A DNA stretch of 64,000 nt from Comamonas endophytica (GTDB taxonomy: Bacteria; Pseudomonadota; Gammaproteobacteria; Burkholderiales; Burkholderiaceae_C): positions 1 through 64,000 of the forward strand of contig NZ_CP106882.1 in assembly GCF_023634805.2 (NCBI RefSeq), in the 5' to 3' direction. This document shows positions 1 through 64,000 of the stretch, one piece after another (position 1 is the stretch's first letter; the number at the start of each line of letters is the position of its first letter). The notes below the pieces were generated by a model. The model was given only the letters and a program-made list of their open reading frames with translations, did not search any database and was not told the origin of the DNA. The position numbers and the translations under genes were made by a program.

Positions 1-630
1 GAAGCGCTCCATGCGGCCGAATGCGCCGATCAGCTGCTTGGCGTTATAGGACTGGTTCGGGTCCAGCGTCAGCGCCACCTCCGGCCCCACCGAGGCGCGC
101 ACCGCGGCGATGCGCTGGATGTCGGTCTCGGTGTCGCCAGCCAGCTTGAGCTTGAGCTGGCCGTAGCCCTCGCCCGCGAGCCGCGCGGCCATTGCCGCCA
201 TCTCGTCGGGCGCCTTGATCGGCAGGATGCGCGACAGCGCCACGCCATCGCGCAGCTTGCCGCCCAGCAGCACATGCACCGGCACGCCCAGGCGGCGCGC
301 CAGCAGGTCGTGCAGCGCCATGTCGATGCCGGCTTTCACCGTGGGGTTGAAGGCCAGCGTGGCATCGATCTCCTCCATCACCGCAGCGATGTCGTCGGCG
401 CGCCGCCCGACCAGCCGCGGCGCGAGGAACTCGAGCGCGGCCAGCGCGCCGGCGCCATGCGTGGAGATCGCGGGAATCGCATGCACATAGCCCAGGCCGG
501 TGTGGCCGTCCTCGTCCTGCAGCTGCAGCACCGCCCCTTCCAGGCGCGGCACCTGCGCGCGCGCGAATTTCCATTGCGGGTCCGCCAGCCCCTGGATGCA
601 GGGCTTGACCGTGGCGTGGGTGATCTTCAT
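1..630 (-). CDS. Mandelate racemase/muconate lactonizing enzyme family protein (partial, runs off window start)
   Basis: This is the N-terminal 210 codons of an enolase-superfamily enzyme; the C-terminal part lies beyond base 1. Reading from ATG at 630-628 gives MKITHATVKPC, a capping domain, then the barrel with the KLKLAG strand that carries the catalytic Lys pair and DPNQSY with the first metal-binding Asp. Members abstract the proton alpha to a carboxylate and act as racemases, cycloisomerases or sugar-acid dehydratases; the visible part does not fix the substrate. The start lies 4 bp after the stop of the upstream Bug receptor gene, so the two are almost certainly co-transcribed and the substrate is probably the acid bound by that receptor. 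Family assignment is confident; the reaction is open. Confidence 0.85.
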   Translation of the reverse strand, partial: MKITHATVKPCIQGLADPQWKFARAQVPRLEGAVLQLQDEDGHTGLGYVHAIPAISTHGAGALAALEFLAPRLVGRRADDIAAVMEEIDATLAFNPTVKAGIDMALHDLLARRLGVPVHVLLGGKLRDGVALSRILPIKAPDEMAAMAARLAGEGYGQLKLKLAGDTETDIQRIAAVRASVGPEVALTLDPNQSYNAKQLIGAFGRMERF

Positions 631-634
631 GGCA

Positions 635-1603
635 TCAATCCAGCTTGATCTTGGCGCTGGCGATCACGCCGCGCCATTTATCGGACTCGGCCTGCATCAG
701 GCTGCGGTACTCCGCGCCCGTCGAGGTCGCGGCCAGCGCGCCCTGCTTGAGGAACTGCGCCTTCATCTCGGGCGAACCGATGGCCTTCACGGCCGCGTCG
801 CGCAGCTTGGCCTGCACCGCGGCGGGAATGCCCTTGGGCGCGACCAGCCCGTAGGTGGTTTCCATCTGCACGTTCGACAGCCCCAGCTCCACCGTTGTCG
901 GCACGTCGGGCAGCTGCGGCGCGCGCGTCTTGCCCGCCACCGCCAGCACCACCAGGTTGCCGTTGGCGGCGAAGGGCAGAATCGGCAGCAGGTCGACCAT
1001 GGTCATCTGCACCTCGCCCGAGAGCACCGCGCTGATGGCCGGCGCCGCGCCCTTGTAGGGCACGTGCACGATGGCGGCGCCGGTCTCGCGCTTGAACAGC
1101 TCGAAGCCGATGTGCGGCGTGGTGCCCGCGCCGGCCGAGCTGTAGTTCAGCGTATCGGGGGCGGCCTTGGCCTTGGCGATCAGCTGCTCGATCGAGGTGA
1201 TGCCCGACTTGCGGTTGACCACGATCACGCTCGGGATGCGCGCCGCGAGCGTGAGGAATTCCAGCTCGTCCAGCGTGTAGGGCACCTTCGTCAGGTTCGG
1301 CATGCCGGCCAGCGGGCCGGGCGCGACTAGCGCGAAGCTGTAGCCGTCGGCCGCGGCCTTGGCGGTGGCGTCCACTCCGATGGTGCCGCCGGCGCCGGCG
1401 CGGTTGTCCACGACGACCGCCTGGCCCAGCGAGGCCGCCATCTTCGTGCCGATTATGCGCGCGATGGCGTCCGTGGGGCCGCCCGCGGCATAGGGCACGA
1501 TCAGCTTCAGGGGCTTGGCGGGCCAGTTGTCGGCCAGGGCGCAGCCGCTGGCCAGCAGCGGGCCGACGGTGGCAATGAGGGTGGCGAAGCTACGTCTATC
1601 CAT
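635..1603 (-). CDS. Bug/TctC-family tripartite tricarboxylate transporter substrate-binding protein
   Basis: A 322-residue periplasmic solute receptor of the Bug family. The N-terminus MDRRSFATLIATVG plus a hydrophobic stretch ending near ALAD is a signal peptide with a Tat-like RRSF start. The mature part begins WPAKPLKLIVPYAAGGPTD, the family signature, followed by the GAGGTIG and SSAGAGTTPH ligand loops. I chose ATG 1603 because GGAGA sits 7 bases upstream; a longer reading adds 12 unconvincing residues. No TctA/TctB membrane partners are in the window, as is usual for orphan Bug genes in this bacterial group. The enolase-superfamily gene follows after 4 bp, and the divergent CoA-transferase gene starts 176 bp away. 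The ligand is probably a carboxylate. Confidence 0.92.
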   Translation of the reverse strand: MDRRSFATLIATVGPLLASGCALADNWPAKPLKLIVPYAAGGPTDAIARIIGTKMAASLGQAVVVDNRAGAGGTIGVDATAKAAADGYSFALVAPGPLAGMPNLTKVPYTLDELEFLTLAARIPSVIVVNRKSGITSIEQLIAKAKAAPDTLNYSSAGAGTTPHIGFELFKRETGAAIVHVPYKGAAPAISAVLSGEVQMTMVDLLPILPFAANGNLVVLAVAGKTRAPQLPDVPTTVELGLSNVQMETTYGLVAPKGIPAAVQAKLRDAAVKAIGSPEMKAQFLKQGALAATSTGAEYRSLMQAESDKWRGVIASAKIKLD

Positions 1604-1779
1604 GTCTCGGTCTCCTTTGCTGCCAAGTCTAGGCAGCACCCCCCCGCGCGGTAAGGCCCCCGCCTCGCAAGCCTGCTATGCGCCCTGGCGCATCTCAGCA
1701 TTGCGCGCGCCACGGCTAGGCGCCCTCCCCGGCCAGGCCTAAAGTCCAGCCATTGCCAAAGCTGACTGGAGTCTTTCTG

Positions 1780-3018
1780 ATGACCAATGCCAAAGGGGCT
1801 TCGGGCCCGCTGTCCCATCTGCGGGTGCTGGACCTGAGCCGCATCCTCGCCGCGCCCTGGGCCGGACAGATCCTGGCCGACCTCGGGGCCACGGTCACCA
1901 AGGTCGAGCGCCCGGGCGCCGGCGACGACACGCGGTCCTGGGGCCCCCCGTTCCTGAAGGATGCCGAGGGCAACGACACCCGGGAAGCCGGCTACTACCT
2001 GGCGGTGAACCGCGGCAAGCGCTCGATCACCGTGAGCCTGGACACGCCCGAGGGCCAGCAGATCGTGCGCGACCTGGCGCTGCAGTCCGACATCGTGCTG
2101 GAGAACTACAAGGCCGGCACGCTCGCGCGCTACGGCCTGGACGAGGCCAGCCTGCGCCGGATCAATCCCCGGCTCATCTACTGCTCGGTCACCGGCTTCG
2201 GCCAGACCGGCCCGCGCCGCGACCAGCCGGCCTATGACTTCCTGATCCAGGCGATGGGCGGCCTGATGAGCGTGACCGGCGAGCGCGATGGCCAGCCCGG
2301 CGGCGGCCCGCAGAAAGTGGGCGTGCCCATCGTCGACCTGATGACCGGCATGTACACCGCGGTGGCGGTGCTCGCCGCCGTGGCCCGACGCGACCAGAGC
2401 GGCGTGGGCGAGTCCATCGACATCGCCATGCTCGACGTGCAGGTGGCGACGCTGGCCAACCAGGCGATGAACTACCTGGTGTCCGACAAGGTTCCCAAGC
2501 GCAATGGCAACGCGCACCCGAACATCCAGCCGCAGGACGTCTATGCCTGCGCCGATGGCGACGCGATCCTGGTCGTAGGCAACGACGGCCAGTTCGCCAA
2601 GCTCTGCACCGTGCTCGGCCACCCCGAATGGGCCCAGGACGAGCGCTTCGCCACCAACGCCCAGCGGGTGCGCAATATCCAGGTGCTGTCGGCCATGCTG
2701 CGCCACGAGTTCGCGCAGCGCCCGCGCGCCGAGCTGATCGCCGCGCTCGACGGCGCCGGCGTGCCCTGCGGCGCGATCAACTCGGTGCCCGAGGTGTTCG
2801 AGGATCCGCAGGTCAAGGCCCGTGGCATGCTCAGATACGTGCCCCACCCCAGCGGCGTGCAGGTGCCGCAGGTGACGAGCCCGATCCGCTTCAGCGAGAC
2901 CCCGCTGCAGGAGCAGGCGGCCCCGCCGCTGCTGGGCCAGCACTCGCGCCAGGTGCTCGAGGAGCTGGGCTATTCCGCCGAGCGCATCGACGGCCTGCTG
3001 GCCAGCGGCGTGGTCTGA
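1780..3018 (+). CDS. CaiB/BaiF family (family III) CoA transferase
   Basis: A 412-residue family III acyl-CoA transferase, moving CoA between carboxylic acids. The N-terminus shows LRVLDLSRILAAPWAGQ and LADLGATVTKVERPG, the standard CoA-binding start. The catalytic Asp is in the YDFLIQAMGGLM region, and GVPIVDLMTGMYT is the second family hallmark. The length is typical. ATG 1780 has GGAG 8 bases upstream; a TTG at 1753 is open but has no such site. It is transcribed away from the Bug/racemase pair and followed by a strong intrinsic terminator and the broken glutathione transferase gene. It likely activates the acid imported by the neighbouring system, which is an inference from position. Confidence 0.92.
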   Translation: MTNAKGASGPLSHLRVLDLSRILAAPWAGQILADLGATVTKVERPGAGDDTRSWGPPFLKDAEGNDTREAGYYLAVNRGKRSITVSLDTPEGQQIVRDLALQSDIVLENYKAGTLARYGLDEASLRRINPRLIYCSVTGFGQTGPRRDQPAYDFLIQAMGGLMSVTGERDGQPGGGPQKVGVPIVDLMTGMYTAVAVLAAVARRDQSGVGESIDIAMLDVQVATLANQAMNYLVSDKVPKRNGNAHPNIQPQDVYACADGDAILVVGNDGQFAKLCTVLGHPEWAQDERFATNAQRVRNIQVLSAMLRHEFAQRPRAELIAALDGAGVPCGAINSVPEVFEDPQVKARGMLRYVPHPSGVQVPQVTSPIRFSETPLQEQAAPPLLGQHSRQVLEELGYSAERIDGLLASGVV

Positions 3019-3043
3019 GCCTCCATTTGCCTCCGGTGCCCCG

Positions 3044-3078
3044 AGCCGGTACCAAACCGGTACCGGCTTTTCCTTTTT
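3044..3078 (+). terminator. Intrinsic terminator after the CoA-transferase gene
   Basis: A perfect 10-bp stem, AGCCGGTACC (3044-3053) and GGTACCGGCT (3059-3068), with a 5-base loop is followed by a T-rich run to about 3078. It begins 26 bases after the CoA-transferase stop and ends just before the glutathione transferase start, so it should separate the two transcripts. Confidence 0.8.
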
Positions 3079-3100
3079 GCCACCTTCCTGGATTCTTCAC

Positions 3101-3705
3101 ATGCAACTGCACTGGTCCCCCAAATCGCCCTATGTGCGCAAAGTGATGATCTGCGCCCACGAGCTGCAGCTGGCGCAGCAGCTCACCCTGGTGCGCTCCG
3201 TCGCCGCCATGCTCAAGCCCAACGCCGCGCTGATGCGGGACAACCCGCTGTCGAAGATCCCGACGCTGGTGCTGGACGACGGCCGGACGCTGTTCGACTC
3301 CGCGGTCATCTGCGAATACCTCGACAGCCTGGCCGGCGGCGCGCTGTTCCCCAGGAGGGCGCGGCGCGCTGGGCGGCGCTGCGCTGGCACGCGCTGGGCG
3401 ACGGCCTGCTCGACGCGCTGATCCTGTGGCGCAACGAACGCGAGCGCGAGGCGCCGCTGGCCGCCTTGCTCGCGGCCTTCGAGCTCAAGACGCGCGCCAG
3501 CCTGGAGGTGCTCGAGGGCGAGGTGCAGGCGCTCGAAGCCAGCGACTTCGGCATCGGCCATCTGACGCTGGTCTGCGCGCTGGGCTATATCGACTACCGT
3601 TTCGGCGACCTGGGCTGGCGCGGACAGGCGCCGCAGCTGGCGGCGTGGTTCGTGCGGATGCAGCAGCGGCCGTCAGTGATGGCTACGGAGCCGGTGGACG
3701 GGTGA
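3101..3705 (+). pseudogene. Glutathione S-transferase, frameshifted
   Basis: It begins MQLHWSPKSPYVRKVMI, a classic thioredoxin-fold GST N-terminus with the catalytic SPY/VRK region. LSKIPTLVLDDGRTLFDS and the ICEYLDS motif that bind glutathione follow. The frame is lost at the C run 3349-3352; adding one C restores a continuous alpha-helical C-terminal domain in the next frame that ends at 3705 (200 codons, normal GST length). Both halves read as good GST sequence, so the lesion is either very recent or a sequencing deletion. If real, the product stops shortly after the N-terminal domain and would be inactive. No close operon partner because a terminator precedes it. Confidence 0.8.
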
Positions 3706-3712
3706 TGGGAAT

Positions 3713-3971
3713 CCGTTCGTCCTGGGATTGCCTGGGCGGCCGCGTCGAAGGATGACGGGGCTGTGCTCAATTTTAAGGACAGGCCGTCCATGGTTCGACA
3801 GGCTCACCACGAACGGTTTGCAGTTGCTCAGCTGCACCGATAAACCGTTCGTCCTGAACTTGTCATAGGATGACGGGCTTTGAAACCGTTCGTCCTGAGC
3901 CTGCCTAGCCGGCCGCGTCGAAGGATGACGGGCCTGTGCTCAATTTTAAGGACAGGCCGTCCATGGTTCGA
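3713..3971. repeat. REP-like interspersed repeat cluster
   Basis: Two direct copies of an 86-bp unit lie at 3713-3798 and 3886-3971. Both start CCGTTCGTCCTG, contain GGCCGCGTCGAAGGATGACG and CTCAATTTTAAGGACAGG, and end CCATGGTTCGA. A partial third copy of the left end lies at 3845-3880. Copies are followed by CACCACGAACG, the inverted form of the same core. This resembles short palindromic repeats with a GTTCGTCCTGAGC-type core that are scattered between genes in many Proteobacteria. The block fills the gap between the GST and acyl-CoA dehydrogenase genes, both of which end here. Confidence 0.75.
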
Positions 3972-4043
3972 TGGGGCCGCCCAGGCAAGCTCAGGATCAC
4001 CACGAACGATTTTCACAGCTACTCGAGCCTGGGCGCCCCATCG
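3969..4043. repeat. Long imperfect inverted repeat downstream of the acyl-CoA dehydrogenase gene
   Basis: CGATGGGGCCGCCCAGGC at 3969-3986 pairs with GCCTGGGCGCCCCATCG at 4027-4043 with a single unpaired G, giving a 17-bp stem around a 40-base loop that carries another CACCACGAACG core. It is 34 bp past the acyl-CoA dehydrogenase stop on the minus strand. It may act as a transcript-stabilising or terminating hairpin, or be part of the neighbouring REP-like cluster. No T-run is seen, so it is not a standard terminator. Confidence 0.55.
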
Positions 4044-4077
4044 AAGACAGCCTTCAAGGCTCAAGGCAAGCCCAAAA

Positions 4078-6371
4078 TCAAACCGGCAACTCCAGCACCT
4101 GCTTCGCCAATATCCCGCGCTGGATCTCGTTGCTCCCCGCGAAGATCTTCGCCCCCAGGCAGTTGAACAGCGGCGCCACGACCTGCATGTCGATCTCGCC
4201 ATTGCGGGTGTGGTCGCGCAGCCCGCCGTATTCGTCCGCGATCTCCACCAGCAGCAGCGCCAGCCGCTCCCAGGTCTCGGTGGACCAGATCTTGAGCATC
4301 GAGATGCTCGCCGGGATCGGCTCCCGCGCTTGGCGATCTCGGCAAAGCCCGCATAGGCCGCGCCCAGGTCGGCGGTGTCGAGCTGCAGCTCGGTGAAACG
4401 CGCACGGAAAACCGGATCCTCCAGCAGGCCGCGCTGGCGCGCGAGCTTTTCCACCTGCACCAGCGTGTGCTGCGAATGCTTGGGGCTGCCGGTGAACAGC
4501 CGCTCGAAGCCCAGCAGCGCCTTGGCCACGGTCCAGCCCTGGTTGAGCCCGCCCACCAGGTTCGCGCGCGGCACGCGCACGTTGTCGAAGAACACCTCGC
4601 AGAACTCGCGCTCGCCGGCGATGTTGCGTATCGGCCGCACCGTCACGCCGGGCGTCTTCAGGTCCAGCAGCAGGAAGCTGATGCCGGCCTGCTTCTTGAC
4701 GCTCTTGTCGGTGCGCACCAGCATGAACATGTGCGTGCCGTCCGCGCCCCAGGTGGTCCAGGTCTTCTGGCCGTTGACGATGAAGTCGTCGCCGTCGATC
4801 ACCGCCTCGCAGCGCACCGATGCCAGGTCGGAGCCGGCATTGGGCTCGGAATAGCCCTGGGTCCATACATGTTCGCCGGCCAGGATCGGCGGCAGGAAGC
4901 GCGCGCGCTGCTCGTCATTGCCGAAGCGCATCAGGATCGGGCCGACCATCACCAGGCCCTGGTCGGGCGAGCGCGCCACGCCCCAGGCCTCGGTTTCCTC
5001 GATATAGGCGATCAGCTTGTCGGCCGGCAGCCCCATGCCGCCATGCTCCCGGGGCCATGCCGGAGCGATCCAGCCCAGGCGCGACAGCGTCAGGTACCAG
5101 TCGCGCGATTCGGCCCACGACTGGCGGTAGGGCATGTGGCGCCGCGCCTCGGGGTAATGCGCGGCGAACAGCGCGCGCACCTTGCGGCGGAAATCCGCCT
5201 CCGGCATGGCATCCCAGTCCTGGCCGGCCGAGAAGTCCTCCTGCGCCCCCGCCGGCGCAGCGGCTGCCGCGGCAGGCGCCTGCAGCTGCGCGTAGCGCTG
5301 GCGGTGCGCACTGGCCGTGCCCCAGCGGCTGCCCAGCAGCAGCGCGCGCTTGAAGTACAGGCCGATGTCGTATTCGTTGGTGGTGCCGATCGCGCCATGC
5401 AGCTGGATCGCCATGCGCGCCATCTCCAGCGCCGCGTGCGCGCAGCGCGCCTTGGCGCGGCTGGCGATCGCGGCCAGCGCCTCGGGCGCAGGGCCGTTCG
5501 CCGCGGCAGCGACCGCATCGCGCAGGCAGGCCGATGCCAGCTCGACCTGGATCAGGCCGTCGACCAGCCGGTGCTGCAGCGCCTGGAAGCTGCCGATGGG
5601 CTTGCCGAACTGCACCCGCGTCGTGAGGTAGTCGCGCGTGAGCTCCAGGCTGCGGCGCGCCATGCCGGCCAGCTCGGCGGACTGCGCGATGCGGGCGATT
5701 TCAGTGGCCTGGCGCAGCGCGGCGATGACCGCCTCGCCCTGGGCAATGCGGACCGCGCTGGACCGCTCGAAGCGCAGCTCGGACAGCGCACTGCCATCCA
5801 CGCCGAGATGGGCTTCCAAGGCGACGCCCGCGCTTGCGGCCTCGGCCCAGACCAGGGCCGCCTCTTCGCCCTGGCGCGCAAGGACCAGCCAGCCATCGGC
5901 GCCCGGCCCGGGCCGCACGAAGCGCTTGCAGCCGCTGAGTGTGCCGGCATCGGCATCGAAAGACGTCGTCTGGCGGGCGCCGGCCTCCAGCGTGCCCGCC
6001 GCTTCCTGCCAGGCCACGCCGGCGATGGTCTCGCCGCCCAGCAGGCGCGCCAGCAGCGCGTCGCGCTCCGGGCTGGAGGGCAGCTGCGCGAGCAGCGCGA
6101 TCGGCTGCACGCCCGCATCGACAAAAGGCTCGGGCAGCAGGTGGCGCCCGACCTGTTCGGCAATGGCCGCCACCTCGGCAATGCCCAGCCCCAGGCCGCC
6201 ATCCTCTTCGGCGACCGGAATCGACAGCCACCCCAGCCCGGCGATCTCCTGCCATACGGCGCGATCGAAGCCGCCACCCTCGTCCTCCAGCCGGCGCACG
6301 CGTTGGCGCTGGTCCGTGGCGCCAAGGTAGTCGGCGGCGCTGTCGGCAAACAGTTGGGAGGATTCAGACAT
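4078..6371 (-). pseudogene. Fused double-domain acyl-CoA dehydrogenase, one frameshift near the C-terminus
   Basis: Two acyl-CoA dehydrogenase modules lie in one frame. Residues 1-375 (starting MSESSQLFADSAADYL) contain QFGKPIGSFQALQHRL and LHGAIGTTNEYDIGLYFKR. After an Ala-rich linker, residues about 400-764 contain YSEPNAGSDLASVRCEA (FAD/substrate loop) and the C-terminal GSNEIQR motif. Such proteins oxidise acyl-CoA thioesters at the alpha-beta bond using FAD. The reading frame breaks at the CCC run 4323-4325; one extra base there rejoins it to KIWSTETWERLALLLVE and the natural stop at 4078. Start ATG 6371 has GGAGG 4 bases upstream. If the break is real, about 85 C-terminal residues including the GSNEIQR helix are lost and replaced by a foreign tail. 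Confidence 0.85.
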
Positions 6372-6620
6372 GGCATCCTCCGCCCATCGGGGCGCGGGTG
6401 CCTTGGCCGCAGGAGCTGGGTGTGATTCGAAGCATGGGCATTCTCTTGGCTTGGGGCCCGACACGGTGGCGCAATGGCGTCGAGCAAGTTGGAATGCTTC
6501 ATTGAAGCACCGCCCGGCCAGGCTGTGGCCCCCCGCATGCGCACATCAGCTATGCAAATGTGGAAAGCCGCGGCCGCGGGGCCGGCACAATGACTCTTCC
6601 TGGCAAGCTTGAGATCACCT

Positions 6621-7573
6621 ATGAAAATCGTTTTCCTGGACCGCGCGACGCTGTCCCCGAAACCACGCTGCGGCGCCCGGGCTTCGCGCATGAACTGGTG
6701 TGCCACGAGGGCACGGCGCCAAGCGAGGTCGCCGAGCGCATCGCCGACGCCGATATCGTCATCGTCAACAAGGTGAAGATCGGCGCCGAGGCGCTGCAGC
6801 GGGCCGCGCGCCTGAAGCTGGTGGCCGTGGCGGCCACCGGCACGGACTGCATCGACCTCGAGGCCTGCGCCGCACGCGGCATCACCGTGAGCAACGTGCG
6901 CAACTACGCGGCCCATACCGTGCCGGAACACACCTTCGCGCTGATCTTCGCGCTGCGCCGCAGCATCTGTGCCTACCGCGACTCGGTCAAGGCCGGGCGC
7001 TGGCAGGAATCCGGGCAATTCTGCTATTTCGATTACCCCATACGCGACCTTGCGGGCTCCACGCTGGGAATCATCGGCGATGGCGCGCTGGGCAGCGCCG
7101 TGGCGGCGATCGCGCGGGCGCTGGGCATGCAGGTGCTGATGGCGGCGCACAAGGGGCGTGCGGGCATGGGCCGGCTCTACACGCCCTTCGAGGAGGTGCT
7201 GGCGCGTGCGGACATCCTCACGCTGCACTGCCCGCTCACGCCCCGCACCCGCCACATGATCGGCGCCGCGGAGTTCGCGCAGATGGCGCGCAAGCCGCTG
7301 CTGATCAACACCGCACGCGGCGGGCTGGTCGATGAAGCCGCGCTTGCCGCGGCCCTGCGCAGCGGCCGGATCGCGGGCGCCGGCTTCGACGTGGTCTCGG
7401 CCGAGCCGCCCGCGGCCGACCACCCCTTCATGGCGCTGCTGGAGCTGCCGAACTTCATCCTGACGCCGCACGTGGCCTGGGCTTCGCAGGAAGCGATCCA
7501 GGGGCTTGCGGACCAGCTCGTCGACAATATCGAGGCCTTTGCCGCCGGGCGCGCGGTCAACGTGGTGGCCTGA
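6621..7573 (+). CDS. D-2-hydroxyacid dehydrogenase, NAD-binding (possible frameshift near start)
   Basis: The protein shows the Rossmann motif GIIGDGALGSAV, the catalytic Arg in INTARGGLVDE, Glu in FDVVSAEPP and His in LTPHVAWAS, and ends in a VNVVA tail as in glycerate dehydrogenases (HprA type). It would interconvert a 2-keto acid and a D-2-hydroxy acid with NAD(P)H. The natural start appears to be ATG 6621 (MKIVFLDRATLSP), but this frame joins the rest only if one C is added to the CCCC run at 6655-6658. Without it the frame is open back to a GTG at 6560, giving an atypical N-terminus. It ends 16 bp from the stop of the convergent Bug gene. Confidence 0.85.
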
Positions 7574-7589
7574 ACGCCGTGCCCCATCA

Positions 7590-8558
7590 CTATTCGGCCT
7601 TGGCGCCAGCGGCCTTGATCACCGGATCCCAGCGCTGGATTTCCGCCGTGGTGTGCTGGCGCAGGGCCTCGGGCCTGAGGCGCTCGCCCTGGGGGATGAC
7701 CACGCCCATGTCGCCAAAGCGCTTGACCAGCGCCGGCTCGGCCAAAGCCACGCGCGCGGCCTGGTTCAAACGCTCGAGCACTTCCGCGGGCGTGCCCTTG
7801 GGCGCATACAGCCCATGCCACACCGCCAGCTCGAATCCGGGCATGCTGGCCTCGGTGAAGGTCGGCACCTCGGGCATGGTGGCCAGCCGTTCCCTGGTCG
7901 CCATCGCATAGGGCTTGAGCATGCCGGCCTGGATATGCGGGCCCGTGGCCACCGGCTGATCGCAGGTGACATCCACATTGCCCGCAATCAGATCCTGCAG
8001 CGCCGGGCCGGTGCCGCGGTACGGCACCATGGTCACGCTGGTGCCCAGCGTCTGGTTGATCAGCATGGCGCACAGGTGAGAGGTGGCGCCCACGCCGGCA
8101 TGCGCGAACTTCACGGTGCCGGGCTGCGCTTTCATCTTCTTCACCAGATCGGCCAGCGTGGCGGGCGCGAAGCTCTTGTTGCGCACCAGGATCATCGGCA
8201 CATCGCCCGCCAGCGCGATCGGCTCCAGGTCCTTTTTGGCGTCGAAGCTGAGCTTGTTGTAGAGCGCCGGGGCCGTTGCAATGCCCATGTTGTGCAGCAG
8301 CAGCGTGTGGCCGTCGTTCTGCGCCCGCGCCACGCGCGCCGTGCCGATGGTGCCGCCCGCGCCGCCGGCGTTCTCCACGATGACCTGCTGCCCCAGATCG
8401 CGCGTCATCGCCTCGGCCAGCACCCGCGCCAGCACATCCGTGGAGCCGCCTGCGGCGTAGGGCACGACGATGGTGACCGGCTTGGTGGGAAACGCCAGCG
8501 CGGCAGTGCCGGCGGCGGCCAAGACGGCGGCGAGAAGGGTCCGGGGGAAAGAACGCAT
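7590..8558 (-). CDS. Bug/TctC-family periplasmic substrate-binding protein
   Basis: A 322-residue receptor with signal peptide MRSFPRTLLAAVLAAAGTAALA and mature start FPTKPVTIVVPYAAGGSTD. Ligand-loop signatures GGAGGTIG and AHAGVGATSH and the VPYRGTGPALQDL segment are present. It binds a small, probably carboxylated, ligand in the periplasm. It is the last gene of a minus-strand group with the beta-hydroxyacid dehydrogenase and the PcaC-like gene, but is separated from them by 175 bp that include a GC-rich tandem repeat, so it may have its own promoter. Confidence 0.92.
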   Translation of the reverse strand: MRSFPRTLLAAVLAAAGTAALAFPTKPVTIVVPYAAGGSTDVLARVLAEAMTRDLGQQVIVENAGGAGGTIGTARVARAQNDGHTLLLHNMGIATAPALYNKLSFDAKKDLEPIALAGDVPMILVRNKSFAPATLADLVKKMKAQPGTVKFAHAGVGATSHLCAMLINQTLGTSVTMVPYRGTGPALQDLIAGNVDVTCDQPVATGPHIQAGMLKPYAMATRERLATMPEVPTFTEASMPGFELAVWHGLYAPKGTPAEVLERLNQAARVALAEPALVKRFGDMGVVIPQGERLRPEALRQHTTAEIQRWDPVIKAAGAKAE

Positions 8559-8637
8559 GATGAATGTCTCCTGGTTATGGGTATGTAATTCGCATCAGTG
8601 CTCGTCAGTGCTGCCGAACGCCACCAAGGCCGAGGTG

Positions 8638-8737
8638 GCGCGGCCGGCTAGGCGCGGCCGGCCAGGCGCGGCCGGCTAGGCGCGGCCGGCCAGGCGCGGC
8701 CGGCCAGGCGCGGCCGGCTCAGGCGCGGATGGCTCAG
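8638..8737. repeat. GC-rich 14-bp tandem repeat
   Basis: Five 14-bp copies (GCGCGGCCGGCTAG or GCGCGGCCGGCCAG) run from 8638 to 8707, followed by two diverged 15-bp copies to 8737. Every intact copy contains the CGGCCG palindrome, so the array can form many alternative hairpins. It lies directly behind the stop codon of the beta-hydroxyacid dehydrogenase gene, and the last diverged copy contains that stop (8734-8736). Copy number probably varies between strains. Confidence 0.9.
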
Positions 8738-9597
8738 GCACGCCCTACAAACTTGTAGAGTTCGGTGTGGTCCGCCTTGGGCCCCAGGGCCTGGGATGCA
8801 TCGGCAGTCATGGCATGGACCTTCTGCGCCAGCTCCATGGGCAGCTGCACCGAGCTGCCCAGCGCCGCCGCGATACCCACGTCCTTGGCTTGCAAGGCCA
8901 GGGAGAAACCGGAGTCGAAGGCGCCGTTGAGCATGAACTGGTGCGCCTTGTTCTCGGTGGTGTTGTTCCTGCCCGTGGAGGCATTGATCACATCGACGAT
9001 CGTTGCCGCCTCGATGCCGAAGGCCGCGCCGACATGGATGGCCTCGGCCGTGGCCAGCAGCGCCGCCGCCGAGACATAGTTGTTCAGCGCCTTGAGCGCG
9101 TGGCCCGCGCCGACGGGGCCGACGTAGGTGATGGCTTTGCCCAGGCATTCCAGCACCGGTTTTTGCTGCGCAAACACCTGCGCATCGCCGCCGACCATGA
9201 TGGCCAGGGTGCCGGCAACGGCCTTCTTGACCCCGCCCGACACCGGCGCATCGATCAGCGCCACGCCCTGCTCCTGCAGCCGCGCCGCCAGCGCGCGCGT
9301 GCGGTTGGGGTCGGCGGAGCTCATCTCGATCACGCAGGCGCCGCGCCGCAGGTGCGGCTGCAGGCCTTGCACCACGGCATCGACGATGTCCGAGTTCGGC
9401 AGCATGGTGATGACGGCGTCGCAGCCGGCGAACTCCTGGGCGGCGTTCGCCACCAGGGTCTGCGGGTGCTCCGCGGCAAAGCCTGCCGCCACCTCCTGGT
9501 TGGCGTCCTGGACCACCAGGGTGTGTCCGGCAGCATGCAGCAGATGGGCCATGGGCCGGCCCATCATTCCGAGACCGATGAATCCAATGCGGCTCAT
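8734..9597 (-). CDS. 3-hydroxyisobutyrate dehydrogenase-family oxidoreductase (beta-HAD)
   Basis: 287 residues. N-terminal MSRIGFIGLGMMGRPMA is the NAD(P)-binding GxGxxG motif. DAPVSGGVKKAVAGTL is the family substrate-binding motif, and the catalytic Lys is in HALKALNNYVS. The family oxidises 3-hydroxyisobutyrate, tartronate semialdehyde/glycerate or threonate-type acids. I chose ATG 9597 over the ATG at 9603 because AGGAG lies 6 bases before it but abuts the other. It follows the PcaC-like gene by 10 bp in one operon. The substrate cannot be read from the sequence; the context with a Bug receptor suggests a hydroxy acid. Confidence 0.9.
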   Translation of the reverse strand: MSRIGFIGLGMMGRPMAHLLHAAGHTLVVQDANQEVAAGFAAEHPQTLVANAAQEFAGCDAVITMLPNSDIVDAVVQGLQPHLRRGACVIEMSSADPNRTRALAARLQEQGVALIDAPVSGGVKKAVAGTLAIMVGGDAQVFAQQKPVLECLGKAITYVGPVGAGHALKALNNYVSAAALLATAEAIHVGAAFGIEAATIVDVINASTGRNNTTENKAHQFMLNGAFDSGFSLALQAKDVGIAAALGSSVQLPMELAQKVHAMTADASQALGPKADHTELYKFVGRA

Positions 9598-9607
9598 GTG
9601 CATCTCC

Positions 9608-10006
9608 TCAGATATCCATCTCTTTGAACACTTCCGATGCCACGCGGAAGGAGTCGATGGCCGCGGGCACGCCGCAGTAGATGGCGGCCTGCAGGAACAC
9701 TTCCTTGATCTCGTCCTTGGTCAGGCCGTTGTTGATGGCGCCGCGCACATGCAGCTTGAGCTCATGCGGGCGGTTCAGCGCGGTGATCATCGCCAGGTTC
9801 AGGAAGGAGCGGGTCTTGCGCTCCAGGCCTGGACGGTTCCAGACATCGCCCCAGCAGTACTGGGTGACCAGCTCCTGCATGTCGATATTGAAGTCGGTGG
9901 CGTTGCTGATCGATGCATCGACATATTCGGCGCCCAGCACCTCGCGGCGGGTGGCGAGGCCCTGGTCGAAAAGGGCTTGGTTCTTGGGGGCGTAGGCACG
10001 GGTCAT
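9608..10006 (-). CDS. Carboxymuconolactone decarboxylase-family protein (PcaC-like)
   Basis: 132 residues, all of it a CMD/AhpD-like helical domain: QELVTQYCWGDVWNRPGL, then RSFLNLAMITALNRPHELKLH and AINNGLTKDEIKEVFLQAAIYCGVPAA, which closely follow PcaC. PcaC decarboxylates 4-carboxymuconolactone in protocatechuate breakdown, but stand-alone paralogues with other roles are common and no other pca genes are here. Start ATG 10006 has GAGG about 8 bases upstream. It is first in a minus-strand operon and faces the GntR-FCD regulator across 152 bp containing palindromes. Confidence 0.88.
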   Translation of the reverse strand: MTRAYAPKNQALFDQGLATRREVLGAEYVDASISNATDFNIDMQELVTQYCWGDVWNRPGLERKTRSFLNLAMITALNRPHELKLHVRGAINNGLTKDEIKEVFLQAAIYCGVPAAIDSFRVASEVFKEMDI

Positions 10007-10060
10007 GGACAGTCCTCGGTGGGTGAACCGCAATCGGCGGTGGATGGTGTTGATTATTCA

Positions 10061-10134
10061 GATTGTCAGACAATCCGACATAATGAAAACGCCCATTGCG
10101 CCGCGCTGGATATCTGTGTATGACAATCGGATTG
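10061..10134. promoter_or_regulatory. Candidate operators of the divergent GntR-FCD regulator
   Basis: GATTGTCAGACAATC at 10061-10075 is a perfect 15-bp palindrome containing the TTGTnnnACAA core expected for FadR/FCD-type GntR regulators. A second imperfect palindrome, CAATCGGATTG at 10124-10134, reuses the half-site GACAATC (10122-10128). Both lie in the 152-bp gap between the PcaC-like operon and the regulator gene, fitting joint control of both directions. The palindromes are seen; the binding is inferred. Confidence 0.6.
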
Positions 10135-10158
10135 CATGAGAAACAGTAGGATGCCCCC

Positions 10159-10848
10159 ATGACCCCGATGCTGCGTGTTCCCCGTGAAGACACTTCCCTG
10201 CGCCAGCGGACCACCAATGCCCTGCGCACCGCGATCCTCGATGGCGTCCTCGCCGCGGGCCAGAAACTCTCCGAACGCGAGCTGTGCGAGAGCCTCGACG
10301 TCAGCCGCTCGTGCCTGCGCGAGTCGCTGCAGCACCTGCAGGCCGAGGGCCTGATCACCATCATTCCGCACAAGGGGCCCGAGGTCACCAGCATCTCGGT
10401 GCAGGAGGTGCGCGACATCTACGAGGTACGCACCAGCCTGGAAAGCCTGGCGGGCCGGGGTTTTGCCCTGAACGCCACGCCGGCGCAGCGCCAGGCGCTG
10501 CGCGCCAAGCTCGACGAGCTCGGCCGCCTGGACCTGGCGCAGGACAAGGCAGCGCTGCTGACGCTGAAGAACCAGTTCTACGACATCCTGATCGAAGGCT
10601 GCGGCAACCTGGTGGCAGGCCAGATGCTCAAGCAGCTCAACAACCGCGTCACCGTGCTGCGCCGCATCTCCATGTCCCAGCCCGGGCGCATGCCGCAGAC
10701 GCTGGCGGAGCTCGACGCCATCGTGACGGCGATAGAAAAAGGCGATGCGCAGACCGCCGCCGCGCTGTGCGGCGCGCATGTGCAAAAGGCCGGCGAGAAC
10801 TTGCTGCGCAGCATGGCTGCATCAGTACAGCCGGGGCCTGCAGACTGA
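10159..10848 (+). CDS. GntR-family transcriptional regulator, FCD subfamily
   Basis: 229 residues. Winged-helix domain at about 10-75: RTTNALRTAILDGVLAAGQKLSERELCESLDVSR, then LRESLQHLQAEGLI. An FCD effector domain follows (IYEVRTSLESLAGRGFAL, then helices with the His/Asp positions that usually bind a metal and an organic acid). It is divergent from the PcaC-like/beta-HAD/Bug operon and most probably represses it until the substrate or an intermediate binds. Palindromes in the shared intergenic region are candidate sites. Confidence 0.9.
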   Translation: MTPMLRVPREDTSLRQRTTNALRTAILDGVLAAGQKLSERELCESLDVSRSCLRESLQHLQAEGLITIIPHKGPEVTSISVQEVRDIYEVRTSLESLAGRGFALNATPAQRQALRAKLDELGRLDLAQDKAALLTLKNQFYDILIEGCGNLVAGQMLKQLNNRVTVLRRISMSQPGRMPQTLAELDAIVTAIEKGDAQTAAALCGAHVQKAGENLLRSMAASVQPGPAD

Positions 10849-10874
10849 GCTGCGGCGGCCGCCATGGCAGCGGC

Positions 10875-11372
10875 TCATGCAGCGTTGCCGCCGTCCTCGG
10901 AGCCTTCGGGCGCGCGCAAAAGCAACGCACCCAAAGCCATTCCCGCGGCAAACGCAACATAGACGCCTGCCAGCGCAGGCTTGCCGATCTCATGCTCGAA
11001 GCCGGGCGTGAAGCGCTCGGGCGTGAACTTGAAATCCACCACGCAGGCCAGCGCGCCGGTGCCGGCGCTGGCGGCGGCGATCCGGGCCGCCGTGGGAGGC
11101 GCACTGGCTCTGTGCAGCCTGTGCATCAGCAGCGTACTCCAGAAGACGGAGGCCACGTGGTGCGTCACATAGCCCAGCAGGGTATGGCCCAGGTCCGCCC
11201 GGGTCCGGTGCAGCGCGCTGTCGCCCCAATACCAATGGCTGATGGCATTGACCGGCGCCAGCGCACGCGCCCGGCGCGCCCCCGCTTGCATCAGCGCAGC
11301 AGTGGAAAGGAAGCTGGCGAGGCTGCCCGCAATGAGCGCGCCAGTGAATATGGAATGGCGGAAATGCGTCAT
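10875..11372 (-). CDS. Hypothetical membrane protein
   Basis: 165 residues with four likely membrane segments: FTGALIAGSLASFLSTAAL, the LGYVTHHVASVFWSTLLM region, AARIAAASAGTGALACVV and LAGVYVAFAAGMALGALLL. Conserved-looking His residues (TRADLGHTLLGYVTHH) lie between segments. I do not recognise a named family. GGAGA lies 8 bases upstream of the ATG. The gene stands between convergent GntR and divergent recQ and has no obvious operon partner. Confidence 0.7.
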   Translation of the reverse strand: MTHFRHSIFTGALIAGSLASFLSTAALMQAGARRARALAPVNAISHWYWGDSALHRTRADLGHTLLGYVTHHVASVFWSTLLMHRLHRASAPPTAARIAAASAGTGALACVVDFKFTPERFTPGFEHEIGKPALAGVYVAFAAGMALGALLLRAPEGSEDGGNAA

Positions 11373-11543
11373 TGCCGGAGTCTCCGCGCGCGAGTCTCGT
11401 ACCGATGTAGGCTGAAAACGCGAAGCAGGTCAGGTCCTGCCTTCCGTCCGACAAGGTCGAGGGCGCGAGTCCCGCGCCTGGTTTTGACCTGCCGGCCCAT
11501 CATCGGGACAGCACTTCTTCCTCACCACCGCACTGCCACATCC

Positions 11544-13295
11544 ATGAGCACAGCCCCCGCGCCACGCCGGCCGCGCGCGCCGCGCCTCCAGCGCCGCCCG
11601 CCGCAATCCCATCGACACCACGCTGCGCAAGGTCTTCGGCCTGAAACGGCTGCGGCCCGGCCAGCTGGAGGTGATGGAGCGCGTGCTGCAGGGAACGAAC
11701 ACGCTGGCGGTGATGCCGACCGGCGCCGGCAAGTCGCTGTGCTACCAGCTGCCCGCCGTGCTGCTGCCGGGCACCACCGTGGTGGTCTCGCCACTGGTGG
11801 CGCTGATGAAGGACCAGTGCGATGCGTTGCGCGCGCTCGGCGTGTCCGCCGTGCAGATCAACAGCGCCATCGGCAGCGAGGAACTGGCCGCCGCACGCGA
11901 AGCGGTGGAGAGCGGCAGCGCGCGCATCGTGCTCACAACTCCCGAGCAGATTGCCGACCCGGCGCTGACGGCGGCGCTGGCGCGCCATCCCGTGAGCCTG
12001 CTGGTGGTGGACGAGGCCCACTGCATTTCAGAATGGGGCCATGACTTCCGCCCGGCATTCCTGGAGATCGCGCCGGCGGTGAAGGCATTGGGCGGGCCTG
12101 CGGTGCTGGCGCTCACCGCCACGGCCAAGCCCTCGGTGATGCGCGAGATCGTGACGCTGCTGGGCATTGCGTCCAAGGATGTGGTGCAGGCCGGTGCCTA
12201 CCGCCCCAACCTGCGCTTTGCCGTGGAGCCGCTGGCGCGCACCGCGGACCGGCTGCCGCGGGCGCTGGACCTGGTGGCAGCCCACGAAGGTACGGGCATC
12301 GTCTACACCGCCACCGTCAAGTGCGCCGAGGAAGTGCACGCCAAGCTGGCCGCCGCCGGCGAGTCCGTGGGCCTCTACCACGGCCGGCTCAACGCCACCC
12401 AGCGCGCGCAGGCGCAGGACGATTTCATGGAGGGCCGCGTGCGCGTGATGGTCGCCACCAATGCCTTCGGCCTGGGCATCGACAAGCCGGACATCCGCTT
12501 CGTGCTGCACTATCAGATGCCCGCCAGCGTGGACGCCTACTACCAGGAGGCCGGCCGCGCGGGCCGCGACGGCGAGGACGCGACCTGCACCCTGCTCTAT
12601 GTGCAGCAGGACCGCGCGCTGCAGAGCTTCTTCCTGTCCGGCCGCTACCCTTCGCTGAACGACCTGCAGGCGGTGATGGCACTGCTGCACCAGCCGGCGC
12701 CGTCCGGCGGCTGGACCGCCGACGCCATCGTCGAAGCCGTCGAGCGGCCGCGCGCGAAGCTGCTGGTGGCCCTGAGCTGCTGCGCAGCCACAAGGTGGTG
12801 CGGCGCACGCGTGCCGGCCGCTTCGATACGGTCCGTGATCTGGATGACGCCGCCCTCGAATCCCTGCTGACCGGGTACCGCGCGCGGCGCGAGCAGGATG
12901 GTGCCACGCTGGAGGCGATGGTGGCCTATGCCCAGGGCGGGCGCTGCCGCTGGCAGGCGGTGCTGGGGGCGCTGGGCGAATCCGCTGCCTTCGACACCTG
13001 CGGTCACTGCGACAACTGCCAGCGGCTGGCGGCGCTGGCGCGCACCGCGCCCGCCGCAGTAGCCCCGCCCCCGCAGCCCATCGAGGTGCCCCCTGCTGCG
13101 CCCGCCAAGCCCCGCTTTGCCGGTGGCGAGACGGTGCGCGCCAAACGCTACGGCGCCGGCCAGGTCGTCGAGGCCGACATGAATTCGGTGACCGTGGAGT
13201 TTCCCAACGGCGAGCGCCGAACCTTCCTGCCGGAATTCGTGCGCGTGGCGCGGCAGGCGCGGGTAGTGGCGCAGGCGGGCGGCGCGCATCGCTGA
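11544..13295 (+). pseudogene. recQ: RecQ-family ATP-dependent DNA helicase, frameshifted
   Basis: All superfamily 2 motifs are visible: VFGLKRLRPGQLEVM (Q/motif 0), VMPTGAGKSLCYQLP (Walker A), DEAHCISEWGHDFRP (Walker B) and YYQEAGRAGRDGED (motif VI), then FDTCGHCDNC of the zinc-binding region. The C-terminal barrel, RFAGGETVRAKRYGAGQVV, replaces an HRDC domain, as in shorter RecQ forms. The frame breaks near 12774 (CTGAGCTG; one G restores LLRSHKVVRRTRAGRF). The N-terminus is also out of register: ATG 11544 (MSTAPAPRRP) is in a different frame from the helicase start, and the in-frame alternatives at 11671-11674 would cut off motif 0. Unwinds DNA 3'-5' in recombination repair if functional. 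Confidence 0.85.
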
Positions 13296-13468
13296 CGTGG
13301 CACGCGGCATGCGCCGGCCCTCCCGTCGGCGGCGATTCTTCGCCTGTTGATCGGCGCACGAGCCGTGGCGCCGTCTTCGGCCAACAGCTTGCGAAAGCTG
13401 CGTTGTCTGCCGGCCATGGCCCGGCGTCAAGCAGTAGAGCGGTCAATGGCCGGGCATCAGGCCGCGCT

Positions 13469-14431
13469 TCAGCGCGCAGGCCTGCCCGGCAGCGTGCTTG
13501 CATGCAGATGCTGCTGCACGCCATGCCACTGCCCGGACATCACCAGCTCGGCCGTGACCTGGCGGATCATGGTTCTGATGTCGTGCAGGCCCTTGACCGG
13601 TGGCCGGTTCTGCGCGGTGGCCACGGCAACCGTTCTGAGCGTATCGGCACCGACGAGGCGGACCGACTGCAGCAGCCCGCGTTTTTCTTCCTCGTAGACC
13701 GCGGCCAGCGGGCCGACGCTGCAGCCGTGCCCCGCCTGGACAAGCCTGCGGGTGACGAAGGTCGACCCGTCGTGCTCGAGCGCAATGCGCAGGCGCTTCC
13801 CATGGCGCTTGGCCCATGCCTCGACCTGACCGCGGATGCCGTGGGGCGTGCTCGGCAGGATCAACGCGAAGTCCAGGAAGTCCTCGACGGCCAACTCCCT
13901 GTGCGGCATCGAATGGCCGGGAGGCAGGAACGCGTACAGCGGCTCTTGCACGAGCAGGTCGTAATCGACGATCTGCGGGTTCGACGGCACATACATGATG
14001 GCGACATCCGTCTTTCCCTCCTGCAGCCATCCGACCACCTGATTGCCCAGCCCTTCGATCAGGCGGATGTGCGCCTTCGGGAATTTCCCGCGCAGGGCAT
14101 GGCCGAGCTGCGGATAGACGACCTGGGCAATCGTCGGTTGAGCGGCAATGACGATCTGCGACGGACCGTCCGCCGACAGATCGGCAATGGCGCGGCGGGC
14201 ATGTGCCAGTGCATCCACGACACTGCCGGCCTCCTGCAGAAAAAGAGACCCCGCGTCGGTCAGCACCATGCCTCTTCCACTGCGGTGGAAAAGCTTGAGG
14301 CCGGAATCGGTCTCCATGCGGCCGATGTGGCGTGCCAGCGTGGACGGCTCGATACCGATTTCCGCCGCGGCCCTGGCAATGCTCCCGGTACGCGCCACCA
14401 GCACGAAGTATTCGATTGCCCCTGCATCCAC
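13469..14431 (-). CDS. LysR-family transcriptional regulator
   Basis: 320 residues. The N-terminal helix-turn-helix reads VLVARTGSIARAAAEIGIEPSTLARHIGRMETDSGLKLF, followed by the periplasmic-binding-protein-like effector domain (IVIAAQPTIAQVVYPQL, DVAIMYVPSNPQIVDYDLL). Start is taken as GTG 14431, with GGAGGAG 6 bases upstream; a longer ATG reading adds 28 unrelated residues. It lies downstream of a Bug receptor and ThDP-enzyme gene on the same strand, so it may regulate that cluster, though LysR genes are more usually divergent from their targets. Confidence 0.9.
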   Translation of the reverse strand: MDAGAIEYFVLVARTGSIARAAAEIGIEPSTLARHIGRMETDSGLKLFHRSGRGMVLTDAGSLFLQEAGSVVDALAHARRAIADLSADGPSQIVIAAQPTIAQVVYPQLGHALRGKFPKAHIRLIEGLGNQVVGWLQEGKTDVAIMYVPSNPQIVDYDLLVQEPLYAFLPPGHSMPHRELAVEDFLDFALILPSTPHGIRGQVEAWAKRHGKRLRIALEHDGSTFVTRRLVQAGHGCSVGPLAAVYEEEKRGLLQSVRLVGADTLRTVAVATAQNRPPVKGLHDIRTMIRQVTAELVMSGQWHGVQQHLHASTLPGRPAR

Positions 14432-14595
14432 GCCTTGCTCCTCCTGCACGGGATCTGCTGCCCGCTTGTGAGGCTGGATTCTACGGCGGGGCCGGTGCCA
14501 GCCGGCCCAGGACACGCGGCCTGCTCCGCCCTGCGCCCCGGCCGGTTATGCAAGCGGCGCATCTGCAGCCGCAGCCGTTCAGGGGGCGGATGTGG

Positions 14596-15588
14596 TCAAG
14601 GCTTGATATTCGCTGTTTTGGCGATGGCGGCCCATTTATCGACTTCCTTCTTCTGGAAGGCGGCCAATGCGTCCGGCCCTTCTCCCGAAACCTCGATGCC
14701 CAGGCCTTCCAGCTGGCTCCTGACCGCCGGTATCCTGAGCGTTTCGCTCATCGCCTGGTAGAGCTTGTCGATGGTGGCGCGGGGAGTGCCTGCCGGCGCA
14801 AACACCGCCTGCCACGAGATGACTTCGAAGCCCGGCAGGCCCAGCTGGTCCAATGGCTTCACACCAGGAAGCGTCGCAGATTCCTTCTTCGATGTCACCG
14901 CCAGTGCCCGCAGGGTGCCGGCTTTGACCAATGGCGCGGCTGCCGTTATGTTGTCGAACAACAGGTCGATTTCCCCGCCCATGAGGGCCTGCAGCGCGGG
15001 GCCGCTTCCCTTGTAGGGCACATGGAGCATTTTCGTGCCGCTGGAATTATTGAAGAGTTCCCCCGTCAGATGCTGGGAGCTTCCGACCCCGGCAGATCCA
15101 AACGCCAGCTTGGCATCGGTTTTTCTAGCGGCGTTGATCAGATCCTGCACACTTTTGTGGGGGCTGTCGGCACGGACCACCAGAACGTTCGGCAAGCTGC
15201 CGGTCATGATGATGGGCGAGAACGACTTCACCGGGTCGTACCCGGTGTTTGGATAGATGCTGGCGTTGATCGAATGCGAGCTGATGGTTCCGCCGACAAT
15301 GCTGTATCCATCCGGTTTCGCGCGCGCCACCTTTGCAGAACCGATGCTTCCGCCGGTACCGCCGATATTCTCCACGACGACCGGAACATCCAGCATTTTC
15401 GCGAGATGAACGCTGTAGAGGCGGCCGATGATGTCCGTGGCGCCTCCGGGCGTGAATGGCACCGTGTAGGTGATGGTGCGTGAAGGCCAGGCTTCTTGCG
15501 CACTCCAGGCCGCTCCTGGGATGGCGAGGGCACCCACCATGGCCACGATGGGCGCGAGAAAAAATCGCCGCTGCTGGTTTGCATGCAT
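14596..15588 (-). CDS. Bug/TctC-family periplasmic substrate-binding protein
   Basis: 330 residues. The signal peptide runs from MHANQQRRFFLAPIVAMVG to about AWSA, and the mature part starts with WPSRTITYTVPFTPGGATD. Family loops IGGTGGSIG and GSAGVGSSQHL are present. ATG 15588 is preceded by AAGGAGA at normal spacing. It lies 177 bp downstream of the ThDP enzyme gene and 164 bp upstream of the LysR gene, all on one strand. The ligand is unknown; by context it may be the acid handled by the ThDP enzyme or the divergent hydroxyacid dehydrogenase. Confidence 0.92.
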   Translation of the reverse strand: MHANQQRRFFLAPIVAMVGALAIPGAAWSAQEAWPSRTITYTVPFTPGGATDIIGRLYSVHLAKMLDVPVVVENIGGTGGSIGSAKVARAKPDGYSIVGGTISSHSINASIYPNTGYDPVKSFSPIIMTGSLPNVLVVRADSPHKSVQDLINAARKTDAKLAFGSAGVGSSQHLTGELFNNSSGTKMLHVPYKGSGPALQALMGGEIDLLFDNITAAAPLVKAGTLRALAVTSKKESATLPGVKPLDQLGLPGFEVISWQAVFAPAGTPRATIDKLYQAMSETLRIPAVRSQLEGLGIEVSGEGPDALAAFQKKEVDKWAAIAKTANIKP

Positions 15589-15765
15589 TTGTGTTGTCTC
15601 CTTTGTGCGAATGTCCATTGCAGTGATGGACTGGAACCAATGTAGACATCGAACGGGGCGCCAGATAGCGCTCAGGCGCGAAGCTGCTGTGCAGCAATTG
15701 CATTGCCATCGGCGCAAAGCGCCGCGCCGGGTCTGCCGCGTTCACGCTTTCCCGGCGACCTGTGC

Positions 15766-17451
15766 TCAATCCAGACGCATCGTGGGCGTGATCTGCTTGG
15801 GGTCCGTGACCAGCTCCAGCAAGGCGAAGCCACCCGCCGCGCGGGCGCGGGCAAAGGCGGCAGGAAACTGGTCGGTGTCCAGCACCTGCTCGGCATGGGC
15901 GGCGCCCAGCGCGCGCGCCAGGCCCACGTAATCCGGCCCCGCCAGGCGGGTGCCGCTGACGCGTCCCGGGTAGTGCTTTTCCTGGTGCATGCGGATCGTT
16001 CCGTACATGCCGTTGTTGACCACGAGCACGATGAGGCGAAGCCCGTGCTCCGCCGCGGTGGCGAGCTCCTGCGGATACATGAGGAAGCAGCCGTCGCCCG
16101 CCACGCACAGCACTTCCCGGTCCCGGTGGCGCAGCGCCGCGGCCACAGCCGCGGGCACGCCATACCCCATCGCGCCGCAGGTCGTGGCCAGCTCGGTGCG
16201 CACATTGCGGTATGTGTAGAAGCGGTGCAGCCACACCGAATAGTTCCCCGCGCCGTTCGTGACCAGGGTGTCGTCGGGAAGCTGGGCACTGGCATGCTGG
16301 ATCGCGCGCCCCAGGTCCACGCCCCTGACCTCGGCAGGGCGCTCGGGCAGCTGGCTGAAACGCTCGTGCGCCTTCCTGGCGTTGCCTGCCCAGTCCGACC
16401 AGCCAACGGACTGCGGCGGCGCCAGCCCCGCAAGCGCCTCGAGGGTGGGGGCGGTATCGGCATTCAGGCCGATCGTGGGCCGATAGACCCGGCCGATCTC
16501 GGCCGAATCGACATGCACGTGGATGAGCTTTTGGCGCGGCACCGGCACTTCCAGCAGGGTATAGGAGTCTGTGGACACATCGCCCAGGCGGGTGCCCAGC
16601 GCAAGGATCACATCCGCGTCCTGGATGAGTTCCTTGAGCGCCGCATTCATGCCCAGGCTCATGTGCCCCACATACTGCGGATGCCGATTGTCGAGAACAT
16701 CCTGGCGCCGGAACGCGCAGGCGACCGGAAGGCTCCAGGCGGCGGCAAAGCGCGCCAGATCGCTGGAAGCTTCCTGTGTCCAGCCGCTGCCGCCGACCAC
16801 CACCAGCGGGCGCTGGGCAGAGGCGAGAAGCGCTGCAATCCGCTGCATGGCCGCGGGTGTGGGCGCCCTGGGCTCGAGCGGCGTGCTGGCGAAGGCGAGC
16901 TGGTGCGTGGTTTGCGTCAACATGTCCTCCGGCAGGGACACGACCACTGGCCCCGGCCGCCCGGACGTCGCCGTATGGAAGGCCCGGGCAACGATTTCCG
17001 CCATGCGCGAGGCGTCCGTGACTTCGACGACCCATTTGGCCAGCTTGCCGAACATGGCGCAGTAATCGACTTCCTGGAACGCCTCCCGTCCCATCTGGTC
17101 GCGCGCGATCTGCCCCACGAACACGATCAGGGGCGTGGAGTCCTGCTGCGCCGTGTGGATGCCGATGCTGGCGTGGGTGGCGCCAGGGCCCCGGGTGACC
17201 ATGCAGATGCCCGGACGGCCCGTCATCTTGCCGTCGGCTTCCGCCATGTTGGCCGCGCCGCCTTCGTGCTTTGCAACGATGAGCTCGATGTAGTCGGCGG
17301 CGTCGTAGAGCGCGTCGAGCACCTCCAGGTAGCTTTCCCCGGGAACGCAGTACACGCGGTCGACGCCATGCAGGCGCAAGGATTCGACAAGGACGCGGCC
17401 GGCGGTCTGCGGCGCGTGCGGGGACGTGGATCGGTGGGCTTTGGTGGACAT
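15766..17451 (-). CDS. Thiamine diphosphate-dependent enzyme, acetolactate synthase-like
   Basis: 561 residues with the three-domain ThDP architecture. The Pyr domain holds VYCVPGESYLEVLDAL and the catalytic Glu in VAKHEGGAANMAEADGK; the central domain is at about 190-330; the PP domain holds GDGCFLMYPQELATA and VNNGMYGTIRMHQEKHYPGR, the Mg/ThDP motif. The family contains acetolactate synthases and 2-keto-acid decarboxylases. No regulatory subunit or ilv genes are nearby, which argues for a catabolic 2-keto-acid enzyme. The divergent neighbour is an FMN hydroxyacid dehydrogenase that would supply such a keto acid. The start is not certain: ATG 17451 (MSTKAHRS) lacks a good Shine-Dalgarno, and ATG 17493 is also open. 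Confidence 0.85.
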   Translation of the reverse strand: MSTKAHRSTSPHAPQTAGRVLVESLRLHGVDRVYCVPGESYLEVLDALYDAADYIELIVAKHEGGAANMAEADGKMTGRPGICMVTRGPGATHASIGIHTAQQDSTPLIVFVGQIARDQMGREAFQEVDYCAMFGKLAKWVVEVTDASRMAEIVARAFHTATSGRPGPVVVSLPEDMLTQTTHQLAFASTPLEPRAPTPAAMQRIAALLASAQRPLVVVGGSGWTQEASSDLARFAAAWSLPVACAFRRQDVLDNRHPQYVGHMSLGMNAALKELIQDADVILALGTRLGDVSTDSYTLLEVPVPRQKLIHVHVDSAEIGRVYRPTIGLNADTAPTLEALAGLAPPQSVGWSDWAGNARKAHERFSQLPERPAEVRGVDLGRAIQHASAQLPDDTLVTNGAGNYSVWLHRFYTYRNVRTELATTCGAMGYGVPAAVAAALRHRDREVLCVAGDGCFLMYPQELATAAEHGLRLIVLVVNNGMYGTIRMHQEKHYPGRVSGTRLAGPDYVGLARALGAAHAEQVLDTDQFPAAFARARAAGGFALLELVTDPKQITPTMRLD

Positions 17452-17666
17452 GTGCGGATAAGGAATTTGATGCGAGCCGCCCTCGCAGGGCATGGGGCAG
17501 TCTAGAAGGCCGATGCCGCCGGAGCACCCACAAAATCACGAGTCAGCAAGGTAGCAATTGCATTGCCGCAAGGCCGCAGGCTCCCTAGCATGGACCCTGC
17601 CAACTGGCCCATGCCACTGTCCATAGATCACAACGGCCGCACGCCTGCGGCCACGACTGCCTGCCC

Positions 17667-18923
17667 ATGTCCTCTGCAACCGCTGAAAAACCAGTCCCTG
17701 CCTCCATGACCAAGCCGGCGCCCCCCACCCCGGAGGCAAGCGCCGGCAGTGCCGCAGCGTTTCGGGTGACGCCTGCACTCCGGGGCATCCATGCACTGCA
17801 CGACTTCCAGCCCCTGGCGCGCAGGAAGCTGCCCCGCCAGCTCTACAGCTACATCAGCAACGGCGCGGACGACGAGGTGAGCCTGCGCGCCAACCGGTCG
17901 GCATTCGACGCCTACGGTTTCGTGCCGCGCATGCTCGAGGGCGTCGCCGAGCGGGCACAGAAAACCGAGATCTTCGGCCGGATGTACGAATCGCCTTTCG
18001 GCATCTCGCCGGTCGGCCTGGCCGCGATGTGGTGCTATCGCGGCGACCTGGTTCTGGCGCGGGCGGCGCAGGCCATGGGGATTCCTGCCGTGATGAGCGG
18101 CGCGTCGCTGGTGCCGATGGAGGTGGTGGCACAAGGGGCGCCCGACACCTGGTTCCAGGCTTACATCCCCGGCGATGCGGCGCGCGTCGAAGCCCTGATC
18201 GGGCGGATTGCCAAGGCGGGCTTCAAGACCCTGGTGGTCACCGTGGACCTGCCGGTGCAGGTCAATCCGGAGCGCTACCTGAAAAACGGGTTCACGACGC
18301 CCCTGCGCCCGAGCCTGCGGCTGGCGTGGGACGGCATCAGCCACCCGCGCTGGCTGCTGGGAACCTTTGGCAAGACGCTGGCCCGGCATGGCATGCCCCA
18401 CTTCGAGAATTGGCGCGCCGAGCGCGGCGCGCCCATTCTCTCGGCGCGGGTGGAACGCGATTTCCAGGCACGCGACCATCTCGACTGGCTGCACCTGGGC
18501 ATGGTGCGCGAGCTCTGGAAGGGGCCGCTGGTCGTGAAGGGCATCATGCGCTGGCAGGATGCCGTCAAGGCGCAAAACCTCGGCATCGATGGCATCGTGG
18601 TGTCCAACCACGGCGGCCGCCAGGTCGATGGCGCCATCTCGCCCCTGCGCGTGTTGCCCGAGATCGTGGCTGCGGCCCCCAAACTGACGGTGATGATGGA
18701 CAGCGGCATCCGCCGCGGCAGCGATGTGCTCAAGGCCCTGTCGCTGGGCGCGCGATGCGTGTTCAACGGCCGATCCTTCAACTATGCAGCCACCGTCGCC
18801 GGCCATGACGGCGTCTGCCATGCCATTTCCATCCTGCGCGCCGAGATCCACCGCAACATGGCATTGCTGGGCATCAATCGGCTCGACGAACTGGATCCAT
18901 CGTTTGTCAGAGGGCCGGCTTGA
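17667..18923 (+). CDS. FMN-dependent alpha-hydroxyacid dehydrogenase/oxidase
   Basis: 418 residues of the lactate/mandelate/glycolate dehydrogenase family. LYSYISNGADDEVSLRANR is the N-terminal family motif. SPVGLAAMWCYRGDLVLARAA forms the FMN site, VKGIMRWQDA contributes a flavin-contacting Lys, and the active-site His-Arg lie in VVSNHGGRQVDGA. MDSGIRRGSDVLKAL closes the phosphate-binding loop. It oxidises a 2-hydroxy acid to a 2-keto acid. The first 35 residues are low-complexity Ala/Pro and lie ahead of the conserved barrel. It is divergent from the ThDP enzyme (215 bp between starts), suggesting hydroxy acid to keto acid to decarboxylated or ligated product. Confidence 0.9.
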   Translation: MSSATAEKPVPASMTKPAPPTPEASAGSAAAFRVTPALRGIHALHDFQPLARRKLPRQLYSYISNGADDEVSLRANRSAFDAYGFVPRMLEGVAERAQKTEIFGRMYESPFGISPVGLAAMWCYRGDLVLARAAQAMGIPAVMSGASLVPMEVVAQGAPDTWFQAYIPGDAARVEALIGRIAKAGFKTLVVTVDLPVQVNPERYLKNGFTTPLRPSLRLAWDGISHPRWLLGTFGKTLARHGMPHFENWRAERGAPILSARVERDFQARDHLDWLHLGMVRELWKGPLVVKGIMRWQDAVKAQNLGIDGIVVSNHGGRQVDGAISPLRVLPEIVAAAPKLTVMMDSGIRRGSDVLKALSLGARCVFNGRSFNYAATVAGHDGVCHAISILRAEIHRNMALLGINRLDELDPSFVRGPA

Positions 18924-18965
18924 ACGGCAACCGGCGCATCCTGAAGCTTCTCGACGGCCCGGTGG

Positions 18966-19256
18966 CTAGCCCAGACGCAGCATGAAGACCCCGGCCACGA
19001 CCCGCGCGGTGCCTGCCGCGCGTGTCCAGCCGAAGCGGTCGCCCAGAATTCAGTGCAGATGACCGCGGCAAAGACCACGCAGGTCTCGCGCAAGGCGGCC
19101 AATCCCACCAGCATCGCACCCACCGACAGCATCACCACTCCAAACCAGGCCTGCGGTGGCAGGTGCCCGCCCAGCACCGCGCTGGCCTGCGCCACCAGCC
19201 AGGGCGCCGATCCCCGCATGATCGGATAGGTCGGGCCAGGTCGCCGTGGTGGTAGG
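18966..19256 (-). pseudogene. Remnant of an EamA/DMT-family permease
   Basis: Pieces of a drug/metabolite transporter can be read in changing frames: RAYHHGDLA, then YPIMRGSAPWLVA with the following helix, joined directly to AALRETCVVFAAVICTE, then ILGDRFGWTRAAGT and the C-terminal VVAGVFMLRLG with TAG at 18968-18966. The first pieces belong to the N-terminal half and the last to the final helices, so the middle of the gene has been deleted. At least two one-base shifts are also needed. The 5' part is missing. No function is expected. Confidence 0.65.
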
Positions 19257-19599
19257 CCCGGCAAGCGCCGCTTGGCAGGCGATGCGGACCGGGGACGAGG
19301 CCGCAATGGAGGGCCAGGCCGCGGTCGGCGGCAAGCCGAGCCAGGGCACGGCCGGCACCTGGACCGTGGGAGTGGCCGTCAGCGGCAATGCCATGGGACT
19401 GCAGCTGCACGAATGGCAGGCGCTGAACGACGCCGACCAGCAGCTGCGCCGCAAAGCCGCGGCCGCCACGGTGGGCAGCGGGTGCCCCTGTGTGATCGAT
19501 TCGGTGGCCGACCTGCTGCCGGTCGTCGATGATCACCAAGGAAAAGCTGGTCGCGGGTTCGACGCCCTGCCCGCCTCGAAGCCAGCGAAGATTGCCAAC
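19257..19599. other. Gap without a convincing gene
   Basis: Upstream of the permease remnant no frame gives recognisable protein on either strand. The only long frames are unstructured translations typical of GC-rich non-coding DNA. It is probably further decayed remains of the same locus. Confidence 0.4.
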
Positions 19600-20445
19600 T
19601 CAGGCGTTCACGACGCGCTGCCTTTGTTCCCCCAATCCGTCGATGCCCAGGCGCATGGTTTGCCCGGCACGCAGGTAGACCGGCTCGGGCTTGATGCCCA
19701 TGCCCACGCCCGGCGGCGTGCCGGTGGAGATGACATCCCCGGGGTGCAGCGTCATGAAGCGGCTGAGGTAGGCAATGATCTGCGGCACCCTGAAGATCAT
19801 CGTCGCGGTGTTGCCGTCCTGGTAGCGGCGGCCGTCGACTTCCAGCCAGAGCCGCAGCCGGTGCGGATCCGGGATTTCATCCCTGGTGACCAGCCAGGGA
19901 CCGGTGGGGCCGAAGGTGTCGCAGCCCTTGCCCTTGTCCCAGGTGCCGCCGCGCTCGAGCTGGTAGGCGCGCTCGGAGATGTCGTTGACGACGCAATAGC
20001 CCGCGACATGGTCCATGGCCTGGTCCTCCTCGATATAGGAAGCGGTCCGGCCGATGACCACCCCGAGCTCGACCTCCCAGTCGGTCTTTTCCGAACCGCG
20101 CGGGATCCGGACGTCATCGTTCGGCCCCACGACCGCCGAGGTCCACTTGTTGAACACCACCGGCTCCTGGGGAATGGGCATGTTCGACTCGGCGGCGTGA
20201 TCGGCGTAGTTCAGGCCGATGCAGACGAACTTGCCGATGCGGCCCACGCAGGCGCCCAGGCGCGGCTGGCCCTCGACGCGCGGCAGCGTGGACAGGTCCA
20301 GCGCCTGCAGCCGCAGCCAGGCGGCGCTGGCCAGGAAGCTGCCATCGATATCCGGGGTCAGGCCGCAGAGGTCCCGGATGTGGCCGTCCTGGTCCAGGAC
20401 TCCGGGTTTTTCCTGGCCCGGCAGGCCGTAGCGCAGCAACTTCAT
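19600..20445 (-). CDS. Fumarylacetoacetate hydrolase-family protein
   Basis: 281 residues. It begins MKLLRYGLPGQEKPGVLDQDG, the N-terminal domain of the FAH subgroup that includes ureidoglycolate lyase-like and 2,4-diketo-3-deoxy-sugar-acid hydrolases. The catalytic domain has CIGLNYADHAAESN, the metal ligands in DWEVELGVVIG and the ISTGTPPGVGMG loop. It cleaves a C-C bond next to a 1,3-diketo group, or a related reaction, with a divalent metal. ATG 20445 has GGAGA 5-6 bases upstream. No tight partner; upstream lies an AT-rich non-coding stretch. Confidence 0.9.
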   Translation of the reverse strand: MKLLRYGLPGQEKPGVLDQDGHIRDLCGLTPDIDGSFLASAAWLRLQALDLSTLPRVEGQPRLGACVGRIGKFVCIGLNYADHAAESNMPIPQEPVVFNKWTSAVVGPNDDVRIPRGSEKTDWEVELGVVIGRTASYIEEDQAMDHVAGYCVVNDISERAYQLERGGTWDKGKGCDTFGPTGPWLVTRDEIPDPHRLRLWLEVDGRRYQDGNTATMIFRVPQIIAYLSRFMTLHPGDVISTGTPPGVGMGIKPEPVYLRAGQTMRLGIDGLGEQRQRVVNA

Positions 20446-21097
20446 TTCTCGTCTCCATGGGATCATTGGGATGGAGTGCAGTGTAAAAGCTGCCAACACG
20501 GCTTTTATGCCAATGATGCATTCTCTTGCGTACCGATGTCGCATCCCGGACCTCAGCTGCCTTGCCCGGCGCCCGGAGTTTATCCAGCGCTTCCATGGGC
20601 AGGATACTCTTGCATATTGGAAATCTCATCCACTGAGGGATTTCTTCCTGTTCATCGGTATATTTCGAAAAGGCTTTTTCGAGATTCTTCGAGGCGTGCC
20701 GATTTCAAGCAGCTTAGCGGCGCTGCTGCTTGCGTGGCAAACGGCTCGCATGGGTTCCATGGAATTCTTTCGCATCGATGGAATGAAAAACAATACAAGG
20801 ACGCATGCGGCAAACGGCGCACCGTATCTTCCGGCATATCACATTGGAATCAGGCCTTTGGAATAATTCTATCCAGCCAAGATAGTTTTCATTTATCAAA
20901 TTCCAGTTTTAATTTCTTCACGGAAGTTTTCGTGGCAAACATCGCCATCAAGGGTTGCATGCCGGATTGCATCGCAGTGCGTCCGGTCGTGGACATGAAA
21001 TCAAACGCAGGATGGATAAATGATCTCGATACTTTGAGCTTGGGGCCTACAGTACCTGTAAGCCGAATATTAAATCGTTGAAAACTCTCCTTTTTCA
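20446..21097. other. AT-richer intergenic island without a recognised gene
   Basis: About 650 bp clearly richer in A and T than the surroundings, with runs such as TTTATCAAATTCC and AATATTAAATCG. The longest open stretch (20471-20866, plus) gives a peptide with no recognisable motif and unusual codon use, and I do not call it a gene. Such DNA is typical of horizontally acquired or H-NS-bound sequence, and the next gene encodes an H-NS-type protein. Confidence 0.5.
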
Positions 21098-21147
21098 TTG
21101 CTTCGCAGCGTGGCAAAAGCTATATTGACACGTCATCAAAAAGGAAA
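21098..21147 (+). promoter_or_regulatory. Candidate promoter and ribosome-binding site of the H-NS-type gene
   Basis: TTGCTT at 21098-21103 and TATATT at 21121-21126 are separated by 17 bp and resemble a sigma-70 promoter with a good -10 and weak -35. AAGGAAAG follows at 21141-21148, 5 bases before the ATG at 21153. Prediction by pattern only. Confidence 0.4.
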
Positions 21148-21152
21148 GCAAC

Positions 21153-21446
21153 ATGCCAAGCTACAAGGAACTGCTCGAGCAACGCAATCAATTGGAAAAC
21201 CAGATCAAGGAGGCCCGGGATAAGGAGCTGGCCGACGCCATCGACCAGGTGCGTTCCCTGGTTTCGGAGTTCGAATTGACCGAACAGGATGTTTTTCCGC
21301 CTGCGCGCAGCAAGCGGCCCGGCACTGCAGGCAGCAAGGTCGCGCCCAAATACAAGAATCCGCAGACGGGCGAGACCTGGACAGGCCGTGGCAAGGCGCC
21401 CAAGTGGATTGCCAAGGAAACCGATCGCGAGAAGTTCGCCATTTGA
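21153..21446 (+). CDS. H-NS-type nucleoid-associated protein
   Basis: 97 residues. An N-terminal coiled coil (YKELLEQRNQLENQIKEARDKE, followed by LADAIDQVRSL) serves oligomerisation. A basic linker leads to the C-terminal DNA-binding motif NPQTGETWTGRGKAPKWIA, the H-NS signature whose RGK loop enters the AT-rich minor groove. H-NS proteins bridge and silence AT-rich, often acquired, DNA. The gene stands alone with its own candidate promoter, an AT-rich upstream region that it may bind itself, and a strong terminator. Confidence 0.93.
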   Translation: MPSYKELLEQRNQLENQIKEARDKELADAIDQVRSLVSEFELTEQDVFPPARSKRPGTAGSKVAPKYKNPQTGETWTGRGKAPKWIAKETDREKFAI

Positions 21447-21458
21447 TGGCTCCCGTTG

Positions 21459-21493
21459 AAACGGCCCGCATGCAATATGCGGGCCGTTTTTTA
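21459..21493 (+). terminator. Intrinsic terminator of the H-NS-type gene
   Basis: ACGGCCCGCA (21461-21470) and TGCGGGCCGT (21478-21487) form a perfect 10-bp stem around a 7-base loop, followed by seven Ts interrupted by one A. It starts 14 bp after the H-NS stop codon. Confidence 0.92.
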
Positions 21494-21581
21494 TTTTCAC
21501 TCCGGTCATCGATCCAGGCGCCTTCGCAACGGCCTTATCAGGCAACCCCGCAACGCCGCATATTCCTGACGCAGTCGATGC

Positions 21582-22415
21582 CTACATTTCCGCTGCAAAC
21601 GCCGACTTGCTCATGGCGTCGCAGATGGCGCGTATCTGCGGGCGCATCAGCCTGGCGACTTCGTCGCGCCGGTGCGATTCGAGGCGCCCTGAAATCGCCG
21701 CCACGCTGAGCGCCGCGATCGGGTTGTCCGGCGGAAAGGCGATGCCGATGGCGGCGGTGCCTGGCGTCACCACGCTGTCCAGAAAGGCATAGCCTTTTTC
21801 GCGCCCCACCTTGATGGCCTCGCGCAGGTAGGCGGCCGTGATGAATCCGTATTTCTCGTATTTGGGCGCATTGGTGTCGATGATGGATTCGGCTTCTTCG
21901 GGCGGTAATGCGCACAGGATCGCCAGCCCGCCGGCCCCCACCCCCAGGGGGCGGCGGATGCCGACATCGAGCGCCAGGGACTTGATCGGGTAATCGCCCA
22001 GCGCGCGGTGCGTGCACACGGCCTCCAGGCCGCTGCGCTCGCTCAGGTAGATGGTGTCCTGCGTGACCTCGGCGAGCTTTTGCAGCGCCGCGTCGCACAG
22101 CTCAGACAACCGGTAGCGCGGCCGTGCCAGCAACCCCAGCTCATGCAGGAGGGGCCCCAGGTAGAACTTGCGGGTGCGTGGATCGCGCGCCACCAGGCCT
22201 TCGATTTCGAGCCGGTGGAGCATGCGAAAGCAGGTGGACTGGGGCAGGCCGCTGGTGGCCGTGATCTCGCCGATGCGCATGCCTGCGCGCCCGCGCGACG
22301 CCACGATACGGAGCATCAGAACCACACGCTCGATGCTTTGCGTGCCGGATCGCGCATTCTCACCATGTGGTGGTTTATTCGGATCGGGAAAATCGTTCTC
22401 GAGAGTTTTGCTCAT
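21582..22415 (-). CDS. IclR-family transcriptional regulator
   Basis: 277 residues. A winged helix-turn-helix at about 25-85 (IERVVLMLRIVASRGRAGMR, then EITATSGLPQSTCFRMLHRLE) is followed by the IclR effector domain with PLGVGAGGLAILCALP and GTAAIGIAFPP. It is divergent from the LeuCD/Liv/lyase operon, with 136 bp between start codons holding two similar palindromes. It most probably controls that operon in response to its substrate. Confidence 0.92.
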   Translation of the reverse strand: MSKTLENDFPDPNKPPHGENARSGTQSIERVVLMLRIVASRGRAGMRIGEITATSGLPQSTCFRMLHRLEIEGLVARDPRTRKFYLGPLLHELGLLARPRYRLSELCDAALQKLAEVTQDTIYLSERSGLEAVCTHRALGDYPIKSLALDVGIRRPLGVGAGGLAILCALPPEEAESIIDTNAPKYEKYGFITAAYLREAIKVGREKGYAFLDSVVTPGTAAIGIAFPPDNPIAALSVAAISGRLESHRRDEVARLMRPQIRAICDAMSKSAFAAEM

Positions 22416-22434
22416 GTGGTCTTTTTAATTCCAA

Positions 22435-22532
22435 TCCACATCGTGGGCAATCTAGGGTTAACCCACTCGATACGGACGCTGCTTTGATTTTTTAATCTGT
22501 CATCAACCCATCGAATAACCACCACATTGTGG
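22435..22532. promoter_or_regulatory. Paired candidate IclR operators
   Basis: CCACATTGTGG at 22522-22532 is an 11-bp palindrome (5-1-5) just upstream of the hydratase gene. CCACATCGTGG at 22435-22445 is the same sequence with one change, near the iclR start. The 87-bp spacing puts one site at each divergent promoter. Sites are seen; binding by the neighbouring IclR protein is inferred. Confidence 0.55.
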
Positions 22533-22551
22533 ATAAAAGGGACAACGCCTC

Positions 22552-23850
22552 ATGCCATACACGATGACCGAAAAAATCCTCGCCCGGGTCGCGGGACTGC
22601 CTGCGGTGCGAGCGGGCGATGAAATCCTGGCGCGGCCGGATTTCGTGATTGCCTATGACTTCCCCGGGTACACCGACGTGTTCTTCAAGGAGGCGAAGGA
22701 GGATTTCGGCGTGGCGCATGTGCCCAGCCCGGAGCGCTTCGTGCTGTTCATCGACCACATGGTTCCGGCGGCCGCGCCCAAGGAGGAGGAGCTGCACAAG
22801 ATCACGCGCGCCTGGGGCAAGGAGCAGGGCGTGCCGGTGCACGAGCGCGAGGGCATCGGCCACCAGGTGTCGGCGGAGCTCGGCTATGCCACGCCCGGGG
22901 CCTTCGCGGTGCACTTCGACGGGCATGTGAGCCAGCTCGGCGCCTTCGGCACGCTGGCCATCGGCGCGCGCAAGAGCGTGCTGGAGACCTTCGTGTCCGA
23001 GCGCATGGCGCTGGTGGTGCCGGGCACCGTGAAGATCGAGGTCACGGGCACGGTGCAGCCGGGCGTGATGGCGCGCGACATCTTCCACCACCTGGTGCGG
23101 GTGCTGGGCCCGGCGTCGTGCCGCTTCAAGGTGGTGGAGCTGTGCGGCCCGGTCATCGACGCGATGAGCATCGAGGGGCGCCAGACGATCTGCGGCCAGG
23201 CGATGTTCCTGGGTGCCACCACGATGCTGATCGCCCCCGACGCCAAGACCCTGGCCCATGCCCAGGGCCGGGCCAAGATCGCGCTCGATCCCGTGTACCC
23301 GGATGCGCACGCGCATTACGACCAGGTGCACCGCATCGATATCAGCGACCTGGCGCCGATCGTGGTGGCGCCGCCCAGCCCCGCCAACACGCGCGACCTG
23401 AGCGAATACGCGGGCCTGGAAGTGCAGATGGGCTACCTCGGCAGCTGCGCCAGCGGCCGGCTGGAGGACCTGCGCGTGGCCGCCGAGGTGCTCAAGGGGC
23501 GCAGGATCAAGCCGGGCTTCCAGCTGCATGTGGTGCCGACCTCGCAGGCCATCATGTCGCAGGCCGCGAGCGAAGGGCTGATCTCCACCCTGGTGGACGC
23601 CGGCGCGTTCATCAGCTCGTCGAGCTGCGACTACTGCTACGGCCGCATCGCCACGATGACGGACGGCCAGCGCGCGGTCTCGACCGGCACGCTGAACACC
23701 CCCGGGCGCATGGGCAGCGCCGATTCCGAGATCTTCATCTGCAACGCCGCCGTGGTCGCGGCCTCGGCGCTCGAAGGCTGCATTGCCGACCCCCGGCCTT
23801 ATCTCGCATCCGTCACCTCCGTCGCCACCGCACAGGAAATCCCCGCATGA
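22552..23850 (+). CDS. Aconitase/3-isopropylmalate dehydratase large-subunit family protein
   Basis: 432 residues, LeuC/homoaconitase family. It has the IDHMVP substrate loop, HEREGIGHQV, and the Fe-S cysteine pattern in LGSCASGR and SSSCDYCYGRI plus an earlier Cys. Enzymes of this family use a [4Fe-4S] cluster to add or remove water on a branched di- or tricarboxylate; DmdA (dimethylmaleate hydratase) belongs here too. No leuB or leuA is nearby, and the partners are a LeuD-like subunit, an ABC importer and a C-C lyase, so leucine synthesis is unlikely. First gene of the operon, facing iclR. Confidence 0.9.
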   Translation: MPYTMTEKILARVAGLPAVRAGDEILARPDFVIAYDFPGYTDVFFKEAKEDFGVAHVPSPERFVLFIDHMVPAAAPKEEELHKITRAWGKEQGVPVHEREGIGHQVSAELGYATPGAFAVHFDGHVSQLGAFGTLAIGARKSVLETFVSERMALVVPGTVKIEVTGTVQPGVMARDIFHHLVRVLGPASCRFKVVELCGPVIDAMSIEGRQTICGQAMFLGATTMLIAPDAKTLAHAQGRAKIALDPVYPDAHAHYDQVHRIDISDLAPIVVAPPSPANTRDLSEYAGLEVQMGYLGSCASGRLEDLRVAAEVLKGRRIKPGFQLHVVPTSQAIMSQAASEGLISTLVDAGAFISSSSCDYCYGRIATMTDGQRAVSTGTLNTPGRMGSADSEIFICNAAVVAASALEGCIADPRPYLASVTSVATAQEIPA

Positions 23851-24377
23851 CACTGCCCACCCTGCACGGCCGCGCGGCCTGGGTCTTCACCGAAGACGAC
23901 TTCGACATCGATCTGATCGTCGGCATCAAGAACATCAAGATCACCGATATCAACGAGCTGGCCGCCGTCACCATGACCAGCTACGACCCGGATTTCGCCA
24001 GGAGCGTCGCCCGCGGCGACCTGCTGGTCGGAGGCGCGAACTTCGGCTACGGCCATCCGCACTACCCGGCCATGCGCGCCATGCGCCACCTGGGGGTGGC
24101 GGGCGTCATTGCCGAGTCCTTCTCGCCAGGGTTCTTCCGCGGCGAGATCAGCATGGGTTTTCCGCTGATCACCTGCCCCGGCATCCGCGCGGCCACGCAG
24201 CGCTGGGACCGGCTGCGGGTGGATTGGGAGCGCGGCGTGGTGGTCAACCAGCAATCGGGCGCGGCCTTGCCCTTCGAGCCCTGGTCGTCCACCGAGCGCG
24301 CGACCATCGAGGCCGGCGGCTTCACCCCCTATCTGAAGGCCCGGCTGGCGCGCGAGCGCGCCGCTGCCGCCGCATGA
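23847..24377 (+). CDS. Aconitase/3-isopropylmalate dehydratase small-subunit family protein
   Basis: 176 residues, the LeuD-type swivel domain: AWVFTEDDFDIDLIVG, then GGANFGYGHPHYPAM, the loop that corresponds to the substrate-binding GSSREH region of LeuD (here with altered residues), and GVAGVIAESFSPGFFRG. It pairs with the preceding large subunit, overlapping it by ATGA, which implies translational coupling. The changed GSSREH-type loop (GANFGYGHPHY) suggests a substrate other than isopropylmalate. Confidence 0.88.
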   Translation: MTLPTLHGRAAWVFTEDDFDIDLIVGIKNIKITDINELAAVTMTSYDPDFARSVARGDLLVGGANFGYGHPHYPAMRAMRHLGVAGVIAESFSPGFFRGEISMGFPLITCPGIRAATQRWDRLRVDWERGVVVNQQSGAALPFEPWSSTERATIEAGGFTPYLKARLARERAAAAA

Positions 24378-24393
24378 CGCGCAGGAGCACAGC

Positions 24394-25257
24394 ATGTTGC
24401 AGATGATTGTCAGCGGCGTCGCCCTGGGCGCCATCTACGGGCTGATCGCCCTGGGCATCGTGATGGTGTTCAAGGCCACCGGCATTCTCAACTTCGCGCA
24501 TGGCGAGGCCGCCATGCTGTCGGCCTTCGTCGCCTATACGCTGTTCAAGCTCGGCCTGCCGCTGTGGGCGGTGGTGCCGCTGACGCTCATCTTCGGCGCG
24601 GCGCTGGGCATGGCGATCGAGCGCTTCATCATCCGCCGCTTCATCGGCAAGGCGCTGCTGTCCTCGGCCATCTGCACGCTGGGGCTGTTCCTGGTGTTCG
24701 GCGACCTGGCGATCTGGGTCTGGGGCAAGGACACGCAGGAGCTGCCCGGCATCTTCCCCTCCGCCCCCATCGATGTCGGCGGCGTGATCGTCTCGGGGCT
24801 GGACCTGGGCATCGTTGCCGTCTGCGCCACGCTCGCGGCGCTGCTGTTCGCGTTCTTTCGCTTCACGCGCCTGGGCATCGCCATGCAGGCCACCATGGAG
24901 AACCCGACGGCCGCACGGCTGATGGGCATTCCCATCAAGCGCATCTACGCGCTGGCCTGGGCACTGTCGCATGTGATCGCCGCGCTGGCCGGCCTGCTGA
25001 TCGCGCCGCTGACCTTCGTGCACTTCTCGATGATGCAGCACGCCCTGCACTTCGCCTTTGCCGCCGCGGTGCTCGGCGGCATCGGCAGCATGCCCGGCGC
25101 GCTGCTGGGCGGCGTGATCATCGGCGTGACCTCCAACCTCACGGGCGCCTATGTGTCCTCGGCGTGGAAGGACGCGGTGCCCTTCATCGTGATGCTGCTG
25201 ATCCTGATCCTGCGGCCGCACGGCCTGCTGGCGCGCGCCCAGGTCAAGAAAGTCTGA
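24394..25257 (+). CDS. Branched-chain amino acid-type ABC transporter permease, LivH family
   Basis: 287 residues, about eight membrane segments, beginning LQMIVSGVALGAIYGLIALGI as in LivH. The permease loop EENPTAARLMGIP-type sequence (MENPTAARLMGIPIKRI) contacts the ATPases. It forms the inner-membrane channel with the next gene product. GGAG precedes the ATG. It lies 16 bp after the LeuD-like gene, so importer and hydratase share a transcript. The HAAT family carries amino acids and also aromatic and dicarboxylic acids. Confidence 0.93.
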   Translation: MLQMIVSGVALGAIYGLIALGIVMVFKATGILNFAHGEAAMLSAFVAYTLFKLGLPLWAVVPLTLIFGAALGMAIERFIIRRFIGKALLSSAICTLGLFLVFGDLAIWVWGKDTQELPGIFPSAPIDVGGVIVSGLDLGIVAVCATLAALLFAFFRFTRLGIAMQATMENPTAARLMGIPIKRIYALAWALSHVIAALAGLLIAPLTFVHFSMMQHALHFAFAAAVLGGIGSMPGALLGGVIIGVTSNLTGAYVSSAWKDAVPFIVMLLILILRPHGLLARAQVKKV

Positions 25258-25266
25258 GGAGGCCCC

Positions 25267-26238
25267 ATGACCAAAGTCTTCGACCAATTCCCCTGGCTCG
25301 GGCCGCTGCTCTTCGTGCTGCTGTTCGTGCTGGCGCCGCTGGTGCCGGGCGGCTATGTGCTCTACATCTTCACGCTGGTGATCATCTACACGCTGGCGTC
25401 CTTCGGCACCAACATCCTGACGGGCTACACCAACCTGATCTCGATGGCCGGCGCGGTGTTCTTCGGCATCGGCGCCTATGGCTCGGCCATCCTCACCACC
25501 CATTTCGGCGTGCCGCTGGTGCTGTCGATGTTCATTGCCGCGGCCATCGCCACCGTGGTCGGCCTGCTGCTGGCGTTGCCGGTGCTGCGGCTGGAAGAGG
25601 TGTTCCTGGCGATCGCCACGCTGGGCTTCGTGATGATCTCGGTGGAGATCGCCAAGTCCGGCGGCGAGCTCTCGGGCGGCGAGAACGGCATGGGCGCGCC
25701 CGGGCCCACGCTGTTCGGCTGGGCGCTGGACGAACGCGGCTATCACCTGTTTGCCGCCGTCGTGCTGGCGGGCGCGCTGTGGGTGGCGCGCAATCTGGCG
25801 CGCAGCCACTTCGGGCGCGGCTTCCTGGCGATCAAGGGCAGCGACACCGCCGCGCGCGCCCTGGGCCTGAACACCACGGCACTGAAGCTGGTGGCGTTCG
25901 GCGTGTGCGCCTTCTACACCGGCCTGTCGGGCGCGCTCTACGCGCCGCTGGTGCGCTTCATCGACCCCTCGCTGTTCGGCATCATGGTCTCGATCAGCTT
26001 CGTCTCGATGGTCATCGTCGGCGGGCTGGGCTCGATCCTGGGCTCGGTGCTGGGCGCGGTGTTCGTGATCGGCGCGCCGCAGCTGCTGACCTACCTGGGC
26101 TTCGACCAGTTCCAGCGCGCGCTGTATGGCGTGGCCATGATCCTGGCGCTGATGTTCCTGCCCGACGGGCTGGCCAGCCTGTTCAAGCGCCGGCGCCTGC
26201 CCGCGGCGGATATCGCGGACAGCGGGGTGGCGAAATGA
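25267..26238 (+). CDS. Branched-chain amino acid-type ABC transporter permease, LivM family
   Basis: 323 residues with about nine to ten membrane segments. GTNILTGYTNLISMAGAVFFG is the LivM signature, and AIKGSDTAARALGLNTTALKL is the coupling loop to the ATPases. It pairs with LivH. It starts 9 bp after LivH and its stop overlaps the LivG start by ATGA. Confidence 0.93.
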   Translation: MTKVFDQFPWLGPLLFVLLFVLAPLVPGGYVLYIFTLVIIYTLASFGTNILTGYTNLISMAGAVFFGIGAYGSAILTTHFGVPLVLSMFIAAAIATVVGLLLALPVLRLEEVFLAIATLGFVMISVEIAKSGGELSGGENGMGAPGPTLFGWALDERGYHLFAAVVLAGALWVARNLARSHFGRGFLAIKGSDTAARALGLNTTALKLVAFGVCAFYTGLSGALYAPLVRFIDPSLFGIMVSISFVSMVIVGGLGSILGSVLGAVFVIGAPQLLTYLGFDQFQRALYGVAMILALMFLPDGLASLFKRRRLPAADIADSGVAK

Positions 26239-27066
26239 GCACCGTCGTTCAGATGAGATCCTCTTCGGCTCCGGCGGCTGCGCAGGCCGCCGCCCCCCTG
26301 CTGAGCATCAGGAACGTGCGCATGGCCTTCGGCGGCATCGTTGCCGTGCAGGACGTGGGCTTCGACGTCATGCCCGGCACGGTGCACGCGCTGATCGGCC
26401 CCAACGGCGCCGGCAAGACGACGATGCTCAACTGCATCAGCCGCTTCTACACGCCGCAGCAGGGCTCGATGCGCCTGCGCACCGCCAACGGCGAGGTCGA
26501 GCTGCTGGACCGCAAGGCGCACCAGGTGGCGCGGCTGGGCATTGCCCGCACCTTCCAGAACCTGGAGCTGTTCGCCGAGCTGACGGTGTTCGACAACGTG
26601 CTGATCGCGCGCTCGATCGCCATGCGCGCGACGCTGGCCGAGGCGCTGCTGGGCCTGCCGCGCCAGCGCCGCGAAGAGCGCGCCGAACGCGAGCATGTGC
26701 AGCGGCTGCTCGAAGACCTGAATCTGCAGGCGCATGCCCATGCGGTGGTGCGCGACCTGCCCTACGGCACGCAAAAGCTCGTCGAGCTGGCGCGCGCGAT
26801 GGCGCTGGAGCCGCGGCTGATGCTGCTGGACGAGCCCGCCGCCGGCATGAACAACCGCGAGATCGACGCGCTGGGCGAGACGCTCAAGCGGCTGCAGGCC
26901 AGCGCCCGCGCCACGCTGCTGCTGATCGAGCACAGCATGCCGCTGGTGATGTCCATCTCGGACCGCATCACCGTCATGCACAACGGCGCCTTCCTGGCCC
27001 AGGGCACGCCCCGGGAAATCGAAACCCATCCCGCAGTGATCGAGGCCTATCTCGGAGGAGGCAAGA

Positions 27067-27083
<17 letters not shown>
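26235..27083 (+). CDS. ABC transporter ATP-binding protein, LivG family
   Basis: 282 residues. Walker A GPNGAGKTT, RTFQNLELFAELTVFDNV (Q-loop region of LivG), an unusual signature LPYGTQKLVELARAMA in place of LSGGQ as in LivG proteins, Walker B LMLLDEPAAGMN, and the switch His in LIEHSM. A 25-residue Ser/Ala-rich leader precedes the domain. It energises uptake together with LivF and overlaps the LivM stop. Confidence 0.93.
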
Positions 27084-27807
<724 letters not shown>

Positions 27808-27849
27808 GCCTAGCGTTTCTTTCGCATTCATAACCAAGGAGACAAAAGC

Positions 27850-29057
27850 ATGATTCAACGCAATTCCCGCCGCACTGTGCTCGCCGCCGCGGCCGCCGCC
27901 CTGATGGGCCTGCACCTGGGCGCGCAGGCCTTCGAGAACAAGGCCGAAGGCGTGCTGGCCAAGGAGATCGTGCTAGGCTCGTCGCAGCCGCTGTCGGGCA
28001 CGCTGGCCTACATGGGCAAGGCCGTGGACGAGGGCATGCGCACCTATTTCGACATGGTCAACGAGCAGGGCGGCGTCAACGGCCGCAAGCTCAAGCTGAT
28101 CACCTATGACGACGAGCTCAAGCCGGCGAAGTCGGTGGCCAACGCCAAGCTGCTGGTCGAGCGCGACAAGGTCTTCGCCATGGTCGGCAACATCGGCCAT
28201 GCGACCAACATCAGCGCCTACGAGTACAGCTCGACCAAGAAAGTGCCGACGATCGGCGCGATGAGCATTTCGGACCTCACCTCGAGCCCGCCGCGCGAGC
28301 TGCTCTACGTGCTGCCCTCGCCGCAGTCCACCGAAACCGCGGCCTATATCGACAACGCGGTCGAGGTGCTCAAGGCAAAGAAGGTCGCGATGCTCTACCA
28401 GAACGACGGCTGGGGCAAGCCGGCCTATGACATCGCCGTCAAGCGCCTGGAAAAGCACGGCATGAAGCTGGTCGAGGCCCAGACCTTCGAGCGTTTCGCC
28501 ACCGACCTGACCTCGCAGGTGTTCAAGCTCAAGCAGGCCGAGCCCGACGTGGTGATCGTCTACGCGCTGGGCCAGGAAGCGGTGCAGTTCTTCCGCAGCG
28601 CGGAAAGCTCGGCTGGAAGCCGACGGTGTTCGGCGCCGGCGGCCTCAACGACCCCAAGTTCATCGAGCTACTGGGCAAGACGCAATCGAAGCTGTACGTG
28701 GCGTCCTATTACGACGCGGTGGACGGAAGCAATCCGGCCATCCAGTCCTTCTTCACGCGCTACGCCAAGCTCTACCCCAAGTCGGCGCCGACCTCGATGG
28801 CGCTGATGGGCTACTCGGCCGCGGCCGTCACGGTGGAGGCGCTGAACCGCGCCGGCGCCGAGCCCAGCCGCGCCAAGGTCGTGGCCGCGCTCGACGGCAT
28901 GAAGGACTTCGACCAGAAGATCGGCCCGAAGATCACTTTCCAGCCCTTGAATGCCGGCCCCTACGCGCGCCGCGGCCAGACCGGCGTGGCGCTGATGGAG
29001 CTCAAGGAGCAGAAGTTCGTCTCCCTGGGCAACTACATCGACCCCGTGCAACGCTGA
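27850..29057 (+). pseudogene. Liv-type periplasmic substrate-binding protein, frameshifted
   Basis: A signal peptide (MIQRNSRRTVLAAAAAALMG through AQA) and LGSSQPLSGTLAYMGKAVDEGM mark the type I Leu/Ile/Val-binding fold; LYQNDGWGKPAYDIAVKRLEKHG is the second lobe. The frame breaks in AAA at 28604-28606; one more A gives RSAEKLGWKPTVFGAGGLND and continues to the stop at 29057 (403 codons, normal length). As the only receptor for this importer, a real truncation would disable the transport system. Both sides are well conserved, so a sequencing error is quite possible. GGAGAC precedes the ATG. Confidence 0.85.
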
Positions 29058-29066
29058 GGAACCGCC

Positions 29067-29939
29067 ATGAAAAACGAGCGCAAGCAACTTCGTGAACGCA
29101 TCCAGTCCGGCCCCACTTTCTGGATGGCTGGCGCCCAGGACGCGCTGTCCGCCCTGCTGGTCGACCAGTCGGACTTCGACGGCGTCTTCACCACCGGCTT
29201 CGGCATCTCCGCCTCGCTGCTGGGCCAGCCCGACATGGAGGTCTACACGCTGACCGAGAACCTCGGCGTCGTGAACCATATCGTCAACATCGTGAAGAAG
29301 CCGGTGTTCGCCGATGGCGATACGGGTTATGGCGGCGTGCTCAACGTCGCGCGCACGGTGCGCGAGTTCGAGAAGGCCGGCGTGGCGGCGATCTCCATCG
29401 AGGACCAGATCAGCCCCAAGCGCTGCCCGGCCGCCGCGGCAGTGACGCCGGTGGTGTCGATCCCCGACGCGGTGGCGCGCATCAAGGCCGCCGTGGATGC
29501 GCGCCAGGACCCGGACTTCCTGATCGTCGCGCGCACCGACGTGGCCGATCCCGAGGAAGCCATCGAGCGCGCGGCGCGCTTCGCCGAAGCCGGCGCCGAC
29601 CTGATCCAGCCGATTTCGCGCACCTTCAGGGGCTACGAGGACCTGGTGCGGCTGCGCGAGGCCTCGGGCCGGCGCCTGTCGCTGCAGCTGATGCAGGGCC
29701 TGTGGATGTCGCGCCTCACGCGCTCGCAGATCGAGGACGTCGCCGCCTTCGCCACCTACCCGGTGGTCACGCTGATGAGCACCGTGCATGCGCTGCAGAA
29801 GAACCTGGCGACGCTGGCGGCGCGGCGCACCGGCGATGTCGACGGCCTGCCCTGCGGGCAGACCAGCATGGCCGACTTCAAGCAGGTGATCGGCTGGAAG
29901 GCGCTGGAGGAACGCCAGGCGCAGTACGAGCTGGGGTGA
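29067..29939 (+). CDS. Isocitrate lyase/PEP mutase superfamily lyase
   Basis: 290 residues, PrpB/PEP-mutase type barrel. FWMAGAQDALSALLVDQSDFDGVF is the N-terminal strand-helix, VFADGDTGYGG carries the Mg-binding Asp residues, and SIEDQISPKRC has the active-site loop. In methylisocitrate and dimethylmalate lyases this loop reads KRCGH; here it is KRCP followed by an Ala-rich segment, so the gating loop differs while the Cys is kept. The family cleaves the C-C bond of 2-hydroxy dicarboxylates or decarboxylates oxaloacetate. It ends the operon 9 bp after the binding-protein gene and would split the malate-type acid made by the hydratase. Confidence 0.88.
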   Translation: MKNERKQLRERIQSGPTFWMAGAQDALSALLVDQSDFDGVFTTGFGISASLLGQPDMEVYTLTENLGVVNHIVNIVKKPVFADGDTGYGGVLNVARTVREFEKAGVAAISIEDQISPKRCPAAAAVTPVVSIPDAVARIKAAVDARQDPDFLIVARTDVADPEEAIERAARFAEAGADLIQPISRTFRGYEDLVRLREASGRRLSLQLMQGLWMSRLTRSQIEDVAAFATYPVVTLMSTVHALQKNLATLAARRTGDVDGLPCGQTSMADFKQVIGWKALEERQAQYELG

Positions 29940-30095
29940 GCGCGCCGGCCGCTTGCAGCCGGTGCCAGGGGCGGGCACTGGCTGCAAGGCGTGGCTGCGA
30001 TCCGGGACTGCAGCCGGCGTGCAGCATCTGCCTGGCCTGCGCCGCTTCTTGGACAGACATGGACAAGCGCTCGCGCAAACCAGAGAATGGGCGCC

Positions 30096-30550
30096 ATGAA
30101 TGAAGGCTTTCCCGACGAACGCGTGCTCTACCAGGCCGCATGCCACTGCGGCACCGTGCGCTTCGCGCTGCGGCTGAGCGACGGGCTGCGCAGCGCGCGC
30201 CGCTGCAACTGCTCCTATTGCCGCATGCGGGGGGCGGTGGCGGTCTCCGCCCACGTGGGCGACCTCGAGGTGCTGCAGGGCGCACAGGCCCTGACGCTCT
30301 ATCAGTTCAACACCCGCGAAGCCCGGCATTACTTCTGCTCGCGCTGCGGCATCTACACCTTCCACCAGCGCCGCTCCTCTCCCGACCAATACGGCATCAA
30401 CGTGGCGTGCATCGAGGGCATGAGCCCCTTGACTTTGCCGAGGTGCCGGTCAGTGACGGTGTCGTCCATCCCAGGGACAGCGCGGACGGCAAGGCCCGGA
30501 TTGCGGGCTGGCTGCGTTACGATGCCGATCCCGCGGAGGACGACGACTGA
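30096..30550 (+). pseudogene. GFA/CENP-V family zinc-binding protein, frameshifted near the C-terminus
   Basis: It begins MNEGFPDERVLYQAACHCGTVRFAL with the CHCG zinc pair, then RRCNCSYCRMRG (CxxC) and HYFCSRCGIYTFHQRR, the three Cys groups of the glutathione-dependent formaldehyde-activating enzyme fold. Adding one base in CCCCTT (30425-30430) joins it to DFAEVPVSDGVVHPRDSADGK and the stop at 30550. The catalytic core lies before the break, so even a truncated product might fold. The role is unknown; this fold covers many small detoxification or DNA-associated proteins. Confidence 0.75.
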
Positions 30551-30581
30551 GCATCCGATCGCGATGGCATGGGCGCCGCGC

Positions 30582-31211
30582 TCAATTCGACGAGGAGCCC
30601 GCCAGCTTCAACCCGAACCCGACGAAGATGCAGCCGGTCAGGCGGTCCAGTGCCTTCGCCGCACCCGGGCGGCGCAGCAATGCGCTCACCGGCGCGGTGG
30701 CGGCAATGAGCACGCCGAACCACAGCAGCGTCAGTGCCACGTGCAGGCAGGCCAGCAAAAAGGAATAGCCCGCCACGCCGGCGCCTGCCGGAATGAACTG
30801 GGGCAGGAAGGTGACGTAGAAAACGCCGACCTTGGGATTGAGTAGATTCGTCAGCAAACCGCGCCAGAAGGCGCCCGCCCGGGCGCGCGGCAGAGCATCC
30901 GCTGCGGCATTTTCCACCGTCGCACGCGCATTCAGCAGCAGCTTTGCCCCCAGCCAGATCAGATAGGCTGCCCCCATGATCTTGACCATGGCATAGGTGG
31001 TCTGCGAAGCATGCACCAGCGCCCCCAGCCCCAGGGAGGCCGCGGCGCCCCAGGCGAGGCAGCCCAGGGCAATGCCGGCCGATGCCAGCAATGCAGGCCG
31101 GCGCCCGTCGACCGCCATGGCGCGCAGCACCATGGCGGTATCCACGCCGGGCGTGAGCGTCAGGATCGATGCGGCCACCACGAAGGCCAGTAGGGAGGGA
31201 ACGTCAACCAT
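30582..31211 (-). CDS. LysE/RhtB-family amino acid exporter
   Basis: 209 residues with about six membrane helices. LTLTPGVDTAMVLRAMAVDGRR is the family N-terminal motif, WLGAKLLL lies in helix 3, and LLTNLLNPKVGVFYVTFLPQF is the hallmark loop. Exports amino acids or derivatives such as homoserine or threonine across the inner membrane. It is a single gene between the GFA-like gene (convergent) and the DUF1810 gene (divergent). Confidence 0.92.
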   Translation of the reverse strand: MVDVPSLLAFVVAASILTLTPGVDTAMVLRAMAVDGRRPALLASAGIALGCLAWGAAASLGLGALVHASQTTYAMVKIMGAAYLIWLGAKLLLNARATVENAAADALPRARAGAFWRGLLTNLLNPKVGVFYVTFLPQFIPAGAGVAGYSFLLACLHVALTLLWFGVLIAATAPVSALLRRPGAAKALDRLTGCIFVGFGLKLAGSSSN

Positions 31212-31361
31212 GAAAGAAGCTTCGAGCGGGCAAATGCGGACAAGGCCGGCAGCTTAGCCTGAATATCGCCTTGCCGGCGTGAACCGGACAACGGCTGCAG
31301 CCTTGAACAAAGCCGCTTCTGCCATCATCATCGCCATCTCTGCCGCACGAAGGAAAAGTCC

Positions 31362-31775
31362 ATGGCCCACGATTTCCAGCATTTCATCGAGGCGCAGGAA
31401 GGCGTCTTCGAAGCCGCCATGCAGGAGCTGCGCGCCGGGCAAAAGCGCACCCATTGGATGTGGTTCGTCTTCCCGCAGCTTTTGGGACTGGGGCACAGCG
31501 AAACCTCCAGGCGCTTCGGCATCGACGGCCTGGAAGAAGCCCGGCGCTATCTGCAGCATCCCGTGTTGGGACCGCGGCTGGAGCAGGCGGCACAGGCGGC
31601 GATGCAGAGCAATACGCCCCTGGCGCGGCTGTTCGGCACGGTCGATGCGCAGAAGTTCATCTCCAGCATGACGCTGTTCAGCCGCGCCAGCGCCCGGGAG
31701 GACTCCATCTTCGCGCAGATCCTCGAGCGCCTGCAGACCCGCGATGCGCGAACCGAACGCATGCTCGAGGGCTGA
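31362..31775 (+). CDS. DUF1810 family protein
   Basis: 137 residues matching DUF1810: FIEAQEGVFEAAMQELRAGQKRTHWMWFVFPQ is diagnostic, followed by LGHSETSRRFGIDGLEEARRYLQHPVLG and DAQKFISSMTLF. The family is small, cytosolic, and of unknown biochemical role. It overlaps no neighbour; the DUF4174 gene ends 12 bp away on the other strand. Confidence 0.9.
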   Translation: MAHDFQHFIEAQEGVFEAAMQELRAGQKRTHWMWFVFPQLLGLGHSETSRRFGIDGLEEARRYLQHPVLGPRLEQAAQAAMQSNTPLARLFGTVDAQKFISSMTLFSRASAREDSIFAQILERLQTRDARTERMLEG

Positions 31776-31787
31776 AAGCCCCAGGCA

Positions 31788-32225
31788 TTAGCGCTGGCGC
31801 ATCGGCATCCGGTCGATTTCGGCAAAAACTTCCTGAAGATCGATGGACGGGCCTTCGCGCAGCTTCACTCCGCCATCCTTGCCGACCAGAACGAAGCTCG
31901 ACGGCCCGCGCGCATCGAGCTGCAGCGCCTTCAGCAGCGCCGCAGTCTGTGCCTTCTCCAGGGGTTGGTCGTTGCGCCGGCCCTCCCCGGCTACTACCGT
32001 GTAGAGCACCATCTCGCGTTCGCGAAAGGCCTCGCGCGCAGCGGTCTCGCCCAGGGTGGCGCGCAGCCGGGCGAGCAGCGGGTCGCCCGGCTGCGCCACG
32101 ACCACGACCACCGGCCGCGTCTTCCAGCGCTCGGCTTCGAGCGGATTGCCCTGGGCGTAGGAGGCGCCGGCTGGTAATGCAAGAGCCAGCACGGCGGCGG
32201 TACGGGTGATGAAGTTGGGCTGCAT
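31788..32225 (-). CDS. DUF4174 domain-containing exported protein
   Basis: 145 residues. Signal peptide MQPNFITRTAAVLALALPAG through SYAQ. The body shows the DUF4174 thioredoxin-like pattern: RPVVVVVAQPGDPLLARLRATL, EREMVLYTVVAGEG and FVLVGKDGGVKLREGPSIDL, without a CxxC pair. It is presumably periplasmic with unknown function. ATG 32225 is chosen because the signal peptide starts there. Confidence 0.8.
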   Translation of the reverse strand: MQPNFITRTAAVLALALPAGASYAQGNPLEAERWKTRPVVVVVAQPGDPLLARLRATLGETAAREAFREREMVLYTVVAGEGRRNDQPLEKAQTAALLKALQLDARGPSSFVLVGKDGGVKLREGPSIDLQEVFAEIDRMPMRQR

Positions 32226-32339
32226 GGAACCAGTATTGCCGCTTGCGCACCCATGTCCACGAATCGCCCCGAGGACGGCAGGCCCATCCGGCACTGTGTC
32301 TTGGCCGACAATACCGCAAGGAAATCAAAGGGATCCGCA

Positions 32340-32831
32340 ATGAGCACCGAACCACAAGCCACCGACTGGACCGCCTGGAGCCGCGAGGCCGCCGAAAGCA
32401 TGGTGCGCAACAACGCGCAATGGCCGCGCGAGTATGGCCTGGACGCAGCGCCCGCCTGCACCTGGGATCTGGAAAGCGCAACCCTGACGTTCGAAGGCTC
32501 CCTCGGCCCGGTGGTCGCCACCGCCTGCCTGGTGGGCACCACCAGCGACAGCGAGGGCAGCTTCGTGTGGAGCTGGGCCAACGAAGCCATTCCGCGCCAG
32601 CACGGGCAGGCGCTGGAGGTGGTGCATGAATTCGGCCGCGAGCACCAGCTGGCGCTGCTCACAACCGCGCGCATTTCCGGCGGCCGCCCCGAAGCCATGG
32701 AGTGCCTGGGCATCGCGGCGCGGCTGCAGCGTGCCGTCGGCACCTTCATCGACCAGCAAGGCGATGTGACGCTGTATTTCACGCTGCTGCATCTGCGCGT
32801 TGAGCCAGTCCAGCGCGAACGGCTGCATTGA
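32340..32831 (+). CDS. DUF6882-like cytosolic protein
   Basis: 163 residues: WSREAAESMVRNNAQWPREYGL, then WDLESATLTFEGSLGPVVAT and SFVWSWANEAIP, which fit the DUF6882 pattern as I know it; I am not certain of the number. No signal peptide or membrane segment. AAGGGA lies 7 bases before ATG 32340. It is followed by an intrinsic terminator that separates it from another small gene of unknown role. Confidence 0.7.
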   Translation: MSTEPQATDWTAWSREAAESMVRNNAQWPREYGLDAAPACTWDLESATLTFEGSLGPVVATACLVGTTSDSEGSFVWSWANEAIPRQHGQALEVVHEFGREHQLALLTTARISGGRPEAMECLGIAARLQRAVGTFIDQQGDVTLYFTLLHLRVEPVQRERLH

Positions 32832-32869
32832 GCAGCGCTGGCGCGGCGATAATCGGGCAATGCAACACG

Positions 32870-32905
32870 GCCCGGTCCGGATATCTGGACCGGGCTTGAT
32901 TTTTT
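32870..32905 (+). terminator. Intrinsic terminator between two small genes
   Basis: GCCCGGTCC (32870-32878) and GGACCGGGC (32887-32895) form a perfect 9-bp stem with an 8-base loop, followed by TTGATTTTTT. The T-run ends only 10 bases before the next start codon (32916), so the hairpin lies inside that gene's leader and ribosome-binding region. Confidence 0.85.
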
Positions 32906-32915
32906 GGATGGAAAC

Positions 32916-33446
32916 ATGAGCAGCATCACCGAGGACCTTGGCTTCGTGGGCATCGACGACGAAGGCTACGCGCAGGCGGTGGCCGCGGCCAGAAGCTTCC
33001 GTTATGGCGACGACCAGTCGGGCTTTGCCTTCACCGGCAGGGCCACCCTGATGTTCCAGCGCGAAGCGCCCGAGTGGGAGCATGGCGCATTCAGCAGCAC
33101 GGCCATCATCACCTTCATCGACCCGATCCAGGGCGCACCGGATGCCGAAGACGCGCAGGACGAGGACTTTCTGGCGGCCGTCAGCGAGCGCGTGAGCTTC
33201 CTGCATGTACCCGCGCAATGCCGGGAGATGGAGGTCGACGACGTCTGGGGCATCGACTGCGAGTTCCTGATGTTCGCCATGCCGCATCCACATGACGAGG
33301 GCGCCAGCGCCTGGCTGCTGGTTCCCGGCCCGGACCACCGCGTGGTGTCGTCGCGGCATACGGTGCAGGACTACCAGATGGCGCAAATCCAGCGTGCGGC
33401 GCAGGAGCTGGGACTGGACGGCAGCGAAGAGCCCAAGCTGCAGTGA
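32916..33446 (+). CDS. Hypothetical protein, acidic, cytosolic
   Basis: 176 residues, MSSITEDLGFVGIDDEGYAQ onward, rich in Asp and Glu, without membrane segments. I do not recognise a family. It starts at ATG 32916 immediately behind an intrinsic terminator and with only a weak GGATGG upstream, so its transcription depends on read-through or on a promoter inside the terminator region. It ends 3 bp from the convergent RES-toxin stop. Confidence 0.7.
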   Translation: MSSITEDLGFVGIDDEGYAQAVAAARSFRYGDDQSGFAFTGRATLMFQREAPEWEHGAFSSTAIITFIDPIQGAPDAEDAQDEDFLAAVSERVSFLHVPAQCREMEVDDVWGIDCEFLMFAMPHPHDEGASAWLLVPGPDHRVVSSRHTVQDYQMAQIQRAAQELGLDGSEEPKLQ

Positions 33447-33449
33447 GCA

Positions 33450-33959
33450 CTATCTGCGGCCCGGCTTGGCAAGCATCTGCACCAGGCGGCCGTCATAGCG
33501 GAAGGGCCCGTGGTTGACGGCCCTCACCTTCGCCAGGTCGGGATGCGCGGGGTTGAGCAGAACATTGTTTTCCATGGGAACGATGACCGATGGCACCAGC
33601 AGCAGCAGGCCCGCCCTGGACTTGAGCCATTCGGTGCCGGCCTGGGCCGCGGCAAAACTGGTGGGCAGTGCGTTCCAGTCCTGCGGCAGCTCCATGCGGC
33701 CTGCCTTCTCGGCAACGTCGCGCGGCACTTCAAGCTCGACGAGGTACCGCGCGATCGGCAACCCGCCCTGGTTCATGTGCACCAGCGTCTCCAGGCACGC
33801 CAGCGCCACGCTGGTCGCGGCATAGACGGCAGGCACCCCTTTCTCGTTCCACCGGCCCCCGGTGGCCGCGCCACCGCCGCCGCTGAGGTCGGTGGGCTCC
33901 CAGGTACGCCCGCGGGTCGCTATGCGCCAATACGAGACGGTCCCCGGGGACTGCGTCAC
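33450..33959 (-). CDS. RES-domain toxin of a type II toxin-antitoxin system
   Basis: 169 residues from GTG 33959. The conserved RES positions are visible: Arg in SYWRIATRGR, Glu in ACLETLVH, and Ser in PSVIVPMENNVLLNPAHPD. RES toxins degrade NAD+, halting growth. The start overlaps the antitoxin stop by GTGA, the standard arrangement in which antitoxin is made first and the two are translationally coupled. Confidence 0.9.
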   Translation of the reverse strand: MTQSPGTVSYWRIATRGRTWEPTDLSGGGGAATGGRWNEKGVPAVYAATSVALACLETLVHMNQGGLPIARYLVELEVPRDVAEKAGRMELPQDWNALPTSFAAAQAGTEWLKSRAGLLLLVPSVIVPMENNVLLNPAHPDLAKVRAVNHGPFRYDGRLVQMLAKPGRR

Positions 33960-34522
33960 GCGTAGACCCCGGAAACCATCTTGTGCAGCAGGGATTCCAC
34001 CAGCCCGGCGCCGGTCGCAGTGTCCAGCAGCTCGACGGGCTTCTGCATGCCCAGCGCCGGATTCGGCTCCTCGATCCACTCCCCGAACCAGCGCGCGGCA
34101 TCGAAGCCCTGGCTGAGCTCGGGATCGCCATATTCATCCACCAGCCGCTCGGCCAGGCCGATCAGCCGCATGGCCTGGATGACGCGCTCGCTCTGGTCGA
34201 CTGGCAGGTTCTCCTGCGACTTGATCTTCCGGGCCACCGTCGAGGCCGGCAGATTCAGTGCCTTCTGCACCCGCGCCACGGGCATGTCCATGGCCTGCGC
34301 AACCACCTCGATGGCCGAGGCCGGCACGCCATCGCGCGCCAGGTCGATGCTCCTGAGCGGGCTCAATTCATAGAGATAGGTATAGAGCGTCGGCGCCTTG
34401 GCATCCACTGACGGCTCCAGGCCGCTGCCTTGGGTCAGCAGAACGGACCATCCAGGAACGGTGGTGCCGGTGCCGCCCTTGCCGCGCTTGGCACGGCCAT
34501 GCATGCCGGAAGTTGCTTTCAT
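33956..34522 (-). CDS. Xre/MbcA/ParS-type antitoxin
   Basis: 188 residues. A helix-turn-helix (MPVARVQKALNLPASTVARKIKSQ) is followed by the toxin-binding DUF2384 domain (RLVDEYGDPELSQGFDAARWFGEWI, LLDTATGAGLVESLLHKMVSGVYA). It neutralises the RES toxin and should repress its own promoter. GGAG lies 6 bases upstream of ATG 34522; an ATG 12 bases earlier uses that same GGAG as coding sequence and is less likely. Confidence 0.9.
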   Translation of the reverse strand: MKATSGMHGRAKRGKGGTGTTVPGWSVLLTQGSGLEPSVDAKAPTLYTYLYELSPLRSIDLARDGVPASAIEVVAQAMDMPVARVQKALNLPASTVARKIKSQENLPVDQSERVIQAMRLIGLAERLVDEYGDPELSQGFDAARWFGEWIEEPNPALGMQKPVELLDTATGAGLVESLLHKMVSGVYA

Positions 34523-34537
34523 ACTTTTCTCCATTTG

Positions 34538-34553
34538 AGAGAAATCATTCTCT
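34538..34553. promoter_or_regulatory. Palindrome upstream of the antitoxin gene
   Basis: AGAGAAATCATTCTCT: 6-bp arms around ATCA, 15 bp upstream of the antitoxin start. A plausible autoregulatory operator; no binding evidence. Confidence 0.45.
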
Positions 34554-34653
34554 TGAATGGTGAGTTTAAGCCATCATCCGCATTTTGCAAGAATGCGGGT
34601 TTTGCGGCGGATATGCGGGCTCTTGCGCGCGTGGCATCGGGACATCATGCAGC

Positions 34654-35379
34654 TCATGCGTTTCTGGCCAGTACCGAGACGATCGAATACCGGTTCTCCG
34701 GGTACAGCGTGCTGGTCACGATCACCACGGCGCGCGCCGCGTCGCGGTAATGCCTGAGCACTCGCAGCGCCGGCGTGCCGCGCGCCGCGCCGAGCGGCTG
34801 CGCCATGTCCTCGTCCACCGAACAGCACGACACCGTCTGCTCCACGCATTCGATGCGCCGGCCGAATTCGGTCTCTATGAGGTCGGCCAGCAGCTTGGCC
34901 GGCTGCTGCTCGGCCAGCGCGATCACCTGGCGGTAGTGGGGATCGATATAGGCATCGGTCCACCCCAGCGGCTTGGCTTTGCCGGCCACGCTGCGCAGCA
35001 TCGACAGGCGGCACCAGCGCGAGCCGGGCTGGCACTGCAGCGCCTTGGCGGCAGCGGTGTCCAGAACCACATCCGCAGAATCGAGCATGGTGCGCTGCGC
35101 CGTGCTGGCCAGCGTGACCAGGTTGTCGAACGACAGCGACTGCGTGAACGTGGCGACCCCTCCGGGCAGCGCCTCGACCATCGTGCCGCGGTTGCGCCGG
35201 CGCGAGATCAGGCCGCGCGCCTGAAGCTGCTGCAAGGCCATGCGCACCGTGTTGCGGCTGGTCCGATAGGACGCCATCAGCGCCAGTTCGGTCGGCAGCA
35301 ACGAGCCGACCGGCCGCTCCCCGGCCCGGATCTGCTGGATCAGCTCTTCGGCGATCTGTTGATACATGGCAACGGCCAT
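34654..35379 (-). CDS. GntR-family transcriptional regulator, HutC (UTRA) subfamily
   Basis: 241 residues. Winged helix at 5-75: YQQIAEELIQQIRAGERPVGSLLPTE, YRTSRNTVRMALQQLQARGLI. A UTRA ligand domain follows with RYSIVSVLARNA at the end, typical of HutC relatives. Divergent from a Bug receptor and D-tartrate dehydratase-like gene with 104 bp between starts, where a perfect palindrome lies; it probably represses those genes until tartrate or a relative binds. Confidence 0.9.
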   Translation of the reverse strand: MAVAMYQQIAEELIQQIRAGERPVGSLLPTELALMASYRTSRNTVRMALQQLQARGLISRRRNRGTMVEALPGGVATFTQSLSFDNLVTLASTAQRTMLDSADVVLDTAAAKALQCQPGSRWCRLSMLRSVAGKAKPLGWTDAYIDPHYRQVIALAEQQPAKLLADLIETEFGRRIECVEQTVSCCSVDEDMAQPLGAARGTPALRVLRHYRDAARAVVIVTSTLYPENRYSIVSVLARNA

Positions 35380-35419
35380 CGGTTTTCCTCCCCTCGTATG
35401 TACGGCATATGTTCATCGG

Positions 35420-35435
35420 ATATGTCCCTACATAT
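35420..35435. promoter_or_regulatory. Candidate GntR/HutC operator
   Basis: ATATGTCCCTACATAT is a perfect palindrome with 6-bp arms and a 4-base centre, located between the divergent regulator and Bug genes. Related half-sites (CATATG at 35406-35411) lie upstream. Confidence 0.5.
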
Positions 35436-35483
35436 CAAACATTGGGACAAATATAGCATCCGTCATCATCACCAAGGAATGCC

Positions 35484-36467
35484 ATGAGACGCCGAAGCCT
35501 TCACCTGTCCCTTGCCTTCGCGGCCATCGCAGCCGCTGCCGCGCCCGCCTGGAGCCAAACCCCCGCTGGCAGGTATCCCGCCAAGCCGGTCACGATCATC
35601 GTGCCCTTCACCGCGGGCCAGAGCGGCGACGTGCTGGCGCGCGTGCTGGGCGAGCCGCTGGGCAAGCTGTGGGGGCAATCGCTGGTCGTGGAGAACAAAG
35701 GCGGCGCGGGCGGCACGCTGGGCAGCAAGGCCGCGGCCGGCGCCGCCGCCGACGGCCACACCCTGCTGCTGGGCTCGAGCGGGCCGCTGGCCGCGGCCCC
35801 GCATCTGTACCGCAACCCGGGCTACGACCCGCGTGAGCTCACGCCGATCATGAACGTCGCCGGCGTGGCCCAGGCGCTGGTGGTGGCGGCGGACTCGCCC
35901 TACAAGACGCTGCAGGACCTGCTGGCCGCGACCAAGGCCGCGCCCAACACGCTCAGCTATGGCTCGGGCGGCGTGGGCTCGTTCCAGCACCTGACCTTCG
36001 AGCTGCTCAAGCAGCGCACCGGCATGCCGATCAAGCACATTCCCTACCGTGGCAGTGCGCCGGCCTACACCGATCTGATCGGCGGGCAGCTGCAGGCCAT
36101 GGTCGATTCGCTGCCGGGCGTGCTGCCCCACGTCAAGGGCGGCAAGATGCGCGTGCTGGCGGTCTCCACGGCCCAGCGCGTGCCGCAGCTGCCCGACGTG
36201 CCGACCATCGCCGAAAGCGGCGTTCCCGGCTTCGACGCGCTGGGGTGGCTGGGCATCGCCGGCCCCAAGGGCATGGACCCGGGCCTGCGCGACCGCATCA
36301 ACGCCGACCTCAAGAAGGTGCTGGCGCAGGAGCCGGTCAAGACGCGCCTGGACGGCCTGGGAATGATGACCATTGCCAGCTCCGCGCCGGAGTTCGAGCA
36401 GTTCATCGCCAGCGAGCTGGCGAAATGGGGCTCCGTCATCAAGGCCGCCGGCATCCAGCCCGAATGA
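35484..36467 (+). CDS. Bug/TctC-family periplasmic substrate-binding protein
   Basis: 327 residues. Signal peptide MRRRSLHLSLAFAAIAAAAA to AWSQ, then YPAKPVTIIVPFTAGQSGDVLARVLG with the usual GG replaced by GQ. Loops KGGAGGTLG and GSGGVGSFQHL are present. It precedes the D-tartrate dehydratase-like gene by 17 bp, so the ligand may be tartrate or a similar hydroxy dicarboxylate. Confidence 0.92.
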   Translation: MRRRSLHLSLAFAAIAAAAAPAWSQTPAGRYPAKPVTIIVPFTAGQSGDVLARVLGEPLGKLWGQSLVVENKGGAGGTLGSKAAAGAAADGHTLLLGSSGPLAAAPHLYRNPGYDPRELTPIMNVAGVAQALVVAADSPYKTLQDLLAATKAAPNTLSYGSGGVGSFQHLTFELLKQRTGMPIKHIPYRGSAPAYTDLIGGQLQAMVDSLPGVLPHVKGGKMRVLAVSTAQRVPQLPDVPTIAESGVPGFDALGWLGIAGPKGMDPGLRDRINADLKKVLAQEPVKTRLDGLGMMTIASSAPEFEQFIASELAKWGSVIKAAGIQPE

Positions 36468-36484
36468 CAACAGGAAAGCACAGC

Positions 36485-37651
36485 ATGCGCATCGTCGATA
36501 TCCGCGAGCTCGCGGTTCCCCTGGAAGGCGCCGTGGCCAACGCGGTCGTCAATTTTTCCGAGCACACGGTCTCGCTGGTGGCGCTCATCACGGACGTGGT
36601 GCGCCATGGCAAGCCGGTCATCGGGCTGGGCTTCAACTCCATTGGAAGATTCGCCCAGAGCGGGATCATCCAGACGCGGATGATCCCGCGCCTGCTGGCC
36701 GCGGCGCCGGCCTCGCTGCTGGCCGAGGACGGCCGGCAGTTCGACGCCGCCAAGGTTCTGGCCACCATCATGCGCAACGAGAAGCCGGGCGGGCATGGCG
36801 ATCGGGCCGGCGCCGCCGCGGCCATCGAACTGGCGGTCTGGGACCTGAATGCGAAGCTGGCCGAGGAACCGGCCTATGCCACGATTGCCCGCGCATTCGG
36901 CCGCACTGCGCAGGCCGAGGCAGTGGAGGTCTATACCGGCGGAGGCTACTACTACGCGTCTGGCGCGGGCAAGTCGCTGCGCGAGGAGTTCCAGAGCTAC
37001 CGCGACCTGGGCTTCGAGAGCTTCAAGATGAAGATCGGCGGCGCCCCGCTGGCCGAAGACATGCGGCGCGTCGAGGAGGCCCTGGAGGTGGCCGGCGGCC
37101 CCGCCCACCTGATGGTCGATGCCAATGGACGCTTCGACCTGCCCACCGCGCTGGCCTATGCGAAGGAACTGAAGCCGCTCGGCCTGCGCTGGTTCGAGGA
37201 GATCGGCGATCCCCTGGACTTCCAGCTCAACCGCGAGGCGATCGAAGCCTATGGCGGGCCGGTCGCCACCGGGGAGAACCTGTTTTCCGCCATCGACACG
37301 CTGAACCTGGTGCGCTTCGGCGGCATGCGCCCCGGGCACGACATCTTCCAGATGGACGCGGGCCTGAGCTATGGCCTGACGGAGTATGCGCGCATGATCG
37401 AGATCCTCGAGTCGCATGGCTTCGACCGGCGCCAGGCCGTGCCGCACGGCGGCCACCTGATCAATCTGCATATCGTCGTTGGCCTTGGGCTGGGGGCCTG
37501 CGAGGCCTATCCCGGCGTGTTCCAGCCCTTTGGCGGCTATTCGCAGGCCTGCGAGATCCGCAATGCCAAGGTGCGGCCCAGCGAAGCGCCGGGTTTCGGG
37601 CTGGAGCAAAAGCGCGAACTCGCGCCACTCATCCGCCAGCTCGGTTGCTGA
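36485..37651 (+). CDS. tarD: D(-)-tartrate dehydratase-like enolase-superfamily enzyme
   Basis: 388 residues that follow Bradyrhizobium D-tartrate dehydratase closely as I recall it: SLVALITDVVRHGKPVIGLGFNS at the N-terminus, NEKPGGHGDR, the catalytic Lys in ESFKMKIGGAP, metal ligands in MVDANGRF, WFEEIGDP and ATGENLFS, and the acid/base His in AVPHGGH. TarD dehydrates D-tartrate to oxaloacetate with Mg2+. It follows a Bug receptor and faces a GntR-HutC regulator, a compact uptake-and-breakdown unit. Close relatives with other acid sugars exist, so the exact substrate remains likely rather than certain. Confidence 0.85.
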   Translation: MRIVDIRELAVPLEGAVANAVVNFSEHTVSLVALITDVVRHGKPVIGLGFNSIGRFAQSGIIQTRMIPRLLAAAPASLLAEDGRQFDAAKVLATIMRNEKPGGHGDRAGAAAAIELAVWDLNAKLAEEPAYATIARAFGRTAQAEAVEVYTGGGYYYASGAGKSLREEFQSYRDLGFESFKMKIGGAPLAEDMRRVEEALEVAGGPAHLMVDANGRFDLPTALAYAKELKPLGLRWFEEIGDPLDFQLNREAIEAYGGPVATGENLFSAIDTLNLVRFGGMRPGHDIFQMDAGLSYGLTEYARMIEILESHGFDRRQAVPHGGHLINLHIVVGLGLGACEAYPGVFQPFGGYSQACEIRNAKVRPSEAPGFGLEQKRELAPLIRQLGC

Positions 37652-37730
37652 GCACGCCTGGACGGGCATGGCGGGGGGGCAGGGATGGTCACATCCCGTT
37701 CCCGCCCTGCCGCCAGCGCCCGGGCAGCGC

Positions 37731-38183
37731 TCACGACCTGCCGATCAGCAGCGAAACCACCCCCGCCGCGATCAGCGGCCCGACCGGAACCCCGCGAAAG
37801 AACGCCACCCCGAGAATCGTGCCGACCATCAGCCCGGCCACCACGCCCGGCTGCGCCGCCATCAGCGTCACGCCCCGCCCGCCGAGCCAGGCGACGAAAA
37901 TGCCAACGACGATGGCCACCGCCGACTTCCAGTGGGTGAAGGATTTGAGCAGGTCCATGGCCGGAATCTTGCCGCTGGCAATGGGCACCATCACCGCCAC
38001 CATCAACAGGAAGATGCCGATATTGAGCCCATGCTTTTGCAGCCAGGGGAAATAAAGCGCAAGGGGCGTGACGCGAATGACTATCAGCACCGCCATGGCA
38101 GCCGCCACGGTATGGTTGCCGGCAAACATGCTGACCACGGCCAGGGCCAGCAAGACGAGAATGGTGGGGTCGAGAAGGGACAT
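37731..38183 (-). CDS. DUF441 (UPF0756) family membrane protein
   Basis: 150 residues, four to five membrane helices: [48 protein letters not shown], and the C-terminal [24 protein letters not shown], all typical of this family. Function unknown. It is a single gene convergent with the tartrate dehydratase-like gene. Confidence 0.9.
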
Positions 38184-38716
38184 GGCGGGACCGCCGCAAG
38201 CGCCGCGGCAGGTCGGTGAGTAAAAAGCAAAATTTTCGCATCTTTGGCAGCTTGCGCCTGGCTGGCGGCCATGCGGGGCAAGACGCAGAAGCGCCGGGCG
38301 CCAGGCGGCGTGGGGTTGCCAACGGCAGCGGCCCGCCGCTGCCGGGCATCGCCCGCTCCCCAGGGCAGTAGTCAGCGCGTGTTTTGTCACGCGTCCCGAA
38401 GACCTTGCCCCTGCCGCTGCATCAGGTGCCTGAACAGGTCCACACGGCACAAAATCATGCAGATGGGCTGAGCCGCTTTTCACCGCAGCAAAAGCAATTG
38501 CACTTGGCCGTCGCTGCGGGCAACGACCGATTCCGCATATCGCCATGCGGGCTGTGTTGTCTGGCTGCTCCCGCGGCCATGTGGATGGCGGCTTTTTTAG
38601 CGGCTAAATTCCTGGCTGAATCCGGTGGCGTAGTCAAGGGCTGATGGGAGCGACCAATGGAAGTAGCGCACGGAAATATATGATGCAGCCATCCGTTTCC
38701 CCCGTTTGAATCCAGC
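38184..38716. other. Intergenic region upstream of the tyrosine recombinase
   Basis: About 530 bp with no convincing protein in any frame. It holds the perfect KorB operator at 38596-38608 and a TATGAT -10-like hexamer at 38679-38684 before the recombinase start; no matching -35 is clear. Confidence 0.5.
38596..38608. promoter_or_regulatory. KorB operator (OB) sequence upstream of the recombinase gene
   Basis: TTTAGCGGCTAAA is an exact match to the 13-bp IncP KorB operator TTTAGCSGCTAAA. It ends 108 bases before the recombinase ATG. The second copy in the window, at 62340, shares the next bases TTCCTG as well. A KorB-type protein is encoded at 62992. Match is seen; function follows from the IncP literature and is inferred here. 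Confidence 0.8.
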
Positions 38717-40801
38717 ATGCGTGAGCCCTTAGGCCAGCCCATCGACCGCTTGCAAGTGGTCGACATCGAAGAAGACCCGCCAGCGCAGGAAGCCGCCGAG
38801 CGCCCCAGGCGCCGCCGCGGCCGGCCACCGGGCGCCAAGGCGAAGATCGCCAGCGCCGGCGCGCGCATCTCGGCCAGCGAGACTTCCTTCCTGCGCGCCG
38901 TGCTGCAGGGCATCGACGAGAAGCTGGCTGCCAACCGCTACTTGCTGCACCTGGGCAGCATGGACCGGCGCGCGGCCGGCGCCTACCGCGAACAGCTCGA
39001 GCAGCGCATCGAACTGGCGCTGCAGAACCTGCCCGACCGCGAGCAGGGAACGCGCATCCTGGCGCAGCTGCTGGCCCGGGCCGCGCCCACGCCCGAGCTG
39101 CCTACCCTCGAGGAATTCGCCGCGGGCTTTGCCGAGGACATGTTCAGCGAGAAGGAGCTGATCGAGCTCTACCGCGAGCAGCTCGGCGACCGCGTGCAGG
39201 GCGCGGGCCCGACGGCCGCCGAGATCCTGCGCGGCAAGCTCGAGGCACTGCACTGGGTGCAGGCGCATGTGGCGCAGCACCCGCAGGGCACCGACCCCAC
39301 GCAGCTGTGGCTCGATGCCGCGATCTGCGCCAAGCTGCGCGTGCATGGCGTGCTGAGCCTGGGCGATGCGATCGGCTGGATCAACCTGCAGGGGCGGCGC
39401 TGGTATGCGCAGCTGCCCGGCGTGGGCCGCACGCGCGCGCAGCGGGTGCTGCTGTGGCTGTCCGACCATCAGGAGGCGATCGGCGTGCGCATCCATCATC
39501 GCATTGCGCAGGAGATGATCTACGCGGAGTTCACGCCCGCGGCCTCGCTGCTGCCGGCAACGCTGGGCAGCCCCGCCACGCCCGAGATCTTTGGGCTGGT
39601 ACCGCTGGAGTCACTGGCCTGGCCGCTGGAAATGCTGGGCGACGACGGCCTGTTCCGTTCGCACCGGCCCAACACCCTCAAGGCGCATACCGACCGCGAG
39701 GCGGTGGAGGCCTGGTTTGCCACGCTTTCGGAGAAGTCCGCCGCCACGCAGGACAGCTACCGGCGCGCCATCGAGCGGCTGGTGCTCTGGGCGCTGGTCG
39801 AGCGCCGCACCACCCTGTCCTCGCTGGCCACCGAGGACTTCCTGGCCTTCAAGGAATTCCTGCGCGCGCCGCCCGCGCACTGGTGCCAGAAGGCGCCCGT
39901 CACCAAGGGCTCGGAAGACTGGCGCCCGCTGCGCGGCCCGCTGGCCGAGTTGAGCATCCGCCAGACGATGAGCGCCATCGCCACCATGTACCGCGACTGG
40001 CATGCCAGTGGCTACCTCGATGCGAACGCGGTGGCCAGCGTGCGCGGCAGCAGGCGCCGCGACATGCAGATGGACGTCATGCGCTCCTTCTCCAACCAGG
40101 CGCTGCAGGCCATCCGCACCACGCTGCAGGAAATGCCGGACGGCCCCGTCAAGCGCCGCCTGCGCGCGGCGCTGCTGCTGCTGCAGACTGCGGGACTGCG
40201 CCGCGCCGAGGCCGTTAACATGACCTGGGGACACATCGAGCGCGTGCGCCTGGACAACATGGATTCCGACATCTGGGCGCTGCGCTTTGCCGGCAAGGGC
40301 AACCGCGAGCGCATGGTGCCGCTCAAGCCCGAGACGCTGCAGGCGCTGGAAGCCCATTACCAAGACCGCCTGGCATTGATTGACTCGGGCGCGCTGGCCA
40401 GTTACGCCGACATGCCGAAGAAGGACTGCCCGCTGCTGGGCGTGCTGGACGAACGCCTGGCGCTGGGCAATGACGGCACCATCGGCGACCTGGCCTCGAA
40501 TGCGCGGCGCGAAGCCAACGCCACCGGCGCGCTGTCGGCCGCGCGGCTGCATGGCGTGCTGAAGAACTTCTTCCGCCAGGTGCAGCAGCAGCCCGGCGCG
40601 GGCGACACCGACTTCCTCAAGGCCTCGGCCCACTGGCTGCGTCACACCTTCGCGCACCAGTCGCTGCGCTCGAGCGGCAAGGACCTGGCCGTGGTGCAGC
40701 AGCTGCTGGGCCATGCGGACATCTCCACCACCGGCATCTATGTGAAGGCGGACATGTCCTCGCGCGTGGCGGCGGTGCTGGGGGTCGAGGCGGCGGTGTA
40801 G
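38717..40801 (+). CDS. Large tyrosine recombinase/phage-integrase family protein with AT-hook-like N-terminus
   Basis: 694 residues, about twice the XerC/D length. Residues 29-42 (RPRRRRGRPPGAKAK) contain a GRPPG AT-hook-like motif. Residues about 45-320 form an additional N-terminal region seen in some chromosomal phage-integrase-family proteins of Burkholderiales. The SAM-like core-binding domain (about 325-450) leads to the catalytic domain with Arg in TAGLRRAEAVNM, Lys in RFAGKGNRERM, HWLRHTFA (H-x-x-R), GHADIS and the nucleophile Tyr in TTGIYVKAD. All catalytic residues are present. No att repeats, tRNA or other phage genes are near, so it is not an obvious element integrase. A KorB operator lies upstream. 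Confidence 0.9.
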   Translation: MREPLGQPIDRLQVVDIEEDPPAQEAAERPRRRRGRPPGAKAKIASAGARISASETSFLRAVLQGIDEKLAANRYLLHLGSMDRRAAGAYREQLEQRIELALQNLPDREQGTRILAQLLARAAPTPELPTLEEFAAGFAEDMFSEKELIELYREQLGDRVQGAGPTAAEILRGKLEALHWVQAHVAQHPQGTDPTQLWLDAAICAKLRVHGVLSLGDAIGWINLQGRRWYAQLPGVGRTRAQRVLLWLSDHQEAIGVRIHHRIAQEMIYAEFTPAASLLPATLGSPATPEIFGLVPLESLAWPLEMLGDDGLFRSHRPNTLKAHTDREAVEAWFATLSEKSAATQDSYRRAIERLVLWALVERRTTLSSLATEDFLAFKEFLRAPPAHWCQKAPVTKGSEDWRPLRGPLAELSIRQTMSAIATMYRDWHASGYLDANAVASVRGSRRRDMQMDVMRSFSNQALQAIRTTLQEMPDGPVKRRLRAALLLLQTAGLRRAEAVNMTWGHIERVRLDNMDSDIWALRFAGKGNRERMVPLKPETLQALEAHYQDRLALIDSGALASYADMPKKDCPLLGVLDERLALGNDGTIGDLASNARREANATGALSAARLHGVLKNFFRQVQQQPGAGDTDFLKASAHWLRHTFAHQSLRSSGKDLAVVQQLLGHADISTTGIYVKADMSSRVAAVLGVEAAV

Positions 40802-40903
40802 GCGCGGCGCGCGAGTTCCGTCTGGCATGGGCGCCGATGGCCGCTGTGCGCTGCACCTGCCGTATCCTGGGGCTTTCCTTAAGACAAGCAGGAGCCTCGT
40901 CCC

Positions 40904-41488
40904 ATGTCCCGACCTCCCCATGTACCGCGCGGCTTGCCGCGTCTTGCCGGCGCGGCCTTGCTGGCCATCGGGCTTGCCGGGTCGGTGCTGCTGAGCGCCT
41001 GCGGCAGCACCAGCGCACCGCCGGGTGTCCAGGCCGTCAGCCCTTTCGATCTGCAGCGCTACCAGGGCCGCTGGTACGAGATCGCGCGCCTCGACCATTC
41101 CTTCGAGCGCGGCCTCACCGATGTGACCGCCACCTATACCCCGCAGACCGATGGCAGCGTGCAGGTGATCAACCGCGGTTTCTCGCCGGCCAAGGGCGAG
41201 TGGCGCGAAGCCGTGGGCAAGGCGCGGTTCACCGGGGAGCCCACCACCGGCTCGCTCAAGGTCTCGTTCTTCGGGCCGTTCTACGGCGGCTACCATGTGG
41301 CCGCGCTCGATGCCGATTACCACTGGGCGCTGGTGGTGGGGTCCGAGCTGGATTCCAGCTGGATCCTGGCGCGCGAGAAAAGCCTCGATCCAGCCACCAG
41401 GGCCGCGATCCTGGCCCGCGCCAGGGCGCTGGGCGTGGACACCGATGCCTTGATCTGGGTCAGCCACGACCGAGCCGGCCAGCAGTGA
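40904..41488 (+). CDS. blc: Outer-membrane lipocalin (Blc-like lipoprotein)
   Basis: 194 residues. Lipobox LLSAC at about 29-33 follows a hydrophobic signal. The lipocalin signature RYQGRWYEIARLDHSFERGL and the strands TATYTPQTDGSVQVINRGF and FFGPFYGGYHVAALD match bacterial lipocalin Blc, which binds lysolipids at the outer membrane. The C-terminal VDTDALIWVSHD fits. It stands 20 bp before the SDR gene on the same strand. Confidence 0.92.
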   Translation: MSRPPHVPRGLPRLAGAALLAIGLAGSVLLSACGSTSAPPGVQAVSPFDLQRYQGRWYEIARLDHSFERGLTDVTATYTPQTDGSVQVINRGFSPAKGEWREAVGKARFTGEPTTGSLKVSFFGPFYGGYHVAALDADYHWALVVGSELDSSWILAREKSLDPATRAAILARARALGVDTDALIWVSHDRAGQQ

Positions 41489-41508
41489 GCGCCGCGCCGG
41501 GGACTCCA

Positions 41509-42207
41509 ATGCAATCCCTGCCCGAAGGCTATCGCGCCCTGGTGCTGGGCGCGGCCGGCGCCATCGGCGGCGCACTCGCCGAGCACCTACGCGCCGACCC
41601 GCGCTGCGCCGCAGTCCGCACGCTGGGACGCGATACCGATCCCGGCATCGACTTCACGGCGCCCGACAGCGTGGCCGAGGCCGCCCAGGCATTGCATCCA
41701 CAGCAGCCCTGGCATCTGCTGATCATTGCCACCGGCATGCTGCAGGGCCCAAGCGGCGGCCCGGAAAAGCGCCTGGCCGATCTGCGTGCCGGGCATCTGG
41801 CGGCGAGCTTTGCCATCAATACCATCGGCCCGGCCCTGGCGCTGGCGCATTTCACGCCGCTGCTGGCGCGCCGCGAGCGCAGCCTGGTCGCGGTGCTGTC
41901 GGCCAAGGTCGGCAGCATTGGCGACAACCGCCTGGGCGGCTGGTACAGCTACCGCGCCTCCAAGGCGGCGCTGAACATGGTGCTCAAGACCGCGGCCATT
42001 GAAATGGCGCGCACCCATCCGCAGGCGGTGCTGGCCGCACTGCACCCGGGCACGGTGGACTCCGCCCTGTCGGCGCCCTTTCGCGGCGCGCAGATTGGCC
42101 GGCCCGCGCGGGATGCGGCGCGCGAACTGCTGGCGGTGCTCGATGGCTTGGGTCCCGAAGACAGCGGCGGTTTCTGGTCCTGGGACGGGCAGCGCCTGCC
42201 CTGGTGA
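41509..42207 (+). CDS. Short-chain dehydrogenase/reductase (CsgA-like)
   Basis: 232 residues. Rossmann start ALVLGAAGAIGGALAEHL, the active-site Ser region VLSAKVGSIGDN, and YSYRASKAALNM with the YxxxK pair. Ending QRLPW, it resembles C-factor-like SDRs. Uses NAD(P)H on an unknown carbonyl. It follows the lipocalin by 20 bp; a weak GGGGA precedes ATG 41509. Confidence 0.88.
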   Translation: MQSLPEGYRALVLGAAGAIGGALAEHLRADPRCAAVRTLGRDTDPGIDFTAPDSVAEAAQALHPQQPWHLLIIATGMLQGPSGGPEKRLADLRAGHLAASFAINTIGPALALAHFTPLLARRERSLVAVLSAKVGSIGDNRLGGWYSYRASKAALNMVLKTAAIEMARTHPQAVLAALHPGTVDSALSAPFRGAQIGRPARDAARELLAVLDGLGPEDSGGFWSWDGQRLPW

Positions 42208-42310
42208 CGCGGCCGAAGGACGCTGGCACGACATGAGCTGTCGCGCCAACCAGTTGGACCCATGCTTGACCATGGACGCCGGGCAAACAACGTATGGCCG
42301 CGTGTTTCAT

Positions 42311-42348
42311 TGCTATAACAACGAAAATCCATTTAAAATCATTGTTAT
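42311..42348. promoter_or_regulatory. Extended -10 and inverted repeat at the hipBA promoter
   Basis: TGCTATAAC at 42311-42319 is an extended -10 element. ATAACAA (42315-42321) is repeated inverted as TTGTTAT (42342-42348), overlapping both this -10 and the first bases of the hipB start codon. A good candidate for HipB autoregulation, as in known hipBA systems. The surrounding 40 bp are AT-rich. Confidence 0.5.
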
Positions 42349-42709
42349 GCCAGATACTAGGTGCCATCGCTTGCAGAAGTCCCCGGTTCCGGTCGTGGTC
42401 CAGCGGGAGCTCGCTAGCCTGGCCACTCGTGCCGCAGTGGTGCGCAAGGCCCGGCATCTCACCCAGGCCGATCTGGCGCATCTGGCGGATGTAGGCATCA
42501 GCACCGTGGCGGCCGTCGAAGGCGGCCATGACGGAGTCTCCATCGGCAACCTTCTCAAGCTCATGTCGGCGCTCGGAGTTCTGGAGCAGACGGGCAAGCT
42601 GTTCGAGCTCCAGGCAGATCCTGGCCTGGTCGACTATGCGCGCGAGCGGCTGCAACCGCCGCCTCTGGCGGAACGGCCCCATGTGGTGAGGAGAGAGCCC
42701 GATGCCTGA
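42347..42709 (+). CDS. hipB: HipB-like Xre-family antitoxin
   Basis: 120 residues. The helix-turn-helix spans about 25-80: VVRKARHLTQADLAHLADVGISTVAAVEGGHDGVSI, then GNLLKLMSALGVLEQ. It binds operator DNA and the HipA kinase. It overlaps hipA by 8 bp, indicating coupled translation with antitoxin first. Confidence 0.88.
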   Translation: MPDTRCHRLQKSPVPVVVQRELASLATRAAVVRKARHLTQADLAHLADVGISTVAAVEGGHDGVSIGNLLKLMSALGVLEQTGKLFELQADPGLVDYARERLQPPPLAERPHVVRREPDA

Positions 42710-44060
42710 TTCGACCCCGGTCTGGGCATGGCTGCCCGGGGCGACCGAGCCGGTGCGGGCCGCGGCCTTGTCGAGCGATGGCAGGCGCTACCGGTTCCAG
42801 TACGACCCTGCCTACCTGGCGCAAGCCGTTGGCACACCGGCGCTCGATCCCGTCGAGCTTCGCCTGAAGCCTGCAGTGCTGACCACGCAGGAACTCCCGG
42901 GTGTGCTGCTCGATGCCAAACCCGCGGGTTATGGGCAGGACCGGCTGAACGCGCAGCTGCACGACCGATACCAACGCGACCTCACCGAACTGGAGCTTCT
43001 GGAAGCGGGGCCAGCGGACGGCGTGAGCGCGATCGAGGTCTGCCACGATATCGACCGCAAGCTGCGTTGGTCGCCCCCGTCCATCGAGGGGCTGCAGCAC
43101 GAACTGGAGCGCCTGGAAGAAGGTGCTCCGGGATCGCGCGCCATGCGAAGAGCCAACGGGGATGCCGCAACGAGCGCGGGCGGCGAGCGTCCGAAAGCCA
43201 CCTTTGCGCACCAGGGCCGTCTCTGGCTCGTGAAGATGCAGGACCGCGGCGACCGACAGGGCATGCCAGCCATGGAATACGCCGCGATGACGCTGGCGGC
43301 GCAGGCGGACATCGACGCGGCACCGGTCCGGTTGCAGACCGTGGGACCCCATCAGGCGCTCATGGTGGAACGTTTCGACCGGGCAGGAAACCCCGGGACG
43401 CCGCAGCGAAGCCTGTTTGCGTCTGCCCATACGGTCCTGCAACTGCCGCCAGCCGCCGTCCGGGGCCACGCGTTGCGCTCGTACCCGATATTGGCCGACA
43501 GGATGAGGATCTGGGGCCGCAACGCGGACCCGTCGATGCTGATGCGCCAGTTGCAGCAATTGTGGAAGCGCATGGCGTTCAATGCACTGGTGGGCAACGT
43601 CGACGATCATCCGCGCAACCACGGCTTGCTGTTCGTCGACGGCGCCTGGCAACTGGCCCCCGCCTTCGACATCACGCCCATCTGGCGCCCGCCGCAGGAG
43701 CATGGCGCAAGCCATATGCCCGTGTTGGCCATGGCGACGGGCGCGGATGGGAGCGCGGGAGTGGAGCCGCAACGGCTGATCGCGGCGTCAGGCCACTTCG
43801 GCATGGCTGCGGAAGAAGCGGCGCAATACCTGCTGGAAACCAGCGAAATGATCGTGGACCGCTGGGAAGCAACGCTGCGCCAGGCCCTTGCACCGCTGGC
43901 GGACCGGCGCCCGCCGGCCTATGCCGATGCCGTCGTCAACGACACCCGGGCGGCCTTCGCCCTCAGCTACAGCATCGTCGATTCGCCCGCGCTGCTGGCA
44001 CAGGCCGTGCAGGCGCTGCATGCCCCCCGGCAAAGCGGACGGCGGCGGCTCAGACGCTGA
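42702..44060 (+). CDS. hipA: HipA-like Ser/Thr kinase toxin
   Basis: 452 residues, normal HipA length. The phosphate-binding loop is SAGGERPKATFAHQGR, the substrate/ATP Lys is in RLWLVKMQ, the catalytic Asp is in FNALVGNVDDHPRNHGLLF, and the Mg site is in LAPAFDITPIW. HipA phosphorylates glutamyl-tRNA synthetase and induces dormancy; which target applies here is unknown. Catalytic positions appear intact. Forms a two-gene operon with hipB. Confidence 0.9.
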   Translation: MPDSTPVWAWLPGATEPVRAAALSSDGRRYRFQYDPAYLAQAVGTPALDPVELRLKPAVLTTQELPGVLLDAKPAGYGQDRLNAQLHDRYQRDLTELELLEAGPADGVSAIEVCHDIDRKLRWSPPSIEGLQHELERLEEGAPGSRAMRRANGDAATSAGGERPKATFAHQGRLWLVKMQDRGDRQGMPAMEYAAMTLAAQADIDAAPVRLQTVGPHQALMVERFDRAGNPGTPQRSLFASAHTVLQLPPAAVRGHALRSYPILADRMRIWGRNADPSMLMRQLQQLWKRMAFNALVGNVDDHPRNHGLLFVDGAWQLAPAFDITPIWRPPQEHGASHMPVLAMATGADGSAGVEPQRLIAASGHFGMAAEEAAQYLLETSEMIVDRWEATLRQALAPLADRRPPAYADAVVNDTRAAFALSYSIVDSPALLAQAVQALHAPRQSGRRRLRR

Positions 44061-44092
44061 TAGGCTGCCAGGCAGGAAATGCCGGCAATGCA

Positions 44093-44611
44093 TCACCGCG
44101 CATCGCCGGCCAGCAAATCCACATAGGCCTGTTCCACGCACTGCGCCACATCGATCCCCAACCGCCGCATGAGGCTCTCGGCTTCGCGCACACCGCCATC
44201 CATTGGCTCGTCCTCCTCGAGGACCACTTCCAGTTCCAGGAAACTGCCCAGCCCCTGCACCTGGTCGGGATGGATGCGCGTCCTGCCGGCGAGAAACAGC
44301 CGGCGCCGCTTGACGACCTGCCCCGATACGCCATAGGCCAGCGCCAGGGCTGCGCGCAGATGCGCCGGCTCGGAGGTGGCAGTGCGCAGGTAGAACGACG
44401 CCTTCGGCCCCGCCTGGCCCGGGCGCCGATAGAAGATCAGCTCGCCATGCCCGGCCGCGAACTCGCGCAGCTTCAGCCGGCCCTTGGCGCAGCGAAAGAA
44501 GGTGTCGTCCTGGAAGATCTCCGTGGGCCCGTGATCGGCCAGGGCTGCGGCAAGGCAGGCGACCTGCTCGATGTCGGCAATGCGGGCTTTGATTTCGACA
44601 TTGCGCGGCAT
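44093..44611 (-). CDS. CYTH-domain (class IV adenylate cyclase/triphosphatase) protein
   Basis: 172 residues. It starts MPRNVEIKARI, the ExK strand of the CYTH tunnel, then FFRCAKGRLKLREF and LIFYRRPGQAGPK with tunnel Arg/Lys, and GLGSFLELEVVL with the acidic pair. The fold hydrolyses inorganic or thiamine triphosphate, or makes cAMP. GGAGGAGGG lies 12 bases upstream of ATG 44611. Single gene convergent with hipA. Confidence 0.88.
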   Translation of the reverse strand: MPRNVEIKARIADIEQVACLAAALADHGPTEIFQDDTFFRCAKGRLKLREFAAGHGELIFYRRPGQAGPKASFYLRTATSEPAHLRAALALAYGVSGQVVKRRRLFLAGRTRIHPDQVQGLGSFLELEVVLEEDEPMDGGVREAESLMRRLGIDVAQCVEQAYVDLLAGDAR

Positions 44612-44756
44612 GGTTGCAAAACCCTCCTCCCGCCTGGCAACGGCCCATGGACCGGCTTGTCCGGTTTCACGCCCCGCCATTGTGGCGACTTCGGCGCATT
44701 GGCGGGTGTCAGTGTTTTTCTCGGCGCGCTGCCGCCGGCAGGCGCCGTTGCGCGCT

Positions 44757-45728
44757 TCAGTCGGCAGTGATGCCCGCCGCCTTGATCAGCTCGCCCAGCG
44801 AAGCGGACTCGGCCTGGATGAACTGCGCGAATTCTGCCGGCGTGCCGCCCACGGGGCTGGCGCCGATCTCGGCCAGCCGGGTCTTCACTTCGGGCGTGGC
44901 CAGCGCGGTATTCAAGGCCTTGTTCAGCGTTTCGACGACCTGGGCAGGCGTGCCCTTGGGCGCATTGAGCCCCCACCAGACCGTGGCCTGCACGTTGTAG
45001 CCCAGCGACTGCGCCGTCTTTACCTCGGGCAGCAGCGGCGAGCCCTTGGTGTTGAGCATGGCCAGCGCGCGCAGCGAGCCGTTCTTCACGTGGCTGACGA
45101 CTTCCAGCGGATTGATGGCCATGAAATCCAGCCGGCCGCCCAGCAGGTCGGTCACGGCGGAGGAGCCGCCCTTGTAGGGCACATGCACCGCCTTGAAGCT
45201 GCCGGCGCGCAGCAGCAGCTCGCTGGCCATGTGGCCCGAGCTGCCCACGCCCGCGGTGCCGAAGGACAGCGCATCGGGCTTGGCCTTGCCCGCGGCCACC
45301 AGCTCGCCCAGGGTCTTGTAGGGCGACTTGGCGTTCACCACCACCACCAGCGCCGCCTCGCCGATGCGGCCGATCGGCACGAAGTCGTTCAGCGGGTCGA
45401 AGTTGAGCTTGGAATACAGCGCCTTGTTGGTGGTCAACGTATTGGACGAGGTCAGCAGCGTATAGCCGTTGGCCGGGCTGCGCGCCACCGCGGACATGCC
45501 GATATTGGTGCCGCCACCGGGCTTGTTGTCCACCACCATGCTCTGGCCCAGCGCCTGCGACATGGGCGTGGTGATCAGCCGCGTGATGATGTCGACGCCG
45601 CCGCCCGGGGAGTAGGGCACCACCACCGTGATGGCCTTGTCGGGATAGCCCGCGGCATGTGCCGCCAGGGGCAGGCAGGAGGCGGCCAGCAAGGCCGTGG
45701 CGAGGGTCCAGTGAGAGCGCGATGTCAT
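44757..45728 (-). CDS. Bug/TctC-family periplasmic substrate-binding protein
   Basis: 323 residues. Signal peptide MTSRSHWTLATALLAASCL to AHAA, then YPDKAITVVVPYSPGGGVD. Loops KPGGGTNIG and GTAGVGSSGHM are present. ATG 45728 has AAGGAAGA upstream. It is divergent from a (broken) LysR gene 108 bp away, the normal regulator-target arrangement. The enzyme partner is not in the immediate neighbourhood. Confidence 0.92.
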   Translation of the reverse strand: MTSRSHWTLATALLAASCLPLAAHAAGYPDKAITVVVPYSPGGGVDIITRLITTPMSQALGQSMVVDNKPGGGTNIGMSAVARSPANGYTLLTSSNTLTTNKALYSKLNFDPLNDFVPIGRIGEAALVVVVNAKSPYKTLGELVAAGKAKPDALSFGTAGVGSSGHMASELLLRAGSFKAVHVPYKGGSSAVTDLLGGRLDFMAINPLEVVSHVKNGSLRALAMLNTKGSPLLPEVKTAQSLGYNVQATVWWGLNAPKGTPAQVVETLNKALNTALATPEVKTRLAEIGASPVGGTPAEFAQFIQAESASLGELIKAAGITAD

Positions 45729-45836
45729 TGCTTGTCTTCCTTGAGAGATCGATTTGGCTTTTTGCGGCATTCTCGGCACGCCCCGCTATATGGTCCAATA
45801 CTTTTTCAATCGCCAATTGATAGGTTTTTCATCTCA

Positions 45837-46750
45837 ATGGATCTGCGCCGTCTCAATTACTTCATTGCCGTGGCCCAGGAACTGAACTTCAGCCGCGCCG
45901 CCGAGCGCCTGCACATCAGCCAGCCGCCGCTGAGCCAGCAGATCCAGGCGCTGGAGGCCGAGCTGGGCGTGCTGCTGCTCGAGCGTTCGCGGCGTTCGGT
46001 GGCGCTGACCCAGGCGGGCCGGGTGTTCCTGGCGCACGCCTTGCGCATCACCGAGCAATACGCGCTGGCCAGGCGCCAGGCGCAGATGGCGCATTCCGGC
46101 GTGGCCGGTCGCATCCGCCTGGCATTCACCGCTTCGGTGCCGCTGTTCCCGGGCTTTCCGCAGTTGCTGCAGGGCTTTCGCCAGGCCTATCCGCATATCG
46201 AGGTGGTCTTGCGCCACCTGTCCACCGGCGAGCAGCTCGAAGCGCTGCTGCAGGGCGAGATCGATGTCGGCCTGCTGCGCCCCTCCCCGCATCTGCGCAC
46301 GCCCGAGGCGCTGCGCGCGAGCTCTGGCGCGACGAGCTGGTGGTCGCAATGGCGGCCAGCCATCCGCTCGCGGGCCAGGACATGGCGCCCATCGCGCTGC
46401 AGGAGCTGGCCGGCGAGCCCTTCGTGCTGCAGCCGCCGACGCTGGGCTGCGGCCTGTCGGAGCATATCGCGCTGCTCACCAGCCGCGCCGGATTCACGCC
46501 GCAGATAGCCCAGGAAAGCAGCGAGACCGCCACCACGCTGGCCCTGGTGGCCGCCCACATCGGGGTATCGATCGTCCCCAGCAGCTACTGCGGCATCCGC
46601 CCGGCCGGCGTGCACTTTCGTCCACTGGCGGGCCAGGGCGGCCGATCGTGCATCCTGGCAGCAGTGCGCAGCAAGGAAAGCGATGCCTGCGTGCAGACCT
46701 TCGTCGAGCTGCTCCACGCCGACACGGGGCTGGATGTGGCGACGGCCTGA
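45837..46750 (+). pseudogene. LysR-family transcriptional regulator, frameshifted
   Basis: It begins MDLRRLNYFIAVAQELNFSR, with the helix-turn-helix AAERLHISQPPLSQQIQALEAELG, and then effector-domain sequence to LRPSPHLRTPEALRA. The frame is lost around 46316-46321 (GCGCGAGC); one base restores ELWRDELVVAMAASHPLAG and the C-terminal half to 46750 (305 codons). If real, the regulator of the divergent Bug gene lacks half its effector domain. Confidence 0.85.
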
Positions 46751-46958
46751 GTGAAAGAGCAGGCGGCCATCGCCATGGCTGGCAAACCATCCGCCGCGGC
46801 AGGGCCTATCGCGCGGCGCCTGGATGCCGCGGTCTACCATCAGGAATGTATTGCGCGCCGTTGCCGCGGTGCGCAAAAGCGCAGAAGGCGCTAGCCCTGG
46901 TCTGCGCCGATTTCTCCATCCGGCTAGCGTGCCCGTCCCATGCCATGGGAGGTCCAAC

Positions 46959-47990
46959 ATGCACCGATGCCCATGCCGCTTCGTCCCGGACTATGTGCTC
47001 GACCGCCTGGCCAGCGACCAGACGCTTTCCAAGGAGACCTGTGAGCGTGTCGCATATACCGCGCGCCTGACCCAGCATTTTTGCGACATCCGCAAGCAGA
47101 ACATCCGGCTTGCCGGATTCCTGATGGAAAACCAGTGGATGGCGGAGCTCACCAGCAATCCCGAAGTGACGCTGTTCGACTGCCGGCAGACCGTGAGCCT
47201 GCCCGGCCTGCAGATCAAGGACCCGGCCAATTCGAAGGATCCCACGGTGCAGCGCACCCACAGCGAAACCGACCTGATGGGCACCTTCCTGCGCGAGGTG
47301 TTCGCGCGCAACTCGATCGACAACGCGGGAATGACGCTGATGTCGGCGGTGCACTATGGCAAGAAATACAACAACGCCATGTGGAACGGGCTGCAGATGA
47401 TCTATGGCGACGGCGACGGCGAGCTGTTCCTGAGCTTCGCTTCGGGCATCGACGTGATCGGGCACGAACTGGCGCATGGCCTCACGCAATACACGCTGCA
47501 GCTCGAATACGACGACGAACCCGGCGGGCTCAACGAGAGCCTGTCCGACTGCTTCGGCACGATGTTCCGCCAATGGCGCCTCAACCACGATGCCAAGCGC
47601 GCCGACTGGCTGGTCGGCAGCGACATCATCGGCCCACGCACGCGCGAGCGCGGCTACACCTGCATGCGCGACATGTGCGAGCCAGATGCCAAGCACTGCC
47701 TGGCGCCCCAGCCCACGCACTACGGGCAGTTGAAGCCCGGCCAGCACCCGCACAGCGGCAGCGGGCCGCCGAACCTGGCCTTCTGCACCGCCTGCAAGCT
47801 CGTCGGCGGCAACAGCTGGGAGAACATCGGCAGGATCTGGTATCAGGCGATGGCCAAGACCGGCCTGGCCCCGCGCATGGGCATGGCGCAGTTCGCGGCC
47901 AAGACCCGGGAACAGGCAGCGGATTTGTTCGGCAAGGACTCGCTGGCGGAAGCCGCGGTGGACGCGGGCTGGAAGAAGGTGGGGCTTTGA
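46959..47990 (+). CDS. M4-family (protealysin/thermolysin-like) metallopeptidase
   Basis: 343 residues. Zinc motif HELAHGLTQ with the third ligand in GGLNESLSDCFG; VHYGKKYNNAMWNGLQMIYGDGDG and the C-terminal FCTACKLVGGNSWENIGRIWYQAM fit the M4 fold. The N-terminus MHRCPCRFVPDYVLDRLA resembles the short propeptide of protealysins. There is no signal peptide, as in that subgroup, so it is cytosolic or exported in an unusual way. The emfourin inhibitor gene often next to protealysin is not seen. GGAGG precedes ATG 46959. Confidence 0.9.
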   Translation: MHRCPCRFVPDYVLDRLASDQTLSKETCERVAYTARLTQHFCDIRKQNIRLAGFLMENQWMAELTSNPEVTLFDCRQTVSLPGLQIKDPANSKDPTVQRTHSETDLMGTFLREVFARNSIDNAGMTLMSAVHYGKKYNNAMWNGLQMIYGDGDGELFLSFASGIDVIGHELAHGLTQYTLQLEYDDEPGGLNESLSDCFGTMFRQWRLNHDAKRADWLVGSDIIGPRTRERGYTCMRDMCEPDAKHCLAPQPTHYGQLKPGQHPHSGSGPPNLAFCTACKLVGGNSWENIGRIWYQAMAKTGLAPRMGMAQFAAKTREQAADLFGKDSLAEAAVDAGWKKVGL

Positions 47991-48008
47991 GGCGGTGCGC
48001 CGCGGGTC

Positions 48009-48701
48009 TCACCGTCCCATCACCACCGGCCCGCCCTTTTGCAGCGCGCGCTGGTAGGCCGGCCGCTCGCGCATGCGCTGGCGGTAGGCCAGCAGGTGCG
48101 GCCAGGCGGCCTCGTTGCCGCTGCGCATCAAGGCGGCCTCGACGGCAAAGCTCATCTGGAAATCGGCCATGGTCAGGTGCTCGCCGGCAAACCAGCGGTG
48201 CCGCGCCAGATGCGCCTCCATGAAAGCCAGCGCGGTCTGCACGTTCGGACCGATGAGCCTTTGCTGCACCTTGGCGCACAGCGCGCGCGCCACCGGACGC
48301 ACGAAAAACGGCATGGGCTGGTGCGGTATGGTGTCGAACACCAGCTTCATGACCAGCCAGTTCATCAACGAGCCCTCGGCGTAATGCATCCAGAACCGGC
48401 ACTGCCGATGTTCGGGTGTGCCGCGCGCGGGCTCGAGATGGGAAAGCTCCGCGGGCGTCTGCGCGCCATGGGTCTCAGCCAGGTATTCGATGATCGCTCC
48501 GGATTCGGCCACCACCGCGGCGCCGTCGGTGATGACCGGCGACTTGCCCAGAGGATGGACGGCCTTGAGCTCGGCCGGCGCCAGGCGGGTCCTGGGGTCG
48601 CGCTGGTAGACGCGCAGCTCGTAGGGCACGCCCAGCTCTTCCAGCAGCCACAGGATGCGCTGGGAGCGGGAGGTTTGCAGATGGTGGATGGTCAGGGTCA
48701 T
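48009..48701 (-). CDS. Glutathione S-transferase
   Basis: 230 residues. MTLTIHHLQTSRSQRILWLLEELG with the Ser-Arg pair, HPLGKSPVITDGAAVVAESGAIIEYLAE is the glutathione-binding half; the C-terminal helical half has RHRWFAGEHLTMADFQMSFAVEA. Intact, unlike the first GST. It is convergent with the M4 peptidase gene. Confidence 0.92.
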   Translation of the reverse strand: MTLTIHHLQTSRSQRILWLLEELGVPYELRVYQRDPRTRLAPAELKAVHPLGKSPVITDGAAVVAESGAIIEYLAETHGAQTPAELSHLEPARGTPEHRQCRFWMHYAEGSLMNWLVMKLVFDTIPHQPMPFFVRPVARALCAKVQQRLIGPNVQTALAFMEAHLARHRWFAGEHLTMADFQMSFAVEAALMRSGNEAAWPHLLAYRQRMRERPAYQRALQKGGPVVMGR

Positions 48702-48940
48702 CGGGGCTCCAGGGGTATGCAGTGGCGCCGGACCATGCCGAGGTCAGGCCTATCACATGATCGAAACCGGCCACTGCCGCGACTTGTAAGTCAAAGCCTA
48801 CAAGAGCTGTAGGTGATACATAGGAAATGCTTGCATTTCCGGAGCGATCGCGTATCGTGAGGTCCATTGTCTAGGCGCCGTAGCACACGCTTTTGACTTT
48901 CAGTTCCCGCTGTTCTCTACACAGCCAAGGAAAGCGAAGT

Positions 48941-49168
48941 ATGAAGTACCGCCTTCTCGAGGTGGCCTCCGCCACGCAGCCTTTGCATCTGCATCTTCCC
49001 GAAGATATCAGCGCCTTCGAGGACCTGCGCCGTGATGGCCTGGTCGCCGGCACGCTGCTTGCGCCGGCCGATGCCGTCATCCACAGCCTCACCCCCGACG
49101 GCCACGCGTTGCTTGCGCTGCGCAGGTGCCGCCTGGCACGCCAGCCCGGCGGCTCCCTGGGCAATTGA
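48941..49168 (+). CDS. Small hypothetical protein
   Basis: 75 residues, MKYRLLEVASATQPLHLHLPEDISAFEDL onward. I do not recognise it. GGAAAG lies 8 bases before the ATG and the codon use fits the neighbours. It is a single small gene before the convergent chemoreceptor gene. Confidence 0.55.
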   Translation: MKYRLLEVASATQPLHLHLPEDISAFEDLRRDGLVAGTLLAPADAVIHSLTPDGHALLALRRCRLARQPGGSLGN

Positions 49169-49218
49169 AGCGGTGGCTGGCGGCAGGTTTCTTTCCAGCT
49201 GCGCGGCGCCTGCCGCCA

Positions 49219-50541
49219 TCAGCCGCTGACCACTGCATGCTCGAGCCGGGTGATCGCATGGTTGACCACACCCAGGTTCTGGTGCTGCAGTTTGCTCGCG
49301 TGGGCGATCTCTTCCATCACCGCGTTGGCACGCTGGGCCGCCTGCTTCATCTGCACCATCATCGTGCCTGAATCGTGCACCCGGTCGTAGCCGTGCTGCA
49401 CGCTGTCCGAAGACGACACGATGACGCTCTTGATTTCCTTGGCGGCTTCGGCACTGCGGCCCGCGAGGTTGCGCACTTCGCTGGCCACGACGGCAAAGCC
49501 GCGGCCGTGCTCGCCGGCGCGCGCGGCCTCCACCGCGGCATTCAGCGCCAGGAGATTGGTCTGGAAGGCAATGCCTTCGATCAGGCCAACCATCTCGCCG
49601 ATGCGCCCCGAACTCTTGCGGATCTGCTGCATGGCCTGCATCGCCGATTCCACTGCATTGCTGCCGCCATTGGCCACGTCGACGACCTGGCGCGCCTGGT
49701 GGCTGGCATCGTCGGCGCGGGCCGCATTCTCCTGCACCAGTTGCTGCAGCTGCTCGAATGCCGCTTGCACCAGCCGGGTGGCCTCGAAGCGCGTCGTGAT
49801 GTCGGTGGCGTACTTGACCACCTTGAAGGGCTGGCCGCGCTGGTCGAACACCGGGTTGTAGTTGGCTTCGATCCACACATCCGCGCCGGAGCGCGAGATG
49901 CGCCGGAACTGCCCCTTCTGGTATTGCCCCTGCGCCAGGCTGTGCCAGAAGGCTGCATATGCGGGGCTGCGGGCTTCGGCAGGGTCGACGAACATCGAGT
50001 GGTGCTGCCCCACCAGTTCCCGATCCGATGCATAGCCCATGGCATCGAGGAAATTGCGGTTGCAGCACAGGATATGGCCGTCAAGCGTGAATTCGATCAC
50101 GGCCTGCGAACGCCCCACGGCCGCCAGCTGGCTTGCGGCCTCGACGCTGCTGCGCACCTCGGGCGTCACATCCATCGCGTACTTGACCACCTTGCGCACA
50201 CGGCCCTGGCCATCCACGACCGGGCAGTAGTTGGCCTGCAGCCAGACCACTTCACCCGAGTTCTTGACGCGCTTGCAGCGACCCACGAACGACTCGCCGC
50301 GGCGCAGACGCTCCCAGAAGTCCCGGTACTCGGATTCATCGTGGCCGTCGAGGTCCAGGAAGATGCGGTGGTGCTTTTGCAGCAGCTCCTCCTTCGTGTA
50401 GCCCATCAGGCGCAGGAAATGGGCATTGGCGAAGAGAACATGGCCGGACGCATCGAACTCGATGACGGCCTGGTTCCTGTAGAGCGCCTTGAGCTGGCGA
50501 TCCGCCAAGCCAAAGCCCAGGGTGTTGAATAGGGACAGCAT
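49219..50541 (-). CDS. Soluble PAS-PAS methyl-accepting chemotaxis protein (BdlA-like)
   Basis: 440 residues with no membrane segment. Two PAS domains repeat the same pattern (15-130: AVIEFDASGHVLFANAHFLRLMGY; 140-250: AVIEFTLDGHILCCNRNFLDAMGY, each ending VVKYAMDVT or VVKYATDIT). A short signalling domain follows with the hairpin tip IAFQTNLLALNAAVEAARAGE and EVRNLAGRSAEAAKEIK. BdlA of Pseudomonas, which governs biofilm dispersion, has this same order and size. Aer-type redox or heme sensing by PAS is possible. No che genes nearby. Confidence 0.9.
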   Translation of the reverse strand: MLSLFNTLGFGLADRQLKALYRNQAVIEFDASGHVLFANAHFLRLMGYTKEELLQKHHRIFLDLDGHDESEYRDFWERLRRGESFVGRCKRVKNSGEVVWLQANYCPVVDGQGRVRKVVKYAMDVTPEVRSSVEAASQLAAVGRSQAVIEFTLDGHILCCNRNFLDAMGYASDRELVGQHHSMFVDPAEARSPAYAAFWHSLAQGQYQKGQFRRISRSGADVWIEANYNPVFDQRGQPFKVVKYATDITTRFEATRLVQAAFEQLQQLVQENAARADDASHQARQVVDVANGGSNAVESAMQAMQQIRKSSGRIGEMVGLIEGIAFQTNLLALNAAVEAARAGEHGRGFAVVASEVRNLAGRSAEAAKEIKSVIVSSSDSVQHGYDRVHDSGTMMVQMKQAAQRANAVMEEIAHASKLQHQNLGVVNHAITRLEHAVVSG

Positions 50542-50851
50542 GCGGTGAATGGTTATGGTTTTAATGTTCTGTTAGTGGTGTCCGGGCCGCGGCGCTCCAA
50601 CCTGCGCATCCCTCCCGGTGCGCGGCGCATGCCTGTCGGTGTCAAGCGTTGGTGGAACGGTTCGCGGACGCAGCCTGCCATCGGCATGCCTTGGGCGATG
50701 TGCGGATCGAAGCCTGGAGCCCTGCCGTCTTATCCCCACGGCACGGGTCCAAGCTTGTGCATAACTGCCGGAATAACTCGCCAAAGTGGCGCCAGTGCTG
50801 GGTTTGCCGGGCGCGCCTAAAAAACAGGCAATCCCGGCCCGCCTGGGGTTT
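50542..50851. other. Intergenic gap without recognised features
   Basis: About 310 bp upstream of the chemoreceptor gene and downstream of the UDP-galactopyranose mutase gene. No frame yields recognisable protein, and I see no terminator or strong repeat. It should contain the chemoreceptor promoter. Confidence 0.4.
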
Positions 50852-52003
50852 TCAGCCCAACGGATCCATGACGAAGCTGCCCAGCGGCTTGCCACTTGCC
50901 AGGCTCTGCTGGTATTGCTCGGCCACGTCCAGCGCCTCGGCAATCGTCACGTGCATGTCGATGTAGCGGTAGGTGCCCAGCCGGCCGACGAAGGTCACGT
51001 TGCGCTCGAGCTGCGCGCGCTGCACGTATTGCGCCAGCAGCGCCTTCTCCGCCACCAGGCGGATCGGGTAGTAAGGCGTATCGTTTTCCTCGCACAGGCG
51101 GCTGTATTCCTTGAAGATCACGGTGTCGGCGTGTTGTTCCCAGGGCGCGAAGTGCTTGTGCTCGGAAATGCGCGTCCAGGGCACGGACAGGTCGCAGTAG
51201 TTGATGACCGCATTCCCCTGGTAGTCGCCCGTGTGGTCCTCGCGCACGAAGTCCAGCGTGCGGTAGCCAAGCCGGCCCTCGTCGCAGCCGAACCAGGCAT
51301 CGATGGGGCCGCTGCAAAACACATGGTCATAGCCCGAGGCCAGCGAGCGCTCGAAGCGCGTGCCCAGCTGCAGCGTCACGTTCGGCAGGTCCAGCAGGTT
51401 CTCGACGATGGCCGTGTAGCCGTCGCGCGGGATGCCCTGGTACTGGCTTGCGTAGTAGTTGTCGTCGTAGTTGAAGCGCATCGGCAGGCGCTTGAGGATG
51501 CTGGCCGGCAGCTGCGTCGGCGACATGCCCCATTGCTTGATGGTGTAGTTCTTGAAGAACGCCTCGTAGAGGTCGCGCCCCATCAGCGACAGTGCCTGTT
51601 CCTCGAAATTCGCCGGCTCGGCGCCGCCCTGCTGGGCGATCTCGTCGAAGAAGGCCTTGGCCTGGGCGGGCGAGAAGGTGCGGCCGAGAAACTGGTTGAT
51701 GGTCAGCAGGTTCAGCGGCAGCGAGTACACCCGCCCGCCGGTGATGGCCTTGACGCGGTTGATGAAGGGCACGAAGGTGCCGAACTGCTGGATGTAGTCC
51801 CACACCCGCTGGTTGCTGGTGTGGAAGATGTGCGGCCCGTAGGTATGCAGCATCACCCCGGTCTTGTCGTCGCGCGCGGTGTGGCAGTTGCCCGCCACAT
51901 GCGCGCGGGTGTCGAACACCTCGACCTGGTGACCTGCACGGCCCAATTCCTGGGCCAGCACGGCGCCGGAAAAACCGGCGCCGACGATTGCGATATGGGC
52001 CAT
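50852..52003 (-). CDS. glf: UDP-galactopyranose mutase
   Basis: 383 residues. FAD-binding start MAHIAIVGAGFSGAVLAQEL, GGRVYSLPLNLLTINQFLG, the substrate loop KNYTIKQWGMSPTQLPASI, and RLPMRFNYDDNYYASQYQGIP are all typical of Glf. It interconverts UDP-galactopyranose and UDP-galactofuranose for cell-surface glycans. It lies 29 bp after the glycosidase-glycosyltransferase gene on one transcript, so the pair probably makes and uses galactofuranose in an exopolysaccharide or O-antigen. Confidence 0.93.
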   Translation of the reverse strand: MAHIAIVGAGFSGAVLAQELGRAGHQVEVFDTRAHVAGNCHTARDDKTGVMLHTYGPHIFHTSNQRVWDYIQQFGTFVPFINRVKAITGGRVYSLPLNLLTINQFLGRTFSPAQAKAFFDEIAQQGGAEPANFEEQALSLMGRDLYEAFFKNYTIKQWGMSPTQLPASILKRLPMRFNYDDNYYASQYQGIPRDGYTAIVENLLDLPNVTLQLGTRFERSLASGYDHVFCSGPIDAWFGCDEGRLGYRTLDFVREDHTGDYQGNAVINYCDLSVPWTRISEHKHFAPWEQHADTVIFKEYSRLCEENDTPYYPIRLVAEKALLAQYVQRAQLERNVTFVGRLGTYRYIDMHVTIAEALDVAEQYQQSLASGKPLGSFVMDPLG

Positions 52004-52032
52004 GAAGGCTTTCTCTGAAAGAATGAAAGGAA

Positions 52033-54582
52033 TCAGGCCACGGGCAGCGAGGGCGACAGCTGGGCAGTGGCCGCCCATGCCGGAACCTGGACCGGCCTCG
52101 GCAGCGGCGTGTTGACGGCCAATGCTTCGTCGGCCTCGATCGCTTCTTCGATGGCGTCGAAGCGCTCGAGCAGCACCTGCATGGCTGTTGCGGTTCGGTC
52201 CCACGAGGTGGACGCCACGACCTGGGCCGCAAGTTCCTGGAACTGCGCCTGCTCTGCGGGCGAGCGCGCCAGGATGCCTTCGCAGGCGGCGACGAATTCC
52301 GCCGGCGAGGCGGCGATGGGCACCACGTCCGCATACTGCTGCGCCACATCGCGCACCGGCGTGCTGACCACGGGCTTGCCCGCCGCCAGGTATTCCAGCG
52401 TCTTGGTCGGGCTGATGAAGCGCGTCGATGCGTTGAGCGCGAAGGGCATCAGGCATACATCCCAGCCGGAGAGGAAGGAAGGCAGCTCGTCGTAGCGCCG
52501 CTGGCCCATCCAGTGCAGGTTCGGGCGCTGCGGCAGGCGTGCGGCGTCGATCTTCACCACCGGGCCGACCATCACGATCTGCCAGTCGGGATGTGCATCG
52601 GCCAGCGCGCCGACCAGGTCCAGGTCCAGCCGCTCGTCGATCACGCCATAGTAGCCAAGGCGCGGGCCGGCGATGTGGGCCTGGTCGGGGTGGCTGGGCA
52701 CGCCGCTGCGGCCGAAATGCGCGTGGTCCACACTGCTCGGGAAGCAATGCACGTCGCCATGCCGCGTGCGCTTGGATTCGTAGAGGCTGCGCCCGCCGGT
52801 GAACACCAGATCCACCTCGCGGAACAGCTGCTCCTCGCGCTCGATCAGCGCCGGGGGCGCGAAATCGAACGCCGACAGCTCGTCCATGCAGTCGTAGATG
52901 CGGCCCAGCGGCGTGAGATCGCGCGCCAGCGGCAGCGCCATCGGGGTGTAGAACCACAGCAGGTACTGGTCGATGCCATGGTCGTCGAGATACTGCTGCA
53001 GCATGCCGCGCATGCGGTCCATGTGCATGTCGGCAAAGCCGGGCGCATTGCCGGGCACGTGCATGCGCAGCACCTGCACGCCGGCGCAGGGGCTGTAGCG
53101 CTCGAGCCAGGTACGCTCGGCGCCGACGATGGGCTCCTCGACGAACAGGATCGGATGCTGGCCGGCAAGGCGCGACATCAGCTGCTGCGGGCGTTGGTAC
53201 ACGAAATCCCAGCGAAGATGAGAGAAGACAACAATGCTTTTCATGGCGGTACCAAGGAAGGGTGGAGAAAAACGAAGCGCATGGTCACCAAAGGCCTGCA
53301 GCCAGTGCTGCAGGCGCTCGGCATAGGGTTGGCACAGCCGGCGCGTGAGGTCCCCGGCATCGGCGCCGGGTACGTCCCACAGACCGGCGTGATGCCAGTG
53401 ATCGAAGTCTTGCCAGTCGGGCCGGTCAATGAGCGGGTACAGGCACAGGCCCAGCAGCGGGATGCCCTGCGCATGGCATTGCGCCACCTCGCCGGCGATG
53501 TCGTCGAGCCACTGCGCACGGCCCTCGCCCACATGGCCGGTTTCGCTGATGCACAGCGGTCGCTGGTAGCGCTGCCAGAGCGCCGCGGCCAGCCGATGGA
53601 AGGGACGCCGGCGCCGGTCCTGCAGATGCCAGTGCAGGCGCGCGCCGGAACCATGCTCCCACTGGTTGTCGTGGTAGTAGTTGATGCCCAGCACATCGAG
53701 GTAGCGCGGCGCGCCGCCCAGCTCGGAGGCCTTGAGGCCGCAAATCATGTCCCAGGCCTCGAACTGGCCCTCGGCTTCGCGCGCCGCGGCCGCGCAGACG
53801 CCCGGGCCCGCACCCAGCGGCGCCTCGACATGGATTGCGGGATCGGTGTGCACGATGCGCGCGCCCGGCGCCACGCGCCAGATCGCGTCGATGGCGCGCA
53901 GCGTGGCGCGCACCAGCACGCGCTTGAGCTGCGCGCCGCGCTCGGGCCCGCCCGGCACATAGGGGTGGATCAGCCCGGTGTGCCCTGCGGCCCAGGCCAG
54001 GAAGGAGATTTCGTTGATCGGCTGGTAGACGGCAGCCGGACCGTGCACCTCGGCCAGCATTGCGGCCACGGTCTCGCAATGCTCGGCAAAGGCCGCTATG
54101 AATTCCTCGGGACGCTCGAACGGATCCAGGCGCTGCGGCCAGCCGTAATGCATCAGCGACCAGATGACCTGGATGCCATGACGGGCCGCGAGCCGGGCCT
54201 GTTCTCGCAGGGCCGGCATGCTCCAGGCGCCGCCTTCGTCGAACAGCCGCCAGCCGATGCTTTCGCGCACCACGCGGATGCCCATGTGCGCCAATGCCGC
54301 GTAGTCTTCGTCCAGGCGGGCGCGGTGGCCATTGCGCTGATTGGTGTCCAGCGGGTGGCCATGGCCATTGCGGTGGTCTGCGCCTTCGAAGCCCCCCATC
54401 CAGAAGCTGTTGAAAAGAGGGGCGTGCTGGCGGCTCTGGGAACCTGTCTCGGCAGCGAGGAGACTAGCGCTGTGCATACGCAGCGCCGCGAAGCAGGTTG
54501 GTGCCGCCATCCAGCAACCCGGACGGGATCCCGCAGGCCGCCGGGCATCGACCGGCGCGCGCATTGCCCGACGCACCGGCAT
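52033..54582 (-). CDS. Fusion of a clan GH-A glycosidase domain and a GT-B glycosyltransferase
   Basis: 849 residues as read from 54582. Residues about 55-410 form a family-1-like (beta/alpha)8 glycosidase: SFWMGGFEGADHRN, acid/base Glu in YQPINEISFLAW, nucleophile Glu in RPLCISETGHVGEG. Residues about 447-810 form a GT-B transferase: SIVVFSHLRWDFVYQRPQQLM, GRIYDCMDELSAF, PRLGYYGVIDERLD, FALNASTRFISPTKTLEYLAAGKPVV. In other bacteria I know these as separate genes beside glf. An in-frame ATG at 53244 begins the transferase but lacks a ribosome site. The true start is unclear; ATG 54477 and others are possible since the first 50 residues are not conserved-looking. Confidence 0.85.
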   Translation of the reverse strand: MPVRRAMRAPVDARRPAGSRPGCWMAAPTCFAALRMHSASLLAAETGSQSRQHAPLFNSFWMGGFEGADHRNGHGHPLDTNQRNGHRARLDEDYAALAHMGIRVVRESIGWRLFDEGGAWSMPALREQARLAARHGIQVIWSLMHYGWPQRLDPFERPEEFIAAFAEHCETVAAMLAEVHGPAAVYQPINEISFLAWAAGHTGLIHPYVPGGPERGAQLKRVLVRATLRAIDAIWRVAPGARIVHTDPAIHVEAPLGAGPGVCAAAAREAEGQFEAWDMICGLKASELGGAPRYLDVLGINYYHDNQWEHGSGARLHWHLQDRRRRPFHRLAAALWQRYQRPLCISETGHVGEGRAQWLDDIAGEVAQCHAQGIPLLGLCLYPLIDRPDWQDFDHWHHAGLWDVPGADAGDLTRRLCQPYAERLQHWLQAFGDHALRFSPPFLGTAMKSIVVFSHLRWDFVYQRPQQLMSRLAGQHPILFVEEPIVGAERTWLERYSPCAGVQVLRMHVPGNAPGFADMHMDRMRGMLQQYLDDHGIDQYLLWFYTPMALPLARDLTPLGRIYDCMDELSAFDFAPPALIEREEQLFREVDLVFTGGRSLYESKRTRHGDVHCFPSSVDHAHFGRSGVPSHPDQAHIAGPRLGYYGVIDERLDLDLVGALADAHPDWQIVMVGPVVKIDAARLPQRPNLHWMGQRRYDELPSFLSGWDVCLMPFALNASTRFISPTKTLEYLAAGKPVVSTPVRDVAQQYADVVPIAASPAEFVAACEGILARSPAEQAQFQELAAQVVASTSWDRTATAMQVLLERFDAIEEAIEADEALAVNTPLPRPVQVPAWAATAQLSPSLPVA

Positions 54583-54797
54583 GCCAGCGGGTCGGATTCA
54601 GCAGGCGCGAAGCCTCTTGGAGAGAGAACATGAACATTCCTGGGGAGAAGGAGTGGCGACAAGCCAAGCACAATCCGTGCTCAGCTATCGTGTCCCCAAA
54701 GGCCCGGCAGCCGTGTAGGCGGAAGCTGCATCCCTCCTACAGCAAAGCGCCTGCATGCGCCTGCCGCAAGACGCCTGTCTCTCTGCGCGCCAACCCC

Positions 54798-55412
54798 TCA
54801 ACGCCCGGAGATGATCTCGTAGTCGATGGGCTTGAAGCTGCCGTTGTTGGAGTTTTCCGCGGAGCACGAAGTCAGGCCGCAGACCAGGTCCATTTCCGCG
54901 CGCAGCTCGATGTACTGGCCGGCCCTGGAGGTAGGCGCCTTCACGGCCACGGTGCCGTCGGGTGCGACCACGACGTTCATGAACACATTGAAGGTGGTGC
55001 CGATCTGCTCGGGCCGGATGCCGAAGGGGGCCAGCGCGCGGTACAGGTTCTCGAAGCAGCTCGGGTGGTGGCCCTGGTGCTTGTAGAGAATCTCGAACAT
55101 CTCCTGGCTGCAGGGAGTGAGCAGGAAATCATGGCGGCCCACCTGGTCCTCGAGGATGCGGAACATCACCCGGCTGTCGTTGGAGTAGAGCGGGTCACCC
55201 GTGCTCAGGTAGATCTTCGACGCGTAGTCGATGCTGCGGCCGGAGGACAGGCTGCATGCATGCTCGCCGTCCTTGAATGCAAACAGATCCGCCACCTGCT
55301 CGCCCATCGGATCGCAGATGCGCAGGATCTCGCCGGCACGCAGCCGGAAGGCGACGCCGGATTGGGGCGGAATGCGCGTGATGTTGCTGACTGCGCTGCT
55401 GACTTCATGCAT
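54798..55412 (-). CDS. DUF1989 (urea carboxylase-associated) family protein
   Basis: 204 residues. RIPPQSGVAFRLRAGEILRICDPMGEQVADLFAF is the diagnostic DUF1989 start, followed by SRVMFRILEDQVGRHDFLLTPCS and GTTFNVFMNVVVAPDG, VCGLTSCSAENSNNG. Relatives sit beside urea or guanidine carboxylase genes and are of unsettled function. The start ATG 55412 overlaps the stop of the YqcI/YcgG gene by 8 bp (ATGCATGA), so both are made together. Confidence 0.88.
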   Translation of the reverse strand: MHEVSSAVSNITRIPPQSGVAFRLRAGEILRICDPMGEQVADLFAFKDGEHACSLSSGRSIDYASKIYLSTGDPLYSNDSRVMFRILEDQVGRHDFLLTPCSQEMFEILYKHQGHHPSCFENLYRALAPFGIRPEQIGTTFNVFMNVVVAPDGTVAVKAPTSRAGQYIELRAEMDLVCGLTSCSAENSNNGSFKPIDYEIISGR

Positions 55413-56100
55413 CTTGCTTGGCTTTCGAATGAAAAGGACACTGCCAACCGGCTTCCACGGCGCGTCCGGAATACTGGCGCGCTTCCGAAGACTCGCCAAA
55501 GCGCGCCAGCACCGGATTGATGGAGCCCTGCAGCGCGATATCGCGCTTGCGGATCGCATCCTGCATGCCGGTGTACTTGCCGCTGTGCTTGAGCAGCTCG
55601 AACTGCTCGTGGAAGTTGAACACTAGGCAGGGTATGGGCGCGCGCCGCGCAAGCCGCGAGGCACCCGGGTGCATCCCCACCACGAAGAACGCCCGCCCGC
55701 CGACGCTGAACGAGAACTCGTTGCGCTCGGGATCATCGGTGACTTCGGGCGACCAGGCAATGCCGTGCGCGCAATCGTGCTCGTGCAGTGCCTGGAGCTG
55801 GCGCCACAGCCGCTGCTCGAAGCTGTGCTCGTCCAGCAGTTCGCGCTCGAAGGCGGCAATGAAGGTCACGGGAACCATGCCCGGCGCCGGGTGGTCCTGC
55901 GAATACCGCAGCAGCGCGGCGTGCAGTGCGGGCGTGAAAGCGGGATCGCCCAGCGCGCCGAACTCCTGCAGTTGCAGGCGCCCCTTGTTGAGCGCGGACT
56001 TGGCCCCCACGCAGGGAAAGCTGGGGTTCGCGATGAAGTCCCGCACCAGCTGCCCAGGGGCGGAGCTGGGGAGGTCGGTGGGTTTGATTTGGGCTCGCAT
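55405..56100 (-). CDS. YqcI/YcgG family protein (GntA-like heme-oxygenase-fold N-hydroxylase)
   Basis: 231 residues. NPSFPCVGAKSALNKGRLQLQEFG is the family start motif; ALHEHDCAHGIAWSPEVTDDP, FSFSVGGRAFFVVGMHPGASRLARR and CLVFNFHEQFELL follow. GntA of the guanitoxin pathway, a heme-dependent N-hydroxylase of a guanidino amino acid, belongs to this family, but most members are unstudied. It is first in a two-gene operon with DUF1989. No transport or other biosynthetic genes adjoin. Confidence 0.85.
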   Translation of the reverse strand: MRAQIKPTDLPSSAPGQLVRDFIANPSFPCVGAKSALNKGRLQLQEFGALGDPAFTPALHAALLRYSQDHPAPGMVPVTFIAAFERELLDEHSFEQRLWRQLQALHEHDCAHGIAWSPEVTDDPERNEFSFSVGGRAFFVVGMHPGASRLARRAPIPCLVFNFHEQFELLKHSGKYTGMQDAIRKRDIALQGSINPVLARFGESSEARQYSGRAVEAGWQCPFHSKAKQDA

Positions 56101-56314
56101 GAACCTAAGGTAAGCCCATACTCCGGCAGGTCCAGTGCGTCCAGGGCCGGCTCCACCGTGGGAGGTCGAGCTCCAAAAATGTAGGCCTGCTCCTGCCGGG
56201 CCCACAGGCTCGGAGCCGCGCTCGCCGCACACGCAGCGCCTGCCAGTAGGACCATGCCTACCTGTGGTCGGGGACAAATGTTGCAGTGCAGCATTATGAT
56301 GTCGGCGACATTGC
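56101..56314. other. Divergent intergenic region with a possible secreted-peptide frame
   Basis: On the minus strand from ATG 56255 a frame starts MVLLAGAACAASAAPSLWARQ, which looks like a signal peptide, but it has no stop before entering the GntA-like gene out of frame. It is either a gene remnant or chance. I looked for a guanidine riboswitch here and did not see one. Confidence 0.3.
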
Positions 56315-57430
56315 ATGAAGCACCCGGATGCTGCCCTGCCGGCCCCTTCGTCCCCGGCGCCAACGAAAGAATCTGTGAACCATCTGCTTCAGAAAATGCG
56401 CGCGCAGGCCAGCCAGTGGACGCGCAAAAGCCTGCGCTATGCCGCCGCCCCGGCAGTCCGGGACATGACCGGCGGCCCCGTGAGCGCGCCTGGCGCGGTG
56501 CGTTGGCTGCCTGAAGATGCCAGCGCATTGCTGCAGCTGCGCGAGCGCACGGAGACGCCCGGGCAGACACAGGAGCAATGGCTCGCGGGCAGCTTCACGC
56601 ACCGCGGCCGCACGCTGGATTACCGGCTTTACGTGCCCCCCCGGGCAGGCGCTGCCGCGCGGCCGATGGTCGTCATGCTGCATGGCTGCACGCAGGACGC
56701 GGCGGACTTCGCCGCCGGCACCCGCATGAATGCCCAGGCCCGGGCGCTGGGCGCGGTGGTGCTCTACCCCGAACAGAGCCAACGCGCCAATCCGCGCAAA
56801 TGCTGGAACTGGTTCCATCCGCAGCACCAGCAGCGCGGCCGCGGCGAGCCCGCCGTGCTGGCGGCGCTGACCCTGGCCATGGCGGCCGAGCACCGGGTGG
56901 ACTTCGCGCGCATCTATGTGGCGGGGTTGTCCGCGGGCGGGGCCATGGCCGACATCCTGGGCGCGACCTATCCGGATATCTTCGCCGCCGTGGGCGTGCA
57001 TTCGGGCCTGCCGCGAGGCAGTGCCAATGATGTCATGTCGGCGCTTGCCGCCATGCGCAGCGGCGCGCCGGGCGCATGGGGAGCGACCACGCCGGTTGCC
57101 GCTCCGCCCACCATCGTCTTCCATGGCGATGCCGACAGCACCGTGCACATCAGCAACGGCGCGGCCATCATCGATGCGGCCCTCAGGGCCCGCAGCCTGG
57201 CCGGCAGCGGCGTGCAGCCGCTCGAAGGGCGCACGGACCGGGGCCGGCGCTACAGCCACAGCGTCTACCGCGACGCCGATGGCCGCACCCTGGCCGAATA
57301 CTGGCAGTTGCATGGCGCCGGGCATGCCTGGTCGGGCGGCGATATGGACGCGAGCTATACCGATGCCGACGGGGTCGACGCCACGGCGCAGATGCTGCGT
57401 TTCTTCCTGGAGCATTCCAGGGCCAGCTGA
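56315..57430 (+). CDS. PHB/PHA depolymerase-family esterase (LpqC-like)
   Basis: 371 residues. DYRLYVPPRAG and VVMLHGCTQDAADFAAGTRMN give the oxyanion hole; RKCWNWFHPQHQQRGRGEPA is typical; YVAGLSAGGAMADIL holds the nucleophile Ser; FHGDADSTVHISN the Asp; GAGHAWSGGD the His. This is the short-chain PHA depolymerase catalytic type 1 group. There is no signal peptide in the first 60 residues, so it may be intracellular. The start at 56315 has a weak ribosome site; GTG 56375 is another option. Confidence 0.9.
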   Translation: MKHPDAALPAPSSPAPTKESVNHLLQKMRAQASQWTRKSLRYAAAPAVRDMTGGPVSAPGAVRWLPEDASALLQLRERTETPGQTQEQWLAGSFTHRGRTLDYRLYVPPRAGAAARPMVVMLHGCTQDAADFAAGTRMNAQARALGAVVLYPEQSQRANPRKCWNWFHPQHQQRGRGEPAVLAALTLAMAAEHRVDFARIYVAGLSAGGAMADILGATYPDIFAAVGVHSGLPRGSANDVMSALAAMRSGAPGAWGATTPVAAPPTIVFHGDADSTVHISNGAAIIDAALRARSLAGSGVQPLEGRTDRGRRYSHSVYRDADGRTLAEYWQLHGAGHAWSGGDMDASYTDADGVDATAQMLRFFLEHSRAS

Positions 57431-57523
57431 GCGCCTGCCGCGGGCCCGGCAGGCTGCAGCCTGCGCTGCGCTGTGGCCGAAAAGGATCCCAAGCGCAAGT
57501 GATTTGGCGTATTCTGTGGGTCT

Positions 57524-57994
57524 ATGCAATCCCCGACCCTCCAGGAGTACCGGCTCCTTCTTGAAACCCAGGGCCCGGCCGGCCTCGATTTCCTCAATTC
57601 CCGCGTTCCGCACCGCTACACTGGCATCTTCCGCCTGCAAGAGGGTGCACTGCACAACATCTTCCTGCACGACAAGCGCGGCGAGATCATTCCCGAATTC
57701 CTGCAGGTGGTGCCGCTGACGGACAGCTTCTGCCATCTCACCATGCGCGACGGCGTGTTCAGGACCGCCGATTCCACGCACGAGTCCAGCCTCGACGGCC
57801 ACAAGTACCAGGGCGTGCTGCGCTCCTATATCGGCCTGCCGCTGGCCGATGGCCAGGGAGGCCTCTACGGCACCATCTGTCATTTCGACGAACGGGCCCT
57901 GGAGCTGGCCGACGAGGAGTTCGAGATCTTCAGCAAGGCGGCCAAGCTGCTGCCGGACTATCTCGGCAAGCCCGTGCTGCGCCCGGGCGCCTGA
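57524..57994 (+). CDS. GAF domain-containing protein
   Basis: 156 residues forming one GAF domain: HRYTGIFRLQEGALHNIFLHDKRGE, SFCHLTMRDGVFRTADST, YQGVLRSYIGLPLADGQGGLYGTICHFDERAL. It is a stand-alone small-molecule sensor with no output domain, ending 2 bp from the stop of the convergent GGDEF-EAL gene. A functional link with that c-di-GMP protein is possible but unproven. Confidence 0.88.
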   Translation: MQSPTLQEYRLLLETQGPAGLDFLNSRVPHRYTGIFRLQEGALHNIFLHDKRGEIIPEFLQVVPLTDSFCHLTMRDGVFRTADSTHESSLDGHKYQGVLRSYIGLPLADGQGGLYGTICHFDERALELADEEFEIFSKAAKLLPDYLGKPVLRPGA

Positions 57995-57996
57995 AC

Positions 57997-60150
57997 TCAG
58001 CGCAGCAATCCAACCGGGGGGACGTTGTCCAGCAGGCTCTTGCCCTGCTCGCCCAGCGACCAGGCCAGCAGCGCATCCGCGGGCATCGGCCGCGCAAAGA
58101 AGTAGCCCTGCAGTTCATCGCACTGCATCTCCAGCAGGATGTCGCGCTGGCCCGCGGTCTCCACGCCTTCCGCCACCACCCCCAGGTTCAGCGCGTGCGC
58201 GAGCTTCACCACCGCGTTGACCACCGAGCGCGCGTCCTCGCTGAACTCGAGGTCGTGGACGAAGCTGCGATCGATCTTGAGCTGCCGCGCCGGCAGCTGG
58301 CGCAGATAGTTCAGGCTGGAATAACCCGAGCCGAAGTCGTCGATCGAAAGGAACACGCCAATGCGCGCCAGGCCGTCGAAGGTGCGCTGCGTGGCCTGCA
58401 TGTCTTCCATGGCCACGGTTTCGGTGATTTCGCACAGCAGCTGCGAGGCCGGCACGCCATGCCGCGCCAGTGCCTGCTCGATGCGGGTGACCAGGCTGTT
58501 GTCGCGCAGCTGGTGCGCGGAAATGTTGATGGCCACGCGGATGACGATGCCGCTGTGCTTCCACTCGGCCATCTGGCGGCAGGCCTCCTCGATGACCCAG
58601 TTGCCCAGCTGCACGATCAGGCCGAAGCGCTCGGCCAGCGCGATGAAGACCGCCGGGCTCACCATGCCGTGCTGCGGGTGCGACCAGCGCAGCAGGGCCT
58701 CGACCCCGCAGACCTGGCCATCCTGGCCGTCGATCTTGGGCTGGTAGTGCAGCGACATCTCGCCACGCTCGAGCGCGTGGCGCAGGTCGTTCTGCAGCTC
58801 GAGCTGTGCCGAGGCATCCGAGCCCATGTGCGGCTCGAACAGCACATGGCAGCTGCCGCCGGCGCGCTTGGCGGCATACATCGCGGCATCGGCGTTGGCC
58901 ACCAGCTTGCTGCGCTCGCCAGGACCCGGGTGGATGGCAATGCCGATGGAGCAGGCAATCTGCACCTGCCGGCCGGCGAGTTCGAAGGGCTTCGACAGCG
59001 CGGTCAACGCGCGCTTGGCCACGCCGATGCAGGCCGCCTCGTCGGTGACGTTTTCCAGCAGCAGCAGGAATTCATCGCCGCCCACGCGCGCCACGGTATC
59101 GCCTTCGCGGGCCTCCAGGCGCAGGCGGTCGGCGGCGCAGCGCAGGATCACGTCGCCGGCTGCATGGCCAAAGGAATCGTTGATGGGCTTGAAGCCATCG
59201 AGGTCCACGAACAGCACCGCCAGCCGGTCCACCACCCCATCATGGTTGGCGCGGTCCAGGCGCAGCAGCGCCTGACGCAGCCGGTCCTCGAACAGCAGGC
59301 GGTTGGGTAGCCCGGTGAGCGGGTCGGAAAAGGCGCGGTGCTGCAGTTCGTCGTTCGCCGCCTTGAGGCGGTTGTTGCTTTCCTTCAGCGATTCGGTCAG
59401 GCGCTCGGCGGTGCTTTGCAGCCGCGCATCGAGCATCGAGGTGAACAGCGTGCTGATCAGCAGCATGCCGGTGGCCATCAACACCAGCACCGTGAGGCCC
59501 GGGCCGCCGAGCTCGCCGGCGCTCAGGCACACCGAACCCATCGCGAAATGCGCCGCACCCATGCCGGTGTAGTGCATGCCGCAGATGGCGACGGCCATGA
59601 CGAACGAGGCCGCCAGCTGGTAGCCCAGGCGCTGGCCGGGCTTGACCTGGCGCAGCAGCTTGAACAGCATCAGCGCAGCGGCCGAGGCCAGTACCGCAAT
59701 CAGCACCGACAGCGCCACCAGCCTCCAGTCCCAGAAAATGCCGGGCGCCATGTTCATGGCGGCCATGCCGATGTAGTGCATGCCGGCGATGCCTGCGCCC
59801 ATCACCAGCGCCCCGAGCGCCAGTTGCAGAGGCCCGAAATGCTTGCGGCTGGCAATGCCGAGCGCCACGCCCGCCGCGCCCACGGCCGCCAGCCAGGACA
59901 GCAGCGTCAGGCCGCTGGCAAAGCCGATGACGATGGGCAGCTCGAAGGCCTGCATTCCCAGGAAGTGCATGGACCAGATCCCCGTGCCCATGACCAGCGA
60001 GCCCGCACCCCACCACGCCAATCCCATGCGGCGCTGCGCGCTGCGCACGCGCCGCGCCAGGTCCAGCGTGACATAGGAGGCGAGCATGGCAATGGCAAAG
60101 GATGCTGCGACCACCAGCAGGTTGTGGTCGGAGGGCATGAACGTATTCAT
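57997..60150 (-). CDS. MHYT-GGDEF-EAL membrane c-di-GMP signalling protein
   Basis: 717 residues. An MHYT sensor of seven membrane helices at about 5-245 has the repeated MHFLGM, MHYIGM and MHYTGM motifs thought to bind copper and a diatomic gas. A coiled stretch leads to GGDEF (about 285-450, with RVGGDEFLLLL intact) and EAL (about 465-705, with VEALLRWSHP, NISAHQLRDN, DDFGSGYSSLNYL and KIDRSF). Both active sites look complete, so it could make or degrade c-di-GMP. ATG 60150 is the start of the membrane domain. Confidence 0.93.
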   Translation of the reverse strand: MNTFMPSDHNLLVVAASFAIAMLASYVTLDLARRVRSAQRRMGLAWWGAGSLVMGTGIWSMHFLGMQAFELPIVIGFASGLTLLSWLAAVGAAGVALGIASRKHFGPLQLALGALVMGAGIAGMHYIGMAAMNMAPGIFWDWRLVALSVLIAVLASAAALMLFKLLRQVKPGQRLGYQLAASFVMAVAICGMHYTGMGAAHFAMGSVCLSAGELGGPGLTVLVLMATGMLLISTLFTSMLDARLQSTAERLTESLKESNNRLKAANDELQHRAFSDPLTGLPNRLLFEDRLRQALLRLDRANHDGVVDRLAVLFVDLDGFKPINDSFGHAAGDVILRCAADRLRLEAREGDTVARVGGDEFLLLLENVTDEAACIGVAKRALTALSKPFELAGRQVQIACSIGIAIHPGPGERSKLVANADAAMYAAKRAGGSCHVLFEPHMGSDASAQLELQNDLRHALERGEMSLHYQPKIDGQDGQVCGVEALLRWSHPQHGMVSPAVFIALAERFGLIVQLGNWVIEEACRQMAEWKHSGIVIRVAINISAHQLRDNSLVTRIEQALARHGVPASQLLCEITETVAMEDMQATQRTFDGLARIGVFLSIDDFGSGYSSLNYLRQLPARQLKIDRSFVHDLEFSEDARSVVNAVVKLAHALNLGVVAEGVETAGQRDILLEMQCDELQGYFFARPMPADALLAWSLGEQGKSLLDNVPPVGLLR

Positions 60151-60480
60151 TCGCGAGGAAGTTTCCAGTGGGAGGCGGGCGGTTGGCAGCGGGCGCTGCC
60201 ATGCCGGTGCCGGGCGCAGGAACCATGCGATGCCGGGATGGCACGCCCGGCGCGGCAACGCTGCACGGCAAGACACCGGCCTGTAAACCGGCTTGACTGA
60301 GATTGCTCCATGGACACAGCCCAGACAATGGCGAGGACAAAATTCTCGCATGGAGCCGGACCGCCGCGGCAATGCAAAAATTGAAACAATTGCCGGGCCG
60401 GCCTGGCGCGCTGGCGACAGCGAAGGCCATAAGCCCCTGGCTAAGCGGGTGCGCGGGCCCATCGTGCCCGCGCAGGCTGC
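60151..60480. other. Intergenic gap without recognised features
   Basis: About 330 bp between the MHYT-GGDEF-EAL start and the M28 peptidase stop. No credible protein in any frame, no clear terminator. It should hold the promoter of the c-di-GMP gene. Confidence 0.4.
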
Positions 60481-62031
60481 TCAACGCTCGAGGCGGTTCA
60501 TGGCGTAATACAGCGTCGCATGGGCGACCGCATCGGCGTTGACGTCAAGCGCCGCCTCGTTGACATTGGCCAGGTTGTCGCAGCCCCGGTGGTAGCAGGG
60601 ATCGAGCGCCTCGCCGGCCGTGCCGCCCCAGGTGTCGGCTTCCTGCTGGGTCTTGATGCTCTCGGCGCCGGTGAAGATGCCGCCGAAGGGCACGCCGATG
60701 TCGGCAAAGGGCTTGTGGTCCGAACGGCCGCCGGAGTTCATGCGCTTGGATGCGAGTTGGCGCGCCGCGTAGAAGTCACTGAAGCTGTCGACGATGCGCG
60801 CCGATGCCTGCGGGCTGGAGATGGCCTCCTGGCCGGCCGACCCATCGCCGCCATAGACATAGAACATCGGGTTGGGGGAGCCGATCATGTCGAAATTGAG
60901 GTACAGCCCCAGCTTGGCACGCTCGGCATCATCGAGATTGCGCACATAGTGGCGCGAGCCCAGCAGGCCCTGCTCCTCGGCGCCCCACAGCGCAAAGCGC
61001 AACTGGTTCAGCGGCTTGACCCGCGCCATCTGGCGCGCCGTCTCCAGCACCGCCGCCACGCCCGAGCCATTGTCGTTGTTGCCGCCGCCGGCGCGCACCG
61101 AGTCGAGATGGGCGCCCACCATCGTGACATGCGCAGGGTCGCCGCTGGTGGACTCGGCCAGCAGGTTGTAGGTCGTGGCCATGCTGCGCGAGGTCCGGGT
61201 CTGCAGATGCAGCGCGCGGTTGCCGGGCGGACGCTCGAGTAGTTGCCGGCCCACATCCTGGGTGACCAGCACCACCGGAAAGTCCTGCGGCGTGTCTGCG
61301 GACAGCCCCCCCGCGGGCGGGGAATTGTCGCGGCTGTAGATGACCGCGCCCGCGGCGCCGGCCTGCACGGCGGCGGCCACCTTGTCCTCGAGATCGCACC
61401 CACCGCGGCGCATCAGCGCGATATCCCCTGGCCTGAAGCCCCGGAAATCGGTGGCCTCGCAGCCCTCGGCGCCGGCAGGAGCGCTGGCCGGGGCGGTGCG
61501 ATCGGCGCTGCCCGCATAGTCGGGCACGCGGTGCGGCAGCGATTGCGACGCCAGCTGCCCCGGCGCGCGCAAGGCCGAGGTCTCGACGCGCGATACCGGA
61601 AACGCGAAGGGCTGGACCGTCACGCGGTAACCCGCCTGCGTCAGCACCTGCCTGGCATATTCCAGCGACGCATCGTAGCCGGGCGTGCCTGCCAGGCGTG
61701 TGCCCCCATGGGCCTGGGCAATCTTCGCCAGCTCGGCCTGGTGCGCGCGCACGCCCTCGAGCGTCACGCATTCCAGCAGCTGCTGCGGCGTGTCATTGGG
61801 CTGGGTGTCGCAGATGTTCAGGGGCGCCATGCCGGCAGCGGCAAAGCCTTCGAGCGCAGGCGCGGACTTTTGCGCCACGAGCCCGGGTGCGTCATTGCCG
61901 GTAGGGAAGGCGGCCCCTGGAGGGTCGTCCCCACCACAGCCTGTCAGCTGCAGCGTCGCCGCAGCCAGGAGGAAAAAGGACCAGTGCGTGCGGCGCGCAT
62001 GGATGGGGAGCGGTGAGCTGAAGTGGATCAT
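60481..62031 (-). CDS. M28-family aminopeptidase, lipoprotein, with PA domain
   Basis: 516 residues. Lipobox LQLTGC at about 28-33. A protease-associated insert (about 180-290, FRPGDIALMRRGGCDLEDKVAAA) is followed by the catalytic domain with zinc ligands in VGAHLDSV, GGGNNDNGSGV, the Glu pair in ALWGAEEQGLLGSRHY, LNFDMIGSPN and CYHRGCDNL. It trims peptides in the periplasm or outside the cell. ATG 62031 has GAGGAA at proper spacing. Single gene. Confidence 0.92.
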   Translation of the reverse strand: MIHFSSPLPIHARRTHWSFFLLAAATLQLTGCGGDDPPGAAFPTGNDAPGLVAQKSAPALEGFAAAGMAPLNICDTQPNDTPQQLLECVTLEGVRAHQAELAKIAQAHGGTRLAGTPGYDASLEYARQVLTQAGYRVTVQPFAFPVSRVETSALRAPGQLASQSLPHRVPDYAGSADRTAPASAPAGAEGCEATDFRGFRPGDIALMRRGGCDLEDKVAAAVQAGAAGAVIYSRDNSPPAGGLSADTPQDFPVVLVTQDVGRQLLERPPGNRALHLQTRTSRSMATTYNLLAESTSGDPAHVTMVGAHLDSVRAGGGNNDNGSGVAAVLETARQMARVKPLNQLRFALWGAEEQGLLGSRHYVRNLDDAERAKLGLYLNFDMIGSPNPMFYVYGGDGSAGQEAISSPQASARIVDSFSDFYAARQLASKRMNSGGRSDHKPFADIGVPFGGIFTGAESIKTQQEADTWGGTAGEALDPCYHRGCDNLANVNEAALDVNADAVAHATLYYAMNRLER

Positions 62032-62339
62032 GGGGTTCCTCGGGTTGAAGCGCCCGCATGATCGCAGCCTGCCGCGCCGGCCAACGCGCATCACCTTGCC
62101 CGCCTGTCAAGCCCTGCGCGGGCCAGGGAATGAGGCGCGCTGCAAGTCTTCCAAAGCTGCATGGGAGTGCGGCCCAGAGGAGATGGACCTCCTTGCCGAG
62201 GTTGGGCGTCCGCCTCGTCAAGGGCGCTTGATGGGGATCAATCACTTGCGATCGGAGGCCGTATTTACCGAATGTTTCGGACGGCCTGCCGGGTATCCGC
62301 AGTGCATGATCTGCGCCTGTTCCGGCGTCGCGCATTCGT
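62032..62339. other. Intergenic gap ending at a KorB operator
   Basis: About 310 bp with no recognised gene. It contains the M28 peptidase promoter and ends at the KorB operator at 62340-62352. Confidence 0.4.
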
Positions 62340-62352
62340 TTTAGCCGCTAAA
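62340..62352. promoter_or_regulatory. KorB operator (OB) overlapping the stop codon of the deoxyribosyltransferase gene
   Basis: TTTAGCCGCTAAA, an exact IncP KorB operator. On the minus strand its right half encodes the final Phe-Ser-Gly and TAA of the adjacent gene, so the site is embedded in coding sequence. It lies 640 bp from the end of the korB-like gene. It shares the flanking TTCCTG with the other copy at 38596. Confidence 0.8.
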
Positions 62353-62847
62353 TTCCTGTGTCAACTGACGTAACCGTGCCAGTGCGGCCTTCAGGCCCAG
62401 GAAACCATCCTCGCTGCCAAAGGCCACGGCGCTGAGGCTATGGGCCAGCATCAGATTCAGCGGCAAGCCGAAATCCTCGACCTCGCATTGCGCATCGAAC
62501 AACTGGCCATGGGGGCTGGCCTGCAGCCGCTGCGCGATCGTGGCCGGCGTCGGGCAGTAGCCCACGACCGGCTTGCCCCGGGCCAGCGCATAGGAGGCCT
62601 CCCAGACCGTGCCGCTGTCGGGTTCGAAACCCCGAAAGTCGCGCAGGTTGGCGACCACCGCGTCGGCTCGGTCGATGAGCTGGCGGTTGGCCTGATAGAT
62701 GGCCAGCGATTGCCTCTCGGCCTGTGCATCGAGCGGAAACAGCCCGGTGAAGCCGGCTTCGCTGCAGACCGCCTGCATGCGCCGCCCATGTGCGCGCGCA
62801 TCGGGATAGAACACTTCGGGTCCGGCAAGATAGACGCTCAAGGACAT
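62341..62847 (-). CDS. Nucleoside 2-deoxyribosyltransferase-family protein
   Basis: 168 residues: SVYLAGPEVFYPDARAHG is the N-terminal nucleotide-binding motif, ADAVVANLRDFRGFEPDSGTVWEASYALARGKPVVGY carries the catalytic Asp/Glu region. The enzyme moves deoxyribose between bases or hydrolyses modified nucleotides. GAGGTGAG precedes ATG 62847. Its last codons lie within a KorB operator. It follows the korB-like gene by 144 bp on the same strand. Confidence 0.9.
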   Translation of the reverse strand: MSLSVYLAGPEVFYPDARAHGRRMQAVCSEAGFTGLFPLDAQAERQSLAIYQANRQLIDRADAVVANLRDFRGFEPDSGTVWEASYALARGKPVVGYCPTPATIAQRLQASPHGQLFDAQCEVEDFGLPLNLMLAHSLSAVAFGSEDGFLGLKAALARLRQLTQEFSG

Positions 62848-62991
62848 ACGCTCACCTCACAACGATATGCATGGCCAAATGCCTCCCCGTCCATGCTAGG
62901 CCTGCCCAGGCGCGCGGTGTGCAGCAGGCGACGCGCTGCCTGCGGCCGGAAAAAACCGACGCGCCATGCCGGGCTGCGCCGCTGCCGGTTT

Positions 62992-64000
62992 CTAGCCTTC
63001 GAGCAACGCCACCAGCGTCACATGCTGCAGGCTGGCCTGCAGTTCACGGCCGTCATCGATGTACTGGAGCCACGCCACCCCTTCGGCAGGCGGGCGGCGC
63101 TCGAGCATCAGGCGCGCGATGCGGTCCTCGTGGCGCACGTGCACCACGGCTTTCCTGAGCTTTTCCGCCGCCGCAATCTTGCCGCCCTTGGCCGCGAGGG
63201 CTGCGGCAGCCGATGCTGCGGCAGCCGATGCTGCGGCAGCCGATGCTGCGGCAGCCGATGCTGCGGCAGCCGATGCCGCGGCCGGGGGTGCGGCATGGCC
63301 ATTGGGTCCGGGCGCGGGAGCGGCACCGGCCATCGGCGCCGGCGCGTCCTTGGCGTCCAGGAACTCGCGCAGCAGCTTGACCGTGCCACGCGTGATTTCC
63401 TGGCTGGCATCGCCCAGCCAGGCGCTCACGTCCTGCGGCGTCTTCTTGTAGGCCGTCATCAGCTCGTTGACCACGGTCACATCGCGCACCCGGCCCGAAT
63501 TGAAGACCTGGGCCAGCGGCTCGGGCAGGTCCAGCAGCGTCACATGCTGCGAAATGAACGCCGGCGACTTGCTGATGGCCTTGGCGATGTCGCCCTTCTT
63601 GACGCCCTTGGCCAGCTCGCGGCCGATGAAGTCGGCAATCTCGCGCGCCGTCAGCTCGTTGCGCTGCAGATTCTCGACGACCTGGTCGGCTTCGTTGTAA
63701 TCGTTGTCGATGAAGCCCGGAATGCTGTCCAGCCCCGCGCGCTGCGCGCCGCGAAAACGCCGCGCACCGTGGTTGATCAGGTAGCGGCCGGGTGCCTCGG
63801 GGTTCTCGCGCACCGAAATCGGCGTCTTGACCCCGCGCAGGCGGATCGAAGCCGCCAGCTCCTCGAGGCTCTGCTCGGAAAAGCCCGGGTTGTCCTTGGT
63901 GCGCGGCTGGTGCGGGTCCTCGTCGATCAGCGCGATCTCCAGGGCCAGCGGTCCGCCGCCTGCGGCCTGCGCCTCGGGGCCCGCGAGCAGTGCCGACAGG
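62992..64000 (-). CDS. korB: KorB-type ParB partition protein/transcriptional regulator (5' end outside window)
   Basis: 335 residues visible, reading to the right edge. The order matches IncP KorB: ALIDEDPHQPRT with DNPGFS, RGVKTPISVREN, the CTP-binding ParB motif NHGARRFRG, ENLQRNELTAREIADFIG, the helix-turn-helix KKGDIAKAISKSPAFISQHV, an Ala-rich linker, and the SH3-like C-terminal dimerisation domain ending RRPPAEGVAWLQYIDDG and LVALLEG. The Thr in VRDVTVVNEL and Arg in EITRGTVKLL sit 29 residues apart, like Thr211 and Arg240 of RK2 KorB, which contact the operator. KorB slides as a CTP clamp, represses promoters at a distance and partitions DNA with IncC/ParA, expected upstream beyond the window. 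Confidence 0.92.
   Translation of the reverse strand, partial: LSALLAGPEAQAAGGGPLALEIALIDEDPHQPRTKDNPGFSEQSLEELAASIRLRGVKTPISVRENPEAPGRYLINHGARRFRGAQRAGLDSIPGFIDNDYNEADQVVENLQRNELTAREIADFIGRELAKGVKKGDIAKAISKSPAFISQHVTLLDLPEPLAQVFNSGRVRDVTVVNELMTAYKKTPQDVSAWLGDASQEITRGTVKLLREFLDAKDAPAPMAGAAPAPGPNGHAAPPAAASAAAASAAAASAAAASAAAASAAAALAAKGGKIAAAEKLRKAVVHVRHEDRIARLMLERRPPAEGVAWLQYIDDGRELQASLQHVTLVALLEG
63200..63274. repeat. 15-bp coding tandem repeat inside korB
   Basis: Five exact copies of GCTGCGGCAGCCGAT, encoding Ala-Ser-Ala-Ala-Ala repeats in the linker between the operator-binding and C-terminal domains. The repeat keeps the frame, so copy-number change only alters linker length. RK2 KorB has an acidic linker at this place instead. 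Confidence 0.9.

Follow-up and report, generated by a model that had tools for sequence, protein, structure and literature searches.

The stretch of DNA analyzed here (the window, 64,000 bp) is C2:1-64000 of the Comamonas endophytica genome, whose contigs are C1 (3,710,006 bp), C2 (647,507 bp), and C3 (131,045 bp), and it ends within a korB gene (Table 1). The original prediction, made from the letters of the DNA, was that the reverse-strand frame at 62992-63999 encodes a protein that follows RK2 KorB, and this assignment is borne out: phmmer matches the product to RK2 KorB (8qa8) with an E-value of 1.7e-105 and to its C-terminal domain (1igq) with 7.2e-18, and the Pfam KorB_C, ParB_N, and KorB domains are all over their cut-offs. 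Past the window end, the start is called at C2:64032 or slightly beyond, in an open frame of 370 aa. All six functional residues that we checked against RK2, which serve in contacts with CTP, OB, and KorA, are kept: Arg117, Asn146, Glu248, Phe249, and the operator-contacting pair Thr211 and Arg240, 29 residues apart, which had rightly been described as unchanged. The roles of Thr211 and Arg240 are said to have been described by Khare in 2004. Roles for Arg117, Asn146, and Phe249 are given in a study of the RK2 protein (PMC11790492), which describes a CTP clamp that moves off its operator (OB) by sliding and is locked by KorA at the KorA operator (OA). By homology, the C2 protein is predicted to be a CTP-dependent clamp as well. 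The variable part of KorB is its linker, which in the C2 protein (window 63100-63400) is alanine-rich, has repeated Ser-Ala4 units, and is longer than in relatives.

The incC and korA genes lie directly upstream of korB, in the operon order of the IncP-1 plasmids used for comparison (the RK2-type pBS228, the IncP-1delta plasmid pAKD4, and pAV3334-2), with which C2 also shares the KorB residues and the OB word. Tyr84 of KorA, the residue that partners these contacts, is a phenylalanine on C2, as it also is in pAKD4. In a tree, the five KorB proteins of the Comamonas group form one clade (100/100) among the KorBs of IncP-1 plasmids. A gene pair for an ECF sigma factor and an RskA-type anti-sigma factor (C2:65299-66599) stands directly upstream of korA and is found in Comamonas antarctica as well.

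Table 1 Features of the korB region and of the second partition locus; window and C2 coordinates coincide
Feature	Position	Strand	Description
Exact OB	38596-38608	.	Intergenic gap of cargo DNA; overlap copy at C2:631231
Exact OB	62340-62352	.	On the deoxyribosyltransferase stop codon, 0.65 kb downstream of korB
Nucleoside 2-deoxyribosyltransferase gene	62341..62847	-	Open reading frame of a cargo gene, named after and aligned with the annotated C. antarctica homolog; stop codon within OB
korB	62992..64000	-	C-terminal 335 codons in the window; Pfam and PDB matches, residues (see text)
incC	C2:64083-64856		Upstream of korB; Pfam AAA_31
korA	C2:64853-65149		Upstream of incC; Pfam KORA
Second replication/partition locus	C2:69669-73080 (L011:5669-9080)		Rep with weak RepL similarity, divergent ParB, ParA

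When the contig ends are aligned, C2:1-54,876 matches C2:592,636-647,507 at 99.96% identity, with 0 mismatches and 19 gaps. We read this 54.9-kb overlap as an untrimmed circular overlap, so C2 is a circle of ≈592.6 kb, separate from the chromosome and not an integrated element. Some frames in the overlap region (window 1-54876) may carry indel errors at the 19 small gaps. In composition, C2 resembles the chromosome: its GC content is 66.8%, compared with 66.9% in a 400-kb sample of C1, and its tetranucleotide distance is 0.048, compared with 0.227 for the first 20 kb of C3. Plasmid-type replication and partition genes, a criterion for chromids, are present (Rep, ParAB, and parS); C2 has no tRNA genes, the chromosome-type core genes that we looked for, and its GC skew gives no clear origin. 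The proposal that a KorB/OB system serves a large chromosome-like replicon is thus upheld by the composition and by the confinement of the sites to C2; its assignment to a chromosome or an integrated element is not. C2 is an IncP-derived secondary replicon, megaplasmid or chromid.

A related replicon of 642,987 bp (NZ_CP054841, here CA) is present in C. antarctica 16-35-5, with the same korA-incC-korB trio annotated; its gene table was gone through in full. The GC contents of that replicon and its chromosome are 67.7 and 65.4%, 2.3 points apart, so the chromosome-like composition expected of a chromid is seen for C2 but not for CA. About 285 kb of C2 aligns to CA at 84% identity, the overlap being counted twice. 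Chromosomal alignments, sampled by chance (n = 18), average 80%, the three longest at 83-89% and some, perhaps paralogs, at 66-69%. These identities, 84% for the replicon and 80% for 18 chance-sampled chromosomal alignments, are compatible with long joint residence.

The genome holds the OB 13-mer, TTTAGCSGCTAAA, in 10 exact copies, every one of them on C2, and 9 distinct sites are left once the overlap copy is removed; the 3.71-Mb chromosome has none. The two exact operators noted ≈24 kb apart in the window are present, 23.7 kb apart. With one mismatch allowed, shuffled sequences contained 0.02 matches on average, and none of 100 shuffles reached 2. None of 119 permuted half-sites occurs on C2 or CA, against 10 copies each for TTTAGC, a count that on C2 includes the overlap copy of site 38596. 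Allowing one mismatch adds three OB-like sites, again all on C2, at 65235 (in the korA promoter), 394053, and 537812. The OA core, TTTAGCTAAA, occurs once in the genome, at C2:65205, and the korA promoter reads OB, 19 bp, OA, close to the 20-bp spacing of pBS228. The OB of this promoter has a non-consensus A/T center, and its CA version carries one further mismatch. Around the 13-mer, T is favored before and A after for 2-3 bases, and the sites are unevenly spaced.

To survey the IncP gene content, C2 and CA were searched with IncP proteins (tblastn, E-value 1e-4). Both replicons encode TrbA, B, C, E, F, G, I, J, L, and M; TraC, F, G, L, and M; and KorA, IncC, and KorB. On C2 these genes form blocks, with incC and korA at 64.1-65.1 kb, trb at 76-88 kb, and tra at 294-301 kb. 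The earlier remark that no plasmid backbone lies nearby is therefore true inside the window and false beyond it, and the conclusion that the system belongs to something other than a plasmid was mistaken as to origin, IncP transfer and control genes still being on C2. TraE, SSB, KfrA-C, KleA, KleE, KlcA, and KorC were not found on C2 or CA in the same search, and a KlcB query matched only a short stretch of KorA. TraI, TraJ, and TraK gave no match on either replicon with two IncP queries each. Two TrfA queries also found nothing on C2 or CA at 1e-4, so that of the genes suggested to lie upstream (incC/parA, korA, or trfA), incC and korA were recovered and trfA was not. C2 retains a near-complete Trb mating-pair set and TraG (C2:76000-88400, 294300-301100), but the search detected no IncP relaxase; the C. 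antarctica replicon is typed as non-mobilizable.

The OBs at trbA/trbB are another feature shared with IncP-1 plasmids. C2 differs from them in size (≈593 kb versus 45-89 kb), in its single OA versus four to six, in the position of most of its OBs in cargo DNA, in the failure of tblastn to find TraI, TraJ, TraK, TrfA, Kfr, and KleA/E, and in the possession of a second Rep-ParAB-parS locus. By comparison, pBS228 has 10 OBs in 89 kb, 2 of the 10 inside annotated genes, and 6 OA; pAV3334-2 has 11 OBs in 45 kb, 2 of the 11 inside annotated genes, and 4 OA. The 334-kb Aromatoleum pU120 contig has 7 OBs.

At the second locus (Table 1), four copies of GTTTATGCGTATAAAC stand between the Rep and partition genes and nowhere else on C2; CA has three exact copies. 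The ParB encoded there is 92% identical in C. antarctica and has relatives on plasmids of Polaromonas, Thauera, and Sulfuricystis. The repeat is one base from gTTTATGCGCATAAAc, the parS of Burkholderia cenocepacia chromosome II as given in PMC7022226, and it similarly lies beside Rep and ParB. Unlike the Burkholderia system, the C2 locus is separate from KorB, and its ParB is <30% identical to Burkholderia proteins among the matches listed. The chromosome has its own ParB with two universal parS sites in the 20-kb sample around it. Because of the second Rep-ParAB-parS locus, KorB is not the sole partition protein of C2. The Streptomyces plasmid SCP1 likewise carries two type I partition systems (PMC13245405); C2 differs in that one member of its pair is an IncP global-repressor system whose sites are spread over the whole replicon.

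Across the genus, this KorB (E-value 1e-30 or better) is encoded in 5 of 53 genomes, and these contain 10 (9 distinct), 10, 9, 15, and 13 exact OBs. Among the 48 congeners without this KorB, 47 have no exact OB and one has a single copy. The Rep protein occurs at ≥74% identity in the same five genomes and at 62% in two others, which have no KorB match. Being intergenic palindromes flanked by runs of T and A, the sites could also be terminators or belong to a common intergenic repeat that has nothing to do with KorB, but we see almost no chance of this. The 47 of 48 KorB-less congeners and the 3.71-Mb chromosome have no copy, similarity between flanks ends 2-3 bp outside the 13-mer, and the co-occurrence of KorB and its sites already contradicts the idea. 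We also set aside the idea that a mobile repeat had carried OB from place to place, in view of the same end of flank similarity.

None of the 56 distinct exact OBs in the five genomes lies inside a called gene, and 9 of them overlap a stop codon. Genes were called by a program trained on 23 annotated C. antarctica genes, and the 10 CA sites lie outside annotated genes or on their stop codons. A caller trained on the longest open reading frames was discarded, as it chose wrong strands and placed 2 of 12 CA sites inside frames unannotated in the record. Since the OB word is A+T-rich and contains stop codons, part of this noncoding placement is expected. The orientation of the flanking genes was classified for 53 sites: 13 are convergent (6.4 expected), 31 co-directional (33.8), and 9 divergent (12.8), the expectation being each genome's own gaps, weighted by length, with flanks that run off fragments counted. 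The convergent excess arises in the fragmented genomes; taken by themselves, C2 and CA match the expectation, with 3 sites convergent, 10 co-directional, and 6 divergent. A count of 45 sites, from which 11 were left out for an uncalled flank, had looked like a strong divergent depletion (13/26/6; binomial 0.004 and 0.001), reduced in the 53-site recount to 9 against 12.8 expected. Because the two complete replicons match expectation, we dropped the claim of promoter avoidance; placement on them is indifferent to promoters, not biased away from them.

Outside the kor, trb, and tra blocks lie 6 of the 9 exact OBs on C2 and 7 of the 10 on CA (13/19), which we call cargo OBs. One on C2, at 292338, is 2 kb from traC; other sites are at least 24 kb from any IncP block, some of them on stop codons of metabolic genes. 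The position of the cargo OBs among ordinary metabolic genes, often off promoters, points tentatively to a function other than gene repression. All OBs might nevertheless be repressor operators, KorB having extended its regulon to cargo genes through the short- or long-range silencing known from RK2. According to PMC11790492, the RK2 protein can silence a promoter as distant as 1.5 kb, a range that may bring a gap of any orientation within reach, and of the sites classified (n = 53), 9 are divergent and 31 co-directional. This extension of the regulon seems rather unlikely to us, however, given the 13 convergent gaps, the 9 of 56 sites on stop codons, and the single OA on the replicon, KorB alone having repressed only about fourfold in the assay published in the same source. 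The genes flanking cargo sites, moreover, mostly differ between C2 and C. antarctica.

Conservation of the sites is partial. All five KorB genomes have the OB that follows the deoxyribosyltransferase gene, with 13 of 17 columns identical compared with 12 of 116 in the flanks, and the LysR-side OB is kept between C2 and CA (16/17 columns versus 52/116). The exact site at CA 290325 is likewise kept with two others, and the flanks have diverged. The trbA/trbB OBs occur in all five genomes, on the trbA side in G026 and G038, and the traG/traL OB in three, although in the alignment of the latter the G006 site is not superposed (6/17 columns). CA 374794 and its G038 neighbor were rejected as positional homologs (3/17 columns). 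Among sites whose two flanking genes are also neighbors on the other replicon, a counterpart exists for 4 of 5 on C2 and 4 of 6 on CA, one of each four with 2 mismatches. The three sites that lack one (C2 328968; CA 267380 and 582751) are all in cargo gaps, none of which (0/3) keeps a site. Constraint on position is thus seen at the kor, trb, and tra sites, and the cargo sites turn over. A gap shared by two loci (L072 and L099) holds a site in one and, in the other, a decayed version plus an exact site 58 bp on, in DNA missing from the first genome. The perfect correspondence between KorB and abundant OBs across the genus, combined with the turnover of positions, suggests that selection acts on the possession of sites and not on their exact places.

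Turnover between C2 and C. antarctica would also fit a history in which the cargo OBs are relics of a complete IncP backbone broken up by insertions, with only the kor, trb, and tra sites still at work. The spread of three IncP gene blocks over the replicon and the 2-kb distance of site 292338 from traC agree with such a history. We nonetheless judge it doubtful and clearly improbable, because several cargo sites are exact between species in diverged flanks (the LysR-side site, and CA 290325 with two others), an exact site stands beside a decayed one in the same gap, and other sites are at least 24 kb from the IncP blocks, on stop codons of metabolic genes.

The explanation that we prefer, at a probability of about 50%, is that KorB loads at OBs throughout the replicon, represses the kor, trb, and tra genes, and has a non-promoter role at the cargo OBs. 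An IncP-type KorA-IncC-KorB operon is kept on a ≈593-kb secondary replicon in one Comamonas clade, together with a different Rep that has its own ParAB-parS; the IncP relaxase, oriT-protein, and replication genes went undetected. KorB would load at the 9-15 OBs round the replicon and slide into neighboring DNA; its repression, as on RK2, would act at the korA promoter with its single OA/OB pair and at the OBs of trbA/trbB and traG/traL. Because there is one OA only and many OBs are convergent or on stop codons far from IncP genes, we infer that the cargo OBs are mainly loading sites. Such dispersed loading would need no promoter and would most likely mark or organize the replicon for IncC-aided segregation, with KorB-IncC auxiliary to the origin-proximal ParABS.

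Several observations speak for this explanation, in which the binding, sliding, repression, and non-promoter role of KorB are predictions: the retained residues and operon order, the sites on C2 alone, and their co-occurrence with KorB (5/5 KorB genomes with sites, 47/48 others without); the placement of the sites (0/56 in genes, 9 on stop codons, convergent 13/53 versus 6.4 expected, and one OA); and the site kept in diverged flanks, the decayed site accompanied by an exact copy at 58 bp, and the second Rep-parS-ParB-ParA locus. Weighing on the other side are the orientation on the complete replicons, which is as expected, the unconserved cargo positions (0/3), the uneven spacing, the non-consensus center of the korA-promoter OB, and the A+T-rich, stop-containing word that explains part of the placement.

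A more specific version, which we offer tentatively as a possibility and lean against, makes this repressor and partition protein of a conjugative plasmid a replicon-wide organizer in this Comamonas lineage, its clamps loading at dispersed OBs set irrespective of promoters, with KorB and IncC segregating, positioning, or guarding the replicon and ParABS acting at the origin. In Bacillus, sites of the nucleoid-occlusion protein Noc are not known from the terminus region. With the same tentativeness, the architecture of an organizing KorB would be like that of Noc, which is similarly (PMC7022226) a ParB-family protein with replicon-dispersed sites beside an origin-proximal ParB. The two differ in that C2 KorB scores 73.4 bits against a Noc family cut-off of 315, and in that C2 OBs also lie opposite the rep locus, reaching about +289 and -280 kb from it on the 592.6-kb circle.

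On C2, a large secondary replicon has retained the control circuit of a mobile plasmid, and this offers a natural test of the two roles of KorB: as most loading sites are far from IncP genes and have no KorA operators, clamp loading for segregation or organization is testable apart from repression. Among the literature matches listed, from coverage that leaves out most subscription journals, there was no KorB/OB system on a chromid, a megaplasmid, or a Comamonas secondary replicon.

The lone exact OB in a KorB-less congener is at L100:1573 (G022:C1:96372), where no gene is called around it. The distribution beyond the genus comes from a genome-contig scan (53 loci) and 11 handles. Two KorB-like proteins of Duganella (L155 and L156), 52% identical, have no exact OB in the stretches examined, and the genome of L155 has none at all; the operator may have changed in these. 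A record titled 'Pantoea sp. 18069' (L108, NZ_CACSJA010000007) falls in the genus group of the window and in the same KorB clade, and its title is probably a misidentification.
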